Below are positions 1-64,000 of a DNA stretch of 64,000 nt, piece by piece. Position 1 is the first letter of the stretch, and the number at the start of each line of letters is the position of its first letter. Origin of the DNA: Mesorhizobium sp. YC-39 (GTDB lineage: Bacteria > Pseudomonadota > Alphaproteobacteria > Rhizobiales > Rhizobiaceae); assembly GCF_025753795.1 (NCBI RefSeq), contig NZ_JAOWPS010000002.1:814501-878500 (forward strand), in the 5' to 3' direction. The position numbers and the translations under genes are program-made. Under the pieces are notes generated by a model. The model had not been told where the DNA came from, did not search any database, and was given only the letters and a program-made list of their open reading frames with translations.

Positions 1-179
1 TCATAGTCCTTCTGCGATTCGTTGAAGTTCTTGCACAAGGTCTGGACGACGCGCTCGAGGTCGCCCGAAAGACCGAACCAGAAATCGAACTTGGCCGGCG
101 CGGCGATCGCGGGCAGCGCCAATGAAACGCTGATTGTGCCGGCGGCAAGAGCCGCCAGGCCGTGTTTGATCATCGACAT
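1..179 (-). CDS. ugpB: sn-glycerol-3-phosphate ABC transporter substrate-binding protein (5' end only)
   Basis: Only the first 59 codons are in the window; the gene runs off the left edge. The product starts with a signal peptide (a hydrophobic Ala/Leu-rich core ending in an Ala-Ile-Ala-Ala cleavage region) followed by a mature N-terminus with FWFGLSGDLE and FNESQKDY. These resemble the start of UgpB-type periplasmic binding proteins, which deliver glycerol-3-phosphate or related ligands to the UgpAEC importer. ATG at 179 is preferred because an AGGGA sequence lies about 9 nt upstream; an in-frame ATG at 173 is possible. With so little sequence, another carbohydrate-binding protein of the same fold cannot be excluded. 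Confidence 0.6.
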   Translation of the reverse strand, partial: MSMIKHGLAALAAGTISVSLALPAIAAPAKFDFWFGLSGDLERVVQTLCKNFNESQKDY

Positions 180-188
180 GAACTCATT

Positions 189-224
189 CCCTGTTGAGTG
201 GCTTGGCCCTGTTGAGTGGCTTGG
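189..224. repeat. 18-bp perfect tandem duplication in the ugpB leader
   Basis: The 18-mer beginning CCCTGTTGAGTGG occurs at 189-206 and is repeated exactly at 207-224. It lies between the ugpB start and its presumed promoter, in the 5' untranslated region. Exact identity suggests a recent slippage event. Confidence 0.85.
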
Positions 225-259
225 TGCAGGATCGTTGCGCAGGTCCCTGACCGTCTCTT

Positions 260-277
260 AGAGAAAGTATGTGACAG
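260..277 (-). promoter_or_regulatory. possible Pho box upstream of ugpB
   Basis: Read on the minus strand, this is CTGTCAC, a 4-nt spacer, then TTTCTCT. The first heptamer matches the PhoB half-site CTGTCAT/C and the 7-4-7 spacing fits, but the second half is weak. PhoB control of ugp genes is established in other bacteria; here it is an inference. The rest of 180-555 holds no convincing gene. Confidence 0.3.
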
Positions 278-555
278 TTCTGTTGTGCCTTTTTCGCACC
301 TGTGGACAGGCGATTTCCCTACCCGCGATGCGTATTGAGCCGACCTGGAAGGGATGAAACCGGAGCTGACGCGTGTTCCGCTTGCCCAGCGCCGCGAAGC
401 GGGCGATCCGGCATCGGTCGGACGGATCGACCGGTTCTTCACGCGTGGGCTTATCGCCACCAAACCCGCGGTCCTTCCGGCCCGACGGACGCCCGAGCTC
501 CGATCACGAGGCGCTTGTGGTGACCGTTCGCGTTGCGTGACGCGAGCGTCTTGGC

Positions 556-1236
556 TTAGTTTGTCAGTGCCGTCTCGACCAGCCGTTTGGCGTCCGGGCT
601 CGACCATTCGGCCGGGCCGTTCATATGGGCGATCAGGCAGCCTTCGCCATCAATCAGCATGGTGACGGGAAGGCCAAGTGCCAGACCGCGTGTCTTGACG
701 TCGTTGAACAGCGCCATTGTCGCATCGCGGTAGAATCCGAGGCCTTCGACGCCGATGTCACTGAGGAACTTCTTCGGCTTGGCATCGTCGCCGGCATCGA
801 CATTGACAGCCACGACCTGGAAGGCGTCGCTGCCTTTGTCCTTTTGCAGCGCATCGAGCGCCGGCATTTCGGCGCGGCAGGGCGCGCACCATGTCGCCCA
901 CAGATTGAGCAGCACCGTCTTTCCGGCGTGGTCGGCGAGCGTCATCGGCTTGCCGTCGGGGCCATTGAAGGCGAGGCTTTTCAGCGATTGCGGCGGGTCA
1001 GCCGGCAAAAGAGCCGCGACCTGGCCGGTGGCGGCGGCGGCAACCTTCTTGGCGCGGTCGGCCTTGGCGGCGCAGGCGATATCGTCCTTGCTGCCGCCAG
1101 CGGCCACCTCAGCGGGTGCGTTGTTGCCAGAACCGCTCTCGCTGACATATACCGCGACCGCGCCCGCCAGCACGCCCGCCACCAAGGCGGCGAGGATGAG
1201 GCGCGGGGCCGGGAAGAATTTATTGCCGTCTGCCAT
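556..1236 (-). CDS. tlpA: TlpA-type membrane-anchored thiol:disulfide interchange protein
   Basis: A 226-aa thioredoxin-like protein held in the inner membrane by one N-terminal segment (about residues 13-31), with the redox domain in the periplasm. The active site WCAPC is at 116-120 and the cis-proline at about 190 (GLPVT). TlpA proteins keep periplasmic cysteines reduced, for example on cytochrome oxidase assembly factors. An extra cysteine near residue 55 and one near 204 are outside the core motif. The gene diverges from argH across only 34 bp, an arrangement conserved in rhizobia, so the two promoters must overlap. Confidence 0.85.
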   Translation of the reverse strand: MADGNKFFPAPRLILAALVAGVLAGAVAVYVSESGSGNNAPAEVAAGGSKDDIACAAKADRAKKVAAAATGQVAALLPADPPQSLKSLAFNGPDGKPMTLADHAGKTVLLNLWATWCAPCRAEMPALDALQKDKGSDAFQVVAVNVDAGDDAKPKKFLSDIGVEGLGFYRDATMALFNDVKTRGLALGLPVTMLIDGEGCLIAHMNGPAEWSSPDAKRLVETALTN

Positions 1237-1270
1237 GTCTTAAAACTGCTCCGGAGCACGGGTTATAGCG

Positions 1271-2671
1271 ATGAGCGACAAGAAGGCCAGCAACCAGATG
1301 TGGGGCGGACGTTTTGCCTCGGGTCCGGCCGCGATCATGGAGGCGATCAACGCATCGATCTCGTTCGACCGCAAACTCTACGCACAGGACATCAGAGGTT
1401 CGATCGCCCACAGCGAGATGCTGGCGCAAACGGGCATTATTTCGGCGGCCGATCAAGAAAAAATCGCTCACGGACTGAACACGATCCTGACAGAGATCGA
1501 GGCCGGCAGCTTCGAGTTCTCGACCCGGCTGGAGGACATCCACATGAATGTCGAGGCCCGCCTTGCCGAACTGATCGGTCCGGCCGCCGGCCGCCTGCAC
1601 ACCGCCCGCTCGCGCAACGACCAGGTGGCGGTCGACCTGAGGCTCTGGGTCAAGGACGAATGTTTCCGCGTCGCCGAGGCGCTGAAGGGCTTGATCGCAG
1701 CGTTCCTGGAGCGGGCCGAAGAGCACGCGGCAACGGTCATGCCGGGCTTCACCCACATGCAGGCGGCGCAGCCAGTCACCTTCGGCCATCACTGCATGGC
1801 CTATGTCGAGATGTTCTCGCGCGATTTGTCGCGCGTTCGCGACGCCATCGAACGGATGGACGAAAGCCCGCTGGGGGCCGCCGCCCTTGCCGGCACCAGC
1901 TTTCCCATCGACCGGCACCGGACGGCCAAGGCGCTCGGCTTCCGCGAGCCGATGCGCAATTCTCTCGATGGCGTTTCGGACCGCGATTTCGCGCTGGAAT
2001 TCCTGGCAATCACGGCGATCTGCGCCACGCATCTGTCGCGGCTGGCCGAAGAGATCATCATCTGGTCGACGCCGCAATTCGGCTTCGTCAGGCTGTCGGA
2101 CTCATTTTCAACCGGCTCCTCGATCATGCCGCAGAAGAAGAATCCCGACGCCGCCGAATTGGTGCGCGGCAAGACCGGTCGCGTCACCGGCCATCTTGTC
2201 GGCCTGCTGACTGTCATGAAGGGCATGCCGCTGACCTATGGCAAGGACATGCAGGAAGACAAGGAATCCGTATTCGACGCCGCCGAAACGCTCGACCTGA
2301 TGCTGGCGGCGATGACCGGCATGGTGCGCGACATGACGGTGAACGCCGCTGCGATGAAAAAGGCGGCCGGCGCCGGCTATTCAACGGCCACCGATCTTGC
2401 CGACTGGCTGGTGCGCACGCTCGGCCTGCCCTTCCGCGAGGCGCATCACGTCACCGGCCGCGCCGTAGCACTAGCCGAGGAGAAGAAGGTCGGGCTCGAT
2501 AGGCTGTCGCTGGAGGATCTGCAGTCCATCCACGCCGGCATCACCGCCGACATCTTTTCGGTGCTTGCCGTGCAGAATTCGGTGAAGAGCCGTATCAGCT
2601 TCGGCGGCACCGCACCGTCGGAAGTGAGGAAGCAGATACGCTATTGGAAAAAGCGGCTCGCCAAGGCCTGA
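1271..2671 (+). CDS. argH: argininosuccinate lyase
   Basis: A 466-aa cytosolic enzyme that splits argininosuccinate into arginine and fumarate, the last step of arginine synthesis. The fumarase/aspartase superfamily signature [12 protein letters not shown] is at 282-293, with the TARSRNDQV substrate-binding segment at 111-119 and the TxxQxAQP-like region HMQAAQPVT near 162-170. Length matches the family. It is the first gene of a run with the small lipoprotein and lysA, a linkage widespread in alphaproteobacteria. Confidence 0.97.
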
Positions 2672-2742
2672 GCCAGGGGGTGCAATGCGCCGAAAACTCG
2701 GCTAAAAGCGGCGGCGGATAATAGTTTCGGACGGATGGATCG

Positions 2743-2949
2743 ATGACCGGAAGCAGGATTTTGGTGACGCTCGCGCTGCTCGCGGCGATGGTTGCCGTCA
2801 CGGCCTGCGGCAGGAAAGCCGGTCTCGACACGCCCTATGAGGCGGCCGTGCAGGCCCGCAAGGACGCCGAGAAGGCCAAGCAGCCGCTCCCGCCGGAGCC
2901 GGAAAAACCGGTCGAGGACAAGAAATTCATCCTCGACCCGCTGCTCTAG
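2743..2949 (+). CDS. small lipoprotein, LptM/YifL-like
   Basis: A 68-aa protein with a hydrophobic signal sequence and a lipobox ending VTAC at residues 18-21, followed by GRKAGLDTP, a Pro/Lys/Glu-rich linker and the C-terminal FILDPLL. The CG(R/Q)KG-L--P start of the mature part is the hallmark of the LptM (YifL) family, in enterobacteria a partner of the LptDE LPS translocon. That role is known for E. coli and only inferred here. It lies between argH and lysA, as in many proteobacteria. Confidence 0.75.
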   Translation: MTGSRILVTLALLAAMVAVTACGRKAGLDTPYEAAVQARKDAEKAKQPLPPEPEKPVEDKKFILDPLL

Positions 2950-3001
2950 AGCCGATGAGATCAGCCGATCTCATCGTGCTCCAACTTCCGGAACCATTCT
3001 C

Positions 3002-4270
3002 GTGAACCATTTCGACTACCGCGACGGCGTGCTGCATGCCGAGGACGTGGCCATTTCAGACATCGCGGCCAGCGTCGGCACGCCTTTCTACTGTTATTCG
3101 ACGGCGACGCTGACCAGGCATTTTCGCGTCTTCACTGACGCTTTTGCCGGGCTCGACGCGCTGGTCTGCTACGCCATGAAGGCGAATTCCAACCAGGCGG
3201 TGCTGCGGACGCTGGCCAGGCTTGGCGCCGGCGCCGATGTGGTCTCGGAAGGCGAATTGCGCCGGGCGCTCGCCGCCGGCATCCCGGCCAACAAGATCCT
3301 GTTTTCGGGCGTCGGCAAGACCGCTCGCGAAATGGACTTCGCGCTCTCGGCCGGCATCCTTTGCTTCAACGTCGAATCCGAACCGGAGCTGGAACTTCTG
3401 TCGGCCCGGGCCAACGCACTCGGCAAGGTCGCGCCGGTGTCGCTACGCATCAACCCCGATGTCGATGCCAGGACCCACAAGAAGATCTCCACCGGCAAGG
3501 CCGAGAACAAGTTCGGCATTCCCTGGCAGAAGGCGCGAAAGGTCTATGCCCGCGCGGCCGAACTGCCGGGCATCAAGGTCACCGGCATCGACACCCATAT
3601 CGGCAGCCAGATCACCGAGTTGCAGCCCTTCGACGACGCCTTTGCCCTGCTGGTGGATCTGGTCGGCACGCTGCACGCCGACGGCCACGCCATCGAACAC
3701 ATCGATCTCGGCGGCGGCCTCGGCATTCCCTACCGCGTCGACAACACCCCGCCGCCCTTGCCGGACGCCTATGCCGAGATCGTCAGGAAGCACGTCACCA
3801 AGCTCGGGCTGAAGGTGATGTTCGAGCCCGGCCGGCTGATATCAGGCAATGCCGGCATCCTGGTCTCGCAAGTCATCTTCGTGAAGGAAGGCGACGCCAA
3901 GAACTTCCTCGTCGTCGATGCCGCCATGAACGACCTGATCCGGCCGACGCTTTACGACGCTTTCCACGACATAAGGCCGGTGGTGCAGCAACCGGCGACG
4001 GCGCCGCGCATGACGGTGGATGTGGTCGGCCCGGTCTGTGAGACCGGCGACTATATCGGCCTCGACCGCGACCTGCCCCGGCTGAAGGCCGGCGACCTGA
4101 TCGCGATTTCCACCGCCGGCGCCTATGGCGCGGTTCAGGCCGGCACTTACAACACCCGGCTTCTGGTGCCGGAAGTACTGGTCGACGGTGACCGTTTCCA
4201 TGTCGTGCGCCCACGCCAGACCTATGACGAGCTGATCGGACTGGATTCAGTGCCTGATTGGTTGAAGTAG
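3002..4270 (+). CDS. lysA: diaminopimelate decarboxylase
   Basis: A 422-aa PLP enzyme that decarboxylates meso-diaminopimelate to lysine. The PLP lysine is K60 in CYAMKANSN, the glycine-rich phosphate site HIDLGGGLG is near 230, and the active-site motif VCETGD near 346 supplies the cysteine at the dimer interface. I chose GTG at 3002 because it gives the usual N-terminus MNHFDYRDG; the reading frame is open further upstream, but those residues overlap the lipoprotein gene and do not resemble the family. Confidence 0.96.
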   Translation: MNHFDYRDGVLHAEDVAISDIAASVGTPFYCYSTATLTRHFRVFTDAFAGLDALVCYAMKANSNQAVLRTLARLGAGADVVSEGELRRALAAGIPANKILFSGVGKTAREMDFALSAGILCFNVESEPELELLSARANALGKVAPVSLRINPDVDARTHKKISTGKAENKFGIPWQKARKVYARAAELPGIKVTGIDTHIGSQITELQPFDDAFALLVDLVGTLHADGHAIEHIDLGGGLGIPYRVDNTPPPLPDAYAEIVRKHVTKLGLKVMFEPGRLISGNAGILVSQVIFVKEGDAKNFLVVDAAMNDLIRPTLYDAFHDIRPVVQQPATAPRMTVDVVGPVCETGDYIGLDRDLPRLKAGDLIAISTAGAYGAVQAGTYNTRLLVPEVLVDGDRFHVVRPRQTYDELIGLDSVPDWLK

Positions 4271-4292
4271 AGCCGCCGGCATCCCGGAAGCG

Positions 4293-4595
4293 CTACATCC
4301 TCCGCAGAACCAGCGCCCTGGTCTCGGCGATCCTGCCCTCGTCGCGGCGATAAAACGTCCACTGCTTGATGCGTTTGCTGCGCAGAAGCCCTGCTTGGGT
4401 GAGCACGCGCATATGCTCGCTGAGTGTCGCCTGGGTTATGCCGAGCTTTTCCGCGATCAGCAGCGCGCAGACACCGTCCTCGACCAGATCGCCATCCGCT
4501 TGGCGTGGAAAATGGGCGCGCGGGTCTTTCAGCCAGTCGAGGATTTGCAGCCTGCGCTCATTGGCAATCGCTTTGAAAACGTCAACCTCTTGCAT
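4293..4595 (-). CDS. ArsR/SmtB-family winged-helix regulator
   Basis: A 100-aa DNA-binding protein with the ArsR-type start (FKAIANERRLQILDWL) and recognition helix segment GITQATLSEHMRVL, followed by a wing (WTFYRRDE). It has cysteine C44 (GVCALL) but no clear metal-binding cysteine cluster, so metal sensing is not indicated. It is divergent from the threonine dehydratase gene and is the natural candidate to control both promoters in the 56-bp gap. Confidence 0.85.
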   Translation of the reverse strand: MQEVDVFKAIANERRLQILDWLKDPRAHFPRQADGDLVEDGVCALLIAEKLGITQATLSEHMRVLTQAGLLRSKRIKQWTFYRRDEGRIAETRALVLRRM

Positions 4596-4623
4596 TTAGT
4601 CATTTTGCTAAGTTACTAAGTAA
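4596..4623. promoter_or_regulatory. candidate ArsR-family operator
   Basis: The AT-rich gap between the divergent genes contains TTAGT (4596-4600), CTAAG (4608-4612) and ACTAAGTAA (4615-4623). Together they give overlapping inverted (TTAGT/ACTAA) and direct (CTAAGT-TACTAAG) repeats. Position directly upstream of both starts suggests the autoregulatory site; no binding data are implied. Confidence 0.4.
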
Positions 4624-4651
4624 TGTCAATCCTAGGAAACGAGAGCGAGCC

Positions 4652-5587
4652 ATGCCAAATACGATCACGCGCGAACGCATCGCCGCCGTGGAGCCGCGCA
4701 TCCGACCCTTCGTGCGCCACACGCCGGTGCTGCGCGTCGACATGGCCGATTTCGACCGTCCGGCTCTCGGCGTCGACCTGAAGCTTGAATGCCTGCAGCA
4801 CTCCGGCTCGTTCAAAGCGCGCGGCGCCTTCACCAATCTTCTCGAACGACCGGTTCCCAAGGCGGGCGTCGTCGCCGCATCGGGCGGCAACCATGGTGCC
4901 GCGGTCGCCTATGCCGCCATGCGGCTCGGCCACAAGGCGACCATCTTCGTTCCTGAAGTGAGCCCGCCGGCCAAGTTGGAGCGGATCCGCGGCTACGGCG
5001 CCGAGCTAATTGTCGGCGGCGCCCGCTATGCTGAAGCATTGGCCGCCAGCGAAAGCTTCGCCGAAAAGACTGGCGCGCTGCAGATCCACGCCTTCAACCA
5101 GGAGGAAACGCTGGTCGGGCAAGGCACGCTCGGTCTCGAGATCGGGAGAGACCTGCCCGAGCTCGACACGCTTCTGGTCGCCGTCGGCGGCGGCGGACTG
5201 ATCGGCGGCATCGCTGCCTGGTTTGCCGGCCGCATCAGGATCATCGCCGTCGAGCCGGAGGGCGCGCCGACGCTTTACCGTGCCTTCGAGGCCGGGCGGC
5301 CCGTCGATGCGCCGGCGGAAGGCATCGCCGCCGATTCGCTGGCGCCCAAGCGCGTCGGCGAAATGATGTTCCCGATCGCCGAGGCCTTCGTCGAACGCTC
5401 CATACTGGTCAGCGACGACGACATCATCGCCGCGCAGGCCGCGCTTTGGGACCGGGTGCGAATCATCTCCGAACCGGGCGGTGCCGCGGCCTTCGCGGCG
5501 CTCCTGTCGGGCCGCTACGTAGCGTCTGCGGGCGAGCGCATTGCCGTTCTGGTCTGCGGCGCGAACACGAATCCGGCGAAATTCTGA
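4652..5587 (+). CDS. threonine/serine dehydratase (PLP fold type II)
   Basis: A 311-aa enzyme of the threonine dehydratase/serine racemase family, which deaminates L-threonine or L-serine to a 2-oxo acid. The PLP lysine is K55 in SGSFKARGA, the asparagine loop SGGNHG is at about 78-83, and the phosphate-binding GGGGLIGG is at about 177-184. It lacks the C-terminal ACT domain of biosynthetic IlvA, so it is probably catabolic. An adjacent divergent ArsR gene may regulate it. Confidence 0.85.
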   Translation: MPNTITRERIAAVEPRIRPFVRHTPVLRVDMADFDRPALGVDLKLECLQHSGSFKARGAFTNLLERPVPKAGVVAASGGNHGAAVAYAAMRLGHKATIFVPEVSPPAKLERIRGYGAELIVGGARYAEALAASESFAEKTGALQIHAFNQEETLVGQGTLGLEIGRDLPELDTLLVAVGGGGLIGGIAAWFAGRIRIIAVEPEGAPTLYRAFEAGRPVDAPAEGIAADSLAPKRVGEMMFPIAEAFVERSILVSDDDIIAAQAALWDRVRIISEPGGAAAFAALLSGRYVASAGERIAVLVCGANTNPAKF

Positions 5588-5619
5588 CAATAACGGCTGC
5601 AATCCCCTTCACGTTTTAG

Positions 5620-5644
5620 GGAACCGCCTCGCCTTCGCCGTGTT
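5620..5644 (+). promoter_or_regulatory. weak EcfG-like promoter candidate
   Basis: GGAAC at 5620-5624 is followed after 16 nt by TGTT at 5641-5644, close to the alphaproteobacterial general-stress sigma consensus GGAAC-N16/17-CGTT. It would give an 80-nt leader for the TIGR02302 gene. The -10 part is imperfect, so this is tentative. Confidence 0.25.
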
Positions 5645-5726
5645 TGCTGGTATTCTTTAGAGCGACGTGCATCCGCTTGGATAGCGTTGTGAGGTTCGGG
5701 CCATCCCGCCCGATCAGGAAGGGCCG

Positions 5727-8345
5727 ATGACGCAACGACCCACCTTGAGCAGCGATCGCAGCCTGGCCGGGCGCCTTGCCTTGAGCCGGCTGGCGACGCG
5801 GGTTTCCATGACGGTCGAGCGCGGCTGGCCGCTGCTGCTGCCGCTGATCATCGTTGCCAGCCTGTTCCTCAGCGTCTCGTGGCTCGGCCTATTCCCCCTT
5901 CTGCCGGACATGGCGCGCATCGGCCTTGTCGCGGCGTTCGGCATTGCAGCCCTTGCCGCGCTCTATCCCTTGCGTTTCTTCCGGATGCCGTCGAGCGCCG
6001 AGGTCGACAGGCGCATAGAGGCGGCCAACGAACTGCTCCACAGTCCGGTGCTGGTACAGACTGACCGGCCGAGCGGCAAGGAAAGCGGCTTTTCGCGGGC
6101 ATTGTGGCGCGAGCATCAGAAGCGCATGGCCGAAAAGCTCGACCACCTCGGCGCCGACCTGCCACGCACACGCGTGCCTGAGCGCGACCCCTGGGGACTG
6201 CGCGCCGTGGCGGCGCTTCTGCTCGTCACCGCCTTTGCCTTTTCCTTCGGGCCGTCCGGCGGCCGCATGATGGACGGATTCAGCGCCAATGCGGCGCGTG
6301 ACGCAGTGCCGCCGCGCATCGACGCCTGGGTGACGCCGCCTGCCTATACCGGCAAGCCGCCGATCTTCCTTACCGCCCCTGTCGCCACTGCCGCCAACGC
6401 CAATCAGGCGGCGCCCGCCTTCACCGTGCCGGAAGGCAGTGACGTCTCGCTGCGCGTCACCGGCGGTTCGGGTGAGGAAACGCTGAGTTACGCGGACGCC
6501 CGCGGCAATGCCCGCGCCATCGACCCGCAGGCCGCGACAGCCAAGCCGCCGGCAAACCCGGCGCCTCCTTCCGCGGTGCGCCAGTTCACCGGCAAGCTGA
6601 CGGCCAATGGCACGCTGACGCTGAAATCGGCTGACGACGAACTTGGCCGCTGGGCCTTCGCGGTGATCCCCGACAAGCCGCCGCAGATCCGCTTCGTCGG
6701 CGAGCCCAAGCGCGCCGCCAATGGCGCCTTCGAACTCAACTATCAGATCGACGACGACTATGGCGCGGCCACGGCCATCGCTAAGTTCGCCTTGGCCGAC
6801 CCGCAGGCGCCGAATGCACGCCCGCTTTATGGCTCGCCGGAAATGCCGCTGGCATTGCCGCGCCGCGGCGGCAAGGCCAATGCCGCCAAGACCACGAAGG
6901 ACCTGACCGAACATGTCTGGGCCGGCGGCAAAGTCAGGCTGACGCTTGTCGCCACCGATGATGCCGGACATACGGCAACCACCGAAATCAAGACGCTGGT
7001 GATGCCGGAGCGGCCTTTCCTGAATCCGCTGGCGCGTGCCGTGATCGAGCAGCGCCGTATGCTGGCGCTCGACGCCAATACCAAGAGCCGCGTGCTCGAC
7101 CTGATGGACGCGATCACGCTCCGGCCCGAAGACACGTTCGACAACATGGCTCACTACCTCGCCATCATGAGCGCCCGCAGCCGCTTGAAGATGGCCGACA
7201 GCGACGACCAGTTGCGCGACGAGGTGTCCTATCTCTGGGAGATCGCGCTCGGCATTGAGGAGGGCAATCTGTCGGCGGCCGAGAGGCGGCTGCGCCAGGC
7301 GCAGCAGGCGCTGCAGGACGCCATCAAGAACGGCGCCAGCGATGCGGAAATCGACAAGGCGATGAAGGAACTGCGCGAGGCGATGAACCAGTTCCTGCAG
7401 GAATTCGCGGCGCGCGCGCAGCAGAACCCGAATGCCCCGCAGATGCAGCAGAATGGCCAGGAACTGCGCCAGAGCGACATCGAACGCATGATGGACCAGA
7501 TCGAGAATCTGGCGAAATCAGGCGATCGCGACAAAGCGCAGCAGCTACTGTCGCAACTGCAGGACATGATGAACAACCTGCAGGCCGGACGCCAGCAACA
7601 GGGTGGTGGCGAGCAGGACAGCGAGATGCGCCAGCAAATGGACAAGCTCGGCGAGATCATGCGGCGCCAGCAGGAGATGATGAACGACACGTTCCGCATG
7701 GACCAGATGCAGCGCGGCCAGCGCCAGCGCGGGGAGAACCGCGACGAGCAGCTCGGCGAGAATGGCGAGCAGGGTCCGATGGGCGAAGAGGGCAAGCCCG
7801 GCCCGGGCGACGACCGCGATCCGCTTGGCCGGCAGAAGCCGATGACGCCGCAGGAATTCGCCGATGCGCTGAAGCAGTTGCAGGAAGGCCAGGGCAAGCT
7901 GCAAAGCGACCTCGAGCAACTGAAGAAAGGCCTCGAGGGTATGGGTCTCGAGCCCAATGAGGGATTTGGCGAGGCCGGCAAATCCATGGGCAATGCCGAA
8001 CAGTCGCTTGGCGAAGGCGACGGCGATCAGGCTGTCGGCCATCAGGGCCGGGCGCTGGAGGCGTTGCGCAAGGGCGCCAAGGACATGATGAAGCAATTGC
8101 AGGCCATGCAGGGCGACCAGGGCGGCGACGGAGAAGGCGGCCGCCAACAGAACGCCGACCGCGACCCGCTCGGCCGGCCGCGCGCCACCCAAGGCCCCGA
8201 TTTCGGCGAATCGGTGAAGGTGCCGGACGAGATCGATGTCCAGCGCGCCCGCCAGATCCTCGAAGCGATCCGCAAGCGGCTTGGCAATGCGCTCAGCCCC
8301 GACATCGAGCGCAGCTATCTTGAGCGGCTGCTGGAGCTGAAATAA
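5727..8345 (+). CDS. TIGR02302 family membrane protein (DUF4175)
   Basis: An 872-aa protein of unknown function found in alphaproteobacteria. Hydrophobic segments lie near residues 35-55, 61-80 and 155-175. A middle region with Pro/Ala-rich beta-type sequence follows, then a long alpha-helical part (about 500-800) extremely rich in Gln, Met, Gly and Asp/Arg repeats. The C-terminal segment ends with an acidic/basic helix (RSYLERLLELK). The low-complexity region contains repeated RDPLGR motifs. The name describes the family only; an envelope role is likely from topology but unproven. Confidence 0.85.
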   Translation: MTQRPTLSSDRSLAGRLALSRLATRVSMTVERGWPLLLPLIIVASLFLSVSWLGLFPLLPDMARIGLVAAFGIAALAALYPLRFFRMPSSAEVDRRIEAANELLHSPVLVQTDRPSGKESGFSRALWREHQKRMAEKLDHLGADLPRTRVPERDPWGLRAVAALLLVTAFAFSFGPSGGRMMDGFSANAARDAVPPRIDAWVTPPAYTGKPPIFLTAPVATAANANQAAPAFTVPEGSDVSLRVTGGSGEETLSYADARGNARAIDPQAATAKPPANPAPPSAVRQFTGKLTANGTLTLKSADDELGRWAFAVIPDKPPQIRFVGEPKRAANGAFELNYQIDDDYGAATAIAKFALADPQAPNARPLYGSPEMPLALPRRGGKANAAKTTKDLTEHVWAGGKVRLTLVATDDAGHTATTEIKTLVMPERPFLNPLARAVIEQRRMLALDANTKSRVLDLMDAITLRPEDTFDNMAHYLAIMSARSRLKMADSDDQLRDEVSYLWEIALGIEEGNLSAAERRLRQAQQALQDAIKNGASDAEIDKAMKELREAMNQFLQEFAARAQQNPNAPQMQQNGQELRQSDIERMMDQIENLAKSGDRDKAQQLLSQLQDMMNNLQAGRQQQGGGEQDSEMRQQMDKLGEIMRRQQEMMNDTFRMDQMQRGQRQRGENRDEQLGENGEQGPMGEEGKPGPGDDRDPLGRQKPMTPQEFADALKQLQEGQGKLQSDLEQLKKGLEGMGLEPNEGFGEAGKSMGNAEQSLGEGDGDQAVGHQGRALEALRKGAKDMMKQLQAMQGDQGGDGEGGRQQNADRDPLGRPRATQGPDFGESVKVPDEIDVQRARQILEAIRKRLGNALSPDIERSYLERLLELK

Positions 8346-8386
8346 ACCTCTGCTATTGCCTCAAACATCGAACCATTGAGATCACC

Positions 8387-8755
8387 ATGGTGAAACTCGG
8401 CGCCGTCACCCCGATCCTGCGCATGTTCGACATCGCCAAGGCCCATGAGTTCTATGTCGGCTTCCTTGGTTTCGAAGTGCAGTTCGAGCACCGCTTCGAC
8501 GACAACGCTCCCCTCTATATGGGAATTTCGCGCGACGGCTGCGTGCTGCATCTGAGCGAACATCACGGCGACGGCGCGCCAGGCGCCAACGTGCGGATCG
8601 AGGTGGCCGACATTGCGGGGTTGCACCGCGAATTGACGACCAGGAATTACCGCTTCGCCAGGCCGGGGCTTGAAGAGACGCCGTGGAAGACGAGAGAAAT
8701 CACCGTCGGCGATCCATTCGGCAACCGGCTGACTTTCTACGAGGACATTCGGTAG
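8387..8755 (+). CDS. glyoxalase/bleomycin-resistance superfamily protein
   Basis: A 122-aa single vicinal-oxygen-chelate domain protein (one beta-alpha-beta-beta-beta pair of modules). Features include a PILRMFDIAKAHEFYVGFLGFEV start and a C-terminal DPFGNRLTFYE typical of VOC proteins. Likely metal ligands are a His in LHLSEHHGD and a Glu near the C-terminal FYE, but the substrate cannot be told. It may be an antibiotic-binding protein or a small dioxygenase/lyase. It lies 42 bp after the TIGR02302 gene and may share its transcript. Confidence 0.8.
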   Translation: MVKLGAVTPILRMFDIAKAHEFYVGFLGFEVQFEHRFDDNAPLYMGISRDGCVLHLSEHHGDGAPGANVRIEVADIAGLHRELTTRNYRFARPGLEETPWKTREITVGDPFGNRLTFYEDIR

Positions 8756-8775
8756 CAACTTGCTCCACCTTTGCC

Positions 8776-9633
8776 CTACCGGTTGGTGAACGCCTCGCGG
8801 ATTGCCTCTTCCATGCCGTCTATGGCCTCGCCGGAGGCGTTCGGATTGCGGCGCAGCACGACATTCGAAGCGTCGATGTCGCCAAACCCGTCGGCGGCGC
8901 TCAGCTCACGACAGCCGGCAGGTATGTTGCTGCGCGAGATCGGCGCGATCGCCAGCCCGGAGGTGACGGCGAGCTTGAGGCCGCCATTGGTATCGCTGGT
9001 ATAGGCGACGCGATAGGCGAGGCCGCGCTGCTCCAGCGATTTGATGGCGAAATCCTTGCACCAGCCGGCACGATTGTAGAGTGCGATCGGCACCGGCCGC
9101 TCCTCATGCATGTGATGCAGCTCCGACGTCACCCATACGGTCGGGTCCTGCATCAGCACCTCGCCGCCGGAAAGATCCTGCCATTCGAACACCACCGCCA
9201 GATCGAGCTCGCCAGCGGCGAGCGCCGCTACCTGTGCCCAGGAATGCGCGTAGCGGACGGTCACTTCGACCTGAGGATGGCGCTTGGCAAAGGCGCCGAG
9301 CGCGCGCGACAGGATGGCGTGGCCATATTCTTCCGGGATGCCGATGCGCACCGGCCCGCCAAGCGGCGCCGCGGCCATCGACGCCGCGGTCTCCTCGAGC
9401 AGCGACACGATGCGCCGGGCGTTGCCGATAAGCTCGCCGCCGCGCCGCGTCAGCGCCACGCCGCGCGAGCCGCGCTCAAACAGGCTGTCGCCGACCAGGC
9501 TTTCCAGCTTCTTCATCTGCATCGAAACCGCTGACTGGGTGCGGCCGGCCTGCTCGGCCGCCTTGGTGAAATTGCCGGTGTCGGCAACCGCGACGAAGGT
9601 GCGCAGCAGGTCGCTGTCGAGGATCGGCCGCAT
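8776..9633 (-). CDS. LysR-family transcriptional regulator
   Basis: A 285-aa regulator with an N-terminal winged helix (LLRTFVAVADTGNFTKAAEQ, then SAVSMQMKKLE, residues about 8-65) and a periplasmic-binding-protein-like effector domain. ATG at 9633 gives the family-typical start MRPILDSDLLRTF; the longer open frame upstream is not LysR-like. It is divergent from the DMT exporter gene, with a 20-bp palindrome in between, suggesting control of that exporter. Confidence 0.9.
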   Translation of the reverse strand: MRPILDSDLLRTFVAVADTGNFTKAAEQAGRTQSAVSMQMKKLESLVGDSLFERGSRGVALTRRGGELIGNARRIVSLLEETAASMAAAPLGGPVRIGIPEEYGHAILSRALGAFAKRHPQVEVTVRYAHSWAQVAALAAGELDLAVVFEWQDLSGGEVLMQDPTVWVTSELHHMHEERPVPIALYNRAGWCKDFAIKSLEQRGLAYRVAYTSDTNGGLKLAVTSGLAIAPISRSNIPAGCRELSAADGFGDIDASNVVLRRNPNASGEAIDGMEEAIREAFTNR

Positions 9634-9678
9634 GCTGTCTCGCCATAAGAAAATCTGATTGCAGGCATCATTCCAATT

Positions 9679-9698
9679 CGTTTGCAACATGTCAAACG
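9679..9698. promoter_or_regulatory. LysR-type palindromic operator candidate
   Basis: CGTTTG (9679-9684) and CAAACG (9693-9698) form a perfect inverted repeat with an 8-nt centre, 46 bp upstream of the LysR start. Size and position fit a LysR recognition site. Confidence 0.5.
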
Positions 9699-9776
9699 CG
9701 AGACGATAGTCTGTCCACCCATTGGATATGCAGCCGCGAAATCGGCCGCGGACCAATCTGAAGAGTCCTCACTCAT

Positions 9777-9809
9777 ACCCGCTGCCCGAAACGGTGGCGG
9801 GTTCTTTTT
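9777..9809 (+). terminator. intrinsic terminator in the leader of the DMT exporter gene
   Basis: ACCCGC (9777-9782) pairs with GCGGGT (9797-9802), followed by TCTTTTT. It is on the plus strand between the divergent LysR and exporter genes, so it would stop a transcript starting in the LysR-side gap before it reaches the exporter. A 27-codon open frame (9728-9811) ends on the U-tract but has no good ribosome site. This may be an attenuator or the end of a small RNA. Confidence 0.5.
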
Positions 9810-9812
9810 GAG

Positions 9813-9857
9813 GCATGTCGCCCAAAAGTGCGCAGCGATTTTGGGACAACGACATGC
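9813..9857. repeat. rhizobial palindromic intergenic repeat
   Basis: GCATGTCG (9813-9820) and CGACATGC (9850-9857) flank CCCAAAA/TTTTGGG, giving a nested hairpin of the kind scattered through rhizobial intergenic DNA. A second hairpin, ACAGGC (9871-9876) with GCCTGT (9902-9907), follows just before the exporter start. Confidence 0.7.
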
Positions 9858-9915
9858 ATAGAAACAAGAAACAGGCACGGTTTTCGGACCGCGCGCAGGG
9901 AGCCTGTGAAATCGC

Positions 9916-10866
9916 ATGCAGAACCGGATCGTCCTCGGCATGGCAAGTCTTTGCCTCGGCGTGCTGGTGTTCTCGCTCCAGGATCCGCTGGTCAAGGCCG
10001 TGTCGAGCACCTATCCGGTGACCGAGGTGATGGCCATTCGCTCGATCGTCGCCCTGCCGATCCTGATCTTCCTCGTCCATGCCGATGTCGGATTGCAGGC
10101 AATACTGTCGAAGCGGTTTGGCATGCTGACGGCGCGCGCCTTCATCCAGTTCTCGTCCTATACCGTCTACTATCTTGCGATCGCCGCCTTGCCATTGGCT
10201 GACGCTGTGGCGCTTTACTTCATGGCGCCGCTGTTCATCATGGCGCTGGCCGGACCCTACCTTGGCGAACATGTATCCTGGCGGACGCTAACAACCGTGC
10301 TGGTCGGCCTGCTCGGCGTGCTGGTGATGGTGCGGCCCGGCGCCGGTCTGTTCGACTGGGCAGCGCTGCTGTCGCTGGCCTCGGCGGCGCTTTACGGCTT
10401 TTCGCAGCTGATGGCCCGCAAGATCGGCGACACCGAATCCTCCACCGTCATGGCGTTTTACCAGAACGGCGCCTATCTGGTGGGTGCTGCGGTGGTCGCC
10501 GGACTGTTCTGGCTTGCTGGGGTAACCCACGCAGCACACCCGAGCCTCGAATTCCTCGTCAGGCCATGGATCTGGCCGACGACGGTCGACTTCCTGAAGA
10601 TGGGCGCCTGCGGCTTCGTCGCCGCCGCCGGGATGATCCTGCTGTCGCAAGCCTACCGGCTGGCGCCCGCCAACCGCGTCGCCACCTTCGAGTACACCGG
10701 CATCATCTGGACGCCGCTGTGGGGTTTCCTGTTCTTTGCCGAGGTGCCGCGAGCGACCACCGTCATCGGCGCCGCCCTCATCATCGGCGCTGGCCTGTTC
10801 GCGCTCAATGTCAGTCGACGCCGGATCGGCGAACCGGCAATTGCGGCGACCTGCGATCCCGCCTGA
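9916..10866 (+). CDS. DMT-superfamily (EamA) transporter
   Basis: A 316-aa inner-membrane protein with about ten hydrophobic segments arranged as two EamA repeats. The first spans about residues 5-140 (QDPLVKAVSS, PLADAVALYFMAPLF, GLLGVLVMVRPG) and the second about 150-300 (NRVATFEYTGIIWTPLWGFLFF). The drug/metabolite superfamily exports amino acids, nucleosides or drugs; the substrate is not evident. It is probably controlled by the divergent LysR regulator. Confidence 0.85.
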   Translation: MQNRIVLGMASLCLGVLVFSLQDPLVKAVSSTYPVTEVMAIRSIVALPILIFLVHADVGLQAILSKRFGMLTARAFIQFSSYTVYYLAIAALPLADAVALYFMAPLFIMALAGPYLGEHVSWRTLTTVLVGLLGVLVMVRPGAGLFDWAALLSLASAALYGFSQLMARKIGDTESSTVMAFYQNGAYLVGAAVVAGLFWLAGVTHAAHPSLEFLVRPWIWPTTVDFLKMGACGFVAAAGMILLSQAYRLAPANRVATFEYTGIIWTPLWGFLFFAEVPRATTVIGAALIIGAGLFALNVSRRRIGEPAIAATCDPA

Positions 10867-10871
10867 TCAGA

Positions 10872-10915
10872 GCATTTTGCAGCCAAATGGAATCATTTGG
10901 CGTCCGCATAAATGC
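10872..10915. repeat. palindromic repeat between convergent genes
   Basis: GCATTT (10872-10877) and AAATGC (10910-10915) enclose the hairpin CCAAATG/CATTTGG (10883-10900). It sits between the 3' ends of the exporter and response-regulator genes, where it could act as a bidirectional end structure. Confidence 0.6.
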
Positions 10916-10929
10916 GGCTAAACAAATAG

Positions 10930-11301
10930 TCAGGCGAAACAGGCGAGCGCCTGCTCGATCCGCGCGCGGATTTCGGCCAGCGTGAACGGTTTCTGCACGA
11001 CATCGCGAATGATGCCGTTCAGTTCCTCGGCGCGTTCGCGCTGGTCGGCATAGCCGGTCATCAGCATGATCTTCATTCCCGGAAACAGACTGGCCGCCGC
11101 CTTGGCCATCTCGATGCCGTCCATCTCCGGCATGCGGATGTCGGACAGGACGAGGTCGTAGCCGCCAGATGCGGCGCGGATCAGGGCAAGCCCTTGCGCA
11201 CCGTCGGCGGCGATGGCAACATTGTGCCCAGCGCGTTCGAGCGCGCGGGCGGCGAGGGTGCGGACGGACTCGTCGTCCTCGACGATCAGGAGCTTTGCCA
11301 T
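10930..11301 (-). CDS. single-domain response regulator (CpdR-like)
   Basis: A 123-aa receiver domain with no output domain. The acidic pocket is E8-D9-D10, the phosphorylated aspartate is D54 in LSDIRMPEMDG, T82 is the switch residue and K104 lies in VQKPF. Stand-alone receivers of this type in alphaproteobacteria include CpdR, a ClpXP adaptor in the CckA-ChpT pathway, but this assignment is inferred from size and style only. ATG at 11301 was chosen as it gives MAKLLIVEDD; it lies 64 nt downstream of hpt on the same strand. Confidence 0.85.
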   Translation of the reverse strand: MAKLLIVEDDESVRTLAARALERAGHNVAIAADGAQGLALIRAASGGYDLVLSDIRMPEMDGIEMAKAAASLFPGMKIMLMTGYADQRERAEELNGIIRDVVQKPFTLAEIRARIEQALACFA

Positions 11302-11365
11302 GGCGCGAATACTTGGCGGGGAAAAGTTGACTTTTCCTGAACTGCAACTGGCGTCGAAGACAAAT

Positions 11366-11908
11366 CTAAGCGTCGCCTTTGACGACACCGACGAAGGGCA
11401 ATTCGCGAAAGGCGTGGGCGACATCCATGCCGTAGCCGACGACGAAATAGTCGGGACAGTCGAAGCCGACATAATCGGCACTGAGCGCGGTCTGGCGCCG
11501 CATGCGCTTGTCGAGCAGCACGGCGATGGCGCAGCTTTTGGCGCCGCGCGACAACATCAGGTCGCGGGTGAAGGACAGCGTCTTGCCGGATTCGAGGATG
11601 TCGTCGATCAACAGCACGTCGCGGCCGGCGACTTCATTGTCGATGTCGCGCAGCACCCTCACCTCGCCGCTGGTGGTACCGGCGCCGTAGCTGGAGATAA
11701 AGATGAACTCGACCTCGGGGGACAGGCCGGCATCATGCATGGCGCGGATGAGATCGGCGGCGAAGATGAACGAGCCTTTCAGCACCGAAATCACCAGAAG
11801 ATCCTGGTAGTCGTGGCCGGCGATCTCCTTGGCCAGTTCCAGATTGCGGCGGGCGATCGCCGATGCCGAAAACAGGACTTCGATGTCCTTGCCGCGCACG
11901 ATTGGCAT
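11366..11908 (-). CDS. hpt: hypoxanthine phosphoribosyltransferase
   Basis: A 180-aa purine-salvage enzyme that makes IMP/GMP from hypoxanthine/guanine and PRPP. The PRPP-binding loop VLLIDDILESGKT is at 98-110, with an upstream flexible loop SSYGAGTTSGEV (72-83) and a base-binding C-terminus DYFVVGYGMD. Length is normal for the bacterial enzyme. It precedes the receiver-domain gene on the same strand and may be cotranscribed with it. Confidence 0.93.
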   Translation of the reverse strand: MPIVRGKDIEVLFSASAIARRNLELAKEIAGHDYQDLLVISVLKGSFIFAADLIRAMHDAGLSPEVEFIFISSYGAGTTSGEVRVLRDIDNEVAGRDVLLIDDILESGKTLSFTRDLMLSRGAKSCAIAVLLDKRMRRQTALSADYVGFDCPDYFVVGYGMDVAHAFRELPFVGVVKGDA

Positions 11909-11985
11909 TCTTCGCTTTCCCCAAATGACCGCCTGGGTATGTTGCTATTGAGGTCAGGCCGGCATCACCTGAATATCAACACACC

Positions 11986-12630
11986 CTAACTGGCGAAAGT
12001 GACCGAGACGGTCTTCACGCCGTTTCTAGGCACGTCGAGCCGGCTGGAAAAGCCAAATCTTTCGCCGGGCGCCAGCGGACGATTGGACGTCCCCAGCGTG
12101 TAGCGGGCGATGCGCCCGTCATTGCCGGTGACCCGGATTTCCAGTGGTGGCAATTGCGCAACCTTCGTCCCGTCATTGCTCGCCTCGGCATTGACGAGCA
12201 GCACCGGATCGGGGCCGGACGCATCGACGCGGGAGGTGACGCCGGAAATGCTGAGTGCGACACCGACCGGCTGCTCGACAGCCCAGAAGGGCGCATGGCG
12301 CACCAGCGCGTGGCCACCCGAGACCCAGAAGGCCGCAAAGGCAGCGCTGAGGCCGGCGATCCAGAAGATCGGCCCGCCGCGCGACGCCAGCGGCCGCTCC
12401 GCGGCGGCTTCGGGCTTACGCAACATGCCCATGCCTTCGATCGGTGGCGTGTCGATCACGCGCGAAGGCGGCGATGAAGGATCGATACCTGGAGCGGCGC
12501 CCGGCAGGACTTCGTAGTCGGCTTCGACAATATCATCGGCTGGACCACGCATGACGCGTTCCGGCACGACGGCCATATCCGTCATGATTTCGCCGGAAAC
12601 CGGGCGCGCGGTTCGATCCTCAGCCATCAT
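11986..12630 (-). CDS. single-pass membrane protein next to ftsE (DUF3426-like)
   Basis: A 214-aa protein with a disordered acidic/Pro-rich N-terminal part (1-85), one membrane segment near residues 88-106 (GPIFWIAGLSAAFAAFWVSGG), and a C-terminal beta-rich domain of about 100 aa. In related genomes the gene beside ftsE encodes a zinc-ribbon/DUF3426 protein. This product has no cysteines, so the N-terminal zinc ribbon is absent. ATG at 12630 or 12627 is possible, as is M16. Function unknown. Confidence 0.65.
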   Translation of the reverse strand: MMAEDRTARPVSGEIMTDMAVVPERVMRGPADDIVEADYEVLPGAAPGIDPSSPPSRVIDTPPIEGMGMLRKPEAAAERPLASRGGPIFWIAGLSAAFAAFWVSGGHALVRHAPFWAVEQPVGVALSISGVTSRVDASGPDPVLLVNAEASNDGTKVAQLPPLEIRVTGNDGRIARYTLGTSNRPLAPGERFGFSSRLDVPRNGVKTVSVTFAS

Positions 12631-12736
12631 GGCCCAGCACTACACCACTTGTTCGCTCTTCGTTTCTTTTGCGTAAACGGAAATGGTTAACGCTTCCCCT
12701 CCGGAATCCCTGTGACGAACCGAAAAACATCGAAAA

Positions 12737-12751
12737 TTAACCAAGGGTTAA
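12737..12751. promoter_or_regulatory. CtrA binding site candidate upstream of ftsE
   Basis: TTAA-N7-TTAA matches the full CtrA consensus exactly (12737-12740 and 12748-12751), and the second half reads TTAACCAT, a common CtrA half-site. It lies 71 bp before the ftsE start, where a cell-cycle regulator could act on division genes. Confidence 0.55.
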
Positions 12752-12821
12752 CCATGCCGGCCGATGGTCTTTTCCAGGAAAAGGCTGGCGTTTCGCCACC
12801 GCAAGTTTCAGGTCGTCGAAC

Positions 12822-13481
12822 GTGATCCGCTTCGAAAATGTCGGCCTCCGCTATGGCATGGGTCCGGAAATTCTCCGCGACATTTCCCTGCACATACCGG
12901 AGCGTTCCTTCCAGTTCCTGAGCGGGCCTTCGGGCGCCGGCAAGACGACGCTGCTGCGGCTTTTGTTCATGTCGCTCAAGCCGACGCGCGGGTTGATCAC
13001 CATCTTCGGCAAGGACCGCTCGCGCATCTCGCGCGCCGAACTGCCGCATCTCAGGCGGCGCATCGGCGTGGTGTTCCAGGACTTTCGCCTGCTCGACCAC
13101 ATGACGACCTACGAGAATGTCGCCTTGCCGCTGCGCGTGCGCGGGCGCGAGGAGATGAGCTACCGCACAGACGTCACCGAATTGCTGAAATGGGTCGGCC
13201 TCGGCGAACGCATGCATGTGCTGCCGCCGGTGCTGTCGGGCGGCGAGAAGCAGCGCGCCGCGATCGCCAGGGCGCTGATCGAGCAGCCCGAGATCCTGCT
13301 GGCCGACGAGCCGACCGGCAATGTCGACCCGCCATTGGCGCGACGCCTGCTCAGGCTGTTTATCGAACTCAACCGGCTGGGCACCGCGGTGGTGATCGCA
13401 ACGCACGACCTCGGCCTGATGGAGCAGGTCGACGCGCGGCGCATGATTCTGGCCGGCGGAAGGTTGGATATCTATGACTGA
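12822..13481 (+). CDS. ftsE: cell division ATP-binding protein FtsE
   Basis: A 219-aa ABC-type ATPase. Walker A GPSGAGKT is at 35-42, signature LSGGEKQR at 138-145, and Walker B ILLADEP at 158-164. It pairs with FtsX to relay septal signals to peptidoglycan hydrolases. The start is GTG at 12822 (MIRFENVGLRYG). Its 3' end overlaps ftsX by 8 nt, typical of translational coupling. Confidence 0.95.
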   Translation: MIRFENVGLRYGMGPEILRDISLHIPERSFQFLSGPSGAGKTTLLRLLFMSLKPTRGLITIFGKDRSRISRAELPHLRRRIGVVFQDFRLLDHMTTYENVALPLRVRGREEMSYRTDVTELLKWVGLGERMHVLPPVLSGGEKQRAAIARALIEQPEILLADEPTGNVDPPLARRLLRLFIELNRLGTAVVIATHDLGLMEQVDARRMILAGGRLDIYD

Positions 13482-14463
13482 CCTTCCCGCTGAACATCTC
13501 CAGGATCAGGGCATCGAAGAGACCGGGATAAAACCCCGCGCCCAGCGCAAGATGGCGCCGATCGTGCCGGCGCAGAACATCGCTGGCCGGGCGCTGGTGC
13601 TGGTGATCGCCATCATGACGTTCCTGTCCTGCCTGACCTTCGGCGCGGTGACGCTGGTGCGCGACACCGCCTCGGTCTGGGAGAACCAGATTTCGCGCGA
13701 GGCGACGATCCAGATCAAGCCGGTCGAAGGTCTCGACATGGAGGCTGCCCTCGCCCAGGCCTCCGGGATCGCCGGCGAATTTCCGGGCGTCAAGGCCACA
13801 AGGATCATCGACCGCGACGCCACGGCACGGCTTTTGGAGCCGTGGCTGGGCTCGGGTCTCAACATCGACGAACTGCCGGTGCCGCGTCTGATCATCGTCA
13901 CCATCGACGAGAACAACCCGCCCGACTTCGCCGCCATGCGCGCGGCGATCACACCGAAGCTGCCGAGCGCGTCCCTCGACGACCATCGCACTTGGGTCGA
14001 TCGTCTGGTCGCCATGGCCCGCACCACGGTGACCATCGGCATTGCCGTGCTGGCGCTGATGCTGTCGGCGACCGTGCTGACCGTGGTGTTCGCCACGCGC
14101 GGTGCCATGGCCGGTAATGGCCACATCATTGAGGTGCTGCATTTCGTCGGCGCCGAGGCGCGCTTCATCGCTCGCGAATTCCGCCATCATTTCCTGGTCA
14201 CCGGCATGAAGGGCGCGGCCGCCGGCGGTGCGGCGGCAATACTCGTCTTCATCGTCTTCTCATGGTGGTCGTCGCGCAACATGGCGACGCCGCAGGCCGA
14301 CCAGGCGACTGCCCTGTTCGGCAATTTCGCCATCGGTTCGGCCGGCTATTTCGGCGTCGCCCTCATGGTGCTGATCATCGGCGCACTGACGGCGGCGACC
14401 TCCCATGTCACCGTCGTTGCCTATCTCAGCGACATCGATGTTCGCCAGCCTGACGGCGGCTAA
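13474..14463 (+). CDS. ftsX: cell division protein FtsX
   Basis: A 329-aa membrane partner of FtsE. A cytosolic tail of about 40 aa precedes TM1 (residues about 44-66), an extracytoplasmic loop of about 110 aa, and three further membrane segments near 185-205, 245-265 and 285-310, the FtsX/MacB topology. The loop contains the usual FtsX-type sequence (GVKATRIIDRDATARLLEPWLG). It overlaps ftsE and ends at a palindromic repeat. Confidence 0.93.
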   Translation: MTDLPAEHLQDQGIEETGIKPRAQRKMAPIVPAQNIAGRALVLVIAIMTFLSCLTFGAVTLVRDTASVWENQISREATIQIKPVEGLDMEAALAQASGIAGEFPGVKATRIIDRDATARLLEPWLGSGLNIDELPVPRLIIVTIDENNPPDFAAMRAAITPKLPSASLDDHRTWVDRLVAMARTTVTIGIAVLALMLSATVLTVVFATRGAMAGNGHIIEVLHFVGAEARFIAREFRHHFLVTGMKGAAAGGAAAILVFIVFSWWSSRNMATPQADQATALFGNFAIGSAGYFGVALMVLIIGALTAATSHVTVVAYLSDIDVRQPDGG

Positions 14464-14508
14464 TGCATGCTGCCCAAAAATGGAAACCGGTTTTGACGAC
14501 GACATGCA
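14464..14508. repeat. palindromic intergenic repeat after ftsX
   Basis: TGCATG (14464-14469) pairs with CATGCA (14503-14508) around an A-rich/T-rich inner arm. It is the same class as the element at 9813-9857 and begins right at the ftsX stop codon. Confidence 0.6.
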
Positions 14509-14596
14509 CAAAAGGATCGATCACGGATGAAAACCTGCCGTAACGCAAAGTGCGACTTCGACCTACCAAAGGCCGCAATTCGGGGTTAACCATGAG

Positions 14597-15319
14597 ATGA
14601 TGGACGCGAGGGACTCGATCGATACGGCTGGACGCATGCCAGTTCTGGTCATGCTTTCGCGCGGCTTTGGCAAACTTGGCCGGCTAAATTCCATAATCCG
14701 TGTCTGCGCGTTTTCCGTGCTCGGGCTGATAGCGGTTTTTGTCGGCGGCTTTGCTCTCTTTGCCAATACTGTCAGCCATCTGACGACGCCGGCCAATCCG
14801 GCTAAGGCCGATGCCATCATCGTTTTGACCGGTGGCCAGTCGCGCCTTGACGCGGCGATGAGCCTGCTTGCATCCGGCAAGGGCGAGCGGCTGCTGATCA
14901 GCGGCGTGCACCCATCCGCCAGCCGCCGCCAGTTGCAGGCCGCGACCGGCGGCGACACGAAACTGTTTTCCTGCTGCGTCGACATCGACCGCGCCGCGCT
15001 CGACACGATCGGCAATGCCGAGGAAAGCGCCAAATGGGTGGAAGACCACGCCTACGGCACCGTAATCCTCGTCACCAATAACTATCACATGCCGCGCAGC
15101 CTGCTGGAAATGGGCAGGCTCTTGCATGGCGCCAAGCTCGAGCCCTATCCGGTGGTCAACACCAAACTCGACAATGGCGGCTGGCTGACCAAGCCCAAAG
15201 CGTTGCGCGTGCTGTTCACCGAATACAACAAGTATCTTCTGGCGCTGGCGCGCGGCATCGTACCGGTGAAGCCAACGCCTGACGGCATCGCGTTGGCCGA
15301 GGCCGCCGCACCGAATTAA
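14597..15319 (+). CDS. YdcF/ElyC (DUF218) family protein
   Basis: A 240-aa protein with one N-terminal membrane segment (about 35-57) and a DUF218 domain: ADAIIVLTGGQSRLDAAMSLL, then ERLLISGVHP and an AYGTVILVTNNYHMPRS motif. In E. coli the related ElyC and SanA act in envelope integrity. The particular role here is not known. A TTAACCAT half-site lies just upstream (about 14585-14592), the same sequence as the CtrA half-site near ftsE. Confidence 0.8.
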   Translation: MMDARDSIDTAGRMPVLVMLSRGFGKLGRLNSIIRVCAFSVLGLIAVFVGGFALFANTVSHLTTPANPAKADAIIVLTGGQSRLDAAMSLLASGKGERLLISGVHPSASRRQLQAATGGDTKLFSCCVDIDRAALDTIGNAEESAKWVEDHAYGTVILVTNNYHMPRSLLEMGRLLHGAKLEPYPVVNTKLDNGGWLTKPKALRVLFTEYNKYLLALARGIVPVKPTPDGIALAEAAAPN

Positions 15320-15347
15320 GCTGTCCCTGGGACCCGGAGTGGCAGCA

Positions 15348-15980
15348 TTATCCTTTGCCCGGAGTGCTTGGAATGCCGCGCAGGCGCGCGATCTCCTGTT
15401 CGAGCCATTCGATACGCTTGTCCCGCTCGGCCAGCGCCGCGGCCACATCAGACGCTTCGAAACGTTGCGGGATGTGCTGCGGGCAATTGGCATCCCAGGC
15501 CGAGACCGTGAACAGGATGATCTGCTCGGGGCGCGCCTTGTAACCCTCCGGCATCAGTTTCCCCATCAGCTCGGCGTCGTTCTCGATCACGCGCGCTTTG
15601 CCCCAGATCTTGATGCGCTGCCGGTGCGCATAGTCGATCAGGAACAGGAAGGCGCGCGGGTTGTCATCCAGATTGCCCTGGGTGATGAATTGCCGGTTGC
15701 CGGCGAAATCCGTGAATCCAATCGTCCGCTCGTCGAGCACCTTGAGGAAGCCGGCCGGCCCGCCGCGATGCTGGATGTAGGGCTGGCCCTCGCTATTGGC
15801 CGTCGAGAGGAAGACGCTGGTCTGCGCCTCGATGAAGGCGGCGAGATCGGGCGTGATGTCGGCTTGCCAGCCACCGCGCTCCTCGACCCGGGCATAGGCG
15901 GCGCGAGAGCCTTTGCGGGCCTGGATCGCCTTGACGGTCGGTGTAAAGGCGACGTCGCTGGTGAAAGCATGGGCGTTCAT
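15348..15980 (-). CDS. pyridoxamine 5'-phosphate oxidase-family flavoprotein
   Basis: A 210-aa protein with the split-barrel FMN-binding fold. It has FLSTANSEGQPYIQHRGGPAG, a strand typical of PPOX-like proteins, and a C-terminal segment with CPQHIPQRFEA resembling the family's YxQ/C-terminal FMN contact. ATG at 15980 has a strong AAGGAGG sequence upstream. It is divergent from a LysR gene, with two direct repeats in between. The substrate is unknown; PdxH itself is less likely because that family's PLP-binding residues are not obvious. Confidence 0.8.
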   Translation of the reverse strand: MNAHAFTSDVAFTPTVKAIQARKGSRAAYARVEERGGWQADITPDLAAFIEAQTSVFLSTANSEGQPYIQHRGGPAGFLKVLDERTIGFTDFAGNRQFITQGNLDDNPRAFLFLIDYAHRQRIKIWGKARVIENDAELMGKLMPEGYKARPEQIILFTVSAWDANCPQHIPQRFEASDVAAALAERDKRIEWLEQEIARLRGIPSTPGKG

Positions 15981-16030
15981 GGAAGCCTCCTTCAGGCAAA
16001 GTCTCGAACCATAGTCCATCCTAAATAGAG

Positions 16031-16087
16031 CCTTCCATCTTTCGGATGCAGATGGCAGATTTGCAATCTATCCTTCCATTTTCCGGA
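16031..16087. promoter_or_regulatory. two 16-bp direct repeats, candidate LysR sites
   Basis: CCTTCCATCTTTCGGA (16031-16046) and CCTTCCATTTTCCGGA (16072-16087) match at 14 of 16 positions and start 41 bp apart, close to four helical turns. They fill the gap between the divergent PPOX and LysR genes and the second copy ends 8 bp before the LysR ATG. Confidence 0.5.
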
Positions 16088-16094
16088 AGAACCT

Positions 16095-17006
16095 ATGGAT
16101 CGTTTCGAAGCCATGTCGCTTTTCGTCACCGCCGCGGAGACCGGCAGCCTTTCGGCCGCGGGGCGCCATTTCGGTATTCCGCTTGCAACGGTCAGCCGCA
16201 AGGTCTCCGACCTGGAGCGGCACCTGAACACGCGTCTCCTGAACCGCTCGACGCGGCGGCTGACGCTGACCGATGCCGGCCATGCCTATCTCGCCGCCTG
16301 CCGCCGCATTCTGGAGGAGGTCGGCGAGGCCGAGCGTGCCGCCGCCGGCGAATACAGCACCCCGACCGGCGAATTGATCGTCACCGCGCCGATCGTCTTT
16401 GGCCGCCTGCACGTGTTGCCGGTCGTCACCGGTTTCCTCGCAGCCTACCCCGACGTGGACATCCGCCTGACGCTTGCAGACCGGATAACCCAATTGATCG
16501 AGGAACATATCGATCTCGCCATCCGCATCGGCCAGCTTCCCGATTCAAGCCTGGTCGCCGTCCGCGTCGGCTCGATCCGTCGCGTTGTTTGCGCGAGCCC
16601 GGCCTATCTGGCCGAACACGGAACGCCAAAGACCCCGAACGACCTTGCCGCGCACAGCTGCATCGCCTTCGAGGGGCTGACCTCTCCGGCCACGTGGACC
16701 TTTGCCGCAGGCAAGACCGAACGCGCTGTCCCGATCCGCTCCAGGCTTCGGGTCAACACCGCGGAAGCAGCGATCGATGCGGCGATTGCCGGTGTCGGCG
16801 TGACAAGAGTGCTTTCCTACCAGATCGCCGCCGCGGTGCGCTCGGGTATGCTCTGCCCAGTGCTGGAAGCGTTCGAGCCGCAGCCATGGCCGGTGAACCT
16901 CGTGCATGCCGGCCAGGGCCTGCTGCCGGTAAAACTGCGCGCCTTCCTCGATTTCGCCGCCCCGCGCCTCAAGGAGCGCCTGGCGCAGGCCACGTGGCAG
17001 GCTTGA
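16095..17006 (+). CDS. LysR-family transcriptional regulator
   Basis: A 303-aa LysR protein. The N-terminal helix-turn-helix (MDRFEAMSLFVTAAETGSLS, then LATVSRKVSDLE) covers about 1-60, and the effector-binding domain follows from about 90. The start MDRFEAM and the PDxDIRL segment are typical of the large CrgA/DmlR-like subgroup. It most likely controls the divergent PPOX gene and itself through the direct repeats in the gap. Confidence 0.9.
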   Translation: MDRFEAMSLFVTAAETGSLSAAGRHFGIPLATVSRKVSDLERHLNTRLLNRSTRRLTLTDAGHAYLAACRRILEEVGEAERAAAGEYSTPTGELIVTAPIVFGRLHVLPVVTGFLAAYPDVDIRLTLADRITQLIEEHIDLAIRIGQLPDSSLVAVRVGSIRRVVCASPAYLAEHGTPKTPNDLAAHSCIAFEGLTSPATWTFAAGKTERAVPIRSRLRVNTAEAAIDAAIAGVGVTRVLSYQIAAAVRSGMLCPVLEAFEPQPWPVNLVHAGQGLLPVKLRAFLDFAAPRLKERLAQATWQA

Positions 17007-17140
17007 GGCAGGTGGTAGACCGGGAGAAGGAGCGGGCTGCGGCTCATTGCCGGCCAGACCGATCTCCGCCCATCGCGCCGTTTCCTTTTTGCCCGCGCTT
17101 GGTGTAACCAACGCACACTTCCTCACCGGGCACTTCCCAC

Positions 17141-17941
17141 ATGCTCTATATCCGCTCGTTGGCGTTCAACCTCGTCTTCTACGTCAATTTGATTGTCCAG
17201 ATGATCCTCTGGACGCCCTACTATTTTCTGTCGCCGCGCCATCGCGCCTGGTTCGTGCCGAAGTTCTGGTCGCACACCTCGATGTGGCTCTACGACAAGA
17301 TCGCCGGCACCGGAAACGACATCACAGGGCTGGAAAACCTGCCCGAGGGCTCTTTCATCCTGGCACCCAAGCACCAGTCTTTCTGGGACGCGATCGCCTT
17401 TTTCCCCTTCCTCAACGACCCGCTCTACATTCTGAAGCGCGAGCTGACCTGGATCCCGTTCTTCGGCTGGTACATCATGAAGATGCGGATGATCCCGGTC
17501 GACCGCGGCAGCCGCTCGAAAGCGCTGAAAGCGGTGGTCGCCGCCACCAGGCAGGAAATGGCGCGCAACCCCCGCCAGCTGATCATCTATCCCGAGGGCA
17601 CGCGCCGACCACCGGGCGACGAGCCGGCCTACAAATACGGCATCGTCGAACTCTATGCACAACTTGGCGTTCCGGTGGTGCCGGTCGCCCATGTCGCCGG
17701 CCTCTACTGGCCACGCCGGAAATTCATGCGCTATCCCGGCACCATAAAGGCTCGCTTCCTGGCGCCGATCCCACCGGGACTGGACAAGGAGGAATTCATG
17801 GAACGGCTGATCGGCGAGACGGAAGCCGCCTGCGACCAACTGCTCGTCGAGGCCTCACGCTCGCCAAACCCGCCGCCCATGCCGCCGACGGCGGTGAAGC
17901 GGCTGGCCGAACTGGATGCAGCCGCGAAAACGAAAGACTGA
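17141..17941 (+). CDS. plsC: 1-acyl-sn-glycerol-3-phosphate acyltransferase
   Basis: A 266-aa membrane-bound acyltransferase that makes phosphatidic acid from lysophosphatidic acid. The catalytic HX4D box is KHQSFWDAI near residue 78, the substrate motif YPEGTRR is near 150, and one N-terminal membrane segment spans about 8-30. Rhizobia have more than one PlsC paralogue (one is OlsA, for ornithine lipids), and sequence alone does not decide which this is. Confidence 0.85.
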   Translation: MLYIRSLAFNLVFYVNLIVQMILWTPYYFLSPRHRAWFVPKFWSHTSMWLYDKIAGTGNDITGLENLPEGSFILAPKHQSFWDAIAFFPFLNDPLYILKRELTWIPFFGWYIMKMRMIPVDRGSRSKALKAVVAATRQEMARNPRQLIIYPEGTRRPPGDEPAYKYGIVELYAQLGVPVVPVAHVAGLYWPRRKFMRYPGTIKARFLAPIPPGLDKEEFMERLIGETEAACDQLLVEASRSPNPPPMPPTAVKRLAELDAAAKTKD

Positions 17942-17953
17942 TTTGAGGCGCCT

Positions 17954-18583
17954 TCAGGCTAACGCAGCCAATGCCGTGGTCAAAACCAGTATCGCCGCAA
18001 AAATCAGATTGATGATTCGCGAGGCGCGCGGCCGGCGCAGGAAGCGCGCAAACGCTGCCCCGGCGAGAAGCCACAGGACGTGGATCGCGACGATCATCAC
18101 GGCTAGAACCACCAGCTTGAGCCGCGTGTCGAGATCGTACGATGGCGTGGCGGCGAACACGGCGGCAATCGCCACATAGGCTTTTGGATTGGCGACGGCC
18201 AGAAGGAGGCCACCCAGGAATGTGGGAAGCGCGGCCCCGTCGGTGCGCGCCGCCACGGGCGGGGCCGTTGCGATCTTGAAAGCAAGGTAGAGTATGTAGG
18301 CCGCGGACGCCGCGGCCAGCAGCGGCGTCAGGTTCGGTACTGAGGCAAGCATTACCATGACGCCCGTCGTCACCACCAAAAGCACCGCGATGGTGCCAGC
18401 AATGACGCCGGAGGCGTAGCACAGCGAATAGCGCAGGCCGAAAGCGGCCCCGACGGCGGCGACGCTGATCGTCGCCGGCCCCGGACTACCCATGACGACC
18501 GTCGATGCCAGGACAAGCGTGAGCAAGCGTTGCCATAGTTCCGCATGGGAGAGGATCTGTTCGGCCACCTGGCGTCCCTGCAT
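17954..18583 (-). CDS. LysE/RhtB-family amino-acid exporter
   Basis: A 209-aa inner-membrane protein with six hydrophobic segments and the family start motif MGSPGPATISVAAVGAAFG plus a downstream GLLLAVANPKAYVA. This family exports amino acids such as lysine, homoserine or threonine; the substrate is not predictable. An in-frame TTG lies upstream at 18619, but ATG at 18583 gives a more typical length. It converges on plsC with only 12 bp between the stop codons. Confidence 0.8.
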   Translation of the reverse strand: MQGRQVAEQILSHAELWQRLLTLVLASTVVMGSPGPATISVAAVGAAFGLRYSLCYASGVIAGTIAVLLVVTTGVMVMLASVPNLTPLLAAASAAYILYLAFKIATAPPVAARTDGAALPTFLGGLLLAVANPKAYVAIAAVFAATPSYDLDTRLKLVVLAVMIVAIHVLWLLAGAAFARFLRRPRASRIINLIFAAILVLTTALAALA

Positions 18584-18710
18584 CTTGCGACGATCGACGA
18601 TGCAGGGACGGTACGACAAGGCCGCGCCGGATGTCTTGAACGATCGTGCGTCCCCAGCCGGGTGCTGGCTGACGAAATGTCACGGACGCGCGGGCAGCTT
18701 TAAATTGCGG

Positions 18711-19658
18711 CTACGCACTCGCTTTGTCGAGCTCGGCCATATCGTCCGGTCCGAGCTTCAATGATGCCGCACGCGCCAGGCTGTCCACCTGATCCAGCGT
18801 CGTGGCGCTGGCGATCGGGGCGGTCACGCCGGGCCGCGCGATCGCCCAGGCGAGCGCCACTTCCGCCTGTTTGGCCGAATGCCGGGCCGATACCGCGTCG
18901 AGGGCAGCCAGAATACGCATGCCGCGCGCATTGAGATAATCCTTGACGCCGCCGCCGCGCGGGCTTTTGCCGAGATCGGCTTCGCTGCGATATTTGCCGC
19001 TCAAAAAACCCTTGGCGAGGCTGAAATAGGTGATGACGCCAATATCTTCAGCCGCACACAAATCGTGCAGCGCGCCGTCGAAGGACGAGCGGTCATAGAG
19101 GTTGTATTCCGGCTGCAGCACCGCATAGCGCGGCAGGCCGCGCAGGCTTGCCACATCGAGCGCTGCGCGCAGCTGGCCGGCATCGAGGTTGGAGGCGCCG
19201 GCGTAGCGGATCTTGCCCTTGGCCAACAGCTTCTGGTAGGCGCCGAGCGTTTCCTCGTAAGGCGTGGCCGGGTCTGGCCAATGCGACAGATAGAGGTCGA
19301 CGACGTCCGTCTGCAGCCGCTTTAGCGACGCGTCTATGGCTTTCTCGATATAAGCGGCGGAAAGATCCTTCCTGCCCTGCCCCATATCCGATCCGACCTT
19401 GGTGATCACCACGACCTTGTCGCGATTGCCGCGGCTCTTCATCCATTTGCCGATGATGGTTTCCGATTCGCCGCCCTTATTGCCGGCAATCCAGCGCGAA
19501 TAGGAATCGGCGGTGTCGATGGCGTTGAGGCCGGCGCCGACAAACCGGTCGAGCAGGTCGAAGGAGGTTTTCTCGTCGGCGGTCCAGCCGAAGACGTTGC
19601 CGCCCAGAACCAGCGGCGCGATGGACAGGTCGGTTTGACCGAGACGACGTTTCTGCAA
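18711..19658 (-). CDS. aldo/keto reductase
   Basis: A 315-aa NADPH-dependent oxidoreductase of the YajO/YghZ-like group. The TIM-barrel signature residues are visible: IDTADSY (catalytic D and Y), ITKVGS (K), and YLSHWPDP (H). The C-terminal NADP-binding segment ends with PIASATTLDQVDSL. The start is TTG at 19658 with a GGAG 8 nt upstream. Physiological substrate unknown. Confidence 0.88.
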   Translation of the reverse strand: MQKRRLGQTDLSIAPLVLGGNVFGWTADEKTSFDLLDRFVGAGLNAIDTADSYSRWIAGNKGGESETIIGKWMKSRGNRDKVVVITKVGSDMGQGRKDLSAAYIEKAIDASLKRLQTDVVDLYLSHWPDPATPYEETLGAYQKLLAKGKIRYAGASNLDAGQLRAALDVASLRGLPRYAVLQPEYNLYDRSSFDGALHDLCAAEDIGVITYFSLAKGFLSGKYRSEADLGKSPRGGGVKDYLNARGMRILAALDAVSARHSAKQAEVALAWAIARPGVTAPIASATTLDQVDSLARAASLKLGPDDMAELDKASA

Positions 19659-19773
19659 GGCTGATCTCCACGAGGATGGGAAAGCTCGGACGGGAAGCGC
19701 CCGACTGGGCTTAACCTATGTCGTGCCGCACGGAGGTCAAAGGCCAGGTCGTCCTTTACACTCCACCAGCACT

Positions 19774-20310
19774 TCACAAAGGCGCGACCCGCCGCGCCAC
19801 CTCTTCCAGCCAGTGGTCACGGATTCCCAGCGCCTCGAGATGCTCCAGCGTGTTCGAGACATAGTCCTCGTTCCTTCCAGACTGGCCGACAGCGCCGCGA
19901 ACGACGCTCGCCGCGTCCGCGGCGTCGAGCGCGCCGGCATACTGCTCATGGTCGCGGTCGACAATATAGGCGACCGCCTCGACCGTCTTGCCCGCGCCTG
20001 TATCGCTGTCGTCGAGACGGACTCGCAGCAGGCGCTCGAGATAGACGTTGGTGACCAGCTCGCGTTCACGCAGATAGGTGATGACCTCGTCGCGCAGATC
20101 ACCGGGGACGCGGAAAGCCAGGCCGATGCAAGAGCCGCCGCGATCGAGGCCGAGCACCAGGCCGGGCCGCTCGCGCGTGCCGCGATGCACGAAGGAGTAG
20201 ACGCAGAGCGACCGGCGGTAGCCGTGCAGGCGCGCACGCCGCGTCTCGACATGCGCAAATCCCGGTCGCCAGATCAGCGAACCATAGCCAAAAACCCAAA
20301 AATCGCCCAT
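19774..20310 (-). CDS. gamma-glutamylcyclotransferase (ChaC-like)
   Basis: A 178-aa protein starting MGDFWVFGYGSLIWRPG; the YGSL loop is the substrate-binding signature of the GGCT fold. The catalytic glutamate is expected in the RVPGDLRDEVITYLRERE region. ChaC-type enzymes cleave glutathione to 5-oxoproline and Cys-Gly. ATG at 20310 was chosen because upstream residues are not family-like. Confidence 0.85.
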   Translation of the reverse strand: MGDFWVFGYGSLIWRPGFAHVETRRARLHGYRRSLCVYSFVHRGTRERPGLVLGLDRGGSCIGLAFRVPGDLRDEVITYLRERELVTNVYLERLLRVRLDDSDTGAGKTVEAVAYIVDRDHEQYAGALDAADAASVVRGAVGQSGRNEDYVSNTLEHLEALGIRDHWLEEVARRVAPL

Positions 20311-20423
20311 ATCGCCAAGCCTGACTGCAGCACCGCACCGGAATCGGTGTCTTTTCAATCGTTTCCGTCTATCTCTGTTGCCGGAAACGATAGCCTGCAA
20401 CACGCGTTAACGAGAGCCGCAGC

Positions 20424-21422
20424 ATGACGTCAAGTGAAGAGCGCCCGCCGGATTTTCGCCGCCGCCTCTTCTGGCTTGCCGCCTTCCTCGCCGTGCTGTT
20501 CGGCATCTATAGCGCCGGCTGGTTCTACCTGGCCGACAAGGTCAGGAGCGAAACCGACAAAGCCATCACCGAGCTCAACGGCAATGGCATCGAGGCTGAC
20601 TGCGCCAATCTCACGGTCAGCGGCTATCCGCTGAGCTTTGCCATTTCCTGTGACAATCTGGCCTATCAGGACGACACCAGGAACGTCGCCGTTTCGAGCG
20701 GCAGCCTCAACGCCGTCACGCAGATCACACGGATTCTGTCGCCGTTTGCCCAATTGCGCGGGCCGCTCAGGACCTCGTTTCCGGGTATGGCGCCGCTATG
20801 GATCGACTGGGACAATCTGCAGGCGAGCGCGAAACTGTCCTGGCCCTTGCCGCGGCGCGTTTCGGTGGAGGCCGAGGGCCTGTCCGGCCAGACCGACCCG
20901 GCCGACGGCACCGACCCAGCCGAATTGTTCAGCGCAGGCACCGCGGCCGGGCAACTCAGTCCGAATGGCCAGGACATCGGCTATGTCGGGAGTTTTACCG
21001 ATCTCGAAATCGACCCGGATACCATCGACGGGCGCGTGCTGCCGCCACTCGACGGCAGCGGCGACATGACCTTGAAGAACGGCGTGGCGCTGATCAAAAC
21101 GCAAGCCAGGAGCCTGCGTGGCCAGGCGATCGATATCGCCAAGCTCGATCTGTCGTCGGGAACCGCGCGCGTCACCGTTTCCGGACCGGTGTCGGTCAGT
21201 GCCGATGGATTGATCGATGCCAACCTGATGATCAAGCTGAACGACCCGAAAGCCGTGGCGGCAATCCTCGGCGCGGCCATCCCAGAGCAGAAGAGCCAGA
21301 TTGAAACCGGCTTCGCCGGACTGGCCCTGCTCGGCAACGAACCGTCAATGCCGCTGAAGATCGTCAAGGGCAAGGCCTCGCTGGGTTTTATCCCGCTGGG
21401 CAAGATCAAGCCGGTCGATTGA
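20424..21422 (+). CDS. DUF2125 domain protein
   Basis: A 332-aa envelope protein of unknown function with one membrane segment at about 16-35 (RLFWLAAFLAVLFGIYSAGWFYLA) and a large beta-rich exported domain. It resembles the YdgA/DUF2125 proteins of alphaproteobacteria. It is followed after 4 nt by a PfkB kinase gene, so the two are probably cotranscribed, though no functional link is known. Confidence 0.8.
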   Translation: MTSSEERPPDFRRRLFWLAAFLAVLFGIYSAGWFYLADKVRSETDKAITELNGNGIEADCANLTVSGYPLSFAISCDNLAYQDDTRNVAVSSGSLNAVTQITRILSPFAQLRGPLRTSFPGMAPLWIDWDNLQASAKLSWPLPRRVSVEAEGLSGQTDPADGTDPAELFSAGTAAGQLSPNGQDIGYVGSFTDLEIDPDTIDGRVLPPLDGSGDMTLKNGVALIKTQARSLRGQAIDIAKLDLSSGTARVTVSGPVSVSADGLIDANLMIKLNDPKAVAAILGAAIPEQKSQIETGFAGLALLGNEPSMPLKIVKGKASLGFIPLGKIKPVD

Positions 21423-21426
21423 TCCC

Positions 21427-22353
21427 ATGAAGAAACCGGTCAGGCTCCTCAGCGTTGGCGCGTTCACCCTCGACACCATCCTTCGTGTCGAGACGCTTCC
21501 CGTGCATCAGGGCAAGTTCATGGCCACCGACGGTGTCCAGATCGCCTCGGGCATGGCAACAAGTGCCGCCTGTGCAGCGCGACGCCTCGGCGCGGAGGTA
21601 TCGCTCTGGGCGAGCGCGGGAGACGACGCCGTCGGCGATCAGCTCGTCGCCGAGATCGAGGCAGAAGGCGTCGATTGCAGCCTTGTCCGGCGCGTTCCTG
21701 GCGCGCGATCGGCGCTGGCGGCCATCCTGGTCGATGCCCATGGCGAGCGTATCATTGTCCCTTTCTACGACAAACGGGCGCAGGCCGATCCCGAGATGCT
21801 GCCTGTCGCCGACCTTTCGGCATTCGACGCCGTGCTGGTCGATGTGCGCTGGCCAGGCGCTGCCGCCCTGGCGCTGGCGGCGGCGCACGCCACCGGCCGT
21901 CCGGCGATACTCGACGCGGACACCGCACCGCTCGAGGTGCTGGAGCGTCTGCTGCCGCTGGCCTCGCACATTGTTGCTTCGGAATCGGCGGCGCGCATCG
22001 TCTGCGGCCAGGCCTTGGACCCGGAGACCGCCTGCGCCGAGCTCGCCTGGCGCACCGATGCCTTCGTCGCGGTGACGGGCGGCGCGGCGGGAAGCTGGTG
22101 GTTCGACCGCCCGGCGCTATCCGTGCGCCATGTCGCGGCGCCGAGGATCAAGGCGGTGGACACTCTGGCCGCCGGCGACGTGTTTCACGGCGCCTTTGCC
22201 GTTGCCTTGGCTGAAGCCAAGCCGGTCGAGCAGGCCCTGCGCTTTGCCAGCGCCGCCGCCGCGCTCAAATGCCTGCATTTCGGCGGCAGGCTGGGCGCGC
22301 CGGACCGGGCCGAAACGCTGGCTATGGTCGAAACCCATTGGCCCGCGGACTGA
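21427..22353 (+). CDS. PfkB-family carbohydrate kinase
   Basis: A 308-aa ribokinase-like enzyme. The N-terminal motif is GAFTLDTILRVETLP, and the C-terminal signature DTLAAGDVFHGAFA starts at about residue 245 with the catalytic Asp at about 251 and the anion hole AAGD. Substrate is not predictable: ribokinase, fructokinase and other sugar kinases share these motifs. It lies directly after the DUF2125 gene. Confidence 0.85.
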   Translation: MKKPVRLLSVGAFTLDTILRVETLPVHQGKFMATDGVQIASGMATSAACAARRLGAEVSLWASAGDDAVGDQLVAEIEAEGVDCSLVRRVPGARSALAAILVDAHGERIIVPFYDKRAQADPEMLPVADLSAFDAVLVDVRWPGAAALALAAAHATGRPAILDADTAPLEVLERLLPLASHIVASESAARIVCGQALDPETACAELAWRTDAFVAVTGGAAGSWWFDRPALSVRHVAAPRIKAVDTLAAGDVFHGAFAVALAEAKPVEQALRFASAAAALKCLHFGGRLGAPDRAETLAMVETHWPAD

Positions 22354-22372
22354 CCGAGGGCATCGGGGCGAT

Positions 22373-23308
22373 CTACCCCTTCGGCGGGTGCTCGACCGCC
22401 TGGCGTCCGAAATCCGGCGCGTCGATATCCTGGCCGGCCTCGATGATCGAGCGGCGCACGGCCCGGGTGCGGGTGAACAGGTCGAACAGCTTTTCGCCGT
22501 CACCCCAGCGGATCGCCCGCTGCAGCGAGGCAAGGTCTTCCGAAAACCGCGCCAGCATTTCGAGGATCGCGTCCTTGTTGTGCAGGCAGACGTCCCGCCA
22601 CATGGTCGGGTCGGAAGCGGCGAGACGGGTGAAATCGCGAAAGCCGGAGGCCGAATATTTGATGACTTCGGACTTGGTCACCGACTGCAAATCGTCGGCG
22701 GTGCCGACGATGTTGTAGGCGATGATGTGCGGCAGATGCGAAACGATGGCCAGCGTCATGTCGTGATGTTGCGGATCCATCGTATCGATGTTGGAACCGC
22801 AGCGGCGCCAGAATTCCGAGAGCTTTTCCAATGCCGCCGGATCGGTGCCGGGCAGCGGCGTGAAAATGCACCAGCGGTTCTCGAACAGCTCGGCGAAGCC
22901 AGCGTCCGGTCCCGATTTTTCGGTGCCCGCCAGCGGATGGCCGGGGATGAAATGGACGCCGGCTGGCACATGAGGCTCGATCTGCGCGATCACCGACGCC
23001 TTGGTCGAACCGACATCGGTGAGGATGGCGCCCTTTTTCAGCGCCGGTGCGATCTCCTCGGCGACTTCACCCGAGGAGCCAACCGGCACCGACACGATGA
23101 CCAGATCGGCATCGCGCACCGCTTCCCTGGCATCCATGGTGTAGGAGGAGCCTAGGTCCAGTTCCCTGGCACGCGCCAGCGTCGTTTCGCTGCGCGTCGC
23201 GATGGCGACATGGTGGGCGAGGCCCTCGCGGCGGATAACGCGGGCCAGCGACGAGCCGATCAGGCCGATGCCGACCAGCGCGATCTTTTCAAACATCGGT
23301 GATGTCAT
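22373..23308 (-). CDS. tyrC: prephenate/arogenate dehydrogenase
   Basis: A 311-aa NAD(P)-dependent enzyme for tyrosine synthesis. The N-terminal dinucleotide fold has GIGLIGSSLAR (residues about 13-23), followed by VGSTKASV and the GHPLAGTEKSG active-site loop with the conserved His. There is no chorismate mutase domain, so this is the monofunctional cyclohexadienyl dehydrogenase type. The symbol is uncertain (tyrA or tyrC). It follows hisC with 4 nt between the genes. Confidence 0.88.
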   Translation of the reverse strand: MTSPMFEKIALVGIGLIGSSLARVIRREGLAHHVAIATRSETTLARARELDLGSSYTMDAREAVRDADLVIVSVPVGSSGEVAEEIAPALKKGAILTDVGSTKASVIAQIEPHVPAGVHFIPGHPLAGTEKSGPDAGFAELFENRWCIFTPLPGTDPAALEKLSEFWRRCGSNIDTMDPQHHDMTLAIVSHLPHIIAYNIVGTADDLQSVTKSEVIKYSASGFRDFTRLAASDPTMWRDVCLHNKDAILEMLARFSEDLASLQRAIRWGDGEKLFDLFTRTRAVRRSIIEAGQDIDAPDFGRQAVEHPPKG

Positions 23309-23312
23309 TGTT

Positions 23313-24422
23313 TCAGCTTTTCAGGAATGTCTTGAGTGCGGCGACAACGCCGCGATTGGCCTCTTCGGTGCCGATGGACATGCGCAGCGCATTCGGGAAG
23401 CCGTAGCCGGAAACGCGACGCAATATGTAGCCGCGCTGGGTCAGATAGTCGTCGGCGGCGGCCGCCGAATGCTTCTCGTCCTTGGGAAAGTGGATGAGGA
23501 TGAAATTGCCGACGCTCGGCGTCACCCGCAGCCCAAGCCTTGTCAGTTCCTCGCTCAACCAGGCCAACCAGGTTTCGTTGTGCGCCACGCTGCGCTCGAC
23601 ATGGGCGCGGTCGCGGATCGCGGCAATGCCGGCTTCGATCGCCGTCGCGTTGACATTGAAGGGACCGCGAATGCGGTTGATCGCGTCAACAATGTGCATG
23701 GGGCCATACATCCAGCCGATCCGCGCGCCGCCAAGTCCGAGCTTGGAGAAGGTGCGGGTCATGACCACGTTCTCGGTCCCGCCGACCAGTTCGATGCCGG
23801 CTTCATAGTCGTTGCGGCGCACATATTCGGCGTAAGCCGCATCCAGCACCAGAAGCACGTTTTTTGGCAGCCCGGCATGCAGTCGGCGCACCTCCTGGAA
23901 CGGCATGTAGGTGCCGGTCGGGTTGTTGGGATTGGCGAGGAAAACGATCCTGGTACGCGGTGTGACGGCCGCCAATATCGCATCGACGTCGGCGCGCTCG
24001 TCGGTTTCCTTGACCGCGATCGGTTTGGCTCCCGCCGACTGGATGTAGATCTTGTAGATCATGAAGGCGTGTTCGGTGAAAATGGCTTCGTCGCCCGGCG
24101 CCAGATAGGTCTGCGCCAGCAGGCCCAGGATCTCGTCGGAACCATTGGAACAGATGATGTTTGCCGCATTCAGGCCGTGCACCTCGGCGATCGCCTCGCG
24201 CAGGCGCCTGGCGGTGCCGTCGGGATAGACGTCGAGCTTCGCTGCCACTTCGCGCGCGGCCTCGATCGCCTTCGGCGAGGGGCCGAGCGGGTTCTCGTTC
24301 GACGACAGTTTGTGAACTTTCGCCACGCCGGCTGGGGCCGTGCTTTTGCCCGGCACATAGGCCTCGATGTCCATGATCCCCGCGCGGGGCGTTGGACGTG
24401 CCTTATCCGGTCTCTGGTTCAT
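23313..24422 (-). CDS. hisC: histidinol-phosphate aminotransferase
   Basis: A 369-aa class I/II PLP aminotransferase. The PLP lysine is in [16 protein letters not shown], and the Asn/Asp region is [13 protein letters not shown]. In rhizobia this enzyme, placed next to tyrC, may also transaminate aromatic keto acids. It is the first gene of the hisC-tyrC pair and is divergent from metX. Confidence 0.9.
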
Positions 24423-24526
24423 GTCGCAAAAATCCGTCGAGAGCGCTTCCCGCCCGGAAGCCGCAGCGGAAATACAAGCCGTGGCCCGGAATGTCGAGAG
24501 GTGGCAGTGGTGCGGGCAACTGGCCG

Positions 24527-24554
24527 TTGACGGCGCGACGCGCGAGTTCTAGAA
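24527..24554 (+). promoter_or_regulatory. candidate promoter of the metX leader
   Basis: TTGACG at 24527-24532 and, after 16 bp, CTAGAA at 24549-24554. It would start transcription a few nt before the SAM-II aptamer, which is where it should be. Confidence 0.35.
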
Positions 24555-24566
24555 GGACAGCACAGT

Positions 24567-24624
24567 TCCGTGGTGATTTGGCCGGTCGGCTTGCAGCCAC
24601 GTTAAACAACTCGCTAAAGGGCCG
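24567..24624 (+). ncRNA. SAM-II riboswitch
   Basis: The element matches the SAM-II (metA motif) layout. P1 CGTGG (24569-24573) pairs with CCACG (24597-24601), enclosing TGATTTGGCC and CTTGCAG; TTAAA follows, and CGCTAAAGGGCC closes the H-type pseudoknot by pairing back to the GGCC of the loop. SAM-II aptamers are known upstream of metX/metA in alphaproteobacteria. This one sits 126 bp before metX and, with the terminator at 24637, probably acts by attenuation: SAM favours termination. Confidence 0.85.
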
Positions 24625-24636
24625 TTTGCATCCTGT

Positions 24637-24668
24637 AACCGGCTTTGCGATGGCGTTGCCGGTTTTTT
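24637..24668 (+). terminator. intrinsic terminator downstream of the SAM-II aptamer
   Basis: AACCGGC (24637-24643) pairs with GCCGGTT (24658-24664), followed by TTTT (24665-24668). It is between the aptamer and metX, as expected for an expression platform. Confidence 0.75.
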
Positions 24669-24750
24669 GTTGTCCGCAGCCGGCCGGACGACCGTATCGG
24701 CGCGACGATCGCAAGCGATCTTCGCAAAGCTGATATGAGTGTAAGAGGAT

Positions 24751-25923
24751 GTGATGGCCATTCTGCGCGCTCAAAAAACCAACAACGAGGCCGACCAGCC
24801 GTCGAGCCCGGTGTTGCGTTTCGGCGCCGACAAGCCGCTCAAGCTCGACGCCGGCACGCTGCTGTCGCCGTTCCAGATCGCCTACCAGACCTACGGCACC
24901 CTCAACGACGCTCGCTCCAACGCCATCCTCGTCTGCCATGCCCTGACTGGCGATCAGCACGTCGCCAACACCAATCCGGTGACCGGCAAACCCGGCTGGT
25001 GGGAGGTGCTGATCGGCCCCGGCAGGATCATCGACACCAATCGCTTCTTCGTCATCTGCTCCAACGTCATCGGCGGCTGCCTCGGCTCCACCGGCCCCGC
25101 CTCGATCAATCCCGCCACCGGCAAGCCCTACGGGCTCGATCTGCCGGTCATCACCATCCGCGACATGGTGCGGGCACAACTCATGCTGATCGACCATTTC
25201 GGCATCGAAAAACTGTTCTCGGTGCTCGGCGGCTCGATGGGCGGCATGCAGGTGCTGCAATGGGCATCGAGCTATCCGGAACGTGTTTTCTCGGCGCTGC
25301 CGATCGCCACCGGCGCCCGCCATTCCTCACAGAACATCGCCTTCCACGAGGTGGGCAGGCAAGCTGTGATGGCCGACCCGGACTGGCATGGCGGCAAATA
25401 TTTCGAGCACGGCAAGCGGCCTGAAAAGGGGCTGGCGGTGGCGCGCATGGCCGCTCACATCACCTATCTGTCCGAGGCGGCCCTGCACCGGAAATTCGGC
25501 CGCAATCTGCAGGACCGCGACGCGCTGACCTTCGGTTTCGACGCCGACTTCCAGATCGAAAGCTACCTGCGCCATCAGGGCATGACCTTCGTCGACCGTT
25601 TCGACGCCAATTCCTATCTCTACATGACCCGCTCTATGGACTATTTCGACCTTGCCGCTGACCATGGCGGACGGCTGGCCGATGCCTTCGCCGGCACCAA
25701 GACCCGCTTCTGCCTGGTGTCCTTCACCAGCGACTGGCTGTTCCCGACCGAGGAGAGCCGCTCGGTCGTCCATGCGCTGAATGCGGCCGGTGCCTCGGTC
25801 TCCTTCGTCGAAATCGAGACCGACCGCGGCCACGACGCCTTCCTGCTCGACGAGCCAGAGCTGTTCGCCGCCATCAACGGCTTCATTGCCTCGGCCGCGC
25901 GCGCAAGAGGGCTCAGCGCATGA
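24751..25923 (+). CDS. metX: homoserine O-acetyltransferase
   Basis: A 390-aa alpha/beta-hydrolase-fold enzyme that acylates homoserine for methionine synthesis. The nucleophile is S162 in [12 protein letters not shown]; the Asp is in FTSDWLFPT and the His in DRGHDAFLL near the C-terminus. The conserved [14 protein letters not shown] lies at 103-116. It is preceded by the SAM-II riboswitch and followed by metW, a common pair. Its TGA lies inside the 57-bp repeat at 25914. Confidence 0.93.
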
Positions 25924-26027
25924 CCCCGAAAAGTTGCAGACTTTTCGGATCGGGATCATGCGCCAGGCATCAGCGCATGACCCCGGAAAGTTGCAGACTT
26001 GTCCGTCCGGGATCATGTGCCAAGCAG
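25914..26027. repeat. 57-bp tandem repeat between metX and metW
   Basis: Two copies (25914-25970 and 25971-26027) begin CAGCGCATGACCCC and differ at a handful of sites. Each contains an inverted repeat (GAAAAGT/ACTTTTC in copy 1) and a GATCATG motif shared with other rhizobial palindromes. The metX stop codon is in the first copy, and the 57-bp period keeps the upstream metW frame open. Confidence 0.85.
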
Positions 26028-26038
26028 AAGGCCCGTCC

Positions 26039-26653
26039 ATGAGCGTCAATCGCGCCCAGCGCGTCGACCTCGAGGTCGTTGCGGATCTCATCCCGCCGCA
26101 GTCGCGGGTGCTGGACGTCGGCTCCGGTGACGGCCTGCTGCTCGAATTGCTGCAGGAGACCAAGCTGGTCGACGGACGCGGGCTGGAACTGTCGCAGCGT
26201 GGCGTCAACGAGTGCGTGGCGCGCGGCCTCTCCGTCATCCAGGGCGATGCCGACAAGGATCTCGAATTCTATCCCGACAAGGGGTTTGATTTCGTCGTCC
26301 TGTCGCAAACGCTGCAGGCGACCCGCAACCCCAAGCTGGTGCTCGACGAACTGCTCAGGATCGGCAACCGCGCCATCGTCTCCTTCCCTAATTTCGGCCA
26401 CTGGCGAGTGCGCCTCTCGCTGTTCGTCCACGGACGGATGCCGGTTAACGACGACCTGCCCTACTCCTGGTACGACACGCCCAACATCCATTTCTGCACC
26501 ATTCGCGACTTCGTCAATCTGTGCGACGAGCTCGGCGCCACGGTTGAAAAGGCGACCGCGCTCGACGGCAACGGCCAGAAGATCGGCCTCTCCATGCCAT
26601 GGTGGTTCTGGAATTTCTTCGGCCAGCAAGCGGTGTTCCTGCTGAAGCGGTGA
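26039..26653 (+). CDS. metW: methionine biosynthesis protein MetW
   Basis: A 204-aa SAM-dependent methyltransferase-like protein with the glycine motif LDVGSGDG (about 22-29) and PWWFWNFFGQQAVFLL near the C-terminus. MetW partners with MetX in many proteobacteria; its biochemical role is not settled. ATG at 26039 has AGAAGG upstream. An in-frame ATG at 26015 in the repeat is also possible. Confidence 0.9.
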   Translation: MSVNRAQRVDLEVVADLIPPQSRVLDVGSGDGLLLELLQETKLVDGRGLELSQRGVNECVARGLSVIQGDADKDLEFYPDKGFDFVVLSQTLQATRNPKLVLDELLRIGNRAIVSFPNFGHWRVRLSLFVHGRMPVNDDLPYSWYDTPNIHFCTIRDFVNLCDELGATVEKATALDGNGQKIGLSMPWWFWNFFGQQAVFLLKR

Positions 26654-26676
26654 AAATAGCGCCCCGGCGATACGCC

Positions 26677-26997
26677 CTATTCCAGGACATCCGTTGCATT
26701 GTGCGGATGTTCGACGCCATCGACGAACACCACGTCGGCTTGAGAATTGTCCGTGCGCAAGGCCAGTATCGCCTGGTAGGCCGGCGAATTGTACCAGCCG
26801 CGCGCATGATCCTTGTTGGGGAATTCGATGATGATGATGTGGCCCGGCCAATCGTTCTCGATCACCTCCACATCGCCGCCATGGACCAGAAAACGGCCGC
26901 CGAAGGGCTCCAGCGTGGCGTCGATCCTATGCAGATATTCGACGATCCCAGGTCCCATTGTGGCCTGGCGCATATGGGCAACAGCGTAAGCGGTCAT
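26677..26997 (-). CDS. DUF1330 domain protein
   Basis: A 106-aa ferredoxin-like alpha/beta barrel protein. It starts MTAYAVAHMRQATMGPG, with EFPNKDHARGWYNSPAYQ (the usual FpS-x-ARxW-Y-SpeYq motif) in the middle. Function unknown; related proteins are dimeric and of the dimeric alpha/beta-barrel superfamily. It converges on metW. Confidence 0.85.
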   Translation of the reverse strand: MTAYAVAHMRQATMGPGIVEYLHRIDATLEPFGGRFLVHGGDVEVIENDWPGHIIIIEFPNKDHARGWYNSPAYQAILALRTDNSQADVVFVDGVEHPHNATDVLE

Positions 26998-27080
26998 GGC
27001 GAAACTCCCTTGTCAATTGAAGCCAAACAACAGGCTTCATGCGGGGCAGTTTGCCGACGGGCTGCACGCTGGTCGATTAC

Positions 27081-27143
27081 CTCAAAGGTAATGAAATCTA
27101 GCTCCAAGGTCATGAAATGTACCTCCGAGACCATGGAGTGCAC
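27081..27143. repeat. three 21-bp imperfect tandem repeats in a 329-bp intergenic gap
   Basis: Copies start at 27081 (CTCAAAGGTAATGAAAT), 27102 (CTCCAAGGTCATGAAAT) and 27123 (CTCCGAGACCATGGAGT). A period of 21 bp (two helical turns) and loss of identity across copies suggest tandem duplication or a phased binding array. The gap (26998-27326) has no clear gene. The repeat lies between the DUF1330 start and the glycosyltransferase start, so it could be a regulatory region for either. Confidence 0.6.
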
Positions 27144-27326
27144 ATCGGCAAAGGGTGGCGCCGTTGAGCGCCGAGTTGTAAATTCGCCACATCGGACCGA
27201 CCACCGTTCACTTTGGCGTGACACCAGTGCTTCTTTTTTGTACCGTCCCGCCGAACGCAACCTTGGGGCGAGCATGGAAGGCGAATTTCAAATCCAATCG
27301 GTTGTCGTGGAACGCGCCGGGGCGAC

Positions 27327-28262
27327 ATGCCAGAGACGATGAACCCCGCTCCGCTCATCACAGTGATAACGCCGACCCACAACCGGCGCAGCAAGGTCTT
27401 GCGCGCCGTCGAGAGCGTGCTGGCGCAGAACCTCACACGCTTCGAGCACATTGTCGTCGACGACGGCTCGACCGACGGCACCGAAGCCGCACTTGCCGCC
27501 ATCAGCGACCCCCGCCTCATCTATGTCGGTGCGAAATGGCGAGGCGCCAATGCCGCCCGCAATGCCGGCATCGAGCGCGCGCGGGCGCCGATTGTCACCT
27601 TCCTTGATTCCGACGACGTCTACTTGCCGAATCGGCTGGAGCGGACGATGGCCTGGTTCGAGGAGAACCCAACACTCGAAATCCTGATCAGTTCGTTCGT
27701 GTCCATGAAGGGTGGCCGCAGCACCAATTGCATCAACCGCGACGCGTTCTTGAACCGGAACACGCTGGAAAGGGCGTTGGTCGCGCAGACGATCTTCATC
27801 GCCGGATCCGCGATTACCGCCAGGCGCGAGGCCTTGCTGGCGATCGGCGGCTATGACAGCGACATAGCGCGGATGCAGGATCGCGAATTGCTGTTGCGCC
27901 TGGCCCGCCGCAGTGGTGCGCAACTGTCCGAAGACGTTGACTGGAAAAAGTACAATTCGGAGAATTCGATCTCCGGTCAGCGCGACGGCTATGTCGAAGC
28001 CTATGCGAACCTGATCTGCAAGCACCCCTATATCATCGACCGCTATCCCGACATTCCGCCCTACATGATCGCACGCCAGATCATCGCCGACACGATGAAG
28101 GGCAGGATCTCGCAGGCATTTGCCGGCTATCTGGCCAACCGGTCGTCGAAGGCGCTCGGTTACTCCATGCCGCAATTGCTGCGCGGCTATGTCGGCGGTC
28201 GGCGCTGGCGGCGCGATCTCTATGACGAGTTCCGCAGCAAATATGGCGCGCGGCCGGCGTAG
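27327..28262 (+). CDS. family 2 glycosyltransferase
   Basis: A 311-aa GT-A fold enzyme with the nucleotide-sugar motif DDGSTDGTEAAL near residue 43 and the DxD-type FLDSDDVY near 92, preceded by GANAARNAGIERA. No membrane segment is evident. It probably adds a sugar to a surface polysaccharide or LPS, but nothing around it identifies which. Confidence 0.85.
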   Translation: MPETMNPAPLITVITPTHNRRSKVLRAVESVLAQNLTRFEHIVVDDGSTDGTEAALAAISDPRLIYVGAKWRGANAARNAGIERARAPIVTFLDSDDVYLPNRLERTMAWFEENPTLEILISSFVSMKGGRSTNCINRDAFLNRNTLERALVAQTIFIAGSAITARREALLAIGGYDSDIARMQDRELLLRLARRSGAQLSEDVDWKKYNSENSISGQRDGYVEAYANLICKHPYIIDRYPDIPPYMIARQIIADTMKGRISQAFAGYLANRSSKALGYSMPQLLRGYVGGRRWRRDLYDEFRSKYGARPA

Positions 28263-28295
28263 CGCACGCCCCCGAAAAACGGAAATTGCAAAGTC

Positions 28296-29102
28296 TCACC
28301 GGTCGAGTTCCGGAAAGAACGGATCGGAGAAAAACCGCCGGTCGCGCTCGCCCTGCAAGCAGTCGATCGGCGCTGCCGCATCGATCCGGACCGGCCGGGG
28401 ATCGGCCCAAGGGCTGCCGCTGACCTCGAGGATCAGCTTGCGGCGTATGGCGGTCGTGAATTCTGAAACCGCGTAGATCGGCAGCACGAAGGAGCCAGGT
28501 CCGCCGGTCACGCATTCGGCATAGTATTGGTCGAGATGGCTGAAGGTGGGTGACGGGCTGATCAGGATCGGCAGACCGTTGATGACGATGCCCTTCGCCA
28601 CTGCGGCGTCGCGTGTCATGGTGACGGGCAAGCCGATATTGTTCGGGCCATCGCCTGAAATGTCGATGACGCTGCGTGTGGCATTGAAAGCGGTTCCATC
28701 CAACAGCTCCGTGCCGAAGGTGAGCGCGCCGGAAATCGAGGTGCCGCGAAAGCTCCTGAACGGGCGGGCCTCGATCCTGTCGGCGAAAGCATTGGCGCTC
28801 TCCGCACCGTCGATGACCTGCCAGGCAATGACCGCATCGCCGCGGACGGTGCCGGCCCATTCGAAATAGGCCAGCGCAATGCGGCCGGTCGTGCCCGAGC
28901 GCACCGCCTTGATGAAGTCGGGGTGGCGCAGCGCCTCGACATAGCCGGCGCGCTGCAGGGCGAACTCGTTTTCGTCCATCGACTGCGAAATGTCGACCGC
29001 CAGCACCAGCTCGACATCCACGGCGACGCTATTGGCCGGCGCGACCAAAGGCGCTGCCTGGGCGCAGGCAAGGCAGGCAAGCAGGCTGAGCGCGTCGAGC
29101 AT
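28296..29102 (-). CDS. DUF1194 domain protein (VWA-like)
   Basis: A 268-aa secreted protein with a signal peptide at about 1-20 (LSLLACLACAQAAPLVAPA) and a von Willebrand A-like start ELVLAVDISQSMDENEF carrying the MIDAS DxSxS pattern (DISQS), then FEWAGTVRGD and IDISGDGPNNIG. The family is alphaproteobacterial and of unknown function. It ends close to, and is convergent with, the glycosyltransferase gene. Confidence 0.82.
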   Translation of the reverse strand: MLDALSLLACLACAQAAPLVAPANSVAVDVELVLAVDISQSMDENEFALQRAGYVEALRHPDFIKAVRSGTTGRIALAYFEWAGTVRGDAVIAWQVIDGAESANAFADRIEARPFRSFRGTSISGALTFGTELLDGTAFNATRSVIDISGDGPNNIGLPVTMTRDAAVAKGIVINGLPILISPSPTFSHLDQYYAECVTGGPGSFVLPIYAVSEFTTAIRRKLILEVSGSPWADPRPVRIDAAAPIDCLQGERDRRFFSDPFFPELDR

Positions 29103-29186
29103 GGTCTCAAGCTTCGCAGGCTTTGCAACGATGCCGACAATTTTCCCTGCGATCGCGGCGAAATAAAGCTGGCTGGATGAACCCGG

Positions 29187-31004
29187 TTACTTCTTCTCCC
29201 GGCGCACTGCAACGGCCGGCGGCGGCTCGATCGCTCCGGCTCTGACGCGGGCCGGCTTGAGAGCTGGGCGGCCGGTATCCTTCACGATCGTCAGTGAGCG
29301 CGGAAAGAACTGATTGTTGTGCTGACCGCGGCCAATGTTGAGGATGGCCGCACCGGCGAGACGCGTTTCCAGCATCGACAGCACCCGTCTCAGCGTGGCG
29401 CCGTCGAATGTGTCCAGCGCCTCGTCGATGATCACCCATTTCGGCCGCCGCAAGGCGAGCCTCGCAAACGCCAGCAGGCGCTGCTCGTCATTGCTGAGCT
29501 CATGCTCCCAGCGCGCGGAACGGTCGAGCGAGGACGACAGGCGCTCGAGACCAACCTCGGCGAGCACGGCCGAAATCTCGGCATCGTCGACCTTGGCGGC
29601 GCCGCCCGTGTGATTGAGCACCTCGCGCAACGTGCCGAGCGGGAAATAGGGGGTGTGCGGAACGAAGACGGGCACTTCCTTGGCCGGCATGCCGATCCGT
29701 CCGCTCCCCCACGGCCACAGTCCGGCGATGGCGCGAAAGAACAGCGTCTTGCCGGCGCGCGGATCGCCGGTGAACATGACGCGTTCGCCGGCGCTGATCT
29801 CGACATGCGGCTCGGCAAGCTTGGTGCATCCGTCGGGCGAGGCAATTTCGAGCTTCTCGAAAGTCAGGCGGCCATCCGGGTTCTCGCCGAACACGATGCG
29901 TTTTTCCGTGTCGTGAAGCACATCCGTTTCGCCAAGCGCGATACGGAAGTCGGCGACGCGCATCAGCGTGGCGCGCCAGTCGGCGATGGCGCCGATATTG
30001 TTGATGAACCAGCGCAGCGACGCATTGACCTGGTTGAAGGCTCCGACCGCCATCATCAGCCCGCCGAAGCTGATATCGCCGGCGAAATAGACCGGCGAAG
30101 CAACCAGGATCGGCGCGACGACGGTGATCCAGCCATAGGTATCGGTAACCCAGGACAGGTTGATCTGTGCGCTGTAGATACGCCGCATGGCACCAAGCAC
30201 CGTGCCGAGGTCGAGCTCGAGCTGGCGTTTCGCATCGGCTTCGCCATGGGCAAGCGCTATGGCATCGACATTCTCGTTGACGCGAACCACCGAGGACCGC
30301 AGTTCCGCCTCGCGCGAATAGCGATCGCTGTTGAAGCGGATGAGCGGCCGTCCGACCAGCCAGCTCAGCCAGGAGGCGATGCCGGCATAAAGGATCGCCG
30401 CCCAGACCATGTAGCCGGGGATCGCCAGCGAATGGCCGCCGATATGGAAGACGAAGCCGGAAGACAGCGTCCACAACACCCCGATGAAGGATGCGAGCAG
30501 AATGAAGGATTGCAGCAGCCCGACGCCGAGATCGGTCGAAAGATCGGAGAGATGTCCGACATCCTGCTGTATGCGCTGATCGGGATTGACGCCGATGGCG
30601 CCGGCATGGGTCAACCGGAAGGCGCGCGCCGGCAGCATCCATTCGCCGATCAGGTCGAGCGTCAGCGCCTCGCGCAGCTTCAGCCGGATCATCTGGTTGA
30701 GCCAGGTCTGACCGACATTGAGCACCAACAGCGTGCCGGCTATTGCCGCAAAGACGAGAAGCTGGTGCAGGAATCCCTGCATGTCGCGCCGCGCCAGTGC
30801 GTCGTAGAAAGGCTGGTTCCAGCGATTGAGCAGAACCTGCCCGATTGAGGTCGCCACTATGACGGCGACGATGCCGATAGAGAGCCAGAGCAGATACTTG
30901 CGGATCGGCGAGGCCGCCAGCGCCAGCCTGATCGTCGCGAGCTGGTCTCTTAGGCTGCTGGCCTCGACCGAAGCGCGGGCCATGTCATCCGGATGATCAG
31001 CCAT
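29187..31004 (-). CDS. ABC transporter, fused membrane and ATPase domains (SbmA/BacA-like family)
   Basis: A 605-aa half-transporter with an ABC_membrane_2-type domain (about 30-320; TMs near 30-52, 85-105 and 170-195). The ATPase domain has Walker A GDPRAGKT, and Walker B VIIDEALD. The expected LSGGQ signature reads LSNDEQRL, a degenerate form seen in this family. Related proteins import peptides (SbmA, BacA) or vitamin B12 (Rv1819c). ATG at 31004 was chosen, as the longer GTG start at 31034 lacks a ribosome site. Confidence 0.82.
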   Translation of the reverse strand: MADHPDDMARASVEASSLRDQLATIRLALAASPIRKYLLWLSIGIVAVIVATSIGQVLLNRWNQPFYDALARRDMQGFLHQLLVFAAIAGTLLVLNVGQTWLNQMIRLKLREALTLDLIGEWMLPARAFRLTHAGAIGVNPDQRIQQDVGHLSDLSTDLGVGLLQSFILLASFIGVLWTLSSGFVFHIGGHSLAIPGYMVWAAILYAGIASWLSWLVGRPLIRFNSDRYSREAELRSSVVRVNENVDAIALAHGEADAKRQLELDLGTVLGAMRRIYSAQINLSWVTDTYGWITVVAPILVASPVYFAGDISFGGLMMAVGAFNQVNASLRWFINNIGAIADWRATLMRVADFRIALGETDVLHDTEKRIVFGENPDGRLTFEKLEIASPDGCTKLAEPHVEISAGERVMFTGDPRAGKTLFFRAIAGLWPWGSGRIGMPAKEVPVFVPHTPYFPLGTLREVLNHTGGAAKVDDAEISAVLAEVGLERLSSSLDRSARWEHELSNDEQRLLAFARLALRRPKWVIIDEALDTFDGATLRRVLSMLETRLAGAAILNIGRGQHNNQFFPRSLTIVKDTGRPALKPARVRAGAIEPPPAVAVRREKK

Positions 31005-31124
31005 GAGTGAGATCCCTGCGTTCGGAAGCGGCACTGAAACCGGTCACGGGCATTGGCGGCCCGCGCCTTCAACCGGGCTGCAAACCCGCTTTCGACAGAT
31101 AGTTAGGAAAAAACGCAAGCCTGA

Positions 31125-31913
31125 TCACGAACGCGTCACCCTTGTGGGTGAAGACGCTCCCTCGCCGGTCTGGCGCAGCCGGCCGAGCCTGGTGGCGCCA
31201 TGCGGCGAAAAAACCGGCACGAAGACGCGGCGCGAAGCGCGCTGGGCGACCGGTACGCCCTGATAGAGCCGCTTCTGCGCCTCGACCACGATGACGCCGG
31301 AAAAGATCGGCCAGAACCGCCGGCCCGCGCGTTCCAGCACATTGTGGAACCGCATCATGAAGCGCCGCCGCGATGGCGGGAAGAACAGGGCATCGGACCA
31401 TGCGGCGGGCGTGAAATTCGTTTCGCGCAGCAATTCGGTGAGCTGGCCGCGCGAGAAGGGCCGGCCATTGCCGAACGGTGTATGCTCGAAACGGGCCCAG
31501 ACGCCGCGCCGGTTGGGCACGACGATGACGACGCGCCCCGCGGGCGACAGCACCCTCCAGATCTCGTTCAGCGTCTCGCGCGGGTTCTCGGCATGTTCGA
31601 GCGAATGGACGAGCAGCATGCGGTCGATGCAGGAATCGACCAGCGGCAACTCCTCGTCGAAGACCAGTGCCGTCGCCGTCGGCCCGGTCGCCGGCCAGAC
31701 CACCGCGCCTTGCGTCGCCGGCATGAAGGCAAAGACACGCTCGGCATCGGCGCCGAAGCGCTCCAGCCATGGCAAGGTATAGCCGAGGCCGACCAGCCGC
31801 TCGTTGGGCACTACGGCCCATATCGAGGACAGCGCCATGGTGATCGAGCGCTCGGCGAGCCGCCCGAGCGTGGTCGAATAGAAGGAACGGAGATCAACGA
31901 TATCGGAATGCAT
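31125..31913 (-). CDS. class I SAM-dependent methyltransferase (methyltransferase type 11)
   Basis: A 262-aa protein with a Rossmann-like middle part: MLLVHSLEHAENPRETLNEIWRVLSPAGRVVIVVPN (post-motif II and III) and a C-terminal VIVVEAQKRLYQGVP. The SAM-binding GxGxG is poorly conserved, so the call rests on the later motifs. This family commonly sits upstream of gloB in rhizobia, as here (divergent, 202 bp apart). Confidence 0.75.
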   Translation of the reverse strand: MHSDIVDLRSFYSTTLGRLAERSITMALSSIWAVVPNERLVGLGYTLPWLERFGADAERVFAFMPATQGAVVWPATGPTATALVFDEELPLVDSCIDRMLLVHSLEHAENPRETLNEIWRVLSPAGRVVIVVPNRRGVWARFEHTPFGNGRPFSRGQLTELLRETNFTPAAWSDALFFPPSRRRFMMRFHNVLERAGRRFWPIFSGVIVVEAQKRLYQGVPVAQRASRRVFVPVFSPHGATRLGRLRQTGEGASSPTRVTRS

Positions 31914-31999
31914 GCGCCGGACGGTAGCTTCGATGCCGTCCAAGTTCAACAAAGGCGGATGACATCCGCGGGCAAGCGCCCTATGTCTGCGGCGACGAC

Positions 32000-32045
32000 T
32001 GCATCGGCCCGAAAATCGGATTCGATTTTCGGAAAGCACGATGCA
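32000..32045. repeat. palindromic intergenic repeat upstream of gloB
   Basis: TGCATCG (32000-32006) and CGATGCA (32039-32045) enclose CCGAAAATCG/CGATTTTCGG, giving a strong cruciform-like hairpin typical of rhizobial repeats. Confidence 0.7.
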
Positions 32046-32059
32046 GCAGATAGAAAGTG

Positions 32060-32103
32060 TTAGAGCGTCCTTTGTGCGTCCAACTGGACGCACGGCGCTC
32101 TAA
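32060..32103. repeat. second palindrome abutting the gloB ribosome site
   Basis: TTAGAGCG (32060-32067) pairs with CGCTCTAA (32096-32103) around GTGCGTCC/GGACGCAC. Its 3' end is 2 nt before the GGAGAG Shine-Dalgarno of gloB, so a folded RNA would sit next to the ribosome site. Confidence 0.7.
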
Positions 32104-32115
32104 TGGAGAGATGCG

Positions 32116-32883
32116 ATGCCGGTTGAGATCGAACAATTCATGTGCCGCAGCGACAATTTCGGCGTGCTCGTGCATGACCCCAAAAGCGGCCAGACCGCGC
32201 TCATCGATGCGCCCGAGGAGGCGCCGATCCTGGCTGCAATAAAGCGCACCGGCTGGACGCCGACGATGATCCTGACCACCCACCATCATGTCGATCATGT
32301 CGAGGCCAATCTGGCGCTGAAAGAGCGCTTCAAGCTGCGCATCGTCGGGCCGGAGGCGGAAAAGGCGAAGATCCCAGGCATCGACGAGACCGTCGGCCAG
32401 GGCTCGGTCATCCATCTCGGCGACGAGAGGATCGACGTGATTGCCACGCCCGGCCACACGGCAGGCCATGTCACCTATCATCTGCCGGCGTCGAAAGTGG
32501 CGTTCGCCGCCGACACGCTGTTTGCGCTGGGCTGCGGGCGGCTGCTCGAATGCAAGCCGCCGGTGATGTATGATTCGTTGAAGAAGCTCGCAGCACTGCC
32601 GGCCGAGACGGTCGTCTATTGCGGCCATGAATACACGCTCGCCAACGCCCGCTTCGCGCTGACGGTCGATCCGACCAATTCGGCGCTGAAGGAACGCACG
32701 GCGAAGATCGAGGCGCTGCGCGCCGATGACAAGCCGACGCTGCCGACCACGATTGGCGAGGAACTGTCGACCAATCCGTTCCTGCGCTGGCACGACCCTG
32801 CAATCCGCAAGCATCTCGGCATGGAGAAGGCCACCGACGCCGACGTGTTCGCCGAGATCCGCAAGCGCAAGGACAATTTCTAG
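32116..32883 (+). CDS. gloB: hydroxyacylglutathione hydrolase (glyoxalase II)
   Basis: A 255-aa metallo-beta-lactamase-fold enzyme that hydrolyses S-lactoylglutathione. Metal ligands are THHHVDHV near residues 54-61, with further His in GHTAGH and Asp in FAADTLF; the C-terminal GEELSTNPFLR glutathione-binding segment is intact. Length matches the family. Confidence 0.93.
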   Translation: MPVEIEQFMCRSDNFGVLVHDPKSGQTALIDAPEEAPILAAIKRTGWTPTMILTTHHHVDHVEANLALKERFKLRIVGPEAEKAKIPGIDETVGQGSVIHLGDERIDVIATPGHTAGHVTYHLPASKVAFAADTLFALGCGRLLECKPPVMYDSLKKLAALPAETVVYCGHEYTLANARFALTVDPTNSALKERTAKIEALRADDKPTLPTTIGEELSTNPFLRWHDPAIRKHLGMEKATDADVFAEIRKRKDNF

Positions 32884-32943
32884 AGCACGATCCCCGACCG
32901 AAAATCCGATGCTCAAACAAAAAGCCATGCTAGCCTGCAACGT

Positions 32944-33381
32944 ATGACCAGCGCCGCCGAAATCATCGCCACGCTCGGCCTTAAGCCACATCCGGAAGGC
33001 GGCTGGTATGCCGAGACCTTTCGTGATGGCGAAGAAGGGACGCGCGGCCATTCGACCGCGATCTACTTCCTGCTGGAAGAGGAACAACTATCGGCCTGGC
33101 ACCGGGTCAAGGACGCGGCCGAGGTCTGGCATTTCTATGCCGGCGCCCCGCTGGCGCTGTCGATGCATCAGGAAGGCGGTCCGGTGGTCGAACAGGTGCT
33201 GGGCACGGCTCTTGCCGCCGGCGAACGGCCACAGATCGTCGTGCCCGCCGGCTGGTGGCAGTCGGCGCGCAGCCTGGGTGAATGGACGCTGGTCGGCTGC
33301 ACCGTGGCGCCAGGCTTCGATTTCGCCGCCTTCGAGCTGGCCGCGCCGGGCTGGGAGCCTAAGTTGGGGCCTGATCCCTAG
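32944..33381 (+). CDS. DUF985 cupin-like protein
   Basis: A 145-aa protein of the YML079w-like cupin family, with HPEGGWYAETFR, AIYFLLEEEQLSAWHRV and DAAEVWHFYAGAPL. It has a jelly-roll fold but no proven substrate. It is 60 bp downstream of gloB in the same orientation, separated by a partial copy of the AGAGCA-type repeat, so cotranscription is possible. It converges on the lysoplasmalogenase gene with a 4-nt overlap of the stop regions. Confidence 0.82.
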   Translation: MTSAAEIIATLGLKPHPEGGWYAETFRDGEEGTRGHSTAIYFLLEEEQLSAWHRVKDAAEVWHFYAGAPLALSMHQEGGPVVEQVLGTALAAGERPQIVVPAGWWQSARSLGEWTLVGCTVAPGFDFAAFELAAPGWEPKLGPDP

Positions 33382-34049
33382 CTAAGCAGAAAACCCAGGG
33401 TGATCGCCAACTGGGCGGCGTAGTACAGCGCCCAGACCGCGTAGCGCATCCAGACGCGGTGCGGCGAGATGGCGGGCGCTAGGAATTTTTCCGCGGCCAG
33501 CAGCCCGTCGGACGCCATGAACAGAAGCGCGCCGCCGATGACCCAGAGGCTGTTCAGGGTCAGCGCCGCAATGCCCATGGCGAGGATTGCCACGATATAG
33601 ACGCTGACCGGAAGGCGCAGGCCGGGGCCGACACGGCGCCAGAGCGCAAAAAGCATGGCGAGCGCAAAGACGGCCATCGCCACGGCAATCGCCCCGCGCC
33701 ACGGTTCGGCCGAGAGCAACCCGACCCCACCGCCGGAGCGCAGGAACAGCACGATATAGAGCACATGAGCGGCGAGAAAACTGGCGAGCCCGCCGAGAAA
33801 GGCCTTTTCGCCGTCACGCGACAGGAAGGCGTCACCCATGGCACTGAGCGCCAGCGCCGCGACGAGCATTAACGGACCGCTCTGCAGCGATGCCAGCACG
33901 GCAAGCATCGCCACGGCCAGCGTCTTTGCCGCCGATCGCGCCAGCGTCGGCCGCATGTCTGATGTGAAAGCGTAGATCACCGCTGCTGCGACGGAGAACA
34001 CCAGCGTCGCATTGGCGTTGGCGTCAATACCGCCGGGAAACGGCATCAT
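33378..34049 (-). CDS. lysoplasmalogenase (YhhN/TMEM86 family)
   Basis: A 223-aa multi-pass membrane protein with about eight hydrophobic segments and the family motif ALALSAMGDAFLS plus ASDGLLAAEKF. YhhN/TMEM86 proteins hydrolyse lysoplasmalogens in animals; the bacterial role is uncertain. It starts inside the stop codon of the upstream exporter gene (ATGA overlap), so the two are translationally coupled. Confidence 0.8.
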   Translation of the reverse strand: MMPFPGGIDANANATLVFSVAAAVIYAFTSDMRPTLARSAAKTLAVAMLAVLASLQSGPLMLVAALALSAMGDAFLSRDGEKAFLGGLASFLAAHVLYIVLFLRSGGGVGLLSAEPWRGAIAVAMAVFALAMLFALWRRVGPGLRLPVSVYIVAILAMGIAALTLNSLWVIGGALLFMASDGLLAAEKFLAPAISPHRVWMRYAVWALYYAAQLAITLGFLLS

Positions 34050-34933
34050 GCCTCTGCCCCGCCGGTTGCCCGCTTGCGGAAGAATAGCGACTTCGCCGCC
34101 AGCGCTGCGCCACCGGTGATGAGCACGCAGGCCGCGAGAATGCGCAGCGACGGCTCGGCGAAGCCGGCGGCAATCAGCACCAGGGTAGACAGCAGCGGCG
34201 CGGCATAGCTCGCCGCGCCCAGAACCTGGATGTTGCCGCGCTTGACGCCGATATCCCAGGCATAGAAGGCAGCACCCACCGGCATTAGTCCGAGGCCGAG
34301 CACGGCCAGCCACTGGCCGGCGCCATCAGGCCACACCGTCCTTTCAAGCACGAGATGGCAGACGAGCGAAAGTGCTGCCGTCGCCGCGCAGAACCAGGTG
34401 ACGATGCTGGTTGGCACCGAGGGAAAGCGCCGCGACAACAGCGAATAGGACGACCACAGCAGCGCGCAGACGCCGGCCATCGCATAGCCGAAGGCATAGC
34501 GCGCGTCGAAGGCCAGGCCGCCGCCCTTGGTTACGATCAGGACCGTGCCGGCAAGGCCGAGCAGCGCGCCGACGACATGATTCCACGCCAGCCGCTCGCC
34601 CGGCATCAGTGCCGATCCAAGCACGATCAGCAGCGGCCACAGATAGGCAATCAGGCTCGCTTCCACCGCCGGCGCATTGCGCAATGCGGTGAAGTAGAAG
34701 AAGTGATAACCGAACAGGCCGGCAATGCCGATCACCCACACCTGGCGTGGTATCTTCCGGCTCCTGTCGGCGGCCGGCATAAATAGCCGCGCGACGAGCC
34801 CGACGCCGGTGCCGATCGTAAAGGTGATCGCCGACAGCAGGAAGGGCGGCACGGCGCCGGAAGCGTCGGTAAGCAGCGCCAGCAGCGCCCACATGGCGAC
34901 CGCCGAGAAGCCGATCAGTGTTGCGCGCGCCAT
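34046..34933 (-). CDS. EamA/DMT transporter, YddG-like
   Basis: A 295-aa protein with ten hydrophobic segments in two EamA repeats; the N-terminal part has GFSAVAMWALLALLTDASG and FYFTALRNAPAVEASLIAYLWPL, features of YddG-like aromatic amino acid exporters. Substrate remains inferred. It overlaps the lysoplasmalogenase gene by 4 nt. ATG at 34933 was chosen because the upstream open frame has a highly basic, non-membrane N-terminus. Confidence 0.82.
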   Translation of the reverse strand: MARATLIGFSAVAMWALLALLTDASGAVPPFLLSAITFTIGTGVGLVARLFMPAADRSRKIPRQVWVIGIAGLFGYHFFYFTALRNAPAVEASLIAYLWPLLIVLGSALMPGERLAWNHVVGALLGLAGTVLIVTKGGGLAFDARYAFGYAMAGVCALLWSSYSLLSRRFPSVPTSIVTWFCAATAALSLVCHLVLERTVWPDGAGQWLAVLGLGLMPVGAAFYAWDIGVKRGNIQVLGAASYAAPLLSTLVLIAAGFAEPSLRILAACVLITGGAALAAKSLFFRKRATGGAEA

Positions 34934-34976
34934 GCCCGTCGGCCCTGTGCCTATTTCTGGCGGCGCGCGAACGCGC

Positions 34977-35765
34977 CTACTCAGTTGCTTCGAAACGCCC
35001 GGCGCTGACGGTGAGTGTGCCGATCTGCGTGGTGACCGTGGCGTGGATCGGCGCATATACGCCGGTTTGGCCGACTGGCGCAAACGTCACCATGATGACG
35101 GCGCGATCCTTCAGGTATTTCAGGGCTTTGCGGTTCTTCCGGTAACCCGCCACCGGCTCGAAGCCCATCCTGCAGGTGACGGTTTCGCCCTTGTAGCCCC
35201 GCACCGAGGTCGAGCCTTTCGAAGCGTAGGTCAGTACCAGATTGGCGCGCATCTCGCCGTCATAGAGTTTCACCGTGCGCCCGCAGACCTTGTCGAGGCT
35301 GTCGGCATGGACGACGGTGGCGGCCATCGGATCGAGCACCGATGCCAGATCGCTGGCGCCCAGCGCTATCCAGTTCTTGGGATTGCGCTTCTTCGGCTCC
35401 GGCACGACTTTGGTCGACGTCACGACGCCATTAGCGAACTGGATATCGATCATCGACGCCTTCTTGCCTGACTTGTAGTCGGCGCGGAACGCCTGTGGCT
35501 GCAATTGCCTGCCCGAAATCTTGCCCTTTGACGAGATCGTGCCCTGCGTATCGTCGAACAGCGTGGCCAGCCCGGCGCTGGAGACGCTGCCGTCGATCGA
35601 ATAGGTATCGCCTTCATAACTGCTGGAGAATGTCGCCTTGGCCACCGAAAGGCCAAGGAAAGACACCGTATACTCGCCCTTGAAGGATTGCGTCGCCGCA
35701 GTGGATGTCGCGGTCGGCAGCGCAACGGCAAGCAAGGTGAAAACAGCATGTGACGCACGAAGCAT
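34977..35765 (-). CDS. DUF3108 domain protein
   Basis: A 262-aa exported protein with a signal peptide (residues 1-22, ending TSTAATQ) and a beta-rich domain. It has KGEYTVSFLGLSVAKATFSS, a typical N-terminal DUF3108 strand, and VCRMGFEPVAGY-like sequence near 205. Function unknown. The gene is read from the DNA strand opposite rpmB and ends near the exporter start. Confidence 0.78.
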   Translation of the reverse strand: MLRASHAVFTLLAVALPTATSTAATQSFKGEYTVSFLGLSVAKATFSSSYEGDTYSIDGSVSSAGLATLFDDTQGTISSKGKISGRQLQPQAFRADYKSGKKASMIDIQFANGVVTSTKVVPEPKKRNPKNWIALGASDLASVLDPMAATVVHADSLDKVCGRTVKLYDGEMRANLVLTYASKGSTSVRGYKGETVTCRMGFEPVAGYRKNRKALKYLKDRAVIMVTFAPVGQTGVYAPIHATVTTQIGTLTVSAGRFEATE

Positions 35766-36021
35766 GGCGGGGATCGGTCCTCGTTTTTCGGCCGGAGATG
35801 GGCGGTACCGGCCTAGCATGTCCCTTTGCGACCGCTTATAGGCTGAATTCCGGCCTTTATGTGGAGGACGCCATCATGCTCCTGTGGCAGGCCGAGCTTG
35901 ACGCACGGGCGAAATGCAACTATGGAACGCCAACTTTTTCCATAAGGCCGCCTGACCGAAACCGCGCGCCACCCGGCGCGGGTTGAATGTTTGGCCAGAT
36001 CGAGAACTGAAGGTTAGAACC

Positions 36022-36318
36022 ATGTCCCGCACCTGCGAACTCACTGCCAAGGCAGTCCAGACCGGCAATAATGTGAGCCACGCCAACAACAAGACCAAGC
36101 GCCGCTTCCTGCCGAACCTCGTCAATGTGACGCTGATCTCGGAGGCGCTGAACCAGAATGTGCGCCTGCGCATTTCGGCCAACGCGCTGCGTTCGGTCGA
36201 GCATCGCGGCGGCCTCGACGCATTCCTGGCCAAGGCCGACGCCAAGGAGCTGTCGCAGCGCGCCCGCCTGCTGAAGAAGCAGATCGCCAAGAAGCTGGCC
36301 GAACAGCCGGCAGCCTAA
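36022..36318 (+). CDS. rpmB: 50S ribosomal protein L28
   Basis: A 98-aa basic protein with the L28 start [28 protein letters not shown], extended at the C-terminus by [17 protein letters not shown] as in alphaproteobacteria. ATG at 36022 gives the expected start. No gene is visible in the 256-bp gap to the DUF3108 gene. Confidence 0.97.
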
Positions 36319-36352
36319 GCATTTCTTCGGGCGACCGCCTCTAAAACAACAA

Positions 36353-36415
36353 GGGACCGCTATCCGGCTTTCGGGTAGCGCTCCGCTGGTTCCATTACCC
36401 AGGATAAAAAAATGA
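36353..36415 (+). ncRNA. preQ1-I riboswitch candidate with competing upstream hairpin
   Basis: The 3' part (36386-36414) is CTGG, a 9-nt loop TTCCATTAC, then CCAG, GAT and an A-run joined to the ATG of the transporter gene. P1 is CTGG/CCAG; loop CATT (36393-36396) can pair with AATG (36411-36414), the start codon, forming an H-type pseudoknot. GGTTC, ACCC and the A-rich tail match the preQ1-I consensus. Upstream GGGAC (36353-36357) can pair with GTTCC (36389-36393) and CGCTATCC (36358-36365) with GGGTAGCG (36373-36380), which excludes P1 and P2 and would free the start codon. Confidence 0.68.
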
Positions 36416-37077
36416 CTTCCTTCTCGCGATACCTGCCCTTTGTGGCCGCCATGGCGCTTGTCGTCGTGGCGTCGAACATCCTCGTGCAGTTCCCGATGCA
36501 GGGTGCGATCGGCGACCTGTCGCTGGGCGACATTCTGACCTGGGGCGCCTTCACCTACCCCTTCTCCTTCCTGGTCACCGACCTTGCCAACCGCCGCTAT
36601 GGTCCGGCCGTGGCGCGCAGGATCGTCTTTGTCGGCTTCATGACGGCGGTGGTCTGTTCGATCCTTGTGCCGCCCTTCCTGTTCCGCCACGAGACGGCCG
36701 CCGACCGGCTGGTGCGCATCGCGGCGGCTTCGGGGGCAGCGTTCCTGACCGCGCAACTGCTCGACGTCACCGTGTTCAACCGGCTGCGCCGGCAGAGCTG
36801 GTGGCGCGCGCCGATCGTCGGCACGCTGGTCGGCTCGGTGTTCGACACGCTGGTGTTCTTCACCGTCGCCTTTTCGGCGGCCTTCGCTTTCGCCGGCCCG
36901 AGCGATGGCTTCGCGCTGGAGGCGGCGCCCCTGATGGGCGTGCTGCCGATCGAAACCATGCGCTGGGTATCGTGGGCGCTCGGCGATCTCAGCGTGAAAC
37001 TGATCATCGCCGTGGTCGCGCTGATCCCCTACCGGCTACTTGCCGCCCGCTGGAGCCAGCCGGCGCTGGCTGTCTAG
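36412..37077 (+). CDS. queuosine precursor transporter (YhhQ/VUT family)
   Basis: A 221-aa inner-membrane protein with six hydrophobic segments and the family core GAFTYPFSFLVTDLANRRYG. YhhQ proteins take up 7-cyano-/7-aminomethyl-7-deazaguanine for tRNA queuosine; in E. coli this is established. The preQ1-like leader in front of it fits this role. A weak ribosome site AGGA lies 7 nt before the ATG and overlaps the putative P1 of the leader. Confidence 0.85.
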   Translation: MTSFSRYLPFVAAMALVVVASNILVQFPMQGAIGDLSLGDILTWGAFTYPFSFLVTDLANRRYGPAVARRIVFVGFMTAVVCSILVPPFLFRHETAADRLVRIAAASGAAFLTAQLLDVTVFNRLRRQSWWRAPIVGTLVGSVFDTLVFFTVAFSAAFAFAGPSDGFALEAAPLMGVLPIETMRWVSWALGDLSVKLIIAVVALIPYRLLAARWSQPALAV

Positions 37078-37145
37078 AGCATGATCCCGAAAAGTGGCAC
37101 CCGGTTTTTCGGACAAGATCATGCTCAAGGGTAGAGCATGATCCC
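37077..37145. repeat. palindromic repeat spanning the stop and next start
   Basis: GAGCATGATC (37077-37086) and GATCATGCTC (37117-37126) form a palindrome. TAGAGCATGATCCC also recurs at 37075-37088 and 37132-37145. The first copy carries the TAG stop of the transporter gene and the second the ATG of the downstream gene. Confidence 0.8.
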
Positions 37146-37827
37146 CTGGGTCCAGCTCGACGCAGCAAAAACGCCGGATGGCGGACAGGAACTGCGCCTG
37201 AAGCGGCGCGGCACCGAATTCTCGATCATGCTCGGCGCCAACGAGCTGATGAGCAGCCGCCTCAGCGGCTCCGAGGCGGCGTTGGCCAGACTGTCCTGCG
37301 AAAGGATTGCCGGCCGCAGGCAACCCAGAATCCTGATCGGCGGGCTCGGCATGGGTTTCACGCTGCGCGCCGCCCTTGCTGAGCTTGGCGCCGATGCAGG
37401 CGTCGTTGTTGCGGAACTGGTGCCAGCTGTGGTCGCCTGGGCGCGCGGCCCAATGGCCGAGGTGTTTGGCGGTTGCCTCGACGATCCTCGTGTCAGCATT
37501 CGCGAGGCGGATGTCGGGCAGCTCATACGATTGGAGAGATCCACCTGGGACGCCATTCTGCTCGACGTCGACAATGGCCCGGAAGGGATCGTCTACAAAG
37601 CCAATGATGCTCTCTACGGCGCGGCCGGCCTCGGTGCCGCCCGTGCCGCGCTCAAGCCTGGCGGCGTGCTGGCTGTGTGGTCACAAGGACCGGACTCAGG
37701 CTTCACGCGCCGGCTCAAGCAGGCAGGCTTCGCCGTCGAGGAGATCAAGACCCGCGCCAACGGCAAGCGTGGCGCACGCCACGTCATCTGGCTGGCGACC
37801 AACGGGCCAAAGCCTGCGGCAGGATGA
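37138..37827 (+). CDS. spermidine-synthase-like methyltransferase-fold protein
   Basis: A 229-aa Rossmann-fold protein with ILIGGLGMGFTLRAAL (motif I) and DAILLDVDNGPEG, related to polyamine aminopropyltransferases. It lacks the usual N-terminal spermidine synthase tetramer domain, so the activity is uncertain. The start ATG at 37138 lies within a repeated element, leaving doubt; an alternative is a later Met such as the one at about residue 31. Confidence 0.7.
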   Translation: MIPWVQLDAAKTPDGGQELRLKRRGTEFSIMLGANELMSSRLSGSEAALARLSCERIAGRRQPRILIGGLGMGFTLRAALAELGADAGVVVAELVPAVVAWARGPMAEVFGGCLDDPRVSIREADVGQLIRLERSTWDAILLDVDNGPEGIVYKANDALYGAAGLGAARAALKPGGVLAVWSQGPDSGFTRRLKQAGFAVEEIKTRANGKRGARHVIWLATNGPKPAAG

Positions 37828-37837
37828 GAGCCGCCCC

Positions 37838-38869
37838 TCAATCCTCGTGCAGGATGAATTCCAGATAGAGGTTGCGCTGCAGGATCGAGTGGTTGTCGTC
37901 AGAGATCAGCGACACCATCAGCGCACCGTCGTCGCGGGTCCAGATGTCGAGCCCCTCCATATTGTCGATCTGGTAGCTCATGTCGGCCTCCATCAGCACC
38001 GGCCCATCTGCAACGGCGCCCTTCTCGACGCTTTCGCCGTAGATGCGCCTCAGCCTCATCTTCAGGCCGCCGGCCATGGTAAAGCTGCGCTCCAAAAGCA
38101 AAAGGTCGCCATTGGGCAGGAAGGCGCCGTCGGTGATGTCGAAATCGCCATTGCGCTTGACGGTGAAGACGCCCTTTCTCGGCCCTTCGATGATGGCGGC
38201 AAAGATATTGCCCGCCTTGTCGAGGCTCTTTTCCGACACCACGACCAGTCCGCCCTCGTGCTGCCCGTTGGGATTGGCGCGGGTGACGGTCTCGAAGCCG
38301 CGATTGCGACGCAGCTCCCAGGCCGGAATCAGGAAGTCCAATTGCTTGAACGGCGCCTTCATATCGTCCGGATCGATGTTAAACTGGGAAACGCGGTGGT
38401 CACGCTCGAAGCCGACGGTGGCGATGTCGTCCTTGACCGCGAGGCCTTCGGAGTCGACCTCCGCTTTCTCGTCGACCGGCTGGCCCGATGCGTCGACCAT
38501 CTGCTGCATATGGAAATTCTTGACGCCCAAAGGACGCTTGTCGGCACCATGGGTAACCGTGCCGAAGAACCAGAACCCTGTGTCGGCAACGCCGATGAAG
38601 TCGCTGCCAGGCTTCAGGAAGCGGAAGGCCGACAGCGCGCCGAAATCGCGCGACGGCGAGGTCATTTCCAGTCCGCCAACGAATTCGAACGGCCCGAACC
38701 TTTTCTCCGCGCGGCCAATGTGGAACGCACTGATCTGTCGGGCGGAAATTTCGATCGGCTCAACCGGTTCTGGGCCGGCGGCAATGGCCGGCGGCAAGGC
38801 AATGCCGGCAACAAACAACGCTATGGCGGCGTAAAGCGTCTGCCGAAAGCCGCCCCGCGAAAGGATCAT
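37838..38869 (-). CDS. phytase-like (esterase-like activity of phytase) exported protein
   Basis: A 343-aa secreted protein with a signal peptide (1-31, [20 protein letters not shown]) and a beta-propeller-like phytase-like domain (PF13449 type): [24 protein letters not shown] and [16 protein letters not shown]. The family includes alphaproteobacterial proteins with no demonstrated phytase activity. Its start overlaps the cobT stop by 4 nt (ATGA), so it may be cotranslated with cobT. Confidence 0.75.
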
Positions 38870-40764
38870 CCGGCGCGCCGCGTACCGCCGCGCCGCGTCT
38901 CGCGCGCGCTTTCCTCGCCAAACAGCGACGCCAGCTGCTCGGTCATGGCGCCTGCCAGTTCCTCGGCATCGACGATGGTGACGGCGCGCCTGTAGTAGCG
39001 GGTGACGTCATGACCGATGCCGATGGCGAGCAGCTCGACCGGCGAGCGCGTCTCGATCAGTTCGATGACGGCGCGCAGATGTCGTTCGAGGTAATTGCCC
39101 GGATTGACCGACAGCGTCGAATCGTCGACCGGCGCGCCGTCCGAGATCATCATCAGGATCTTGCGCTGCTCCGGCCGCGCGATCAGGCGGTTGTGCGCCC
39201 ACAGCAGCGCCTCGCCGTCGATGTTTTCCTTGAGCAGGCCCTCGCGCATCATCAGGCCGAGATTGCGGCGCGCCCGCCGCCACGGATGGTCGGCGGATTT
39301 GTAGATGATATGGCGCAGATCGTTGAGCCGCCCGGGGTTCGGCGGCTTGCCTTCCTTCAGCCATTTCTCGCGCGCTTGCCCGCCCTTCCAGGCCCGGGTG
39401 GTGAAGCCGAGAATTTCGACCGAGACGCCGCAGCGTTCCAGCGTGCGCGCCAGAATGTCGGCGCAAGTGGCCGCGACCGTGATCGGCCGGCCGCGCATCG
39501 AGCCCGAATTGTCGAGCACCAGCGTCACCACCGTGTCGCGGAACTTGGTGTCGCGCTCCTGCTTGAAGGACAGCGGCTGCATCGGGTCGATGACGATGCG
39601 CACCAGCCGCGCCGGATCGAGATAGCCCTCTTCGAGGTCGAAATCCCAGGAACGGTTCTGCTGCGCCATCAGGCGGCGCTGCAGCCGGTTCGCCAGCCGG
39701 CCGACAACGCCGGAAAGGTTGGCAAGCTGCTTGTCGAGGAAGGCGCGCAGGCGATCCAGCTCTTCTTCCTCGCACAATTCCTCCGCACCCACGGTCCCGT
39801 CGAAGGTGTTTGTGAAGATCTTGTAGTCGATCTCCTTCGACAGATTGGTGAAGGGATTGTCGTTGCGGCGCGCCTCGCCGGGCGTTTCGGCGTCCGCATC
39901 GTCATCGTCGGAGAGGTCGTCGGCGGTGGCGTCGGACGCCTCGGTCTCGGCTGACTGCTCGTCCTCGGACGACGCCTCGGTATCGTCGGACTGCGACTGC
40001 TCGGAGCCAGAATCGTCCTCGCCGCCCTCCTCGCTCTGCTCCTCGCCTTGCGGCTGGTTATCGTCATTGTCTTCCGAGTCTTCCGTCTCCTGGTCATCGC
40101 CGAGTTCCTCGGCCATTTCCATGGAGGCGAGCATGTCGCGCACGACGCGGGCGAAAGCCTGCTGATCGTCGAGCTTGGCCGAGAGACCGTCGAGATCGGC
40201 GCTCGCCTTCTCCTCGACCCAGGGGCGCCAGAGGTCGACCAGCCGCTCGCCGCTCTTCGGCACAGTGCGGCCGGTCAGCTTTTCGCGCACCATCAGCGCC
40301 AGCGCTTCCTCGATCGGCGCGTCGGCCTTGTCCTTGACGTCGGTGAGGTTAGCCTTGGCGTATTTGTCCTCGAGCATCGAGCCGATATTGTCGGCCACAC
40401 CCTGCATGGCGCGGCTGCCGATCGCCTCGACGCGAGCCTGCTCGACCGCATCGTAGATGGCGCGGGCCTGTTTGCCTTCGGGCGCCAGCCTGTTGTGGAT
40501 GCGCGCATCGTGGCAGGCGCGCTTCAGCGCCATGGAATCGCCGAGTCCGCGGGTGATGGCGATGTCAGCCTTGGAGGCCTTCTTCGGCAATTCGGGCAGG
40601 CGGGCGCGGCTGCCTGCAAGCGCCGGCCGGTCCTTGGCGAAACCGACTTCGAGTTCCTTGTCGCCGGCAATCGCACGCATGCACACGGTGACGGCGCGTT
40701 TGAAGCTGTCGGCTTCAGACCCCGTCTTCGACTTGTTGCGCGTATTGTCGCCCGGACCCGCCAT
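38866..40764 (-). CDS. cobT: cobaltochelatase subunit CobT
   Basis: A 632-aa subunit of the aerobic cobalt chelatase that inserts Co2+ into hydrogenobyrinic acid diamide in B12 synthesis. An N-terminal conserved domain is followed by an acidic stretch (about 220-300, repeats of Glu/Asp/Ser), and a C-terminal VWA domain with [13 protein letters not shown] near 430. It lies 11 nt after cobS, its AAA+ partner. ATG at 40764 was chosen. Confidence 0.94.
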
Positions 40765-40775
40765 CGAGACTCTGC

Positions 40776-41762
40776 TTAGCCCAGCACCACATTGGCGGCT
40801 GATTCCGGCAGATCCTCGCCGAAGGCGCGCTGGTAGAACTCGGCGACCACCGACCGTTCCAGCTCGTCGCATTTGTTGAGGAAGGTCAGCCGGAACGCCA
40901 TGCCGATATTGCCGAAGATCTCGGCATTCTCGGCCCAGGTGATGACCGTGCGCGGGCTCATCACCGTCGACAGATCGCCATTGATGAAGGCCGAGCGCGT
41001 CATGTCGGCGACGCGCACCATCTTGTTGACAATGTCCTTGCCCTTGCCGTCGCGGTAGTGCTTGGCCTTGGCCAGCACGATGTTAACCTCATTGTCGTGC
41101 GGCAGATAGTTCAGCGTGGTGACGATCGACCAGCGGTCCATCTGCGCCTGGTTGATCTGCTGGGTGCCGTGATAGAGGCCGGTGGTGTCGCCCAGACCGA
41201 CCGTGTTGGCGGTGGAAAACAGCCGGAAGGCCGGGTGCGGGCGGATGACCCGGCTCTGGTCGAGCAGCGTCAGCCGGCCTGACGATTCCAGCACGCGCTG
41301 GATGACGAACATCACATCCGGGCGTCCGGCGTCATACTCGTCGAAGCAGAGCGCGACATTGTGCTGATAGGCCCAGGGCAGGATGCCGTCGCGGAATTCG
41401 GTGATCTGCAGCCCGTCCTTGACGACGATCGCGTCCTTGCCGACGAGGTCGATGCGGCTGACATGGCTGTCGAGATTGACGCGCACGCAGGGCCAGTTGA
41501 GGCGGGCGGCGACCTGTTCGATATGGGTCGACTTGCCGGTGCCGTGATAGCCCGACACCATGACGCGGCGGTTGTAGGCGAAGCCGGCGAGGATCGCCAT
41601 CGTCGTGTTCTTGTCGAACAGATAGTCTGGATCGATGTCGGGCACATGCTCTGATGTCACCGAATAGGCCGGCACCACCATCTTGGACTCGAAGCCGAAT
41701 TTCTCCTTCACCGACACCGTGGTGTCGGGCAGGTTGGCGATGTCGCGATCGACCTTGTTCAT
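40776..41762 (-). CDS. cobS: cobaltochelatase subunit CobS
   Basis: A 328-aa MoxR-like AAA+ ATPase that with CobT and CobN inserts cobalt into the corrin ring. Walker A GYHGTGKS is at 71-78 and Walker [10 protein letters not shown] near 137-145; the arginine finger region is in the C-terminal half. ATG at 41762 is the family-typical start; the open frame continues upstream without homology. Confidence 0.94.
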
Positions 41763-41837
41763 CTTTATCAACGTCTCCACGGGCGAAAGGCCTGATTTCG
41801 CCGGCAATCTATTTTGTCCGGGGGCGGTCTTAGAGCC

Positions 41838-41864
41838 TTTTCCAACCTTATGAAAGTTGGAAAA
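41838..41864. repeat. hairpin repeat between cobS and the J-domain gene
   Basis: TTTTCCAAC (41838-41846) pairs with GTTGGAAAA (41856-41864) around a 9-nt loop. It is a rhizobial-type intergenic palindrome and lies in the cobS leader. Confidence 0.65.
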
Positions 41865-41885
41865 CGACACAAACCGTAAGGTAGC

Positions 41886-42515
41886 TCAGCACAATCCTGC
41901 CTGCTTGAGCACGCGATAGGCCTGGAGCACATCGCGGAACCGGTCTTCCGAACCTCTGTCGCCGCCATTCGCATCCGGATGGTGACGCTTCACCAGTTCC
42001 TTATAGCGCGCCTTGATATCCTTGCCAGTCGCCTTTGTATCAAGGCCAAGCGTTTCCAGTGCCTTGGCCTCAAGCGGCTTGGCCTTGCGCTCGCGCGCCT
42101 CGCGCGGGTCCTTCGGGCCTTTGAACAGGTCGAACGGATCGCGCATGCGGTTGTAATAGCCGGCGCGGCCGGAGCGTTGCTGCGCGAAGTCGGGCGAAGA
42201 GCGCGTCGAGGCGCCGGCGATGCCCATCTTCCATGTCGGCCGGTGGCCGGTCATCGCTTCCTTCTGAAAACGGGCGACCTCGCTGTCCGGCACACCGGAG
42301 AAATAATTGAAACCCTTGTTGTACTCGCGCACATGGTCGAAGCAGAACTGGAAATACTCGCCCTCTTTCATGCGTCCGACCGGCGCGCGATGGGTGCCGG
42401 CCTCCTTGCAGCCATCCCACTGGCAGATCGGAGAGCGCGACTTCAGCTCCGCGTCCTTCTCCGGCCGGATACGAAGCTTCTCGAAATATTTGGGGTACGG
42501 TTTCATCTCACCCAT
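41886..42515 (-). CDS. J-domain protein (DnaJ-like)
   Basis: A 209-aa protein with a C-terminal J domain (about 150-209) containing the HPD motif in LVKRHHPDANGGD. The N-terminal part has an unusual Cys/His content (SPICQWDGCKEAGTHRA and FCFDHVREYN), which could be a zinc-binding unit. It acts presumably as a co-chaperone of DnaK. It precedes cobS on the same strand and is divergent from bolA. Confidence 0.83.
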   Translation of the reverse strand: MGEMKPYPKYFEKLRIRPEKDAELKSRSPICQWDGCKEAGTHRAPVGRMKEGEYFQFCFDHVREYNKGFNYFSGVPDSEVARFQKEAMTGHRPTWKMGIAGASTRSSPDFAQQRSGRAGYYNRMRDPFDLFKGPKDPREARERKAKPLEAKALETLGLDTKATGKDIKARYKELVKRHHPDANGGDRGSEDRFRDVLQAYRVLKQAGLC

Positions 42516-42610
42516 TTATGGGCTGTTCGCTAGTGCGAAACAAGAATTGACATTTTCGCGTTGATCGCCCTAACCGCTGAATCGCGGCATAAAGCGGGCG
42601 ATTGGCGTAT

Positions 42611-42653
42611 TTTGTCGCGGCGACGGCATTGCCCGTCCTTCGGACGCGACAAA
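42611..42653. promoter_or_regulatory. structured palindrome in the bolA/J-domain divergent gap
   Basis: TTTGTCGCG (42611-42619) and CGCGACAAA (42645-42653) form a 9-bp stem; GTCCTTCGGAC makes an inner hairpin within it. It is in the 191-bp gap of two divergent genes and could be a regulator site or an mRNA leader structure. Confidence 0.4.
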
Positions 42654-42706
42654 GGGCACCGATTTTCGGGAGCAACTGCCGCTAGATGTGGTGAAGGGAA
42701 GTGCGA

Positions 42707-43009
42707 ATGTCCATACAGGCAACGATGGAAGACAAGCTGAAAAAGGCTTTTTTGCCGGAACGGCTCGTCATCATCAACGAAAGCCATCTCCATGCCGGTC
42801 ACCACCACCATGGCTCCGACCATCACGGCGCCTATGACGGCACCGGCGAGACGCATTTCCGCGTCCGCATCGTCTCTTCGGCCTTTGCCGGCATGAGCCG
42901 CATCGCCCGTCACCGTGCCGTCAACGAATTGCTGGCCGAGGAGTTGAAGGCCGGCGTACACGCGCTGGCGATCGAACCGGCGGCACCGGATGAAAAGACC
43001 AGGTGGTAG
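42707..43009 (+). CDS. bolA: BolA family protein
   Basis: A 100-aa protein with the BolA core LVIINESHLHAGHHHHG...GETHFRVRIVSSAFAGMSRIARHRAVNELL (KH-like fold). BolA partners with monothiol glutaredoxins in iron-sulfur regulation. Here the His-rich loop HAGHHHHGSDHH is longer than usual. ATG at 42707 has AAGGGAA 6 nt upstream; the GTG at 42701 is an alternative. Confidence 0.87.
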   Translation: MSIQATMEDKLKKAFLPERLVIINESHLHAGHHHHGSDHHGAYDGTGETHFRVRIVSSAFAGMSRIARHRAVNELLAEELKAGVHALAIEPAAPDEKTRW

Positions 43010-43012
43010 GCG

Positions 43013-43819
43013 TCAGCCGACCGCCGCATTCAGGAAAATCATCACCGCTGCGGTCAAGGCGTCGCCCTCCTCGCCGAAATCACGATTGATCGACATGTGT
43101 GAATAGGCGCTACCGTCGAACAGCGTGACTTCGGTCCCGGAGGCGCGCAAACGCTCGGCAAAGGCCTTCGAATCCGGCCTCCGCCCCTGCGCACGCGAAT
43201 AGGCGACAAAGGTCGGCGGATGTTTTCGGCCCTCGACATACGCGGCCGGCGATAGCGTGCGCCATTGCGCCGGATCGGGAAATGCCCGGGCATAGGTCCG
43301 CGTCATGCCGCCACTCCTGGCCAGCGCCTCCAGATCATAGGCCCTGGTATCGTCAAGGACGAGCGCCGCGACACCGGGCAGGCCGCCGCGCAGGCCGGTC
43401 AACGCCGCCAGATGGCAGCCGGCCGAGTGGCCCATGACGGCGATGCGATCGGGGTCGCCGCCATAGCCGGCGATGTTGGCGCGCACATAGGCGTAGGCCT
43501 TCTCGACATCATCCGCCTGGGTCGCGACATCGGCCTGCGGCAGCATGCGGTAGTCGATCGAGACGAACACGAAACCGTTGGCGAGCAGGAAGCCTGGCTT
43601 GGCGTCCACCTGGCTGCGGTTGCCGATCCGCCAGGCGCCGCCATGGATGAAGAGCACGACGGGGCGGTTATGGGCGTTGTCGGGCGCATAGATGTCGAGC
43701 TTGGCCGGTCCGTAATCGACGGTGTGCGGCGCCGGCTGGCGCAGGCGCCAGGCGGCAAAGGCATCCGCCGGCAGCATCGCCGCCATGGATGCCAGGATGA
43801 GGCTGCGTCGATCAATCAT
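43013..43819 (-). CDS. exported alpha/beta hydrolase
   Basis: A 268-aa esterase-like protein with a signal sequence (residues 1-22, IDRRSLILASMAAMLPADAFA). The oxyanion HGGAW is near 61 and the nucleophile GHSAGCHLA near 130; the catalytic Asp/His lie in the C-terminal half. This group includes carboxylesterases such as BD-FAE-type enzymes. It converges on bolA with 3 nt between stops. Confidence 0.8.
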   Translation of the reverse strand: MIDRRSLILASMAAMLPADAFAAWRLRQPAPHTVDYGPAKLDIYAPDNAHNRPVVLFIHGGAWRIGNRSQVDAKPGFLLANGFVFVSIDYRMLPQADVATQADDVEKAYAYVRANIAGYGGDPDRIAVMGHSAGCHLAALTGLRGGLPGVAALVLDDTRAYDLEALARSGGMTRTYARAFPDPAQWRTLSPAAYVEGRKHPPTFVAYSRAQGRRPDSKAFAERLRASGTEVTLFDGSAYSHMSINRDFGEEGDALTAAVMIFLNAAVG

Positions 43820-44094
43820 CACCACCTCCGACTGCTTCGCGGCAAAGTGCACAAGCGCGCCACGGGCGTCCAGTTAAGGATCGGTAATGGCCCGGCCGGG
43901 ATAAGATCGATCGAGGCGACGTCCGGGCATTCGTCCTGCCTCTGTATTCCCGACAACGAGATTCGGATTGCGATCCGCCCTTGAAGCTCCGCTTGCAATC
44001 ACCACGTAATCTCTAAGGTGGGCATTGCGACCACGTCGGGTGCCTTCCCTGAGAGCGATGCCGAATTTTGCGTGCGTTTCTCCTCGATATGAAG

Positions 44095-44120
44095 GGAACC
44101 ACAATGCTTTTCCGGCAGTT
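44095..44120 (+). promoter_or_regulatory. EcfG-type (general stress) promoter of prkA
   Basis: GGAAC at 44095-44099 is followed after 17 nt by AGTT (44117-44120), that is GGAAC-N19-TT. This fits the alphaproteobacterial EcfG/RpoE2 consensus and places the start about 45 bp before prkA. The rest of the gap 43820-44171 holds no gene. Confidence 0.55.
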
Positions 44121-44171
44121 GGATGTATCATGAGCCGACTCACCCAGAAGGGGCTCTGAGGGCGAAATATC

Positions 44172-46121
44172 ATGCGCGAGAACCAGTCTGACGTTTTCGA
44201 CCTGTTTTCAGAAATTTACACAAACGCAGCGCAGGAAGAGATCAGCATCCAGCAATATCTGCTTGCCTGCCGCGAAGACAGGTCGATGTATGCCTCGGCA
44301 CCTGAACGGATGGTGCAGGCAATCGGCGAGCCGAATCTGGTCGACACCAGCAAGGACGAGCGGCTCGGTCGAATTTTCTCGAACAGGACCATCAAGGTGT
44401 ATCCCTCTTTTGCCGACTTCTACGGCATGGAGGACACGATCGAGCGCATCGCCGGCTATTTCCGCTATGCCTCTCAGGGGCTCGAGGAGCGCAAGCAGAT
44501 CCTTTATCTCCTCGGCCCGGTCGGCGGCGGCAAATCCTCGCTCGCCGAACGGCTGAAGAAACTGATGGAGCAGCGCCCGATCTACACGCTGAAGGTCGGC
44601 AACCAGATCAGCCCTGTTTTCGAATCGCCGCTGGGCCTCTTTCATCCCGATCGCATGGGCGATCTACTGGAGGACAAATACGGCATAGCGCGGCGGCGCC
44701 TCAACGGGCTCATCTCCCCCTGGGCGTCCAAGCGCCTCGACGAACTGTCCGGCGACATTTCCAAATTCAGCGTGGTCAAGCTGATGCCGTCGCGGCTGCG
44801 CCAGATTTGCATCGCCAAGACCGAACCTGGCGATGAGAACAATCAGGATGTCTCGGCCCTGGTTGGCAAGGTCGACATCCGGCAACTGGAGAACTTCAGC
44901 CAGTCCGATCCGGATGCCTATTCCTATAGCGGCGGGCTGAACCGGACCACGCAAGGCCTGCTCGAATTCGTCGAGATGTTCAAGGCGCCGATCAAGGTTC
45001 TGCATCCGCTGCTGACCGCGACCCAGGAAGGCAGCTACAACGGCACCGAAAATTTCGGCGCCTTTCCCTACCAGGGGATCATCGTCGCCCATTCCAACGA
45101 ATCGGAATGGCAGCAGTTCAAGAACAACAAGAACAATGAGGCCTTTCTCGACCGCATTCTGGTGGTCAAGGTGCCGTACTGCCTGCGGATCACCGAAGAG
45201 AGGCAGATCTATGAAAAGCTGCTGCGCGAGAGCGACCTGGCCTCCAGCCCCTGTGCCCCTGAAGTGCTGGACATTCTCAGCCGCTTCACCGTCTCGACCC
45301 GCCTTGCCGAGCACGACAATTCCCCGCTCTACACCAAGATGCGCGCCTATGACGGCGAGAGCCTCAGGGAAGTCGACCCCAAGGCGAAGTCGGTCCAGGA
45401 ATATCGCGATGCCGCCGGCGTCGATGAAGGCATGACGGGCGTCAGCACGCGCTTTGCCTTCAAGATCCTGTCGCAGACATTCAACTACGACACCAAGGAA
45501 GTGGCCGCCGATCCCGTGCATCTGATGTACATCCTGGAGGAAGCGATCAAGCGCGAGCAGTTCCCGAAGGAAACGGAAGCGGCCTATCTCGAATTCATCA
45601 AGTCGGAGCTCGCCGCGCGCTACGCCGAGTTCATTGGCCACGAAATCCAGAAAGCCTATCTCGAATCCTATAGCGAATATGGCCAGAACCTTTTCGACCG
45701 CTACATCGCCTATGCCGACGCCTGGATCGAGGACCAGGACTACAAGGACCCGGACACCGGTCAGATCCTCAACAGGGAGGTTCTGGACAACGAGCTGTCA
45801 CAGGTCGAAAAACCGGCTGGCATCGCCAATCCCAAGGACTTCCGCAACGAGGTGGTGAAGTTCACGCTACGCGCAAGGGCAAAGAACCACGACCGCAACC
45901 CGTCATGGACCAGTTATGAAAAACTGCGCGAGGTCATCGAGAAGCGGATGTTCGGACAGGTCGAGGACCTCCTGCCGGTGATCAGCTTCGGCTCCAAGCA
46001 GGACAGCGTTACGGAAAAGCGCCACAACGAATTCGTGCAGCGCATGGTTGAACACGGCTACACCGAACGTCAGGTGCGCCGGCTGGTGGACTGGTACATG
46101 CGAGTGAACAAGGCGGGTTGA
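44172..46121 (+). CDS. prkA: PrkA family serine protein kinase
   Basis: A 649-aa AAA+-like kinase. Walker A GPVGGGKSS is at 115-123, a second P-loop-like region lies in the middle, and the C-terminal PrkA domain follows (about 400-640). The E. coli homologue YeaG acts in stress and starvation. The gene heads the prkA-yeaH-spoVR operon, conserved from enterobacteria to rhizobia; the EcfG-type promoter in front supports a general stress role. Confidence 0.92.
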   Translation: MRENQSDVFDLFSEIYTNAAQEEISIQQYLLACREDRSMYASAPERMVQAIGEPNLVDTSKDERLGRIFSNRTIKVYPSFADFYGMEDTIERIAGYFRYASQGLEERKQILYLLGPVGGGKSSLAERLKKLMEQRPIYTLKVGNQISPVFESPLGLFHPDRMGDLLEDKYGIARRRLNGLISPWASKRLDELSGDISKFSVVKLMPSRLRQICIAKTEPGDENNQDVSALVGKVDIRQLENFSQSDPDAYSYSGGLNRTTQGLLEFVEMFKAPIKVLHPLLTATQEGSYNGTENFGAFPYQGIIVAHSNESEWQQFKNNKNNEAFLDRILVVKVPYCLRITEERQIYEKLLRESDLASSPCAPEVLDILSRFTVSTRLAEHDNSPLYTKMRAYDGESLREVDPKAKSVQEYRDAAGVDEGMTGVSTRFAFKILSQTFNYDTKEVAADPVHLMYILEEAIKREQFPKETEAAYLEFIKSELAARYAEFIGHEIQKAYLESYSEYGQNLFDRYIAYADAWIEDQDYKDPDTGQILNREVLDNELSQVEKPAGIANPKDFRNEVVKFTLRARAKNHDRNPSWTSYEKLREVIEKRMFGQVEDLLPVISFGSKQDSVTEKRHNEFVQRMVEHGYTERQVRRLVDWYMRVNKAG

Positions 46122-46139
46122 TAGAGCCCGGATGGTTCC

Positions 46140-47447
46140 ATGCCGATCTTCATCGACCGTCGCCTGAACCCGAAGGACAAGAGCCTCGGCAATCGACAGC
46201 GCTTCCTCAGGCGTGCTCGCGAGGAGTTGAAGCGAAGCATCCGCGATCAGATCCGCAGCGGCAGGATCGCCGACGTGGATACCGAGCACGCCGTGCCCAT
46301 GCCCGAAAGGGGAACGACGGAGCCGAGCTTCAACGATAACAAGGCCAGCGGCAACCGCCAGCACATCCTTCCCGGTAACAAGCATTTCTCCCCTGGAGAC
46401 CTGATCTCCAAGCCCGGTCAGGGCAGCGGCGCAAGGGCTCCGGGCGACAAGGCGTCGGAAGACGATTTTCGTTTCGTGCTGTCGCGCGAGGAGGTGCTTG
46501 AGCTTTTTTTCGAGGATCTGGAACTGCCTGACCTGGTCAAGCTCAATCTCAAGGAAATCCATGCCTTCAAGCCGCGCAGGGCTGGCTTCGCGGCGACCGG
46601 TTCACCGACCAACATCAGTGTCGGGCGCACCATGCGCAACAGCCACGGCCGGCGCATCGCGCTGAGGCGCCCGAAGCAGCAGGAACTGGATGCGATCCTC
46701 CAGGAAATCGCCACGCTTGAGTCGGAGCCAGGAGGCGCTGCGACGCGGCAGCGCATTGCAACACTGCGCGAGGAGCTTGAGCGGCTGGAGCGTCGGCGCA
46801 GGCGAATTGCCTTCGTCGATCCGGTCGATATCCGCTTCAACCGCTTCGACGCCCGGCCCATACCAAATGCCAATGCCGTCATGTTCTGCCTGATGGACGT
46901 TTCCGGATCGATGGGCGAGCGCGAGAAGGACCTGGCCAAACGCTTTTTCGTGCTGCTGCACCTGTTCTTGAAGCGGCGCTACGAACGCACCGAGATCGTT
47001 TTCATCCGCCATACGCACGAGGCGCACGAAGTGGATGAGGACACCTTCTTCTACAACACGCAGAGCGGCGGAACGATCGTCTCCACCGCGCTCGACGAAA
47101 TGCACCGCATCATCGAGCAGCGCTATCCCGCCGCCGAGTGGAACATCTACGCCGCGCAGGCATCTGACGGCGATAATTTCGCCGCCGATTCCGAGCGATG
47201 CATAAAGTTTCTGGACGGCAAGCTCATGCGCCTGTGCCAGTATTTCGCCTATGTCGAGATCATCGACGAACGCGAAGCCCATATATTCCGAGCTACCGAA
47301 AACGGGACGTCGCTTTGGCGCGCTTACAGCACGGTCGAGCTGAAATGGCCTAACTTCCAGATGAGCCGCATTGCCACTCCGGCGGATATATATCCGGTCT
47401 TTCGCCGGCTCTTCGCCAGGCAGCCGGCTGTCCGCAAGAGCGCTTGA
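46140..47447 (+). CDS. yeaH: YeaH/YhbH family protein (DUF444)
   Basis: A 435-aa protein with a VWA-like segment LMDVSGSMGEREKDLAK near residue 255 (MIDAS DxSxS) and YNTQSGGTIVSTAL later. It has the DUF444 N-terminal sequence MPIFIDRRLNPKDKSLGNRQRF. It is 18 nt downstream of prkA and overlaps no other gene. The role is unknown but genetically linked to PrkA and SpoVR. Confidence 0.9.
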   Translation: MPIFIDRRLNPKDKSLGNRQRFLRRAREELKRSIRDQIRSGRIADVDTEHAVPMPERGTTEPSFNDNKASGNRQHILPGNKHFSPGDLISKPGQGSGARAPGDKASEDDFRFVLSREEVLELFFEDLELPDLVKLNLKEIHAFKPRRAGFAATGSPTNISVGRTMRNSHGRRIALRRPKQQELDAILQEIATLESEPGGAATRQRIATLREELERLERRRRRIAFVDPVDIRFNRFDARPIPNANAVMFCLMDVSGSMGEREKDLAKRFFVLLHLFLKRRYERTEIVFIRHTHEAHEVDEDTFFYNTQSGGTIVSTALDEMHRIIEQRYPAAEWNIYAAQASDGDNFAADSERCIKFLDGKLMRLCQYFAYVEIIDEREAHIFRATENGTSLWRAYSTVELKWPNFQMSRIATPADIYPVFRRLFARQPAVRKSA

Positions 47448-47458
47448 GGAGAGGGTCG

Positions 47459-49009
47459 ATGGCCAGGCAAGCCAACAAACCGGGTTTGCTCTTTTCAGGA
47501 TCTGACTGGGACTTTGGGAAATTGTCGCGGGCTTATGAAGCGATCGAGGCTCTCGCGATCGAAGAGCTGCACCTCGATATATATCCGGTGCAGATGGAGA
47601 TCATATCTTCTCAGCAGATGCTCGACGCCTATTCATCAGTCGGCATGCCGCTGATGTATCGTCACTGGTCGTTCGGCAAGCATTTCCTTTACGAGGACCT
47701 GCTCTATCGCAAGGGCGGGCGCGGACTGGCCTACGAACTGGTCATCAACTCCAACCCCTGCATCGTCTACCTGATGGAGGAAAACACCATGGCCTTGCAG
47801 GCCCTGGTGACGGCGCACGCGGCACTCGGACATAACCATTTCTTCAAGAACAATCATTTGTTCAGGCAATGGACGGATGCCGGGGCGATCCTGAGCTATC
47901 TGGAGTTCGCCAAGAGCTACATAACCCGCTGCGAGGAGCGGCATGGTCTTGCCGCGGTGGAGGCGGTTCTGGACGCGGCGCACGCGCTGATGGAACAGGG
48001 CGTATTTCGCTATCGTCGTCCGCCAAAATTGTCTTCGGAACGGCAGCGCGAGGGACTGCGTGAGCGCCTTGAATACGAAGAGCGTTCCTACAATGATTTG
48101 TGGCGCACGCTGCCATCTGCACAGGAAAGCAAGAAGGCTGACGGGGTGGACGGACGCATCGCGGAGCGGAAGAAATCGCTCAACCTGCCGGAGGAAAACC
48201 TGCTGTACTTCCTGGAAAAGAACAGTCTCGTCCTTGAGCCTTGGCAGCGCGAGATCGTCAGGATCGTGCGCATCATTGCGCAGTATTTCTATCCGCAGCG
48301 CCAAACGCAGGTGATGAACGAAGGCTGTGCTACCTTCGTGCACTATACGCTCATGAACATGCTGTTCGACCGGGGCCAGATCAGCGAAGGCGCCATGCTG
48401 GAAATCCTGCGCAACCATTCGAACGTGATCTTCCAGCCGGCCTTCGACGACCCACGGTTTTCAGGCATCAATCCCTATGCCCTCGGCCTCGACATGATGC
48501 AGGACATACAGCGCATGTCGACCAAGCCAACGGCGGAGGACCGCGACTGGTTCCCGGACATTGCCGGACATGGCAACTGGCGCGAAGTCCTGCTTGAAGC
48601 CTGGGCCAACCACCGCGACGAATCCTTCATCCGTCAATACCTCAGCCCAAGCCTGATCCGGAAATGGCGGCTATTCGTGCTGGCCGACGGAGCCGATGAA
48701 CCGCATTTCGAAGTCACGTCGATCCACAACGAGCGTGGCTATGACAAGATTCGCGCTGCCCTGGCCAACAGTTACGACATTGGAGCGAAACGGCCGGACA
48801 TCCAGGTGATTGATGTCGACCTGCTCGGCGATCGGCAGTTGCGACTGCAACACCGGGTGAAGGATGGCATTGTGCTCGATGAAGGCAGCCGCGACTCGAC
48901 GCTGCGCCATGTCCGCAACCTCTGGGGCTACGAGGTCAGCCTGGTGGCGGTCGACGCTCAGACCGGAGCCGTGATCCACGAACGTTCCACGAGCCAGATC
49001 GCGGAATGA
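47459..49009 (+). CDS. ycgB: SpoVR family protein
   Basis: A 516-aa protein with the SpoVR core, MYRHWSFGKHFLYEDLLYRKG and INSNPCIVYLMEENTMALQ. It ends with a Rossmann-like ACT-ish tail. In B. subtilis SpoVR affects cortex synthesis; in proteobacteria it is linked to stress. ATG at 47459 has GGAG upstream; a TTG at 47444 overlaps the previous stop. Third gene of the operon. Confidence 0.9.
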   Translation: MARQANKPGLLFSGSDWDFGKLSRAYEAIEALAIEELHLDIYPVQMEIISSQQMLDAYSSVGMPLMYRHWSFGKHFLYEDLLYRKGGRGLAYELVINSNPCIVYLMEENTMALQALVTAHAALGHNHFFKNNHLFRQWTDAGAILSYLEFAKSYITRCEERHGLAAVEAVLDAAHALMEQGVFRYRRPPKLSSERQREGLRERLEYEERSYNDLWRTLPSAQESKKADGVDGRIAERKKSLNLPEENLLYFLEKNSLVLEPWQREIVRIVRIIAQYFYPQRQTQVMNEGCATFVHYTLMNMLFDRGQISEGAMLEILRNHSNVIFQPAFDDPRFSGINPYALGLDMMQDIQRMSTKPTAEDRDWFPDIAGHGNWREVLLEAWANHRDESFIRQYLSPSLIRKWRLFVLADGADEPHFEVTSIHNERGYDKIRAALANSYDIGAKRPDIQVIDVDLLGDRQLRLQHRVKDGIVLDEGSRDSTLRHVRNLWGYEVSLVAVDAQTGAVIHERSTSQIAE

Positions 49010-49048
49010 GGCTCGGCAAGGAGCGCCGATCTCTGGCCTGCCGCCTGA

Positions 49049-49945
49049 TCAGCTCTCGCCAGCCGGCCGTATCCTCAGCCTGGCGATGCGGTTCTTGTCG
49101 CGCTTCATCACGACGAAGCGCATGCCATGGAAGGTAAAAGCTTGTTTCTCCTCAGGAATCGACTGCGTCTCGTGGATGACGAGACCGGCAATGGTCGTGG
49201 CTTCCTCGTCCGGCAGGTTCCAGTCGAGCGCCCGGTTCAGGTCGCGGATCGGCACCGTGCCGTCGACGACGACCGAACCGTCGGCTTCCTGTTTGACGCC
49301 CTGGATCTCGATATCATGCTCATCGGCGATCTCGCCAACGATCTCCTCGATGATGTCCTCCAGTGTCACCAGCCCCTCGACTTCGCCATATTCGTCGACG
49401 ACTACGGCGAAATGCGCCTTGCGGCGTAGGAAGGCGTTGAGTTGCTCCTGCAGCGTCGTGGTGTCGGGCACGAACCACGGCTTTGACGCGATCTTCATCA
49501 CGTCGATCCTGGAAAAGTCGTTGCCGACATCGTTCAGCGCGCGCAGCAGGTCCTTGGCGTGCAGCACGCCGACGATATTGTCGAGCGAGCCTTTCCACAA
49601 CGGCATGCGGGTGTGCGGGCTCTGCAGGATCTCGCGCACCACCGCTTCCGGCGGGTTGTCGGCATTGACAGAGCGCATGTTGGTGCGGTGGACCATGACA
49701 TCGGACACTTCGAGCTCGGCAAGGTCGAACAGACCACCGATACGGTCGCGATCCTCACGCACCACCTGGCCGTCGCGACGAAAATCATCGACGGCGCCGC
49801 GCAATTCATCATGGCTCGAGCGCTGGGGCTCGATGCGTGAGAGCTCGTAGCCGAAGGCGGCAAGCAGGCGCGCGCGTAAGGCAACGGCCAGCAGAATGAG
49901 GACGGCAAGGACGGCAACGACGATCCAGCCGGTCTCGTTGCTCAT
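49049..49945 (-). CDS. CorC/HlyC-like protein with CBS pair, lacking the DUF21 domain
   Basis: A 298-aa protein. One hydrophobic segment at about 7-22 is followed at once by the CBS part ([12 protein letters not shown], then CBS pair to about 200) and a CorC_HlyC transporter-associated domain (215-295). Rhizobial homologues next to aroB are normally about 430 aa, with a four-TM DUF21 domain of about 180 residues between. This one looks internally deleted by roughly 130 residues. It overlaps aroB by 4 nt. Whether it is functional is open; a magnesium/cobalt efflux role is known for the family. Confidence 0.75.
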
Positions 49946-51084
49946 CGCGACCGGCTTTCCTGCTGGCCCGGATGATTCTCCCTGAGGAAGGAGAGCACTT
50001 CCGACGCCGGCACATCCTTGGCGATGAAGGCCTGGCCGATGCCGCGTGTCAGGATGAAGGTCAGGGCGCCGCGCGACACCTTCTTGTCCTGGGTGATGAA
50101 GGAAAGCAGTGCCTCGGCGTCGGGTAATTCGCCTGATATGTCGGCCATGCGCCAGGGCAGGCCGACGGCGCGAAGATGTGCCTCGACGCGGGCAGCATCG
50201 TCGGGGCTCGCCAGATTGAGCCGTGACGAAAAACGGTGCGCCAGGGCCATGCCAATGGCGACGCCCTCGCCATGCACGAGCCGGACGCCGTCATAGTGCG
50301 TGGCGGCTTCGAGCGCATGGCCGAAAGTATGGCCGAGATTGAGCAGCGCGCGGTCACCGGTCTCGAACTCGTCGCGGGCGACAACATCGGCCTTGGCGCG
50401 GCAGGCTTCGGCGATGGCCTTGGCCCGCGCCGGGCCACCGGCGAAGACCTCGCGCCAGTTCTCCTCCAGCCAGGCGAAGAAATCCGGGCGGTCGATCAGC
50501 CCGTATTTGGCGAGCTCGGCATAGCCGGCGCGGAATTCGCGGATCGGCAGCGTGTCGAGCACGCCGGTATCGGCCAGCACCAGCTTCGGCTGGTGGAAGA
50601 CGCCGACGAGGTTCTTGCCGCGCGCGCTGTTGATGCCGGTCTTGCCGCCGACCGAGGAATCGACCTGGGCGAGCAGCGAGGTCGGAACCTGCACGAAATT
50701 CATGCCGCGCCGCACGATGCCGGCGGCAAAGCCGGCAAGGTCGCCGATGACGCCGCCGCCGAGCGCGATAACGACATCGCCGCGCTCGAGTCTCGCGGCC
50801 AGCACACCGTCCACCACGTCCTCGAGATGCGCAAAGCTTTTGGTCTTCTCGCCCGCCGGCAGCGTAATGACGGCGATCTGGATGCCGCCCTTTTCGAGGC
50901 CGGCCTTCAGCGTTTCGAGATGTGCCGCGGCGACATTGTCGTCGGTGACCACGGCGGCGCGCGTGCCCGGCAAGCGCCGCGCGATCTCCATGCCCGAGCG
51001 CTCAAGCAGTCCCGAACCGATCAGTATGTCGTAGGCGCGATCGCCAAGCCCGACCTCGACGGTGACTTCCGTATCGGCGCTCAC
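49942..51084 (-). CDS. aroB: 3-dehydroquinate synthase
   Basis: A 380-aa NAD-dependent shikimate enzyme. The [14 protein letters not shown] loop is near 105-118, followed by the Zn-ligand region with GHTFGHALE and HGEGVAIGM. Length matches the family. It overlaps aroK by 4 nt (ATGA) upstream and the CorC-like gene by 4 nt downstream, forming an aroK-aroB-corC operon. Confidence 0.95.
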
Positions 51085-51686
51085 GACCGCGCCTCGCCTG
51101 TCACGGCTGCAACGCCGAAATGCCCGCAGAGCGCGTCCACGACCTCGGCCGCGATGACCTCCTTGCGGTCGTCGCGGGTCGGCACCGTGACATTGGCGGC
51201 GGCGTAGACCGGATAACGCTCGGCCATCAATCGCTCGAGCACGGCGCGCGGATCGGCGCTTTTCAGGAGCGGCCGGTTCTGCTTCTTGGAAACGCGCTCC
51301 ATCAACAGGTCGATCTCGGCCTTAAGCCATACCGATACGCCGTGGCCCGCAATCGCCTCGCGCGTCTGCGCATTCATGAAGGCGCCGCCGCCGGTAGACA
51401 GCACCTGTGGGCCGTGTTCCAGCACGCGCAGGATGACGCGCTGCTCCAGCGCCCGGAACTCCGTTTCGCCATAGCGCTCGAACAATTCAGGCACGCTCAT
51501 GCGCGACACGCTTTCGATCTCCTGGTCGCTGTCGATGAAAGGCAATCCCAACATCGTCGCCACCTTGCGGCCGATCGCCGTCTTGCCGGCGCCCATCAGG
51601 CCGATAAAGACGATGGAGCGGTTGCCCAACAGGCCAAGCAGCGCGGCATGGCTCTCATCAGGAGGATTTGCTGGCAGCGCGTTCAT
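51081..51686 (-). CDS. aroK: shikimate kinase
   Basis: A 201-aa P-loop kinase. Walker [12 protein letters not shown] lies near 29-39; the shikimate-binding DSDQEIE and the GGGAFMN lid region follow. The N-terminus before the P-loop is about 20 residues longer than in typical AroK, so the start is uncertain; ATG at 51686 is my choice and ATG at 51731 is an alternative. Confidence 0.9.
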
Positions 51687-51858
51687 GACACTATGATATT
51701 TCCAAGCCTCTTTGCCGGGTATCGACATCAAAAGCCTGTTTGCGTCAAGCGCGGCAGGCGCCCGGCGTCGTGCGTGCTTCGTCCTTGAATTGGCCGGATT
51801 GACGCATCATAAGGGCACAGGGTTTGGAAACGCAGAACAAAAAGACGGGCAAAAATTG

Positions 51859-52011
51859 ATGCCGACGCTGTTCCGCTTTGTCGTGACGCTCACGATTCTG
51901 GCCGGCATTGTCTATGGCGCGATGTTCGCATTGGCGATGTTCGTCGAGCCGAGAAAGACGGAAATGAGTGTGCGTATCCCCCCGGAAAAGCTGACCCCCA
52001 AGAAAAACTGA
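51859..52011 (+). CDS. small single-pass membrane protein
   Basis: A 50-aa protein with one hydrophobic segment at about 6-26 (FRFVVTLTILAGIVYGAMFALAMF) and a charged C-terminus rich in Lys/Pro (EPRKTEMSVRIPPEKLTPK). It lies 25 nt before xerD. Similar short proteins occur between aroK and xerD in rhizobia, but there is no known function. Confidence 0.65.
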   Translation: MPTLFRFVVTLTILAGIVYGAMFALAMFVEPRKTEMSVRIPPEKLTPKKN

Positions 52012-52036
52012 CCAAGAACAAAACTGACCAAGAGCA

Positions 52037-52954
52037 ATGAACAGCGCGGCCCGCATCGAAGCCTTTCTGGAAATGATGAGCGCCGAGCGGGGCGCGGCCG
52101 AAAACACGCTTTCTTCCTACCGCCGCGACCTCGAAGACGCATCGGCCGGGATCGGCGGCGGGCTGGCGGCCGCCGGAGCCGCCGATATCCGAGCCTATCT
52201 CGATGACATCGCCGCGCGTGGCTTTGCCGCCACCTCGCAGGCGCGCAAACTGTCGGCAATCCGCCAGTTCTTCAAGTTCCTCTATGCCGAGGGTCTGCGC
52301 GGCGACGACCCGACGGGAACGCTGGACAGCCCGAAGAAGGGCCGGCCACTGCCCAAGACGATGAGCGAGGCCGATACCGGCCGGCTGATCGACCGGGCGG
52401 CTGAGGAGGCAAGGGATGCCTCGCCCGGCGATGGCGACGGCCTGGCGGCGCTGCGCCTGCATGCGCTGGTCGAGGTGCTCTATGCCACGGGCCTGCGCGT
52501 TTCCGAACTGGTCGGCCTGCCGGTGACGGTGGCGCTACGCGACGACCGCTTCTTCATGGTTCGCGGCAAGGGCGATAAGGAACGTATGGTGCCGCTATCG
52601 GCCAAGGCGCGCAGCGCGATGCGGGCCTGGCTCGCCGCCCGGGCAACGGTGCCGGCTTTTGCCGACAGTCCGTTCCTGTTTCCGGCGGCAAGCGACAGCG
52701 GCTATCTCTCCAGGCAGGTCTTTGCCCGCGACCTGAAAGGCCTCGCGGCCAGGGCCGGCATCGCTGCGGCGAAAATATCGCCGCATGTGCTGCGCCATGC
52801 TTTCGCCAGCCATCTCTTGCAGAATGGCGCCGATCTCCGGGCCGTGCAGCAGTTGCTCGGCCATGCCGATATTTCAACGACGCAGATTTACACGCATGTG
52901 CTGGAGGAGCGCTTGGTACGGCTGGTCAACGACCATCATCCGCTTGCCGACTAG
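52037..52954 (+). CDS. xerD: tyrosine recombinase XerD
   Basis: A 305-aa site-specific recombinase that with XerC resolves chromosome dimers at dif. The N-terminal SAM-like domain covers 1-110. The catalytic residues are R in [10 protein letters not shown]-x-x-R in [10 protein letters not shown] in LGHADIST and the nucleophilic Y in TQIYTH. Length is normal. Confidence 0.92.
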
Positions 52955-53053
52955 GCGCCATATCGCTATGTGAGGACGACGTTTCGCCGCTCGGAGCCTT
53001 GATCTCAAGGGTTCCGTCAGTCATTGCCTTCCGGTCTATCGGTCCGCTCAAGA

Positions 53054-54004
53054 ATGTATAATTACCTCGATTTCGAAAAGCCGGTCCAGGATCTCGAAGG
53101 CAAGATCCTCGAGCTGAAGAAGCTTGCCGAGAATGGCGAGGCGGTCGATGTCGGCGATGAGATCAGCCGGCTCGAGAAGCGTTCGCGCGACGCGCTGCGC
53201 GACGCCTACAAGGCCCTGACCCCGTGGCAGAAGGTGCAGGTGGCGCGCCATCCGGACAGGCCGCATTGCGTCGACTACATCAAGGCTCTGTTCAGCGATT
53301 TCACGCCGCTGGCCGGCGACCGCAATTTCGGCGAGGACCAGGCGATCGTCGGCGGCTTCGCCCGTTTTCGCGGCGAACCGGTGGCAATCATCGGCCAGGA
53401 AAAGGGCTCGGACACCACGAGCCGGCTGAAGCATAATTTCGGCTCGGTGCGGCCGGAGGGCTATCGCAAGGCGGTGCGATTGATGGAGCTCGCCGACCGC
53501 TTCAAGATTCCGCTGCTTACGCTGGTCGACACGGCAGGCGCCTATCCTGGCGTCGGTGCCGAGGAGCGCGGCCAGGCGGAGGCCATTGCCCGCTCGACCT
53601 CGGCCTGCCTTGGCCTGAAGGTGCCGTCGATCTCGGTGGTCATTGGCGAAGGCGGCTCGGGCGGCGCCATTGCGATTGCCACCGCAAACCGCGTCTACAT
53701 GCTCGAACACGCCATCTATTCGGTGATCTCGCCGGAAGGTGCGGCCTCGATCCTGTGGCGCGACACCACCCGCTCGAAGGATGCGGCGACCAACATGAAG
53801 ATCACCGCCCAGGATCTTCTGGAGCTGAAGATCATCGACGCCATCATTCCCGAACCGCTCGGCGGCGCCCATCGTGCCCCGGAAACGGTGATTGCCTCGA
53901 CCGGCGACCTCATCGCCAGGACGATGAAGGAGTTTTCCGGCGCCAACACCGATTTTCGCGAGCAGCGCCGCGAGAAATACCTGTCGATGGGCCGCAACCT
54001 TTAG
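53054..54004 (+). CDS. accA: acetyl-CoA carboxylase carboxyltransferase subunit alpha
   Basis: A 316-aa crotonase-fold subunit that transfers carboxyl from biotin to acetyl-CoA. It starts [18 protein letters not shown] and contains [32 protein letters not shown] and [11 protein letters not shown], all diagnostic. ATG at 53054 is the usual start. A GC-rich hairpin (54029-54056) follows. Confidence 0.96.
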
Positions 54005-54028
54005 TCTGAGCTGATTTCAGTGCCGCAA

Positions 54029-54056
54029 TGTGGCGAGATTGGGCGCTTTCGCCACA
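54029..54056 (+). terminator. hairpin after accA, possible terminator
   Basis: TGTGGCGA (54029-54036) pairs with TCGCCACA (54049-54056), 8 bp with a 12-nt loop. There is no U-run after it, so termination is uncertain. Confidence 0.35.
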
Positions 54057-54223
54057 AAATTGCCTTTGCATTCGGTTCAATCAGATTGCCGTGGGGGAAT
54101 GGGTCCAGCGCTTGCGGTAAGGAATTTTCAAGGTTAACGGGCTTAGGGTCCGTCAATGTTCAGCGTGCGGACCTTGCAGCGCCCATGCCTGCGGTCCGAA
54201 AAGATGAAGACATAGCGACATCC

Positions 54224-55552
54224 ATGTTTGCCAAGTTTGCCCGCACCGGACTTCTGATCGCCGCCCTAGGCGTTGCTGGCTGCAATGATTCCTCGATGAA
54301 GGATTTTGCCCCTTCGGCCAACAAGCCGTTGCCGGACAAGATACTGGCCGACATGCGGGCCAAGGGCATGGCGCGCACCTCGCCTGTGTTGGCCCGCATC
54401 TTCAAGGAAGAAGGCAAGCTCGAGATCTGGAAGGCCAAGACCAACGGCCGCTACGACATGGTCGCCAGCTACGACATCTGCAAATGGTCGGGCAAGCTCG
54501 GGCCGAAATACACTGAAGGCGACCGCCAGGCGCCGGAGGGCTTCTACACGGTCCGCCCGGCACAGATGAATCCGAGGTCGAGCTACCACCTTTCCTTCAA
54601 CATCGGCTATCCCAACGCCTATGACCGCGCCAATGGCCGCACCGGATCCAATCTGATGGTCCACGGCGCCTGCTCGTCGTCGGGCTGTTATTCGATGACT
54701 GATGCGCAGATCGAGCAGATCTATGCCTTCGGTCGGGACGCCTTCCAGGGCGGCCAGACCGAGTTCCAGATCCAGGCTTTTCCGTTCCGCATGACCGCCG
54801 CCAACATGGCGCGCTATCGCAAGGATCCGAACTACGACTTCTGGAAGATGTTGAAGGTAGGCTACGACAATTTCGAGATCACCAAGGTGCCGCCGAAGGT
54901 CGATGTCTGCGAGAAGCGTTATGTCTTCAACCAGGTGGCGGCCGATGGCGCGACCTTCAATCCGACCGGCGCCTGTCCCGCGACCACTCAGCCGGATTCG
55001 TTGAAAACCGCCTACAGCGCCTACCAGAGCACCTATGACGCGGCCTTCAACGGCGCGGTCAAGGCCTCAGTGCCGGCGCCCAAACCGACGATTGCCGGCA
55101 TCAAGGAAGCCAGCATCGTTTCCGACTGGTCGAAGCGGCGCGCCCGTGGCGAGCGCGTGCCGCTCGAGCCGCCGTCGCTCAACGCAGACGGCTCGGTAAC
55201 CGAGACGGCGCGCATGGGGCGCATCGATTCGCCGGCCGGTCGCAAGATGGCCGCGATCGACGCCGAGAAAGCCGCCAAGCAGAAGGCCGAGCAACAGAGG
55301 CTTGCCGCCATAGAAGCGGCGAAGGCCGAGAAAGAAGCGGCCAGGGCTCAGGCACAGGCCGAAAAGGAAACGGCCAAGATCAATTCTCTGGCTGAAGAGG
55401 AGGAGGCCAGGGCCGCCGCCGAAGCGCCCGTCGCCACCGCAACTATTGCGCCGCCAACCGAGGCCACACCGGCTGAAACGCAGGCGGCGAGTGCCGATGA
55501 AAGCAGGGTAACAAAGCTGAAGAACAAGCTGCTCGGCATGTTCGGCGGCTGA
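54224..55552 (+). CDS. lipoprotein with L,D-transpeptidase (YkuD) domain
   Basis: A 442-aa lipoprotein. The lipobox ends LGVAGC at residues 15-20; the YkuD domain follows at about 60-190 with the catalytic HGACSSSGCYSM (His about 147, Cys about 156). A C-terminal Ala/Lys/Glu-rich coiled coil (345-400) and an Ala-rich tail follow. It presumably makes 3-3 peptidoglycan links or attaches proteins, anchored in the periplasm. ATG at 54224 was chosen for the lipobox; an upstream Met at 54185 is less likely. Confidence 0.82.
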   Translation: MFAKFARTGLLIAALGVAGCNDSSMKDFAPSANKPLPDKILADMRAKGMARTSPVLARIFKEEGKLEIWKAKTNGRYDMVASYDICKWSGKLGPKYTEGDRQAPEGFYTVRPAQMNPRSSYHLSFNIGYPNAYDRANGRTGSNLMVHGACSSSGCYSMTDAQIEQIYAFGRDAFQGGQTEFQIQAFPFRMTAANMARYRKDPNYDFWKMLKVGYDNFEITKVPPKVDVCEKRYVFNQVAADGATFNPTGACPATTQPDSLKTAYSAYQSTYDAAFNGAVKASVPAPKPTIAGIKEASIVSDWSKRRARGERVPLEPPSLNADGSVTETARMGRIDSPAGRKMAAIDAEKAAKQKAEQQRLAAIEAAKAEKEAARAQAQAEKETAKINSLAEEEEARAAAEAPVATATIAPPTEATPAETQAASADESRVTKLKNKLLGMFGG

Positions 55553-55562
55553 GAGTCTCGCC

Positions 55563-55802
55563 TTGGCCAAGCGCGCTTCTGTCTATGACCTCAAGGGGCT
55601 GAACTGTCCCCTGCCCGTGCTCAAGGCAAAAAAGCGGTTGGCGACCATGGCGCCAGGCAGCCGGCTCTGGCTCGAGACCACCGACCCGCTCGCCGTCATC
55701 GACATCCCGGCCTTCTGCTCGGACGCCGGTCATCAATTGGTCGAAACGGCAGCGGTTTCCGGCGGCCATCGCTTTCTGGTCGAGCGCGGCGAAGCCACCT
55801 GA
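55563..55802 (+). CDS. TusA family sulfurtransferase
   Basis: A 79-aa TusA-like protein with the CPxP motif NCPLPV (Cys about residue 15) and a LWLETTDPLAVIDIPAFCSDAGHQ segment. Such proteins carry sulfane sulfur, for example in tRNA thiolation or sulfur oxidation. The start is TTG at 55563. It is 10 nt after the transpeptidase gene. Confidence 0.85.
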   Translation: MAKRASVYDLKGLNCPLPVLKAKKRLATMAPGSRLWLETTDPLAVIDIPAFCSDAGHQLVETAAVSGGHRFLVERGEAT

Positions 55803-55864
55803 GATCCGCGATCTCACCGATTCTGCCAGTTCAGCGCTTGCGTATTATAGATAGGCGAAAAAGC

Positions 55865-56989
55865 CTACCGCCCGGCAATCGCCAGCGGGTTGTCTTCCAG
55901 CGCCGCACGGTCCGGAGTGTCGATCGAGGGCTTGTTGGTGAAGGCCGCGAAGAGCCGGCGAACGTAGTCTTCCGGCATGTCGAGCGTGATCAGCACCAGC
56001 CTTGTGCCGCGTTTGCCCTCCGGCCAGGACGGCAGCCGCGCCGGCGGATGCAGGATCTTCTGCACGCCATGCACCACCAGCGGCCGCGACGGGTCTTCCC
56101 TGAGTTCGATGACGCCCTTCATGCGCAGCAGGCGCTCGCCATGCGCCGAGCGCAGCAGGTCGAGGAACATCTCGATCGCCGAAAACGGCACCGGCCCGTC
56201 ATGGACGAGCGAATAGGAACGCACGCGGGAATCGTGCCGGTGCTCATGCTCGCCATGATGGTGGTCATCATGATGGTGGTCGCCATGATAGTGGTCGCCA
56301 TGATCATGATCGTGGTGCGCCTCTTCACCCAGCCAGCGCTGCACATCGGCGGACTTGGTGGCCGGATTGTAGAGGCCGCAATCAAACAGCGCCGCCACAC
56401 CAGTGCTTCTGTCGCCGGCATCGAGCACGTCCGCACCCGAATTGATCTGCCGCAGCCGGGCTTTCACGCCCTCGACCTCGCGCGGATCGGCGGCCAGGTC
56501 GGCCTTGGTCAGCACGATGCGGTCGGCGACGGCCACCTGCTTGACCGCCTCGACATGATTGTCGAGCGTCGCATTGCCGTTGACCGCGTCGACCAGCGTG
56601 ATGACGCCATCGAGCCGGAAGGCCTGGACCAGTGCCGGATGCGCCATGATCGACTGCAGCACCGGCGCCGGATCGGCGAGACCGGTGGTTTCGATGACGA
56701 CACGGGCAAGCCGAGCGATGCGGCCGGTCTGCAGCCGGTCGACGAGATCGGCCAGCGTGTCGACCAATTCGCCGCGCACCGTGCAGCAAAGGCAGCCGTC
56801 GGAAAGCTGGATGATGCCGTCGGAGGCCTGCTCGACCAAGAGATGGTCGATCGCCACCTCGCCGAATTCGTTGATGATGACCGCCGTGTCGGCGAGCGCT
56901 GGATCCCTGAGCAGCCGGTTGAGCAGCGTCGTCTTGCCGGCGCCGAGAAAACCGGTCAGCACCGAGACGGGGATAGGAAAGCCAGCCAT
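55865..56989 (-). CDS. CobW-family GTP-binding metallochaperone
   Basis: A 374-aa G3E GTPase with P-loop GFLGAGKTTLLN at 13-24, the CxCC metal motif in GCLCCTVRGEL near 85-90, and a His/Asp-rich loop near 223-255 with many HxH and DHH runs. The CobW C-terminal domain ends it. Such proteins move zinc or cobalt; the His-rich loop suggests zinc. It is 4 nt downstream of the D,D-carboxypeptidase gene, so both are likely cotranscribed. Confidence 0.87.
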   Translation of the reverse strand: MAGFPIPVSVLTGFLGAGKTTLLNRLLRDPALADTAVIINEFGEVAIDHLLVEQASDGIIQLSDGCLCCTVRGELVDTLADLVDRLQTGRIARLARVVIETTGLADPAPVLQSIMAHPALVQAFRLDGVITLVDAVNGNATLDNHVEAVKQVAVADRIVLTKADLAADPREVEGVKARLRQINSGADVLDAGDRSTGVAALFDCGLYNPATKSADVQRWLGEEAHHDHDHGDHYHGDHHHDDHHHGEHEHRHDSRVRSYSLVHDGPVPFSAIEMFLDLLRSAHGERLLRMKGVIELREDPSRPLVVHGVQKILHPPARLPSWPEGKRGTRLVLITLDMPEDYVRRLFAAFTNKPSIDTPDRAALEDNPLAIAGR

Positions 56990-56993
56990 TGGC

Positions 56994-58166
56994 CTAGTTC
57001 AAGACCTTGGCCGCCTGGTCGCCCTGGGCAGCGGTGGCTGAGCCGACCACCGTCGGCTCGGCGCCGGGCGGCGGCGGCAAATCGGGCCGCCAGGTCGGCA
57101 GCGGCACATCGGCATATTCCTGGCCGGATTCATCGAGCATGGCCTTTGGCTTCGGCCCGGTGGCGCCGCCAAGGCCGACGGCGACCAGCGTCGGCACATG
57201 GTCGAGCTTTTCCTGGTAGGGCGACTTCGGCACTTCCTTGTCGCCGACAGGCGGCGCGGCCTCCGACTGTTCCTCGGCCGGTTTCTTCTTGCAGAGCTCG
57301 TCGCGCAGGTCATTGACCGATGTCGTGTCGCCATAGGCAGGCAGGGCCGCGATCGTGACCCAGTTCGGCTGAGGCGTCGCGAAACCTTGGTCGAGCAATC
57401 TCGCCGCCGTCTCGGCACGGCTGATGGCCGACTGTTCGCCGAGCACCACGGCGACCAGCGTGCGGCCATTGCGCGTTGCCGAGCCGATCATGTTGAAGCC
57501 TGAGGAGCAGACGAAACCCGTCTTCATGCCGTCGGCACCCGGATAGCGGCCGATCAGGAGGTTGTAGTTCGCAATCGCCTTCTTGCCGATGGCCAAGCCC
57601 TCGATCGAGAACCAGGGGACATATTGCGGAAAGTCCTTGCGGATCGCCATCACCAGCAGGGCAAGGTCGCGCGCCGTCGTATACTGGTCCGGCGAATAGA
57701 GCCCGTTGGGATTGACGAAATGCGACCCGGTCATGCCGAGCCGGCGCGCCTCGGCGTTCATGCGTTCGGCGAAAGCGGCTTGCGAACCGCCAACATTCTC
57801 GCCGACGGCCATGGCGATGTCGTTGGCCGATTTGACCAGCATCATCTTGAGCGCATTGTCGAGCCGCATGACCGAACCCGGCTTGAAGCCCATCTTGCTC
57901 GGCGGTTCGCCGGCGGAATGCTTCGTCACCTTGATCGGCGAATCGAGCTGGACCTCGCCGGCCGCAATCGCGCGGAACGTCACATAGGCGGTCATCAGCT
58001 TGGTCAGCGAGGCTGGATACCAGCGCTTGAAAGCATCCTGATGCTGGAGGATCTTGCCGCTCTTCAGATCGAACACGATTGTCGGATTGGCCAGAGCCGG
58101 TCCGGCCAGCGCCGCAAGCGCCACGGCGCCTGCCAGCAAAAATCTAGGGAAATGCCTGTACCGCAT
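56994..58166 (-). CDS. dacF: D-alanyl-D-alanine carboxypeptidase (penicillin-binding protein 5/6 family)
   Basis: A 390-aa exported serine peptidase. SxxK is S53-K56 (ASLTKLM), SxN is in SANDIA near 114, and KTG is in MKTGFVC near 216. A signal peptide covers 1-26, and the C-terminal part (305-390) is Pro-rich. It trims the fifth D-Ala of peptidoglycan stem peptides; the symbol (dacF/dacC) is approximate. It heads a pair with the CobW gene. Confidence 0.9.
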   Translation of the reverse strand: MRYRHFPRFLLAGAVALAALAGPALANPTIVFDLKSGKILQHQDAFKRWYPASLTKLMTAYVTFRAIAAGEVQLDSPIKVTKHSAGEPPSKMGFKPGSVMRLDNALKMMLVKSANDIAMAVGENVGGSQAAFAERMNAEARRLGMTGSHFVNPNGLYSPDQYTTARDLALLVMAIRKDFPQYVPWFSIEGLAIGKKAIANYNLLIGRYPGADGMKTGFVCSSGFNMIGSATRNGRTLVAVVLGEQSAISRAETAARLLDQGFATPQPNWVTIAALPAYGDTTSVNDLRDELCKKKPAEEQSEAAPPVGDKEVPKSPYQEKLDHVPTLVAVGLGGATGPKPKAMLDESGQEYADVPLPTWRPDLPPPPGAEPTVVGSATAAQGDQAAKVLN

Positions 58167-58399
58167 GGTGTAATCCGAAATCGCCTCTTGCCGTAGTCGC
58201 CCCTGGCTCCGTAAGATTTCGCTACGTGATCGCCAGCACAGTGGTCCGATCCCTCAATCCGGACCATAATGTTGCGGTGCTATTTACCCTATGTGACGTC
58301 AAGATGGCAAAGCGCCTGAATGACAATTGTAAACGAACAGGCATAATTGCAAAACAGCAGGCGCAACCCGTCTGCTCCAACAGCCGAAATGGAACCGTC

Positions 58400-59563
58400 A
58401 TGCCAATCCTGAACCGCGCCGCCGAAATGCAGGACGAGGTCGCCGGCTGGCGCCGCCATTTGCACCAGACGCCAGAGCTGAATTTCGATGTCTTCAAGAC
58501 CGCCGCCTTCGTCACCGACAAGCTGAAGGCCTTCGGCTGCGACGAAGTGGTGACCGGGCTCGGCAAGACCGGCGTCGTCGGCATCATCCGCGGCCGCCAG
58601 GGCGATGGCGCGACAATCGGGTTGCGCGCCGACATGGATGCGTTGCCGATCAACGAGATCACCGGCAAGCCCTACGCCTCGACCAACCCGGGCAAGATGC
58701 ATGCCTGCGGCCATGACGGCCACACCGCGATGCTGCTGGGCGCCGCCAAATATCTTGCCGAAACCCGCAACTTCGCCGGTTCCGTCGCGGTGATCTTCCA
58801 ACCCGCCGAAGAAGGCGGCGGCGGCGGCAATGAGATGGTCAAGGACGGCATGATGGACCGCTTCGACATCTCCAGGGTATTCGGCATGCACAACATGCCT
58901 GGCCTGCCGGTTGGACAGTTCGCCATCAGGCCAGGCCCGATCATGGCGGCAACCGCCGAATTCACCATCACCGTCAAGGGCCGCGGCGGCCATGCGGCGA
59001 TGCCGCACGGCACGATCGATCCGATCGTCATCACCAGCCAGTTGGTCGGCGCGCTGCAGACAATCGCCTCGCGCAGCACCGATCCGGTCGAGGCGGTCGT
59101 GGTGTCGGTGACGAAATTCCATGCCGGCGACGCCTATAACGTCATTCCCGAGAGCGCCGAGATCGCCGGCACCGTGCGCACGCTAAAGAAGGAAATCGCC
59201 AAGAAGTCCGAGGAGCGCATCCGCACCATCTGCGAAGGGATGGCCACGGCCTTCGGCGCGACAATCGAGGTCGATTACAACGCCAATTATCCCGTCACCT
59301 TCAACCATGCCGAAGAGACCGTCTTCGCCAGTGATATCGCCGCGAATGTCGCCGGCGACGCTCAGGTGCACCGCGCCATCCAGCCGGTAATGGGCGGCGA
59401 AGATTTCTCCTATATGCTGGAGGCCCGGCCGGGCGCCTTTATTTTCATCGGCAATGGCGATACCGCCGGTCTCCACCACCCGGCTTACGACTTCAACGAC
59501 GAAGTCATCCCGCACGGCATGAGCTATTGGGTGAAGCTCGCGGAAACGGCGCTGGCGGCGTAA
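58400..59563 (+). CDS. M20-family amidohydrolase
   Basis: A 387-aa metal-dependent aminoacylase/carboxypeptidase of the hippurate-hydrolase/IAA-amino-acid hydrolase group. Metal ligands appear in MHACGHDGHTAML and EEGGGG, with GADMDALP-like sequence upstream as ADMDALPI. The dimerization domain contains HAAMPHGTIDP. ATG at 58400 was chosen as it starts MPILNRAAEMQDEV, typical for the group. Confidence 0.88.
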   Translation: MPILNRAAEMQDEVAGWRRHLHQTPELNFDVFKTAAFVTDKLKAFGCDEVVTGLGKTGVVGIIRGRQGDGATIGLRADMDALPINEITGKPYASTNPGKMHACGHDGHTAMLLGAAKYLAETRNFAGSVAVIFQPAEEGGGGGNEMVKDGMMDRFDISRVFGMHNMPGLPVGQFAIRPGPIMAATAEFTITVKGRGGHAAMPHGTIDPIVITSQLVGALQTIASRSTDPVEAVVVSVTKFHAGDAYNVIPESAEIAGTVRTLKKEIAKKSEERIRTICEGMATAFGATIEVDYNANYPVTFNHAEETVFASDIAANVAGDAQVHRAIQPVMGGEDFSYMLEARPGAFIFIGNGDTAGLHHPAYDFNDEVIPHGMSYWVKLAETALAA

Positions 59564-59674
59564 TTGTCGGCCTCAGCAACGGCCACAAAGCTAGCGTTCC
59601 CGGCCTGGGTACGGCTGCAATGCTGAGGCTATTGGATTGCCGGCTAAGATGATGTCCCGCCAGTCTCGTTGCGC

Positions 59675-60655
59675 TCACTTTCCCGCAAAGACCTCTGCCA
59701 AGAATGCCTTCACCGCCGCCTGCGCCGCGGTTGCGGCCGCGTCATTGTACTGTGCGCTCGGACCGTGTTCGACGCAGGCATCGGAATAGCTGAAGGGGCG
59801 GCCGGTTGCGGCATTGAGGAGTTTCCCATCCTCTTCCTTGCGCATGCAATTTCGCGAGGTCTGGACGTCGGAATCAATCCAAAGTGCAGGGTTTTTCGGG
59901 CTGTCGAAATTATGCCGCGCGCCCTTGTACTCTGTCATTGCTGCATCATTGCCGGCCGCGGCGAGGCGATCGATGTAGGAGCGACAAGGCGCGGCGGGCG
60001 TCCAGTCGTCATCGGCGCCGTGGAATTCCCGGATCGGGACGTCGGCAACCTGCAATTCGTCGACGAGCTGGAAATTGCATGCGGGGTAGAAGGGCAGATG
60101 CGCCACGATGCGCGCCTTGGTCGGTCCGAATGACTTCTGGAATCGTGTCATTGCCGAGTACAGCGCCGCATTGCCACCGCGTGAAAAACCCATCAGGGCG
60201 ATGTGCGATGCATCGACCCGCGGATGAGCGGCGAGCGCATCGACGGCTCTGTAGGCATCGTAGATTTGCGTGAACTGGCCGAAAACAGATTGATTGGTCG
60301 AAGCCTGGGTGAGATCTCGCGCCGTGTAGCTATCAAGGCTCAGCGTTGCGATGCCCATGCCGTTGAGAAACCGCTCCCAACCCCATACCGCGCCGCTGCT
60401 CGGTCCATCCGTGCCATGCAGCAAGACGACGACCGACAGCTTGTCCCCACCTTCTGGACCAGTACCTTCCGGGCCGCTGAGATTGCCGGTGAGTGTCACC
60501 GGTGTTCCCGCCATCGTGTTGCCGCTCAGGAAGTCTTCGTCGGCAAGCGTGCGGGATTTGACTTCCAGCTTTTCGTCCAATGCGAATGCGGACGAAACGC
60601 AAAATAGCGCCATGCCGAGAGGGATGAACAGAATGCCTAGTCTCATCATGGACAT
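59675..60655 (-). CDS. dienelactone hydrolase-like exported protein
   Basis: A 326-aa alpha/beta hydrolase with a signal peptide (1-26, LGILFIPLGMALFCVSSAFA). The oxyanion-side LLHGTDG is near 78 and the nucleophile GFSRGG near 160; the catalytic Asp and His appear in DDDWTP and ARHNFDSP. ATG at 60655 with GGGAG upstream was chosen. The natural substrate is unknown. Confidence 0.78.
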   Translation of the reverse strand: MSMMRLGILFIPLGMALFCVSSAFALDEKLEVKSRTLADEDFLSGNTMAGTPVTLTGNLSGPEGTGPEGGDKLSVVVLLHGTDGPSSGAVWGWERFLNGMGIATLSLDSYTARDLTQASTNQSVFGQFTQIYDAYRAVDALAAHPRVDASHIALMGFSRGGNAALYSAMTRFQKSFGPTKARIVAHLPFYPACNFQLVDELQVADVPIREFHGADDDWTPAAPCRSYIDRLAAAGNDAAMTEYKGARHNFDSPKNPALWIDSDVQTSRNCMRKEEDGKLLNAATGRPFSYSDACVEHGPSAQYNDAAATAAQAAVKAFLAEVFAGK

Positions 60656-60853
60656 CGGTCTCCCAGAAGCAGATCGATCGCCGGCAATGCGTGCGCCAGT
60701 TTGCTTGGGCCAGGCGCAAGCGCAATTTACCCAGCTTGCCTGTGGATGTGCAAGGACATCCACTATCGCCAGGCGCCGCGTGAGTAGAACACTGATTGAG
60801 CTGCGCCTGCCTCTTGGCGAACTTCCCCGAAGCGGTTATGTGTCGGGTCGCGT

Positions 60854-60930
60854 GGTCCCGTAGCTCAGTAGGATAGAGCGGCAGATTCCTAATCTGTAGG
60901 TCACAGGTTCGATTCCTGTCGGGATCACCA
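60854..60930 (+). tRNA. tRNA-Arg (anticodon CCT)
   Basis: A 77-nt cloverleaf including the encoded CCA (60928-60930). Acceptor stem GGTCCCG/CGGGATC, D arm TAGCTCAG...GAGC, anticodon loop TTCCTAA with anticodon CCT, variable loop, and T arm ACAGG/CCTGT with the TTCGATT loop. It reads AGG codons. The 3' end of this type of tRNA gene is a frequent integration site of genomic islands. Confidence 0.95.
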
Positions 60931-60950
60931 TAGTTTTCAAGGGATTAGCG

Positions 60951-61004
60951 AAATTATCGCCGTACTTTTTTGCGAAATTTTTGCGGAATAAGTACGGCGA
61001 ATTT
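60951..61004. repeat. bulged inverted repeat just after the tRNA-Arg
   Basis: AAATT (60951-60955) and CGCCGTACTT (60958-60967) pair with AAGTACGGCG (60990-60999) and AATTT (61000-61004), a 15-bp stem with a 2-nt bulge. Two TTTTTGCG copies lie in or near the loop (60967-60974 and 60978-60985). It is 20 nt after the tRNA 3' end. The gap 60931-61412 has no clear gene and no integrase. Confidence 0.6.
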
Positions 61005-61412
61005 CCAAGACCTTCAAACTTTTGGCACGCAAACCTGAGGAAGATCCGGCGCGAAGCGGAGCGCTAAGATGCCCGATTGAAAGTGGTCATCGGGTGTTCC
61101 CAATCACGCTCGCCTGTTTCTCGACGCACAGGCAATCCGATGACCTTTCTGCAAAGCCCCGGCCCTGCAACCTGCCTTCCATGGCAGCTGTCGCGTTGAT
61201 CGCCCTTCCGTTTTCGTTGACCGCCTCGAGCTAGCGCAATGGGAGCAATATTCATGAATGACTGAATTGGGGGCGACTGCATATGCTCGGCTTTTGGCAA
61301 GGTAGCTTGGAAAGCAGCTGTTCCGGGGACCAGGGATGAGGGCGCCGCAGCCCCCAGTTCCTTGACATCGGGTATTTATCCGAAATTATGCAGGAAAAGA
61401 AGGATCGCAAGC

Positions 61413-62498
61413 ATGACGGGAATCGCGCTGTCGGGCGTATCAAAGCACTTTGGCGCAGTCGAGGTGATCCGCGACGTGAGCCTGGACATTGAGCCAGGAG
61501 AGCTGGTCGTGTTTCTCGGTCCGTCCGGTTCTGGCAAGACGACGCTGCTCCGAATGATCGCCGGCCTCGAAAGCATTGACGAGGGCACGCTGACGATCGA
61601 CGGGGTGCGCTCGGAGAACCTTGCGCCTGGCAGGCGCAACGTTGCGATGGTCTTCCAGAACTATGCGCTTTACCCACATATGACAGTCGCGGAAAACATG
61701 GCTTTTGGGCTAAGGAACATTCGGGTCGCGCCGGATGTTATACGCCAACGGATCGCTGAGGCCGCGCGTATCCTGGAGATCGAAGCGCTGCTCCACCGGC
61801 GGCCGTCGCAGCTCTCCGGCGGGCAGCGCCAGCGCGTGGCCATCGGGCGTGCGATTGTCAAGGAGCCCAAGGCATTCCTGTTCGACGAGCCACTCTCCAA
61901 TCTGGACGCGGCGCTTCGAGCCCGTACACGCGTCGAGCTTGCCGAACTGCATCAGCGTTTGAAGTCGACGATGATCTACGTCACTCACGACCAGGTGGAA
62001 GCGATGACGCTCGCCGACCGTATTGTGATCCTCAACAATTGCCGGATAGAGCAGATGGGAAGACCCGTCGATGTCTATGCACGTCCGGCGTCGCGGTTCG
62101 TCGCGACCTTCGTCGGGTCTCCGGCGATGAACATTCTGCCTGTAACGGTTTCGGGCTCAGGCGACAGGCTCAATGCGCGCTTGACTGATGGATCGCTCGT
62201 CGGACTTCCTGGTGCGCCGGTCAACATGGATTGGCGCGAACTCGGAGTGCGGTCGGAATCGCTGACTGTCGTCTCCGAGGGCAATGAAACATCCGCCACG
62301 GCCACCGTTGTCGAGCGCCTTGGCGAGCGAACGCTCGTCTATGCGCGACTTGCGGATGGGACGCAGGTTACAGCACAAGATCGCGGGCTTTCGAGCGTCA
62401 AACCGGGCGACGCCGTTCGGCTGAAGTTCGACACCACCGCCCTGCATCTCTTCGCCGCGGACGGATCGGCCTGGCACGCGCGCGCTGACGGGGCCTGA
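61413..62498 (+). CDS. ABC transporter ATP-binding protein, UgpC/MalK type
   Basis: A 361-aa sugar-importer ATPase. Walker A GPSGSGKTT is at 36-44, the signature LSGGQRQR near 133-140, and Walker B FLFDEPLSNLDA follows. The C-terminal TOBE domain runs from about 230 (PVDVYARPASRFVATFVGSP). It energises uptake of a carbohydrate or glycerol-phosphate. The two permease genes are on the opposite strand, converging on it. Confidence 0.92.
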   Translation: MTGIALSGVSKHFGAVEVIRDVSLDIEPGELVVFLGPSGSGKTTLLRMIAGLESIDEGTLTIDGVRSENLAPGRRNVAMVFQNYALYPHMTVAENMAFGLRNIRVAPDVIRQRIAEAARILEIEALLHRRPSQLSGGQRQRVAIGRAIVKEPKAFLFDEPLSNLDAALRARTRVELAELHQRLKSTMIYVTHDQVEAMTLADRIVILNNCRIEQMGRPVDVYARPASRFVATFVGSPAMNILPVTVSGSGDRLNARLTDGSLVGLPGAPVNMDWRELGVRSESLTVVSEGNETSATATVVERLGERTLVYARLADGTQVTAQDRGLSSVKPGDAVRLKFDTTALHLFAADGSAWHARADGA

Positions 62499-62514
62499 AC
62501 CCGCCCGAGCGGGT
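62499..62514. terminator. hairpin between convergent ABC genes
   Basis: ACCCGC (62499-62504) and GCGGGT (62509-62514) with a 4-nt loop lie directly after the ATPase stop codon. There is no U-run on either strand, so it is only a possible bidirectional end structure. Confidence 0.4.
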
Positions 62515-62550
62515 CGCGCCCTCCGGCATTGCGGTGCGCTTGCGGGCGCT

Positions 62551-63393
62551 CTAGCCCTTGATACCGGCCGAGAGCGTTATCGCTTCGGTTACTCGGCGCT
62601 GGAAGAAGAGGTAGGCCAGTGCCACGGGAAGGCCGGCCAGTACGGCTGCCGACAGCTGGCGCGCGTAGTAGACACCGAACGCGTCGTTGACCTGCGTGAT
62701 GCCGACGGTGATCGTCATCATCTCGGTGCGGGTCACCGAGAGGAACGGCCACAAAAACGCGTTCCACGTCCAGATGAAGCAGACGATCGACAGCGCCGTC
62801 GTCACCCCCCAGTTCATCGGCATGTAGACCTTGAAGAGGATCCCGAATTCAGACGCATTGTCCATGACCGCGGCCTCGCGGAAGTCCTTCGGGACCTGAT
62901 CGAAGAACTGCTTGTACACGATGATGATGACGGGGTGGATAAGCTGCGGCAACATGATTCCGGCCCAGCTGTTGAGCAGGCCAAGGTTGGCGACCAGTAC
63001 GAAATGATTGATGATCAGCGCTGAAATCGGCACCATGAAGGAGGCGAGGATCAGCCACCACAGCGCGATCCGCCCCGGGAACCGCAACTGCGAGATCGCG
63101 TAGCCGCACAGCATCGAGATGAAGATGGTGATGACCGTTACGCCGACCGCGACCGCCACCGAATTGATGTACCAGGTGCCGATCTGTGTGGTGGTCAGGG
63201 CAGCAATATAGTTCTCCAGCGTCGGTGTCTCGGGCCAGAGTTCGATGTAAGGCCGGACGACCTCGTCGTCCGGTTTGAGCGATGAGATCACACCCCAATA
63301 GAGCGGGAACGCCCATAGGATCGCCCAGACGAGCGTCAATGCCGTGATTATCCCGCCCCAAAAATTCCAGCGCTGCGCGGCCATGGCGTTCAT
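62551..63393 (-). CDS. carbohydrate ABC transporter permease (UgpE/MalG type)
   Basis: A 280-aa inner-membrane permease with six hydrophobic segments and the cytoplasmic EAA loop (FREAAVMDNASEFGILFKVYMPMN). It starts MNAMAAQRW at 63393, inside the stop codon of the upstream permease gene (ATGA overlap). It would pair with the UgpC-like ATPase across the convergent gap. Confidence 0.9.
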   Translation of the reverse strand: MNAMAAQRWNFWGGIITALTLVWAILWAFPLYWGVISSLKPDDEVVRPYIELWPETPTLENYIAALTTTQIGTWYINSVAVAVGVTVITIFISMLCGYAISQLRFPGRIALWWLILASFMVPISALIINHFVLVANLGLLNSWAGIMLPQLIHPVIIIVYKQFFDQVPKDFREAAVMDNASEFGILFKVYMPMNWGVTTALSIVCFIWTWNAFLWPFLSVTRTEMMTITVGITQVNDAFGVYYARQLSAAVLAGLPVALAYLFFQRRVTEAITLSAGIKG

Positions 63394-64000
63394 CGGCGCC
63401 GCCTTTCGGCGAACCGGAGCAATTGGAATTGCAGGACCGAGACGACGACCACGAGCACGAAGAGGGTGACGGCGACAGCCGCCGCCCTGCCTCCCTGGTT
63501 CTGCTGGAAGGCCTTCTGGAAGACGTAGTAGACGAGCACCATATTGTCGTTCGGCCGGCCGCCGATCGAGAACAGATAGACCTGATCGAAGATCTTGAGC
63601 TGCAGGATGAGCTGGATGGTTAGTACCAGCGAGGTGATCGGCCATAGCAGTGGCCAGGTGATACGCCGGAACGTGGTCCATCGCGTCGAGTTGTCGAGCG
63701 CCGCGGCTTCGTAGATCTCCGCTGATATGGACCGCAGTCCGGCGAGGAAGAGTAGGATCGAGAAACCCGCGGTCCACCAGATCGTCACCCCGGCCACCGC
63801 CGGCAAGAACCAGACGCGCGACTTGAATACCGGGACGCGCGAGATTCCCAGCCAGTCCAGCACATGCATCGCGATCCCGAACTGGAAATTCAGCGTCCAA
63901 TCCCAGATCAGATAAACTACGGACACCGGCAGGATATAGGGCAGGAAGAACAGCGCCAGCACGATCGCCTGGAACCGTCCCTTGAGGCGCGATACGCCAA
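63390..64000 (-). CDS. carbohydrate ABC transporter permease (UgpA/MalF type), partial
   Basis: The C-terminal 203 codons or so are in the window; the frame stays open to the right edge (SRLKGRFQAIVLALFFLPYILP), so the gene continues beyond it. The EAA loop is IYEAAALDNSTRWTTFRRITWPL. It precedes the UgpE-like permease with an ATGA overlap. Substrate is unknown; a binding-protein gene is expected further upstream, outside the window. Confidence 0.88.
   Translation of the reverse strand, partial: GVSRLKGRFQAIVLALFFLPYILPVSVVYLIWDWTLNFQFGIAMHVLDWLGISRVPVFKSRVWFLPAVAGVTIWWTAGFSILLFLAGLRSISAEIYEAAALDNSTRWTTFRRITWPLLWPITSLVLTIQLILQLKIFDQVYLFSIGGRPNDNMVLVYYVFQKAFQQNQGGRAAAVAVTLFVLVVVVSVLQFQLLRFAERRRR

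Follow-up and report, generated by a model that had tools for sequence, protein, structure and literature searches.

A probable preQ1 class-I-like riboswitch in Mesorhizobium and its relatives, in which the pseudoknot strand ahead of yhhQ appears to be the start codon

The window analyzed here is a stretch of 64,000 nucleotides from the genome of Mesorhizobium sp. YC-39, in which rpmB is followed on the same strand by a gene of the YhhQ type (Table 1). The first-pass annotation had read this downstream gene as a queuosine-precursor transporter, and the match of its product to TIGR00697, well above the cut-off, bears this out. The same genome encodes Tgt, QueC, and QueF-II, each above its curated cut-off. 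In Sinorhizobium meliloti, nitrogen fixation is impaired in queF, queC, and tgt mutants and little or not at all in queA mutants, while the host-cell phenotype of the queC and queF mutants is restored by 300 nM preQ1 in the medium (PMC3568095), which implies that this bacterium takes up preQ1. The word yhhQ is absent from the accessible text of that study (PMC3568095). The E. coli YhhQ protein is said to favour preQ0 (PMC10622847). Directly 3' of yhhQ (37079-37097) lies a copy of a short repeat resembling GCATGATCCCGAAAAGTGG, with further copies at 25918-25936 and 25975-25993; three matches at up to three mismatches occur in the window, against 0.02 expected.

The leader of the transporter gene carries a 29-nt element, CTGG-TTCCATTAC-CCAG-GATAAAAAA-ATG, which occupies 36386-36414 and whose 3' end is the start codon. 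Checked against the window sequence, all the letters and coordinates quoted in the first-pass annotation are correct, among them CATT at 36393-36396, AATG at 36411-36414, and GGGAC at 36353-36357. Its placement of an AGGA ribosome site over the 3' side of P1 is likewise confirmed by the sequence: the AG of AGGA lies inside the 3' strand of P1, and a spacer of 7 nt, one T and six A, leads to the ATG, as in a good start site. The core element exceeds chance expectation. A generic grammar drawn up after the element had been seen (a 4-bp stem, a loop of the form T..C of 9-10 nt, an A-run, and three bases complementary to loop positions 4-6) has a single match in the window, at the element, and a single match in total in 100 first-order Markov copies of the window.

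Table 1. Features of the yhhQ leader and its flanking genes in window coordinates.
Feature	Position	Strand	Remarks
rpmB, ribosomal protein L28	36022..36318	+	Upstream, same strand; TIGR00009
Upstream hairpin	36352..36387	+	Outside the conserved element; minimum-energy fold reaches C36386-U36387
P1, 5' strand CUGG	36386..36389	+	Partner 36399-36402
Aptamer loop UUCCAUUAC (= TTCCATTAC)	36390..36398	+	U36390 = E. coli U6; C36398 = E. coli C14
P2, 5' strand CAU (anti-start-codon)	36393..36395	+	Constant in every in-register placement
Loop L2, UAC	36396..36398	+	Ends with C36398, the putative specificity base (role: PMC10622847)
P1, 3' strand CCAG	36399..36402	+	CCGG in L326, with matching partner
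AGGA, Shine-Dalgarno-like	36401..36404	+	Overlaps the 3' end of P1; read directly from the sequence
Loop L3, GAUAAAAAA	36403..36411	+	A-run kept, also in the six rows lacking AGG
A36411, last base of L3	36411	+	Counterpart of the ligand-reading adenine A27 of E. coli (role: PMC10622847)
Start codon AUG (predicted P2, 3' strand)	36412..36414	+	At the position of E. coli AGG
yhhQ-like gene, queuosine precursor transporter	36412..37077	+	TIGR00697, 106.5 bits (cut-off 50.95); Pfam Vut_1

A covariance model built from the element block (R1) was used to follow the element through related genomes. In the window's genome, it scored 52.8 bits at the element and 17.3 bits at the next best place. Of 257 genomes of the family, 231 matched, each exactly once, and no element was found in the family outside yhhQ leaders. 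At the level of the order, 12 of 297 genomes matched, all of them from the family of Mesorhizobium (12 of its 13 sampled members, against 0/284 of the others). Among 385 genomes of the class, a value below 0.001 was reached only in the window's own genome; 18 others lay between 0.02 and 0.1, not above chance level.

Leaders were collected from 80 homologous loci, whose titles are nearly all Mesorhizobium, and from a further 135 of the order and family. The block CTGGTnnCATnnCCCAG...AAAAAAATG was recovered by pattern from 80/80 of the former and 114/135 of the latter; the 21 leaders without it comprise 19 from other families and two (L179 and L186) from that of Mesorhizobium. These 194 rows represent 55 distinct sequences and are not all independent, since some genomes appear in several sources. 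The extraction pattern itself fixes C(T/C)GGT, CAT, CCAG, the A-run, and ATG, so that a count of 194/194 for these letters arises by construction. Across 186 distinct pattern-extracted leaders, the information content climbs to 2.0 bits in the motif columns but nowhere exceeds 0.30 bits in columns -60 to -8: conservation takes the form of a sharp block, and the sequence upstream is unconserved.

Because the pattern fixes most letters of the motif, the best ungapped placement of the 29-nt consensus was also determined with no letter forced in 206 family leaders (116 of the set of 135, the 80 homologous loci, and 10 added from YhhQ-bearing genomes, nine of them without an R1 match). Intact copies were present in 195 leaders (0-10 mismatches), one leader (L312) held a decayed copy, and 10 held none (12-17 mismatches), so that no leader falls between 10 and 12. 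In register, the G-G-U and C-A-U blocks and the final C of the loop show no change; most off-consensus letters come from L205 and L212, whose 10-nt loops sit one base out of register. With the start codon unforced, the A-run is followed by ATG in 195/195 intact copies, and no GUG or UUG start with a compensating loop change occurs among them. Outside the family, 38 leaders showed no copy, their best placements carrying 12-17 mismatches in 29 positions, as did L299 from a small-genome family member. An R1 match is lacking in 26 of the 257 family genomes. YhhQ was sought in 13 family genomes, 12 of them chosen for this absence, and 12 leaders were read (G385 was left out). Those of the 11 YhhQ-bearing, R1-negative genomes comprised one decayed copy and ten leaders with none, while G301 (leader L326) bears the element, with an R1 value of 6.8e-6. 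The decayed copy L312, in a family genome of 1.5 Mb (G403), lies before yhhQ with both P1 and the A-run broken and seems to be in the course of being lost.

The first-pass annotation had set the leader against the preQ1-I elements of Firmicutes. Known preQ1 switches do come mainly from Firmicutes or a few groups, with few proteobacterial cases (PMC3766115, PMC2258182), but the nearest relative proves to be type III of gammaproteobacterial yhhQ leaders. Riboswitches of preQ1 class I type III precede yhhQ and are described almost exclusively from gammaproteobacteria (PMC10622847, PMC11625349). In E. coli K-12, the yhhQ leader reads ATTGGG-UUCCCUCAC-CCCAAT ... AAAAAGG. Its crystal structure places the pairs U11-A28, C10-G29, and C9-G30 in P2; the ligand is read by U6, C14, and A27, the G5-C15 pair is invariant across subtypes, and loop positions 7 and 8 form base triples (PMC10622847). 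Changes to the G-C closing pair, U6, C14, or A27 cost 645- to 64,000-fold in affinity (PMC10622847).

On this map, U36390 corresponds to U6, C36393, A36394, and U36395 to C9, C10, and U11, C36398 to C14, A36411 to A27, and A36412-U36413-G36414 to A28-G29-G30. The P2 pairs U-A, A-U, and C-G of the window thereby fall on U11-A28, C10-G29, and C9-G30, and the middle pair differs from the E. coli C-G on both sides, so that the bound AGG becomes the AUG start codon. All 195 intact leaders among the 206 retain the counterparts of those bases whose change costs at least 645-fold in E. coli. Both elements share the gene yhhQ, a 9-nt pyrimidine-rich loop (eight of nine letters equal in the UUCCAUCAC form), the G-C closing pair, the equivalents of U6 and C14, an A-run with the ligand-reading A, a 3-bp P2, and the L2 endings CAC, AAC, ACC, CACC, and CAAC, which are common to E. 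coli-type and rhizobial rows. They differ in the partner of P2, which is AGG of the Shine-Dalgarno sequence in E. coli and the AUG start codon in the rhizobial element, in the ribosome site, which in the latter has shifted into P1 or is missing, in its short L3 of nearly fixed length, and in its occurrence in the family of Mesorhizobium.

Within the family, the helices vary little. The 5' strand of P1 is CTGG in 193 of the 194 pattern-extracted rows; the exception, L030, has CCGG/CCAG with one pair broken, whereas L326, with CCGG/CCGG, changes on both sides and keeps the pairing. P1 varies in these two leaders only and P2 is invariant in the intact copies, and the case for covariation therefore rests mainly on comparison between groups. 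The common family loops are UUCCAUUAC and UUCCAUCAC, with G found in 50 of 194 rows at loop position 7 and in 36 at position 8; UU follows the 5' strand of P1 in 144/194 rows and AC precedes its 3' strand in 179/194, both being found in the window. The first-pass annotation had proposed a four-pair CATT/AATG helix, of which the three pairs CAU/AUG are conserved. The fourth, U36396-A36411, was dropped because its loop base is T in just 90 of 194 rows and otherwise C or A. The predicted P2 is accordingly one of three conserved pairs, C-A-U with A-U-G, and not of four.

Between groups, both helices change while remaining paired. Among the 38 examined E. coli-like rows, which we infer to be gammaproteobacterial, P2 is CCU/AGG in 35 (34 distinct places, L242 being the same as L272), and three (L239, L240, and L252) gave no match. 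Their P1 has the form NGGG/CCCN. Forcing 9-nt loops on these rows produced mismatches at the outermost P1 pair; with 10-nt loops allowed (28 rows of 9 and seven of 10), at least four P1 pairs form in 34/35. A second alphaproteobacterial preQ1-I-like element was encountered in the yhhQ leaders of another family of the class (f60, at a guess Rhodobacteraceae; L253-L265), with the layout CAAG-U(..CCG..)C-CUUG-..AAAACGG. A regular expression recovers its CAAG/CUUG stem together with CCG/CGG in 11 of 13 leaders, the other two also have CCG before CGG, all 13 having been read around an AAACGG anchor, and in L255 a P1 of AAAG/CUUU, seen by eye, adds a further two-sided change. P2 is thus CCU/AGG in the gammaproteobacterial-type rows, CAU/AUG in the family of Mesorhizobium, and CCG/CGG in f60, and P1 appears as CUGG/CCAG, UGGG/CCCA, CGGG/CCCG, AGGG/CCCU, and CAAG/CUUG, with pairing kept throughout. 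The covariation to be tested for in related leaders is found in P1 and P2 between the three groups and once in P1 inside the family, but not in P2 inside the family, where it is constant. These comparisons with E. coli and with the second alphaproteobacterial group also uphold the central proposal of the first-pass annotation, a preQ1-I-like pseudoknot in which the start codon forms one strand of P2.

The f60 leaders share with the rhizobial element a preQ1-I-like layout before yhhQ and differ from it in their CAAG/CUUG stem, a loop of 9-11 nt, and a CCG/CGG P2 with a Shine-Dalgarno-like ACGGA; the f60 element looks type II-like and has no Rfam match. With preQ1-I type II (T. tengcongensis, B. 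subtilis), the rhizobial element has in common an H-type pseudoknot, AC before the 3' strand of P1, and an A-rich L3 (PMC11625349, PMC10622847), whereas the type II loop is longer and contains purines. In the T. tengcongensis type II aptamer, the first Shine-Dalgarno bases are in P2 and the start codon is not.

As regards class membership, the structural features of preQ1 class I that were tested are present in the predicted fold. An H-type pseudoknot is indicated by both helices pairing while changing among the three groups. The invariant G-C pair closing P1 is unchanged in register in the unforced placement, as are the ligand-reading U and C, and the ligand-reading A precedes ATG in the 195 intact copies, identified for this count by an A-run that ends in ATG. 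Control of yhhQ is indicated by position, the adjacent gene being of TIGR00697 and the leaders having been chosen as yhhQ leaders. The Rfam preQ1 models gave no match at the region, RF00522 being absent up to E 10, and none in 20 further leaders, but this test has no power, as the type III leader of E. coli, a proven riboswitch, goes unmatched too. The region yielded three matches up to E 10, to unrelated families and far below gathering scores, and the E. coli leader and the 20 further leaders only sub-gathering matches to other families. Since the AAGG strand of type III is replaced by AAUG, which includes the start codon in 195/195 intact copies, the predicted element is not type III as defined. 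It appears instead to be a preQ1 class-I-like aptamer in which the start codon has taken over from the Shine-Dalgarno sequence as the pseudoknot strand, and it very likely works like a preQ1-I type III riboswitch.

We favour, with considerable though not full confidence, a riboswitch that acts on translation and has an aptamer of the preQ1 class-I-like kind, nearest to type III, for which preQ1 would be the ligand and repression the response to binding. When preQ1 is plentiful, the 4-bp P1 and the pseudoknot P2 would enclose a single ligand, bound by C36398, U36390, and A36411. C36393-A36394-U36395 would then pair with A36412-U36413-G36414, burying the start codon, with the AG of AGGA held in P1, and translation of the transporter would stop. 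When preQ1 is scarce, the pseudoknot would open, the transporter would be made, and the precursor would be imported. Burial of the start codon, more than that of the ribosome site, would be the main effect.

This last point is where the closest competing explanation enters. The element may be a true preQ1-I aptamer in which burial of AGGA in P1 does the work and pairing of the AUG is secondary, as the position of AG in the 3' strand of P1 and the retention of AGG in 188/194 rows would allow. We regard this as unlikely: the AUG and its loop complement are kept in intact copies without exception, unlike AGG, and P1 on its own has only 4 bp. The six rows without AGG (L163, L165, L177, L178, L180, and L183, from three genera) retain the stem, loop, A-run, and AUG, and in them P1 can be lengthened by a G-C pair of its flanking bases. 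As the A-run stays in these rows, it is not just the spacer of a ribosome site, and in those genomes the only putative expression platform to be seen in the element is the start codon.

Somewhat less probable still is that the same preQ1-I-like fold binds another 7-deazaguanine or guanine-like ligand such as preQ0 or queuine, especially in the branch with UGG/UGC loops. The reported preference of E. coli YhhQ for preQ0 (PMC10622847) points in this direction, as do loop positions 7-8 and 12, where many rows depart from E. coli. Against this reading, no in-register change affects the bases by which the guanine-like face and edge are read, and the window loop differs from UUCCCUCAC solely at the compensated P2 base and the variable L2 base. 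A block consisting of a strong ribosome-binding site and an A-rich translation enhancer, conserved in primary sequence and binding no ligand, is very improbable. AGGA, the 7-nt spacer, and ATG make a good start site, and inside the family P2 is constant and P1 nearly so, but CTGGT and CAT, 5' of the ribosome site, equal it in conservation, AGG is gone from 6/194 rows in which stem, loop, and A-run remain, and in E. coli the corresponding element has been proven to be a riboswitch (PMC10622847). An operator at CTGG-N9-CCAG for a DNA-binding regulator of the transporter, suggested by the inverted-repeat form of this short sequence ahead of a single gene, can practically be set aside, given a distance to the start codon that is fixed but for a few nucleotides, an asymmetric and conserved loop, loop and tail that change together between groups, and one copy per matching genome.

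The first-pass annotation had described an upstream arm, GGGAC pairing with GUUCC, as competing with P1 and P2. A 5-nt Watson-Crick complement of the GTTCC target within 60 nt upstream was present in 7 of 186 leaders, against 10.9 expected from shuffles, so that the arm has no conserved counterpart above chance; the longest upstream pairing including G-U averaged 4.99, against 5.37 in shuffles. With the competing arm failing in relatives, the idea of a complete two-state switch within some 60 nt, which had been built on it, is unsupported as well. In the minimum-energy fold, the upstream hairpin takes C36386-U36387 (z -1.71), as calculated by a program that omits pseudoknots and cannot weigh the hairpin against P2 plus ligand. 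Stable upstream hairpins are frequent (mean z -1.79, with 118/186 leaders below -1), and their sequence is unconserved. The hairpin abutting the riboswitch in many family leaders is perhaps the 3' end of rpmB. A role for it as a terminator was considered and rejected, no terminator-like or promoter-like site being present in 36250-36500.

In the accessible portions of the literature on preQ1 riboswitches and on queuosine in alphaproteobacteria and rhizobia, no description of a start-codon variant was found, and the set that defined type III in 2014 may include alphaproteobacterial sequences. A 2024 review counted riboswitches of mRNAs that lack a Shine-Dalgarno sequence among the challenges ahead and noted that bioinformatic searches are weakened by this lack (PMC11625349). 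The present element would be such a missed case, matched in 231/257 family genomes, with no Rfam match to it in the window and with six of 194 rows lacking AGG. If the reading is true, a riboswitch can act by a direct grip on the start codon, and nitrogen-fixing symbionts gain a testable candidate switch for the uptake of queuosine precursors. It is about evenly balanced whether the element goes further and constitutes a fourth preQ1-I subtype, in which the initiator codon would be the expression platform, the A of AUG would form part of the ceiling of the ligand pocket, ligand and start codon would share one structure, and no Shine-Dalgarno sequence would be needed, with a UGG-loop branch (Rhizobium-like, at a guess) that would have a rebuilt ceiling and maybe a shifted ligand preference.

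Elsewhere in the window, a SAM_alpha (SAM-II) riboswitch is matched on the forward strand at 24560-24637 with 79.7 bits, and the open reading frame downstream of it (24751-25923) reads like a putative homoserine acetyltransferase, MetX.
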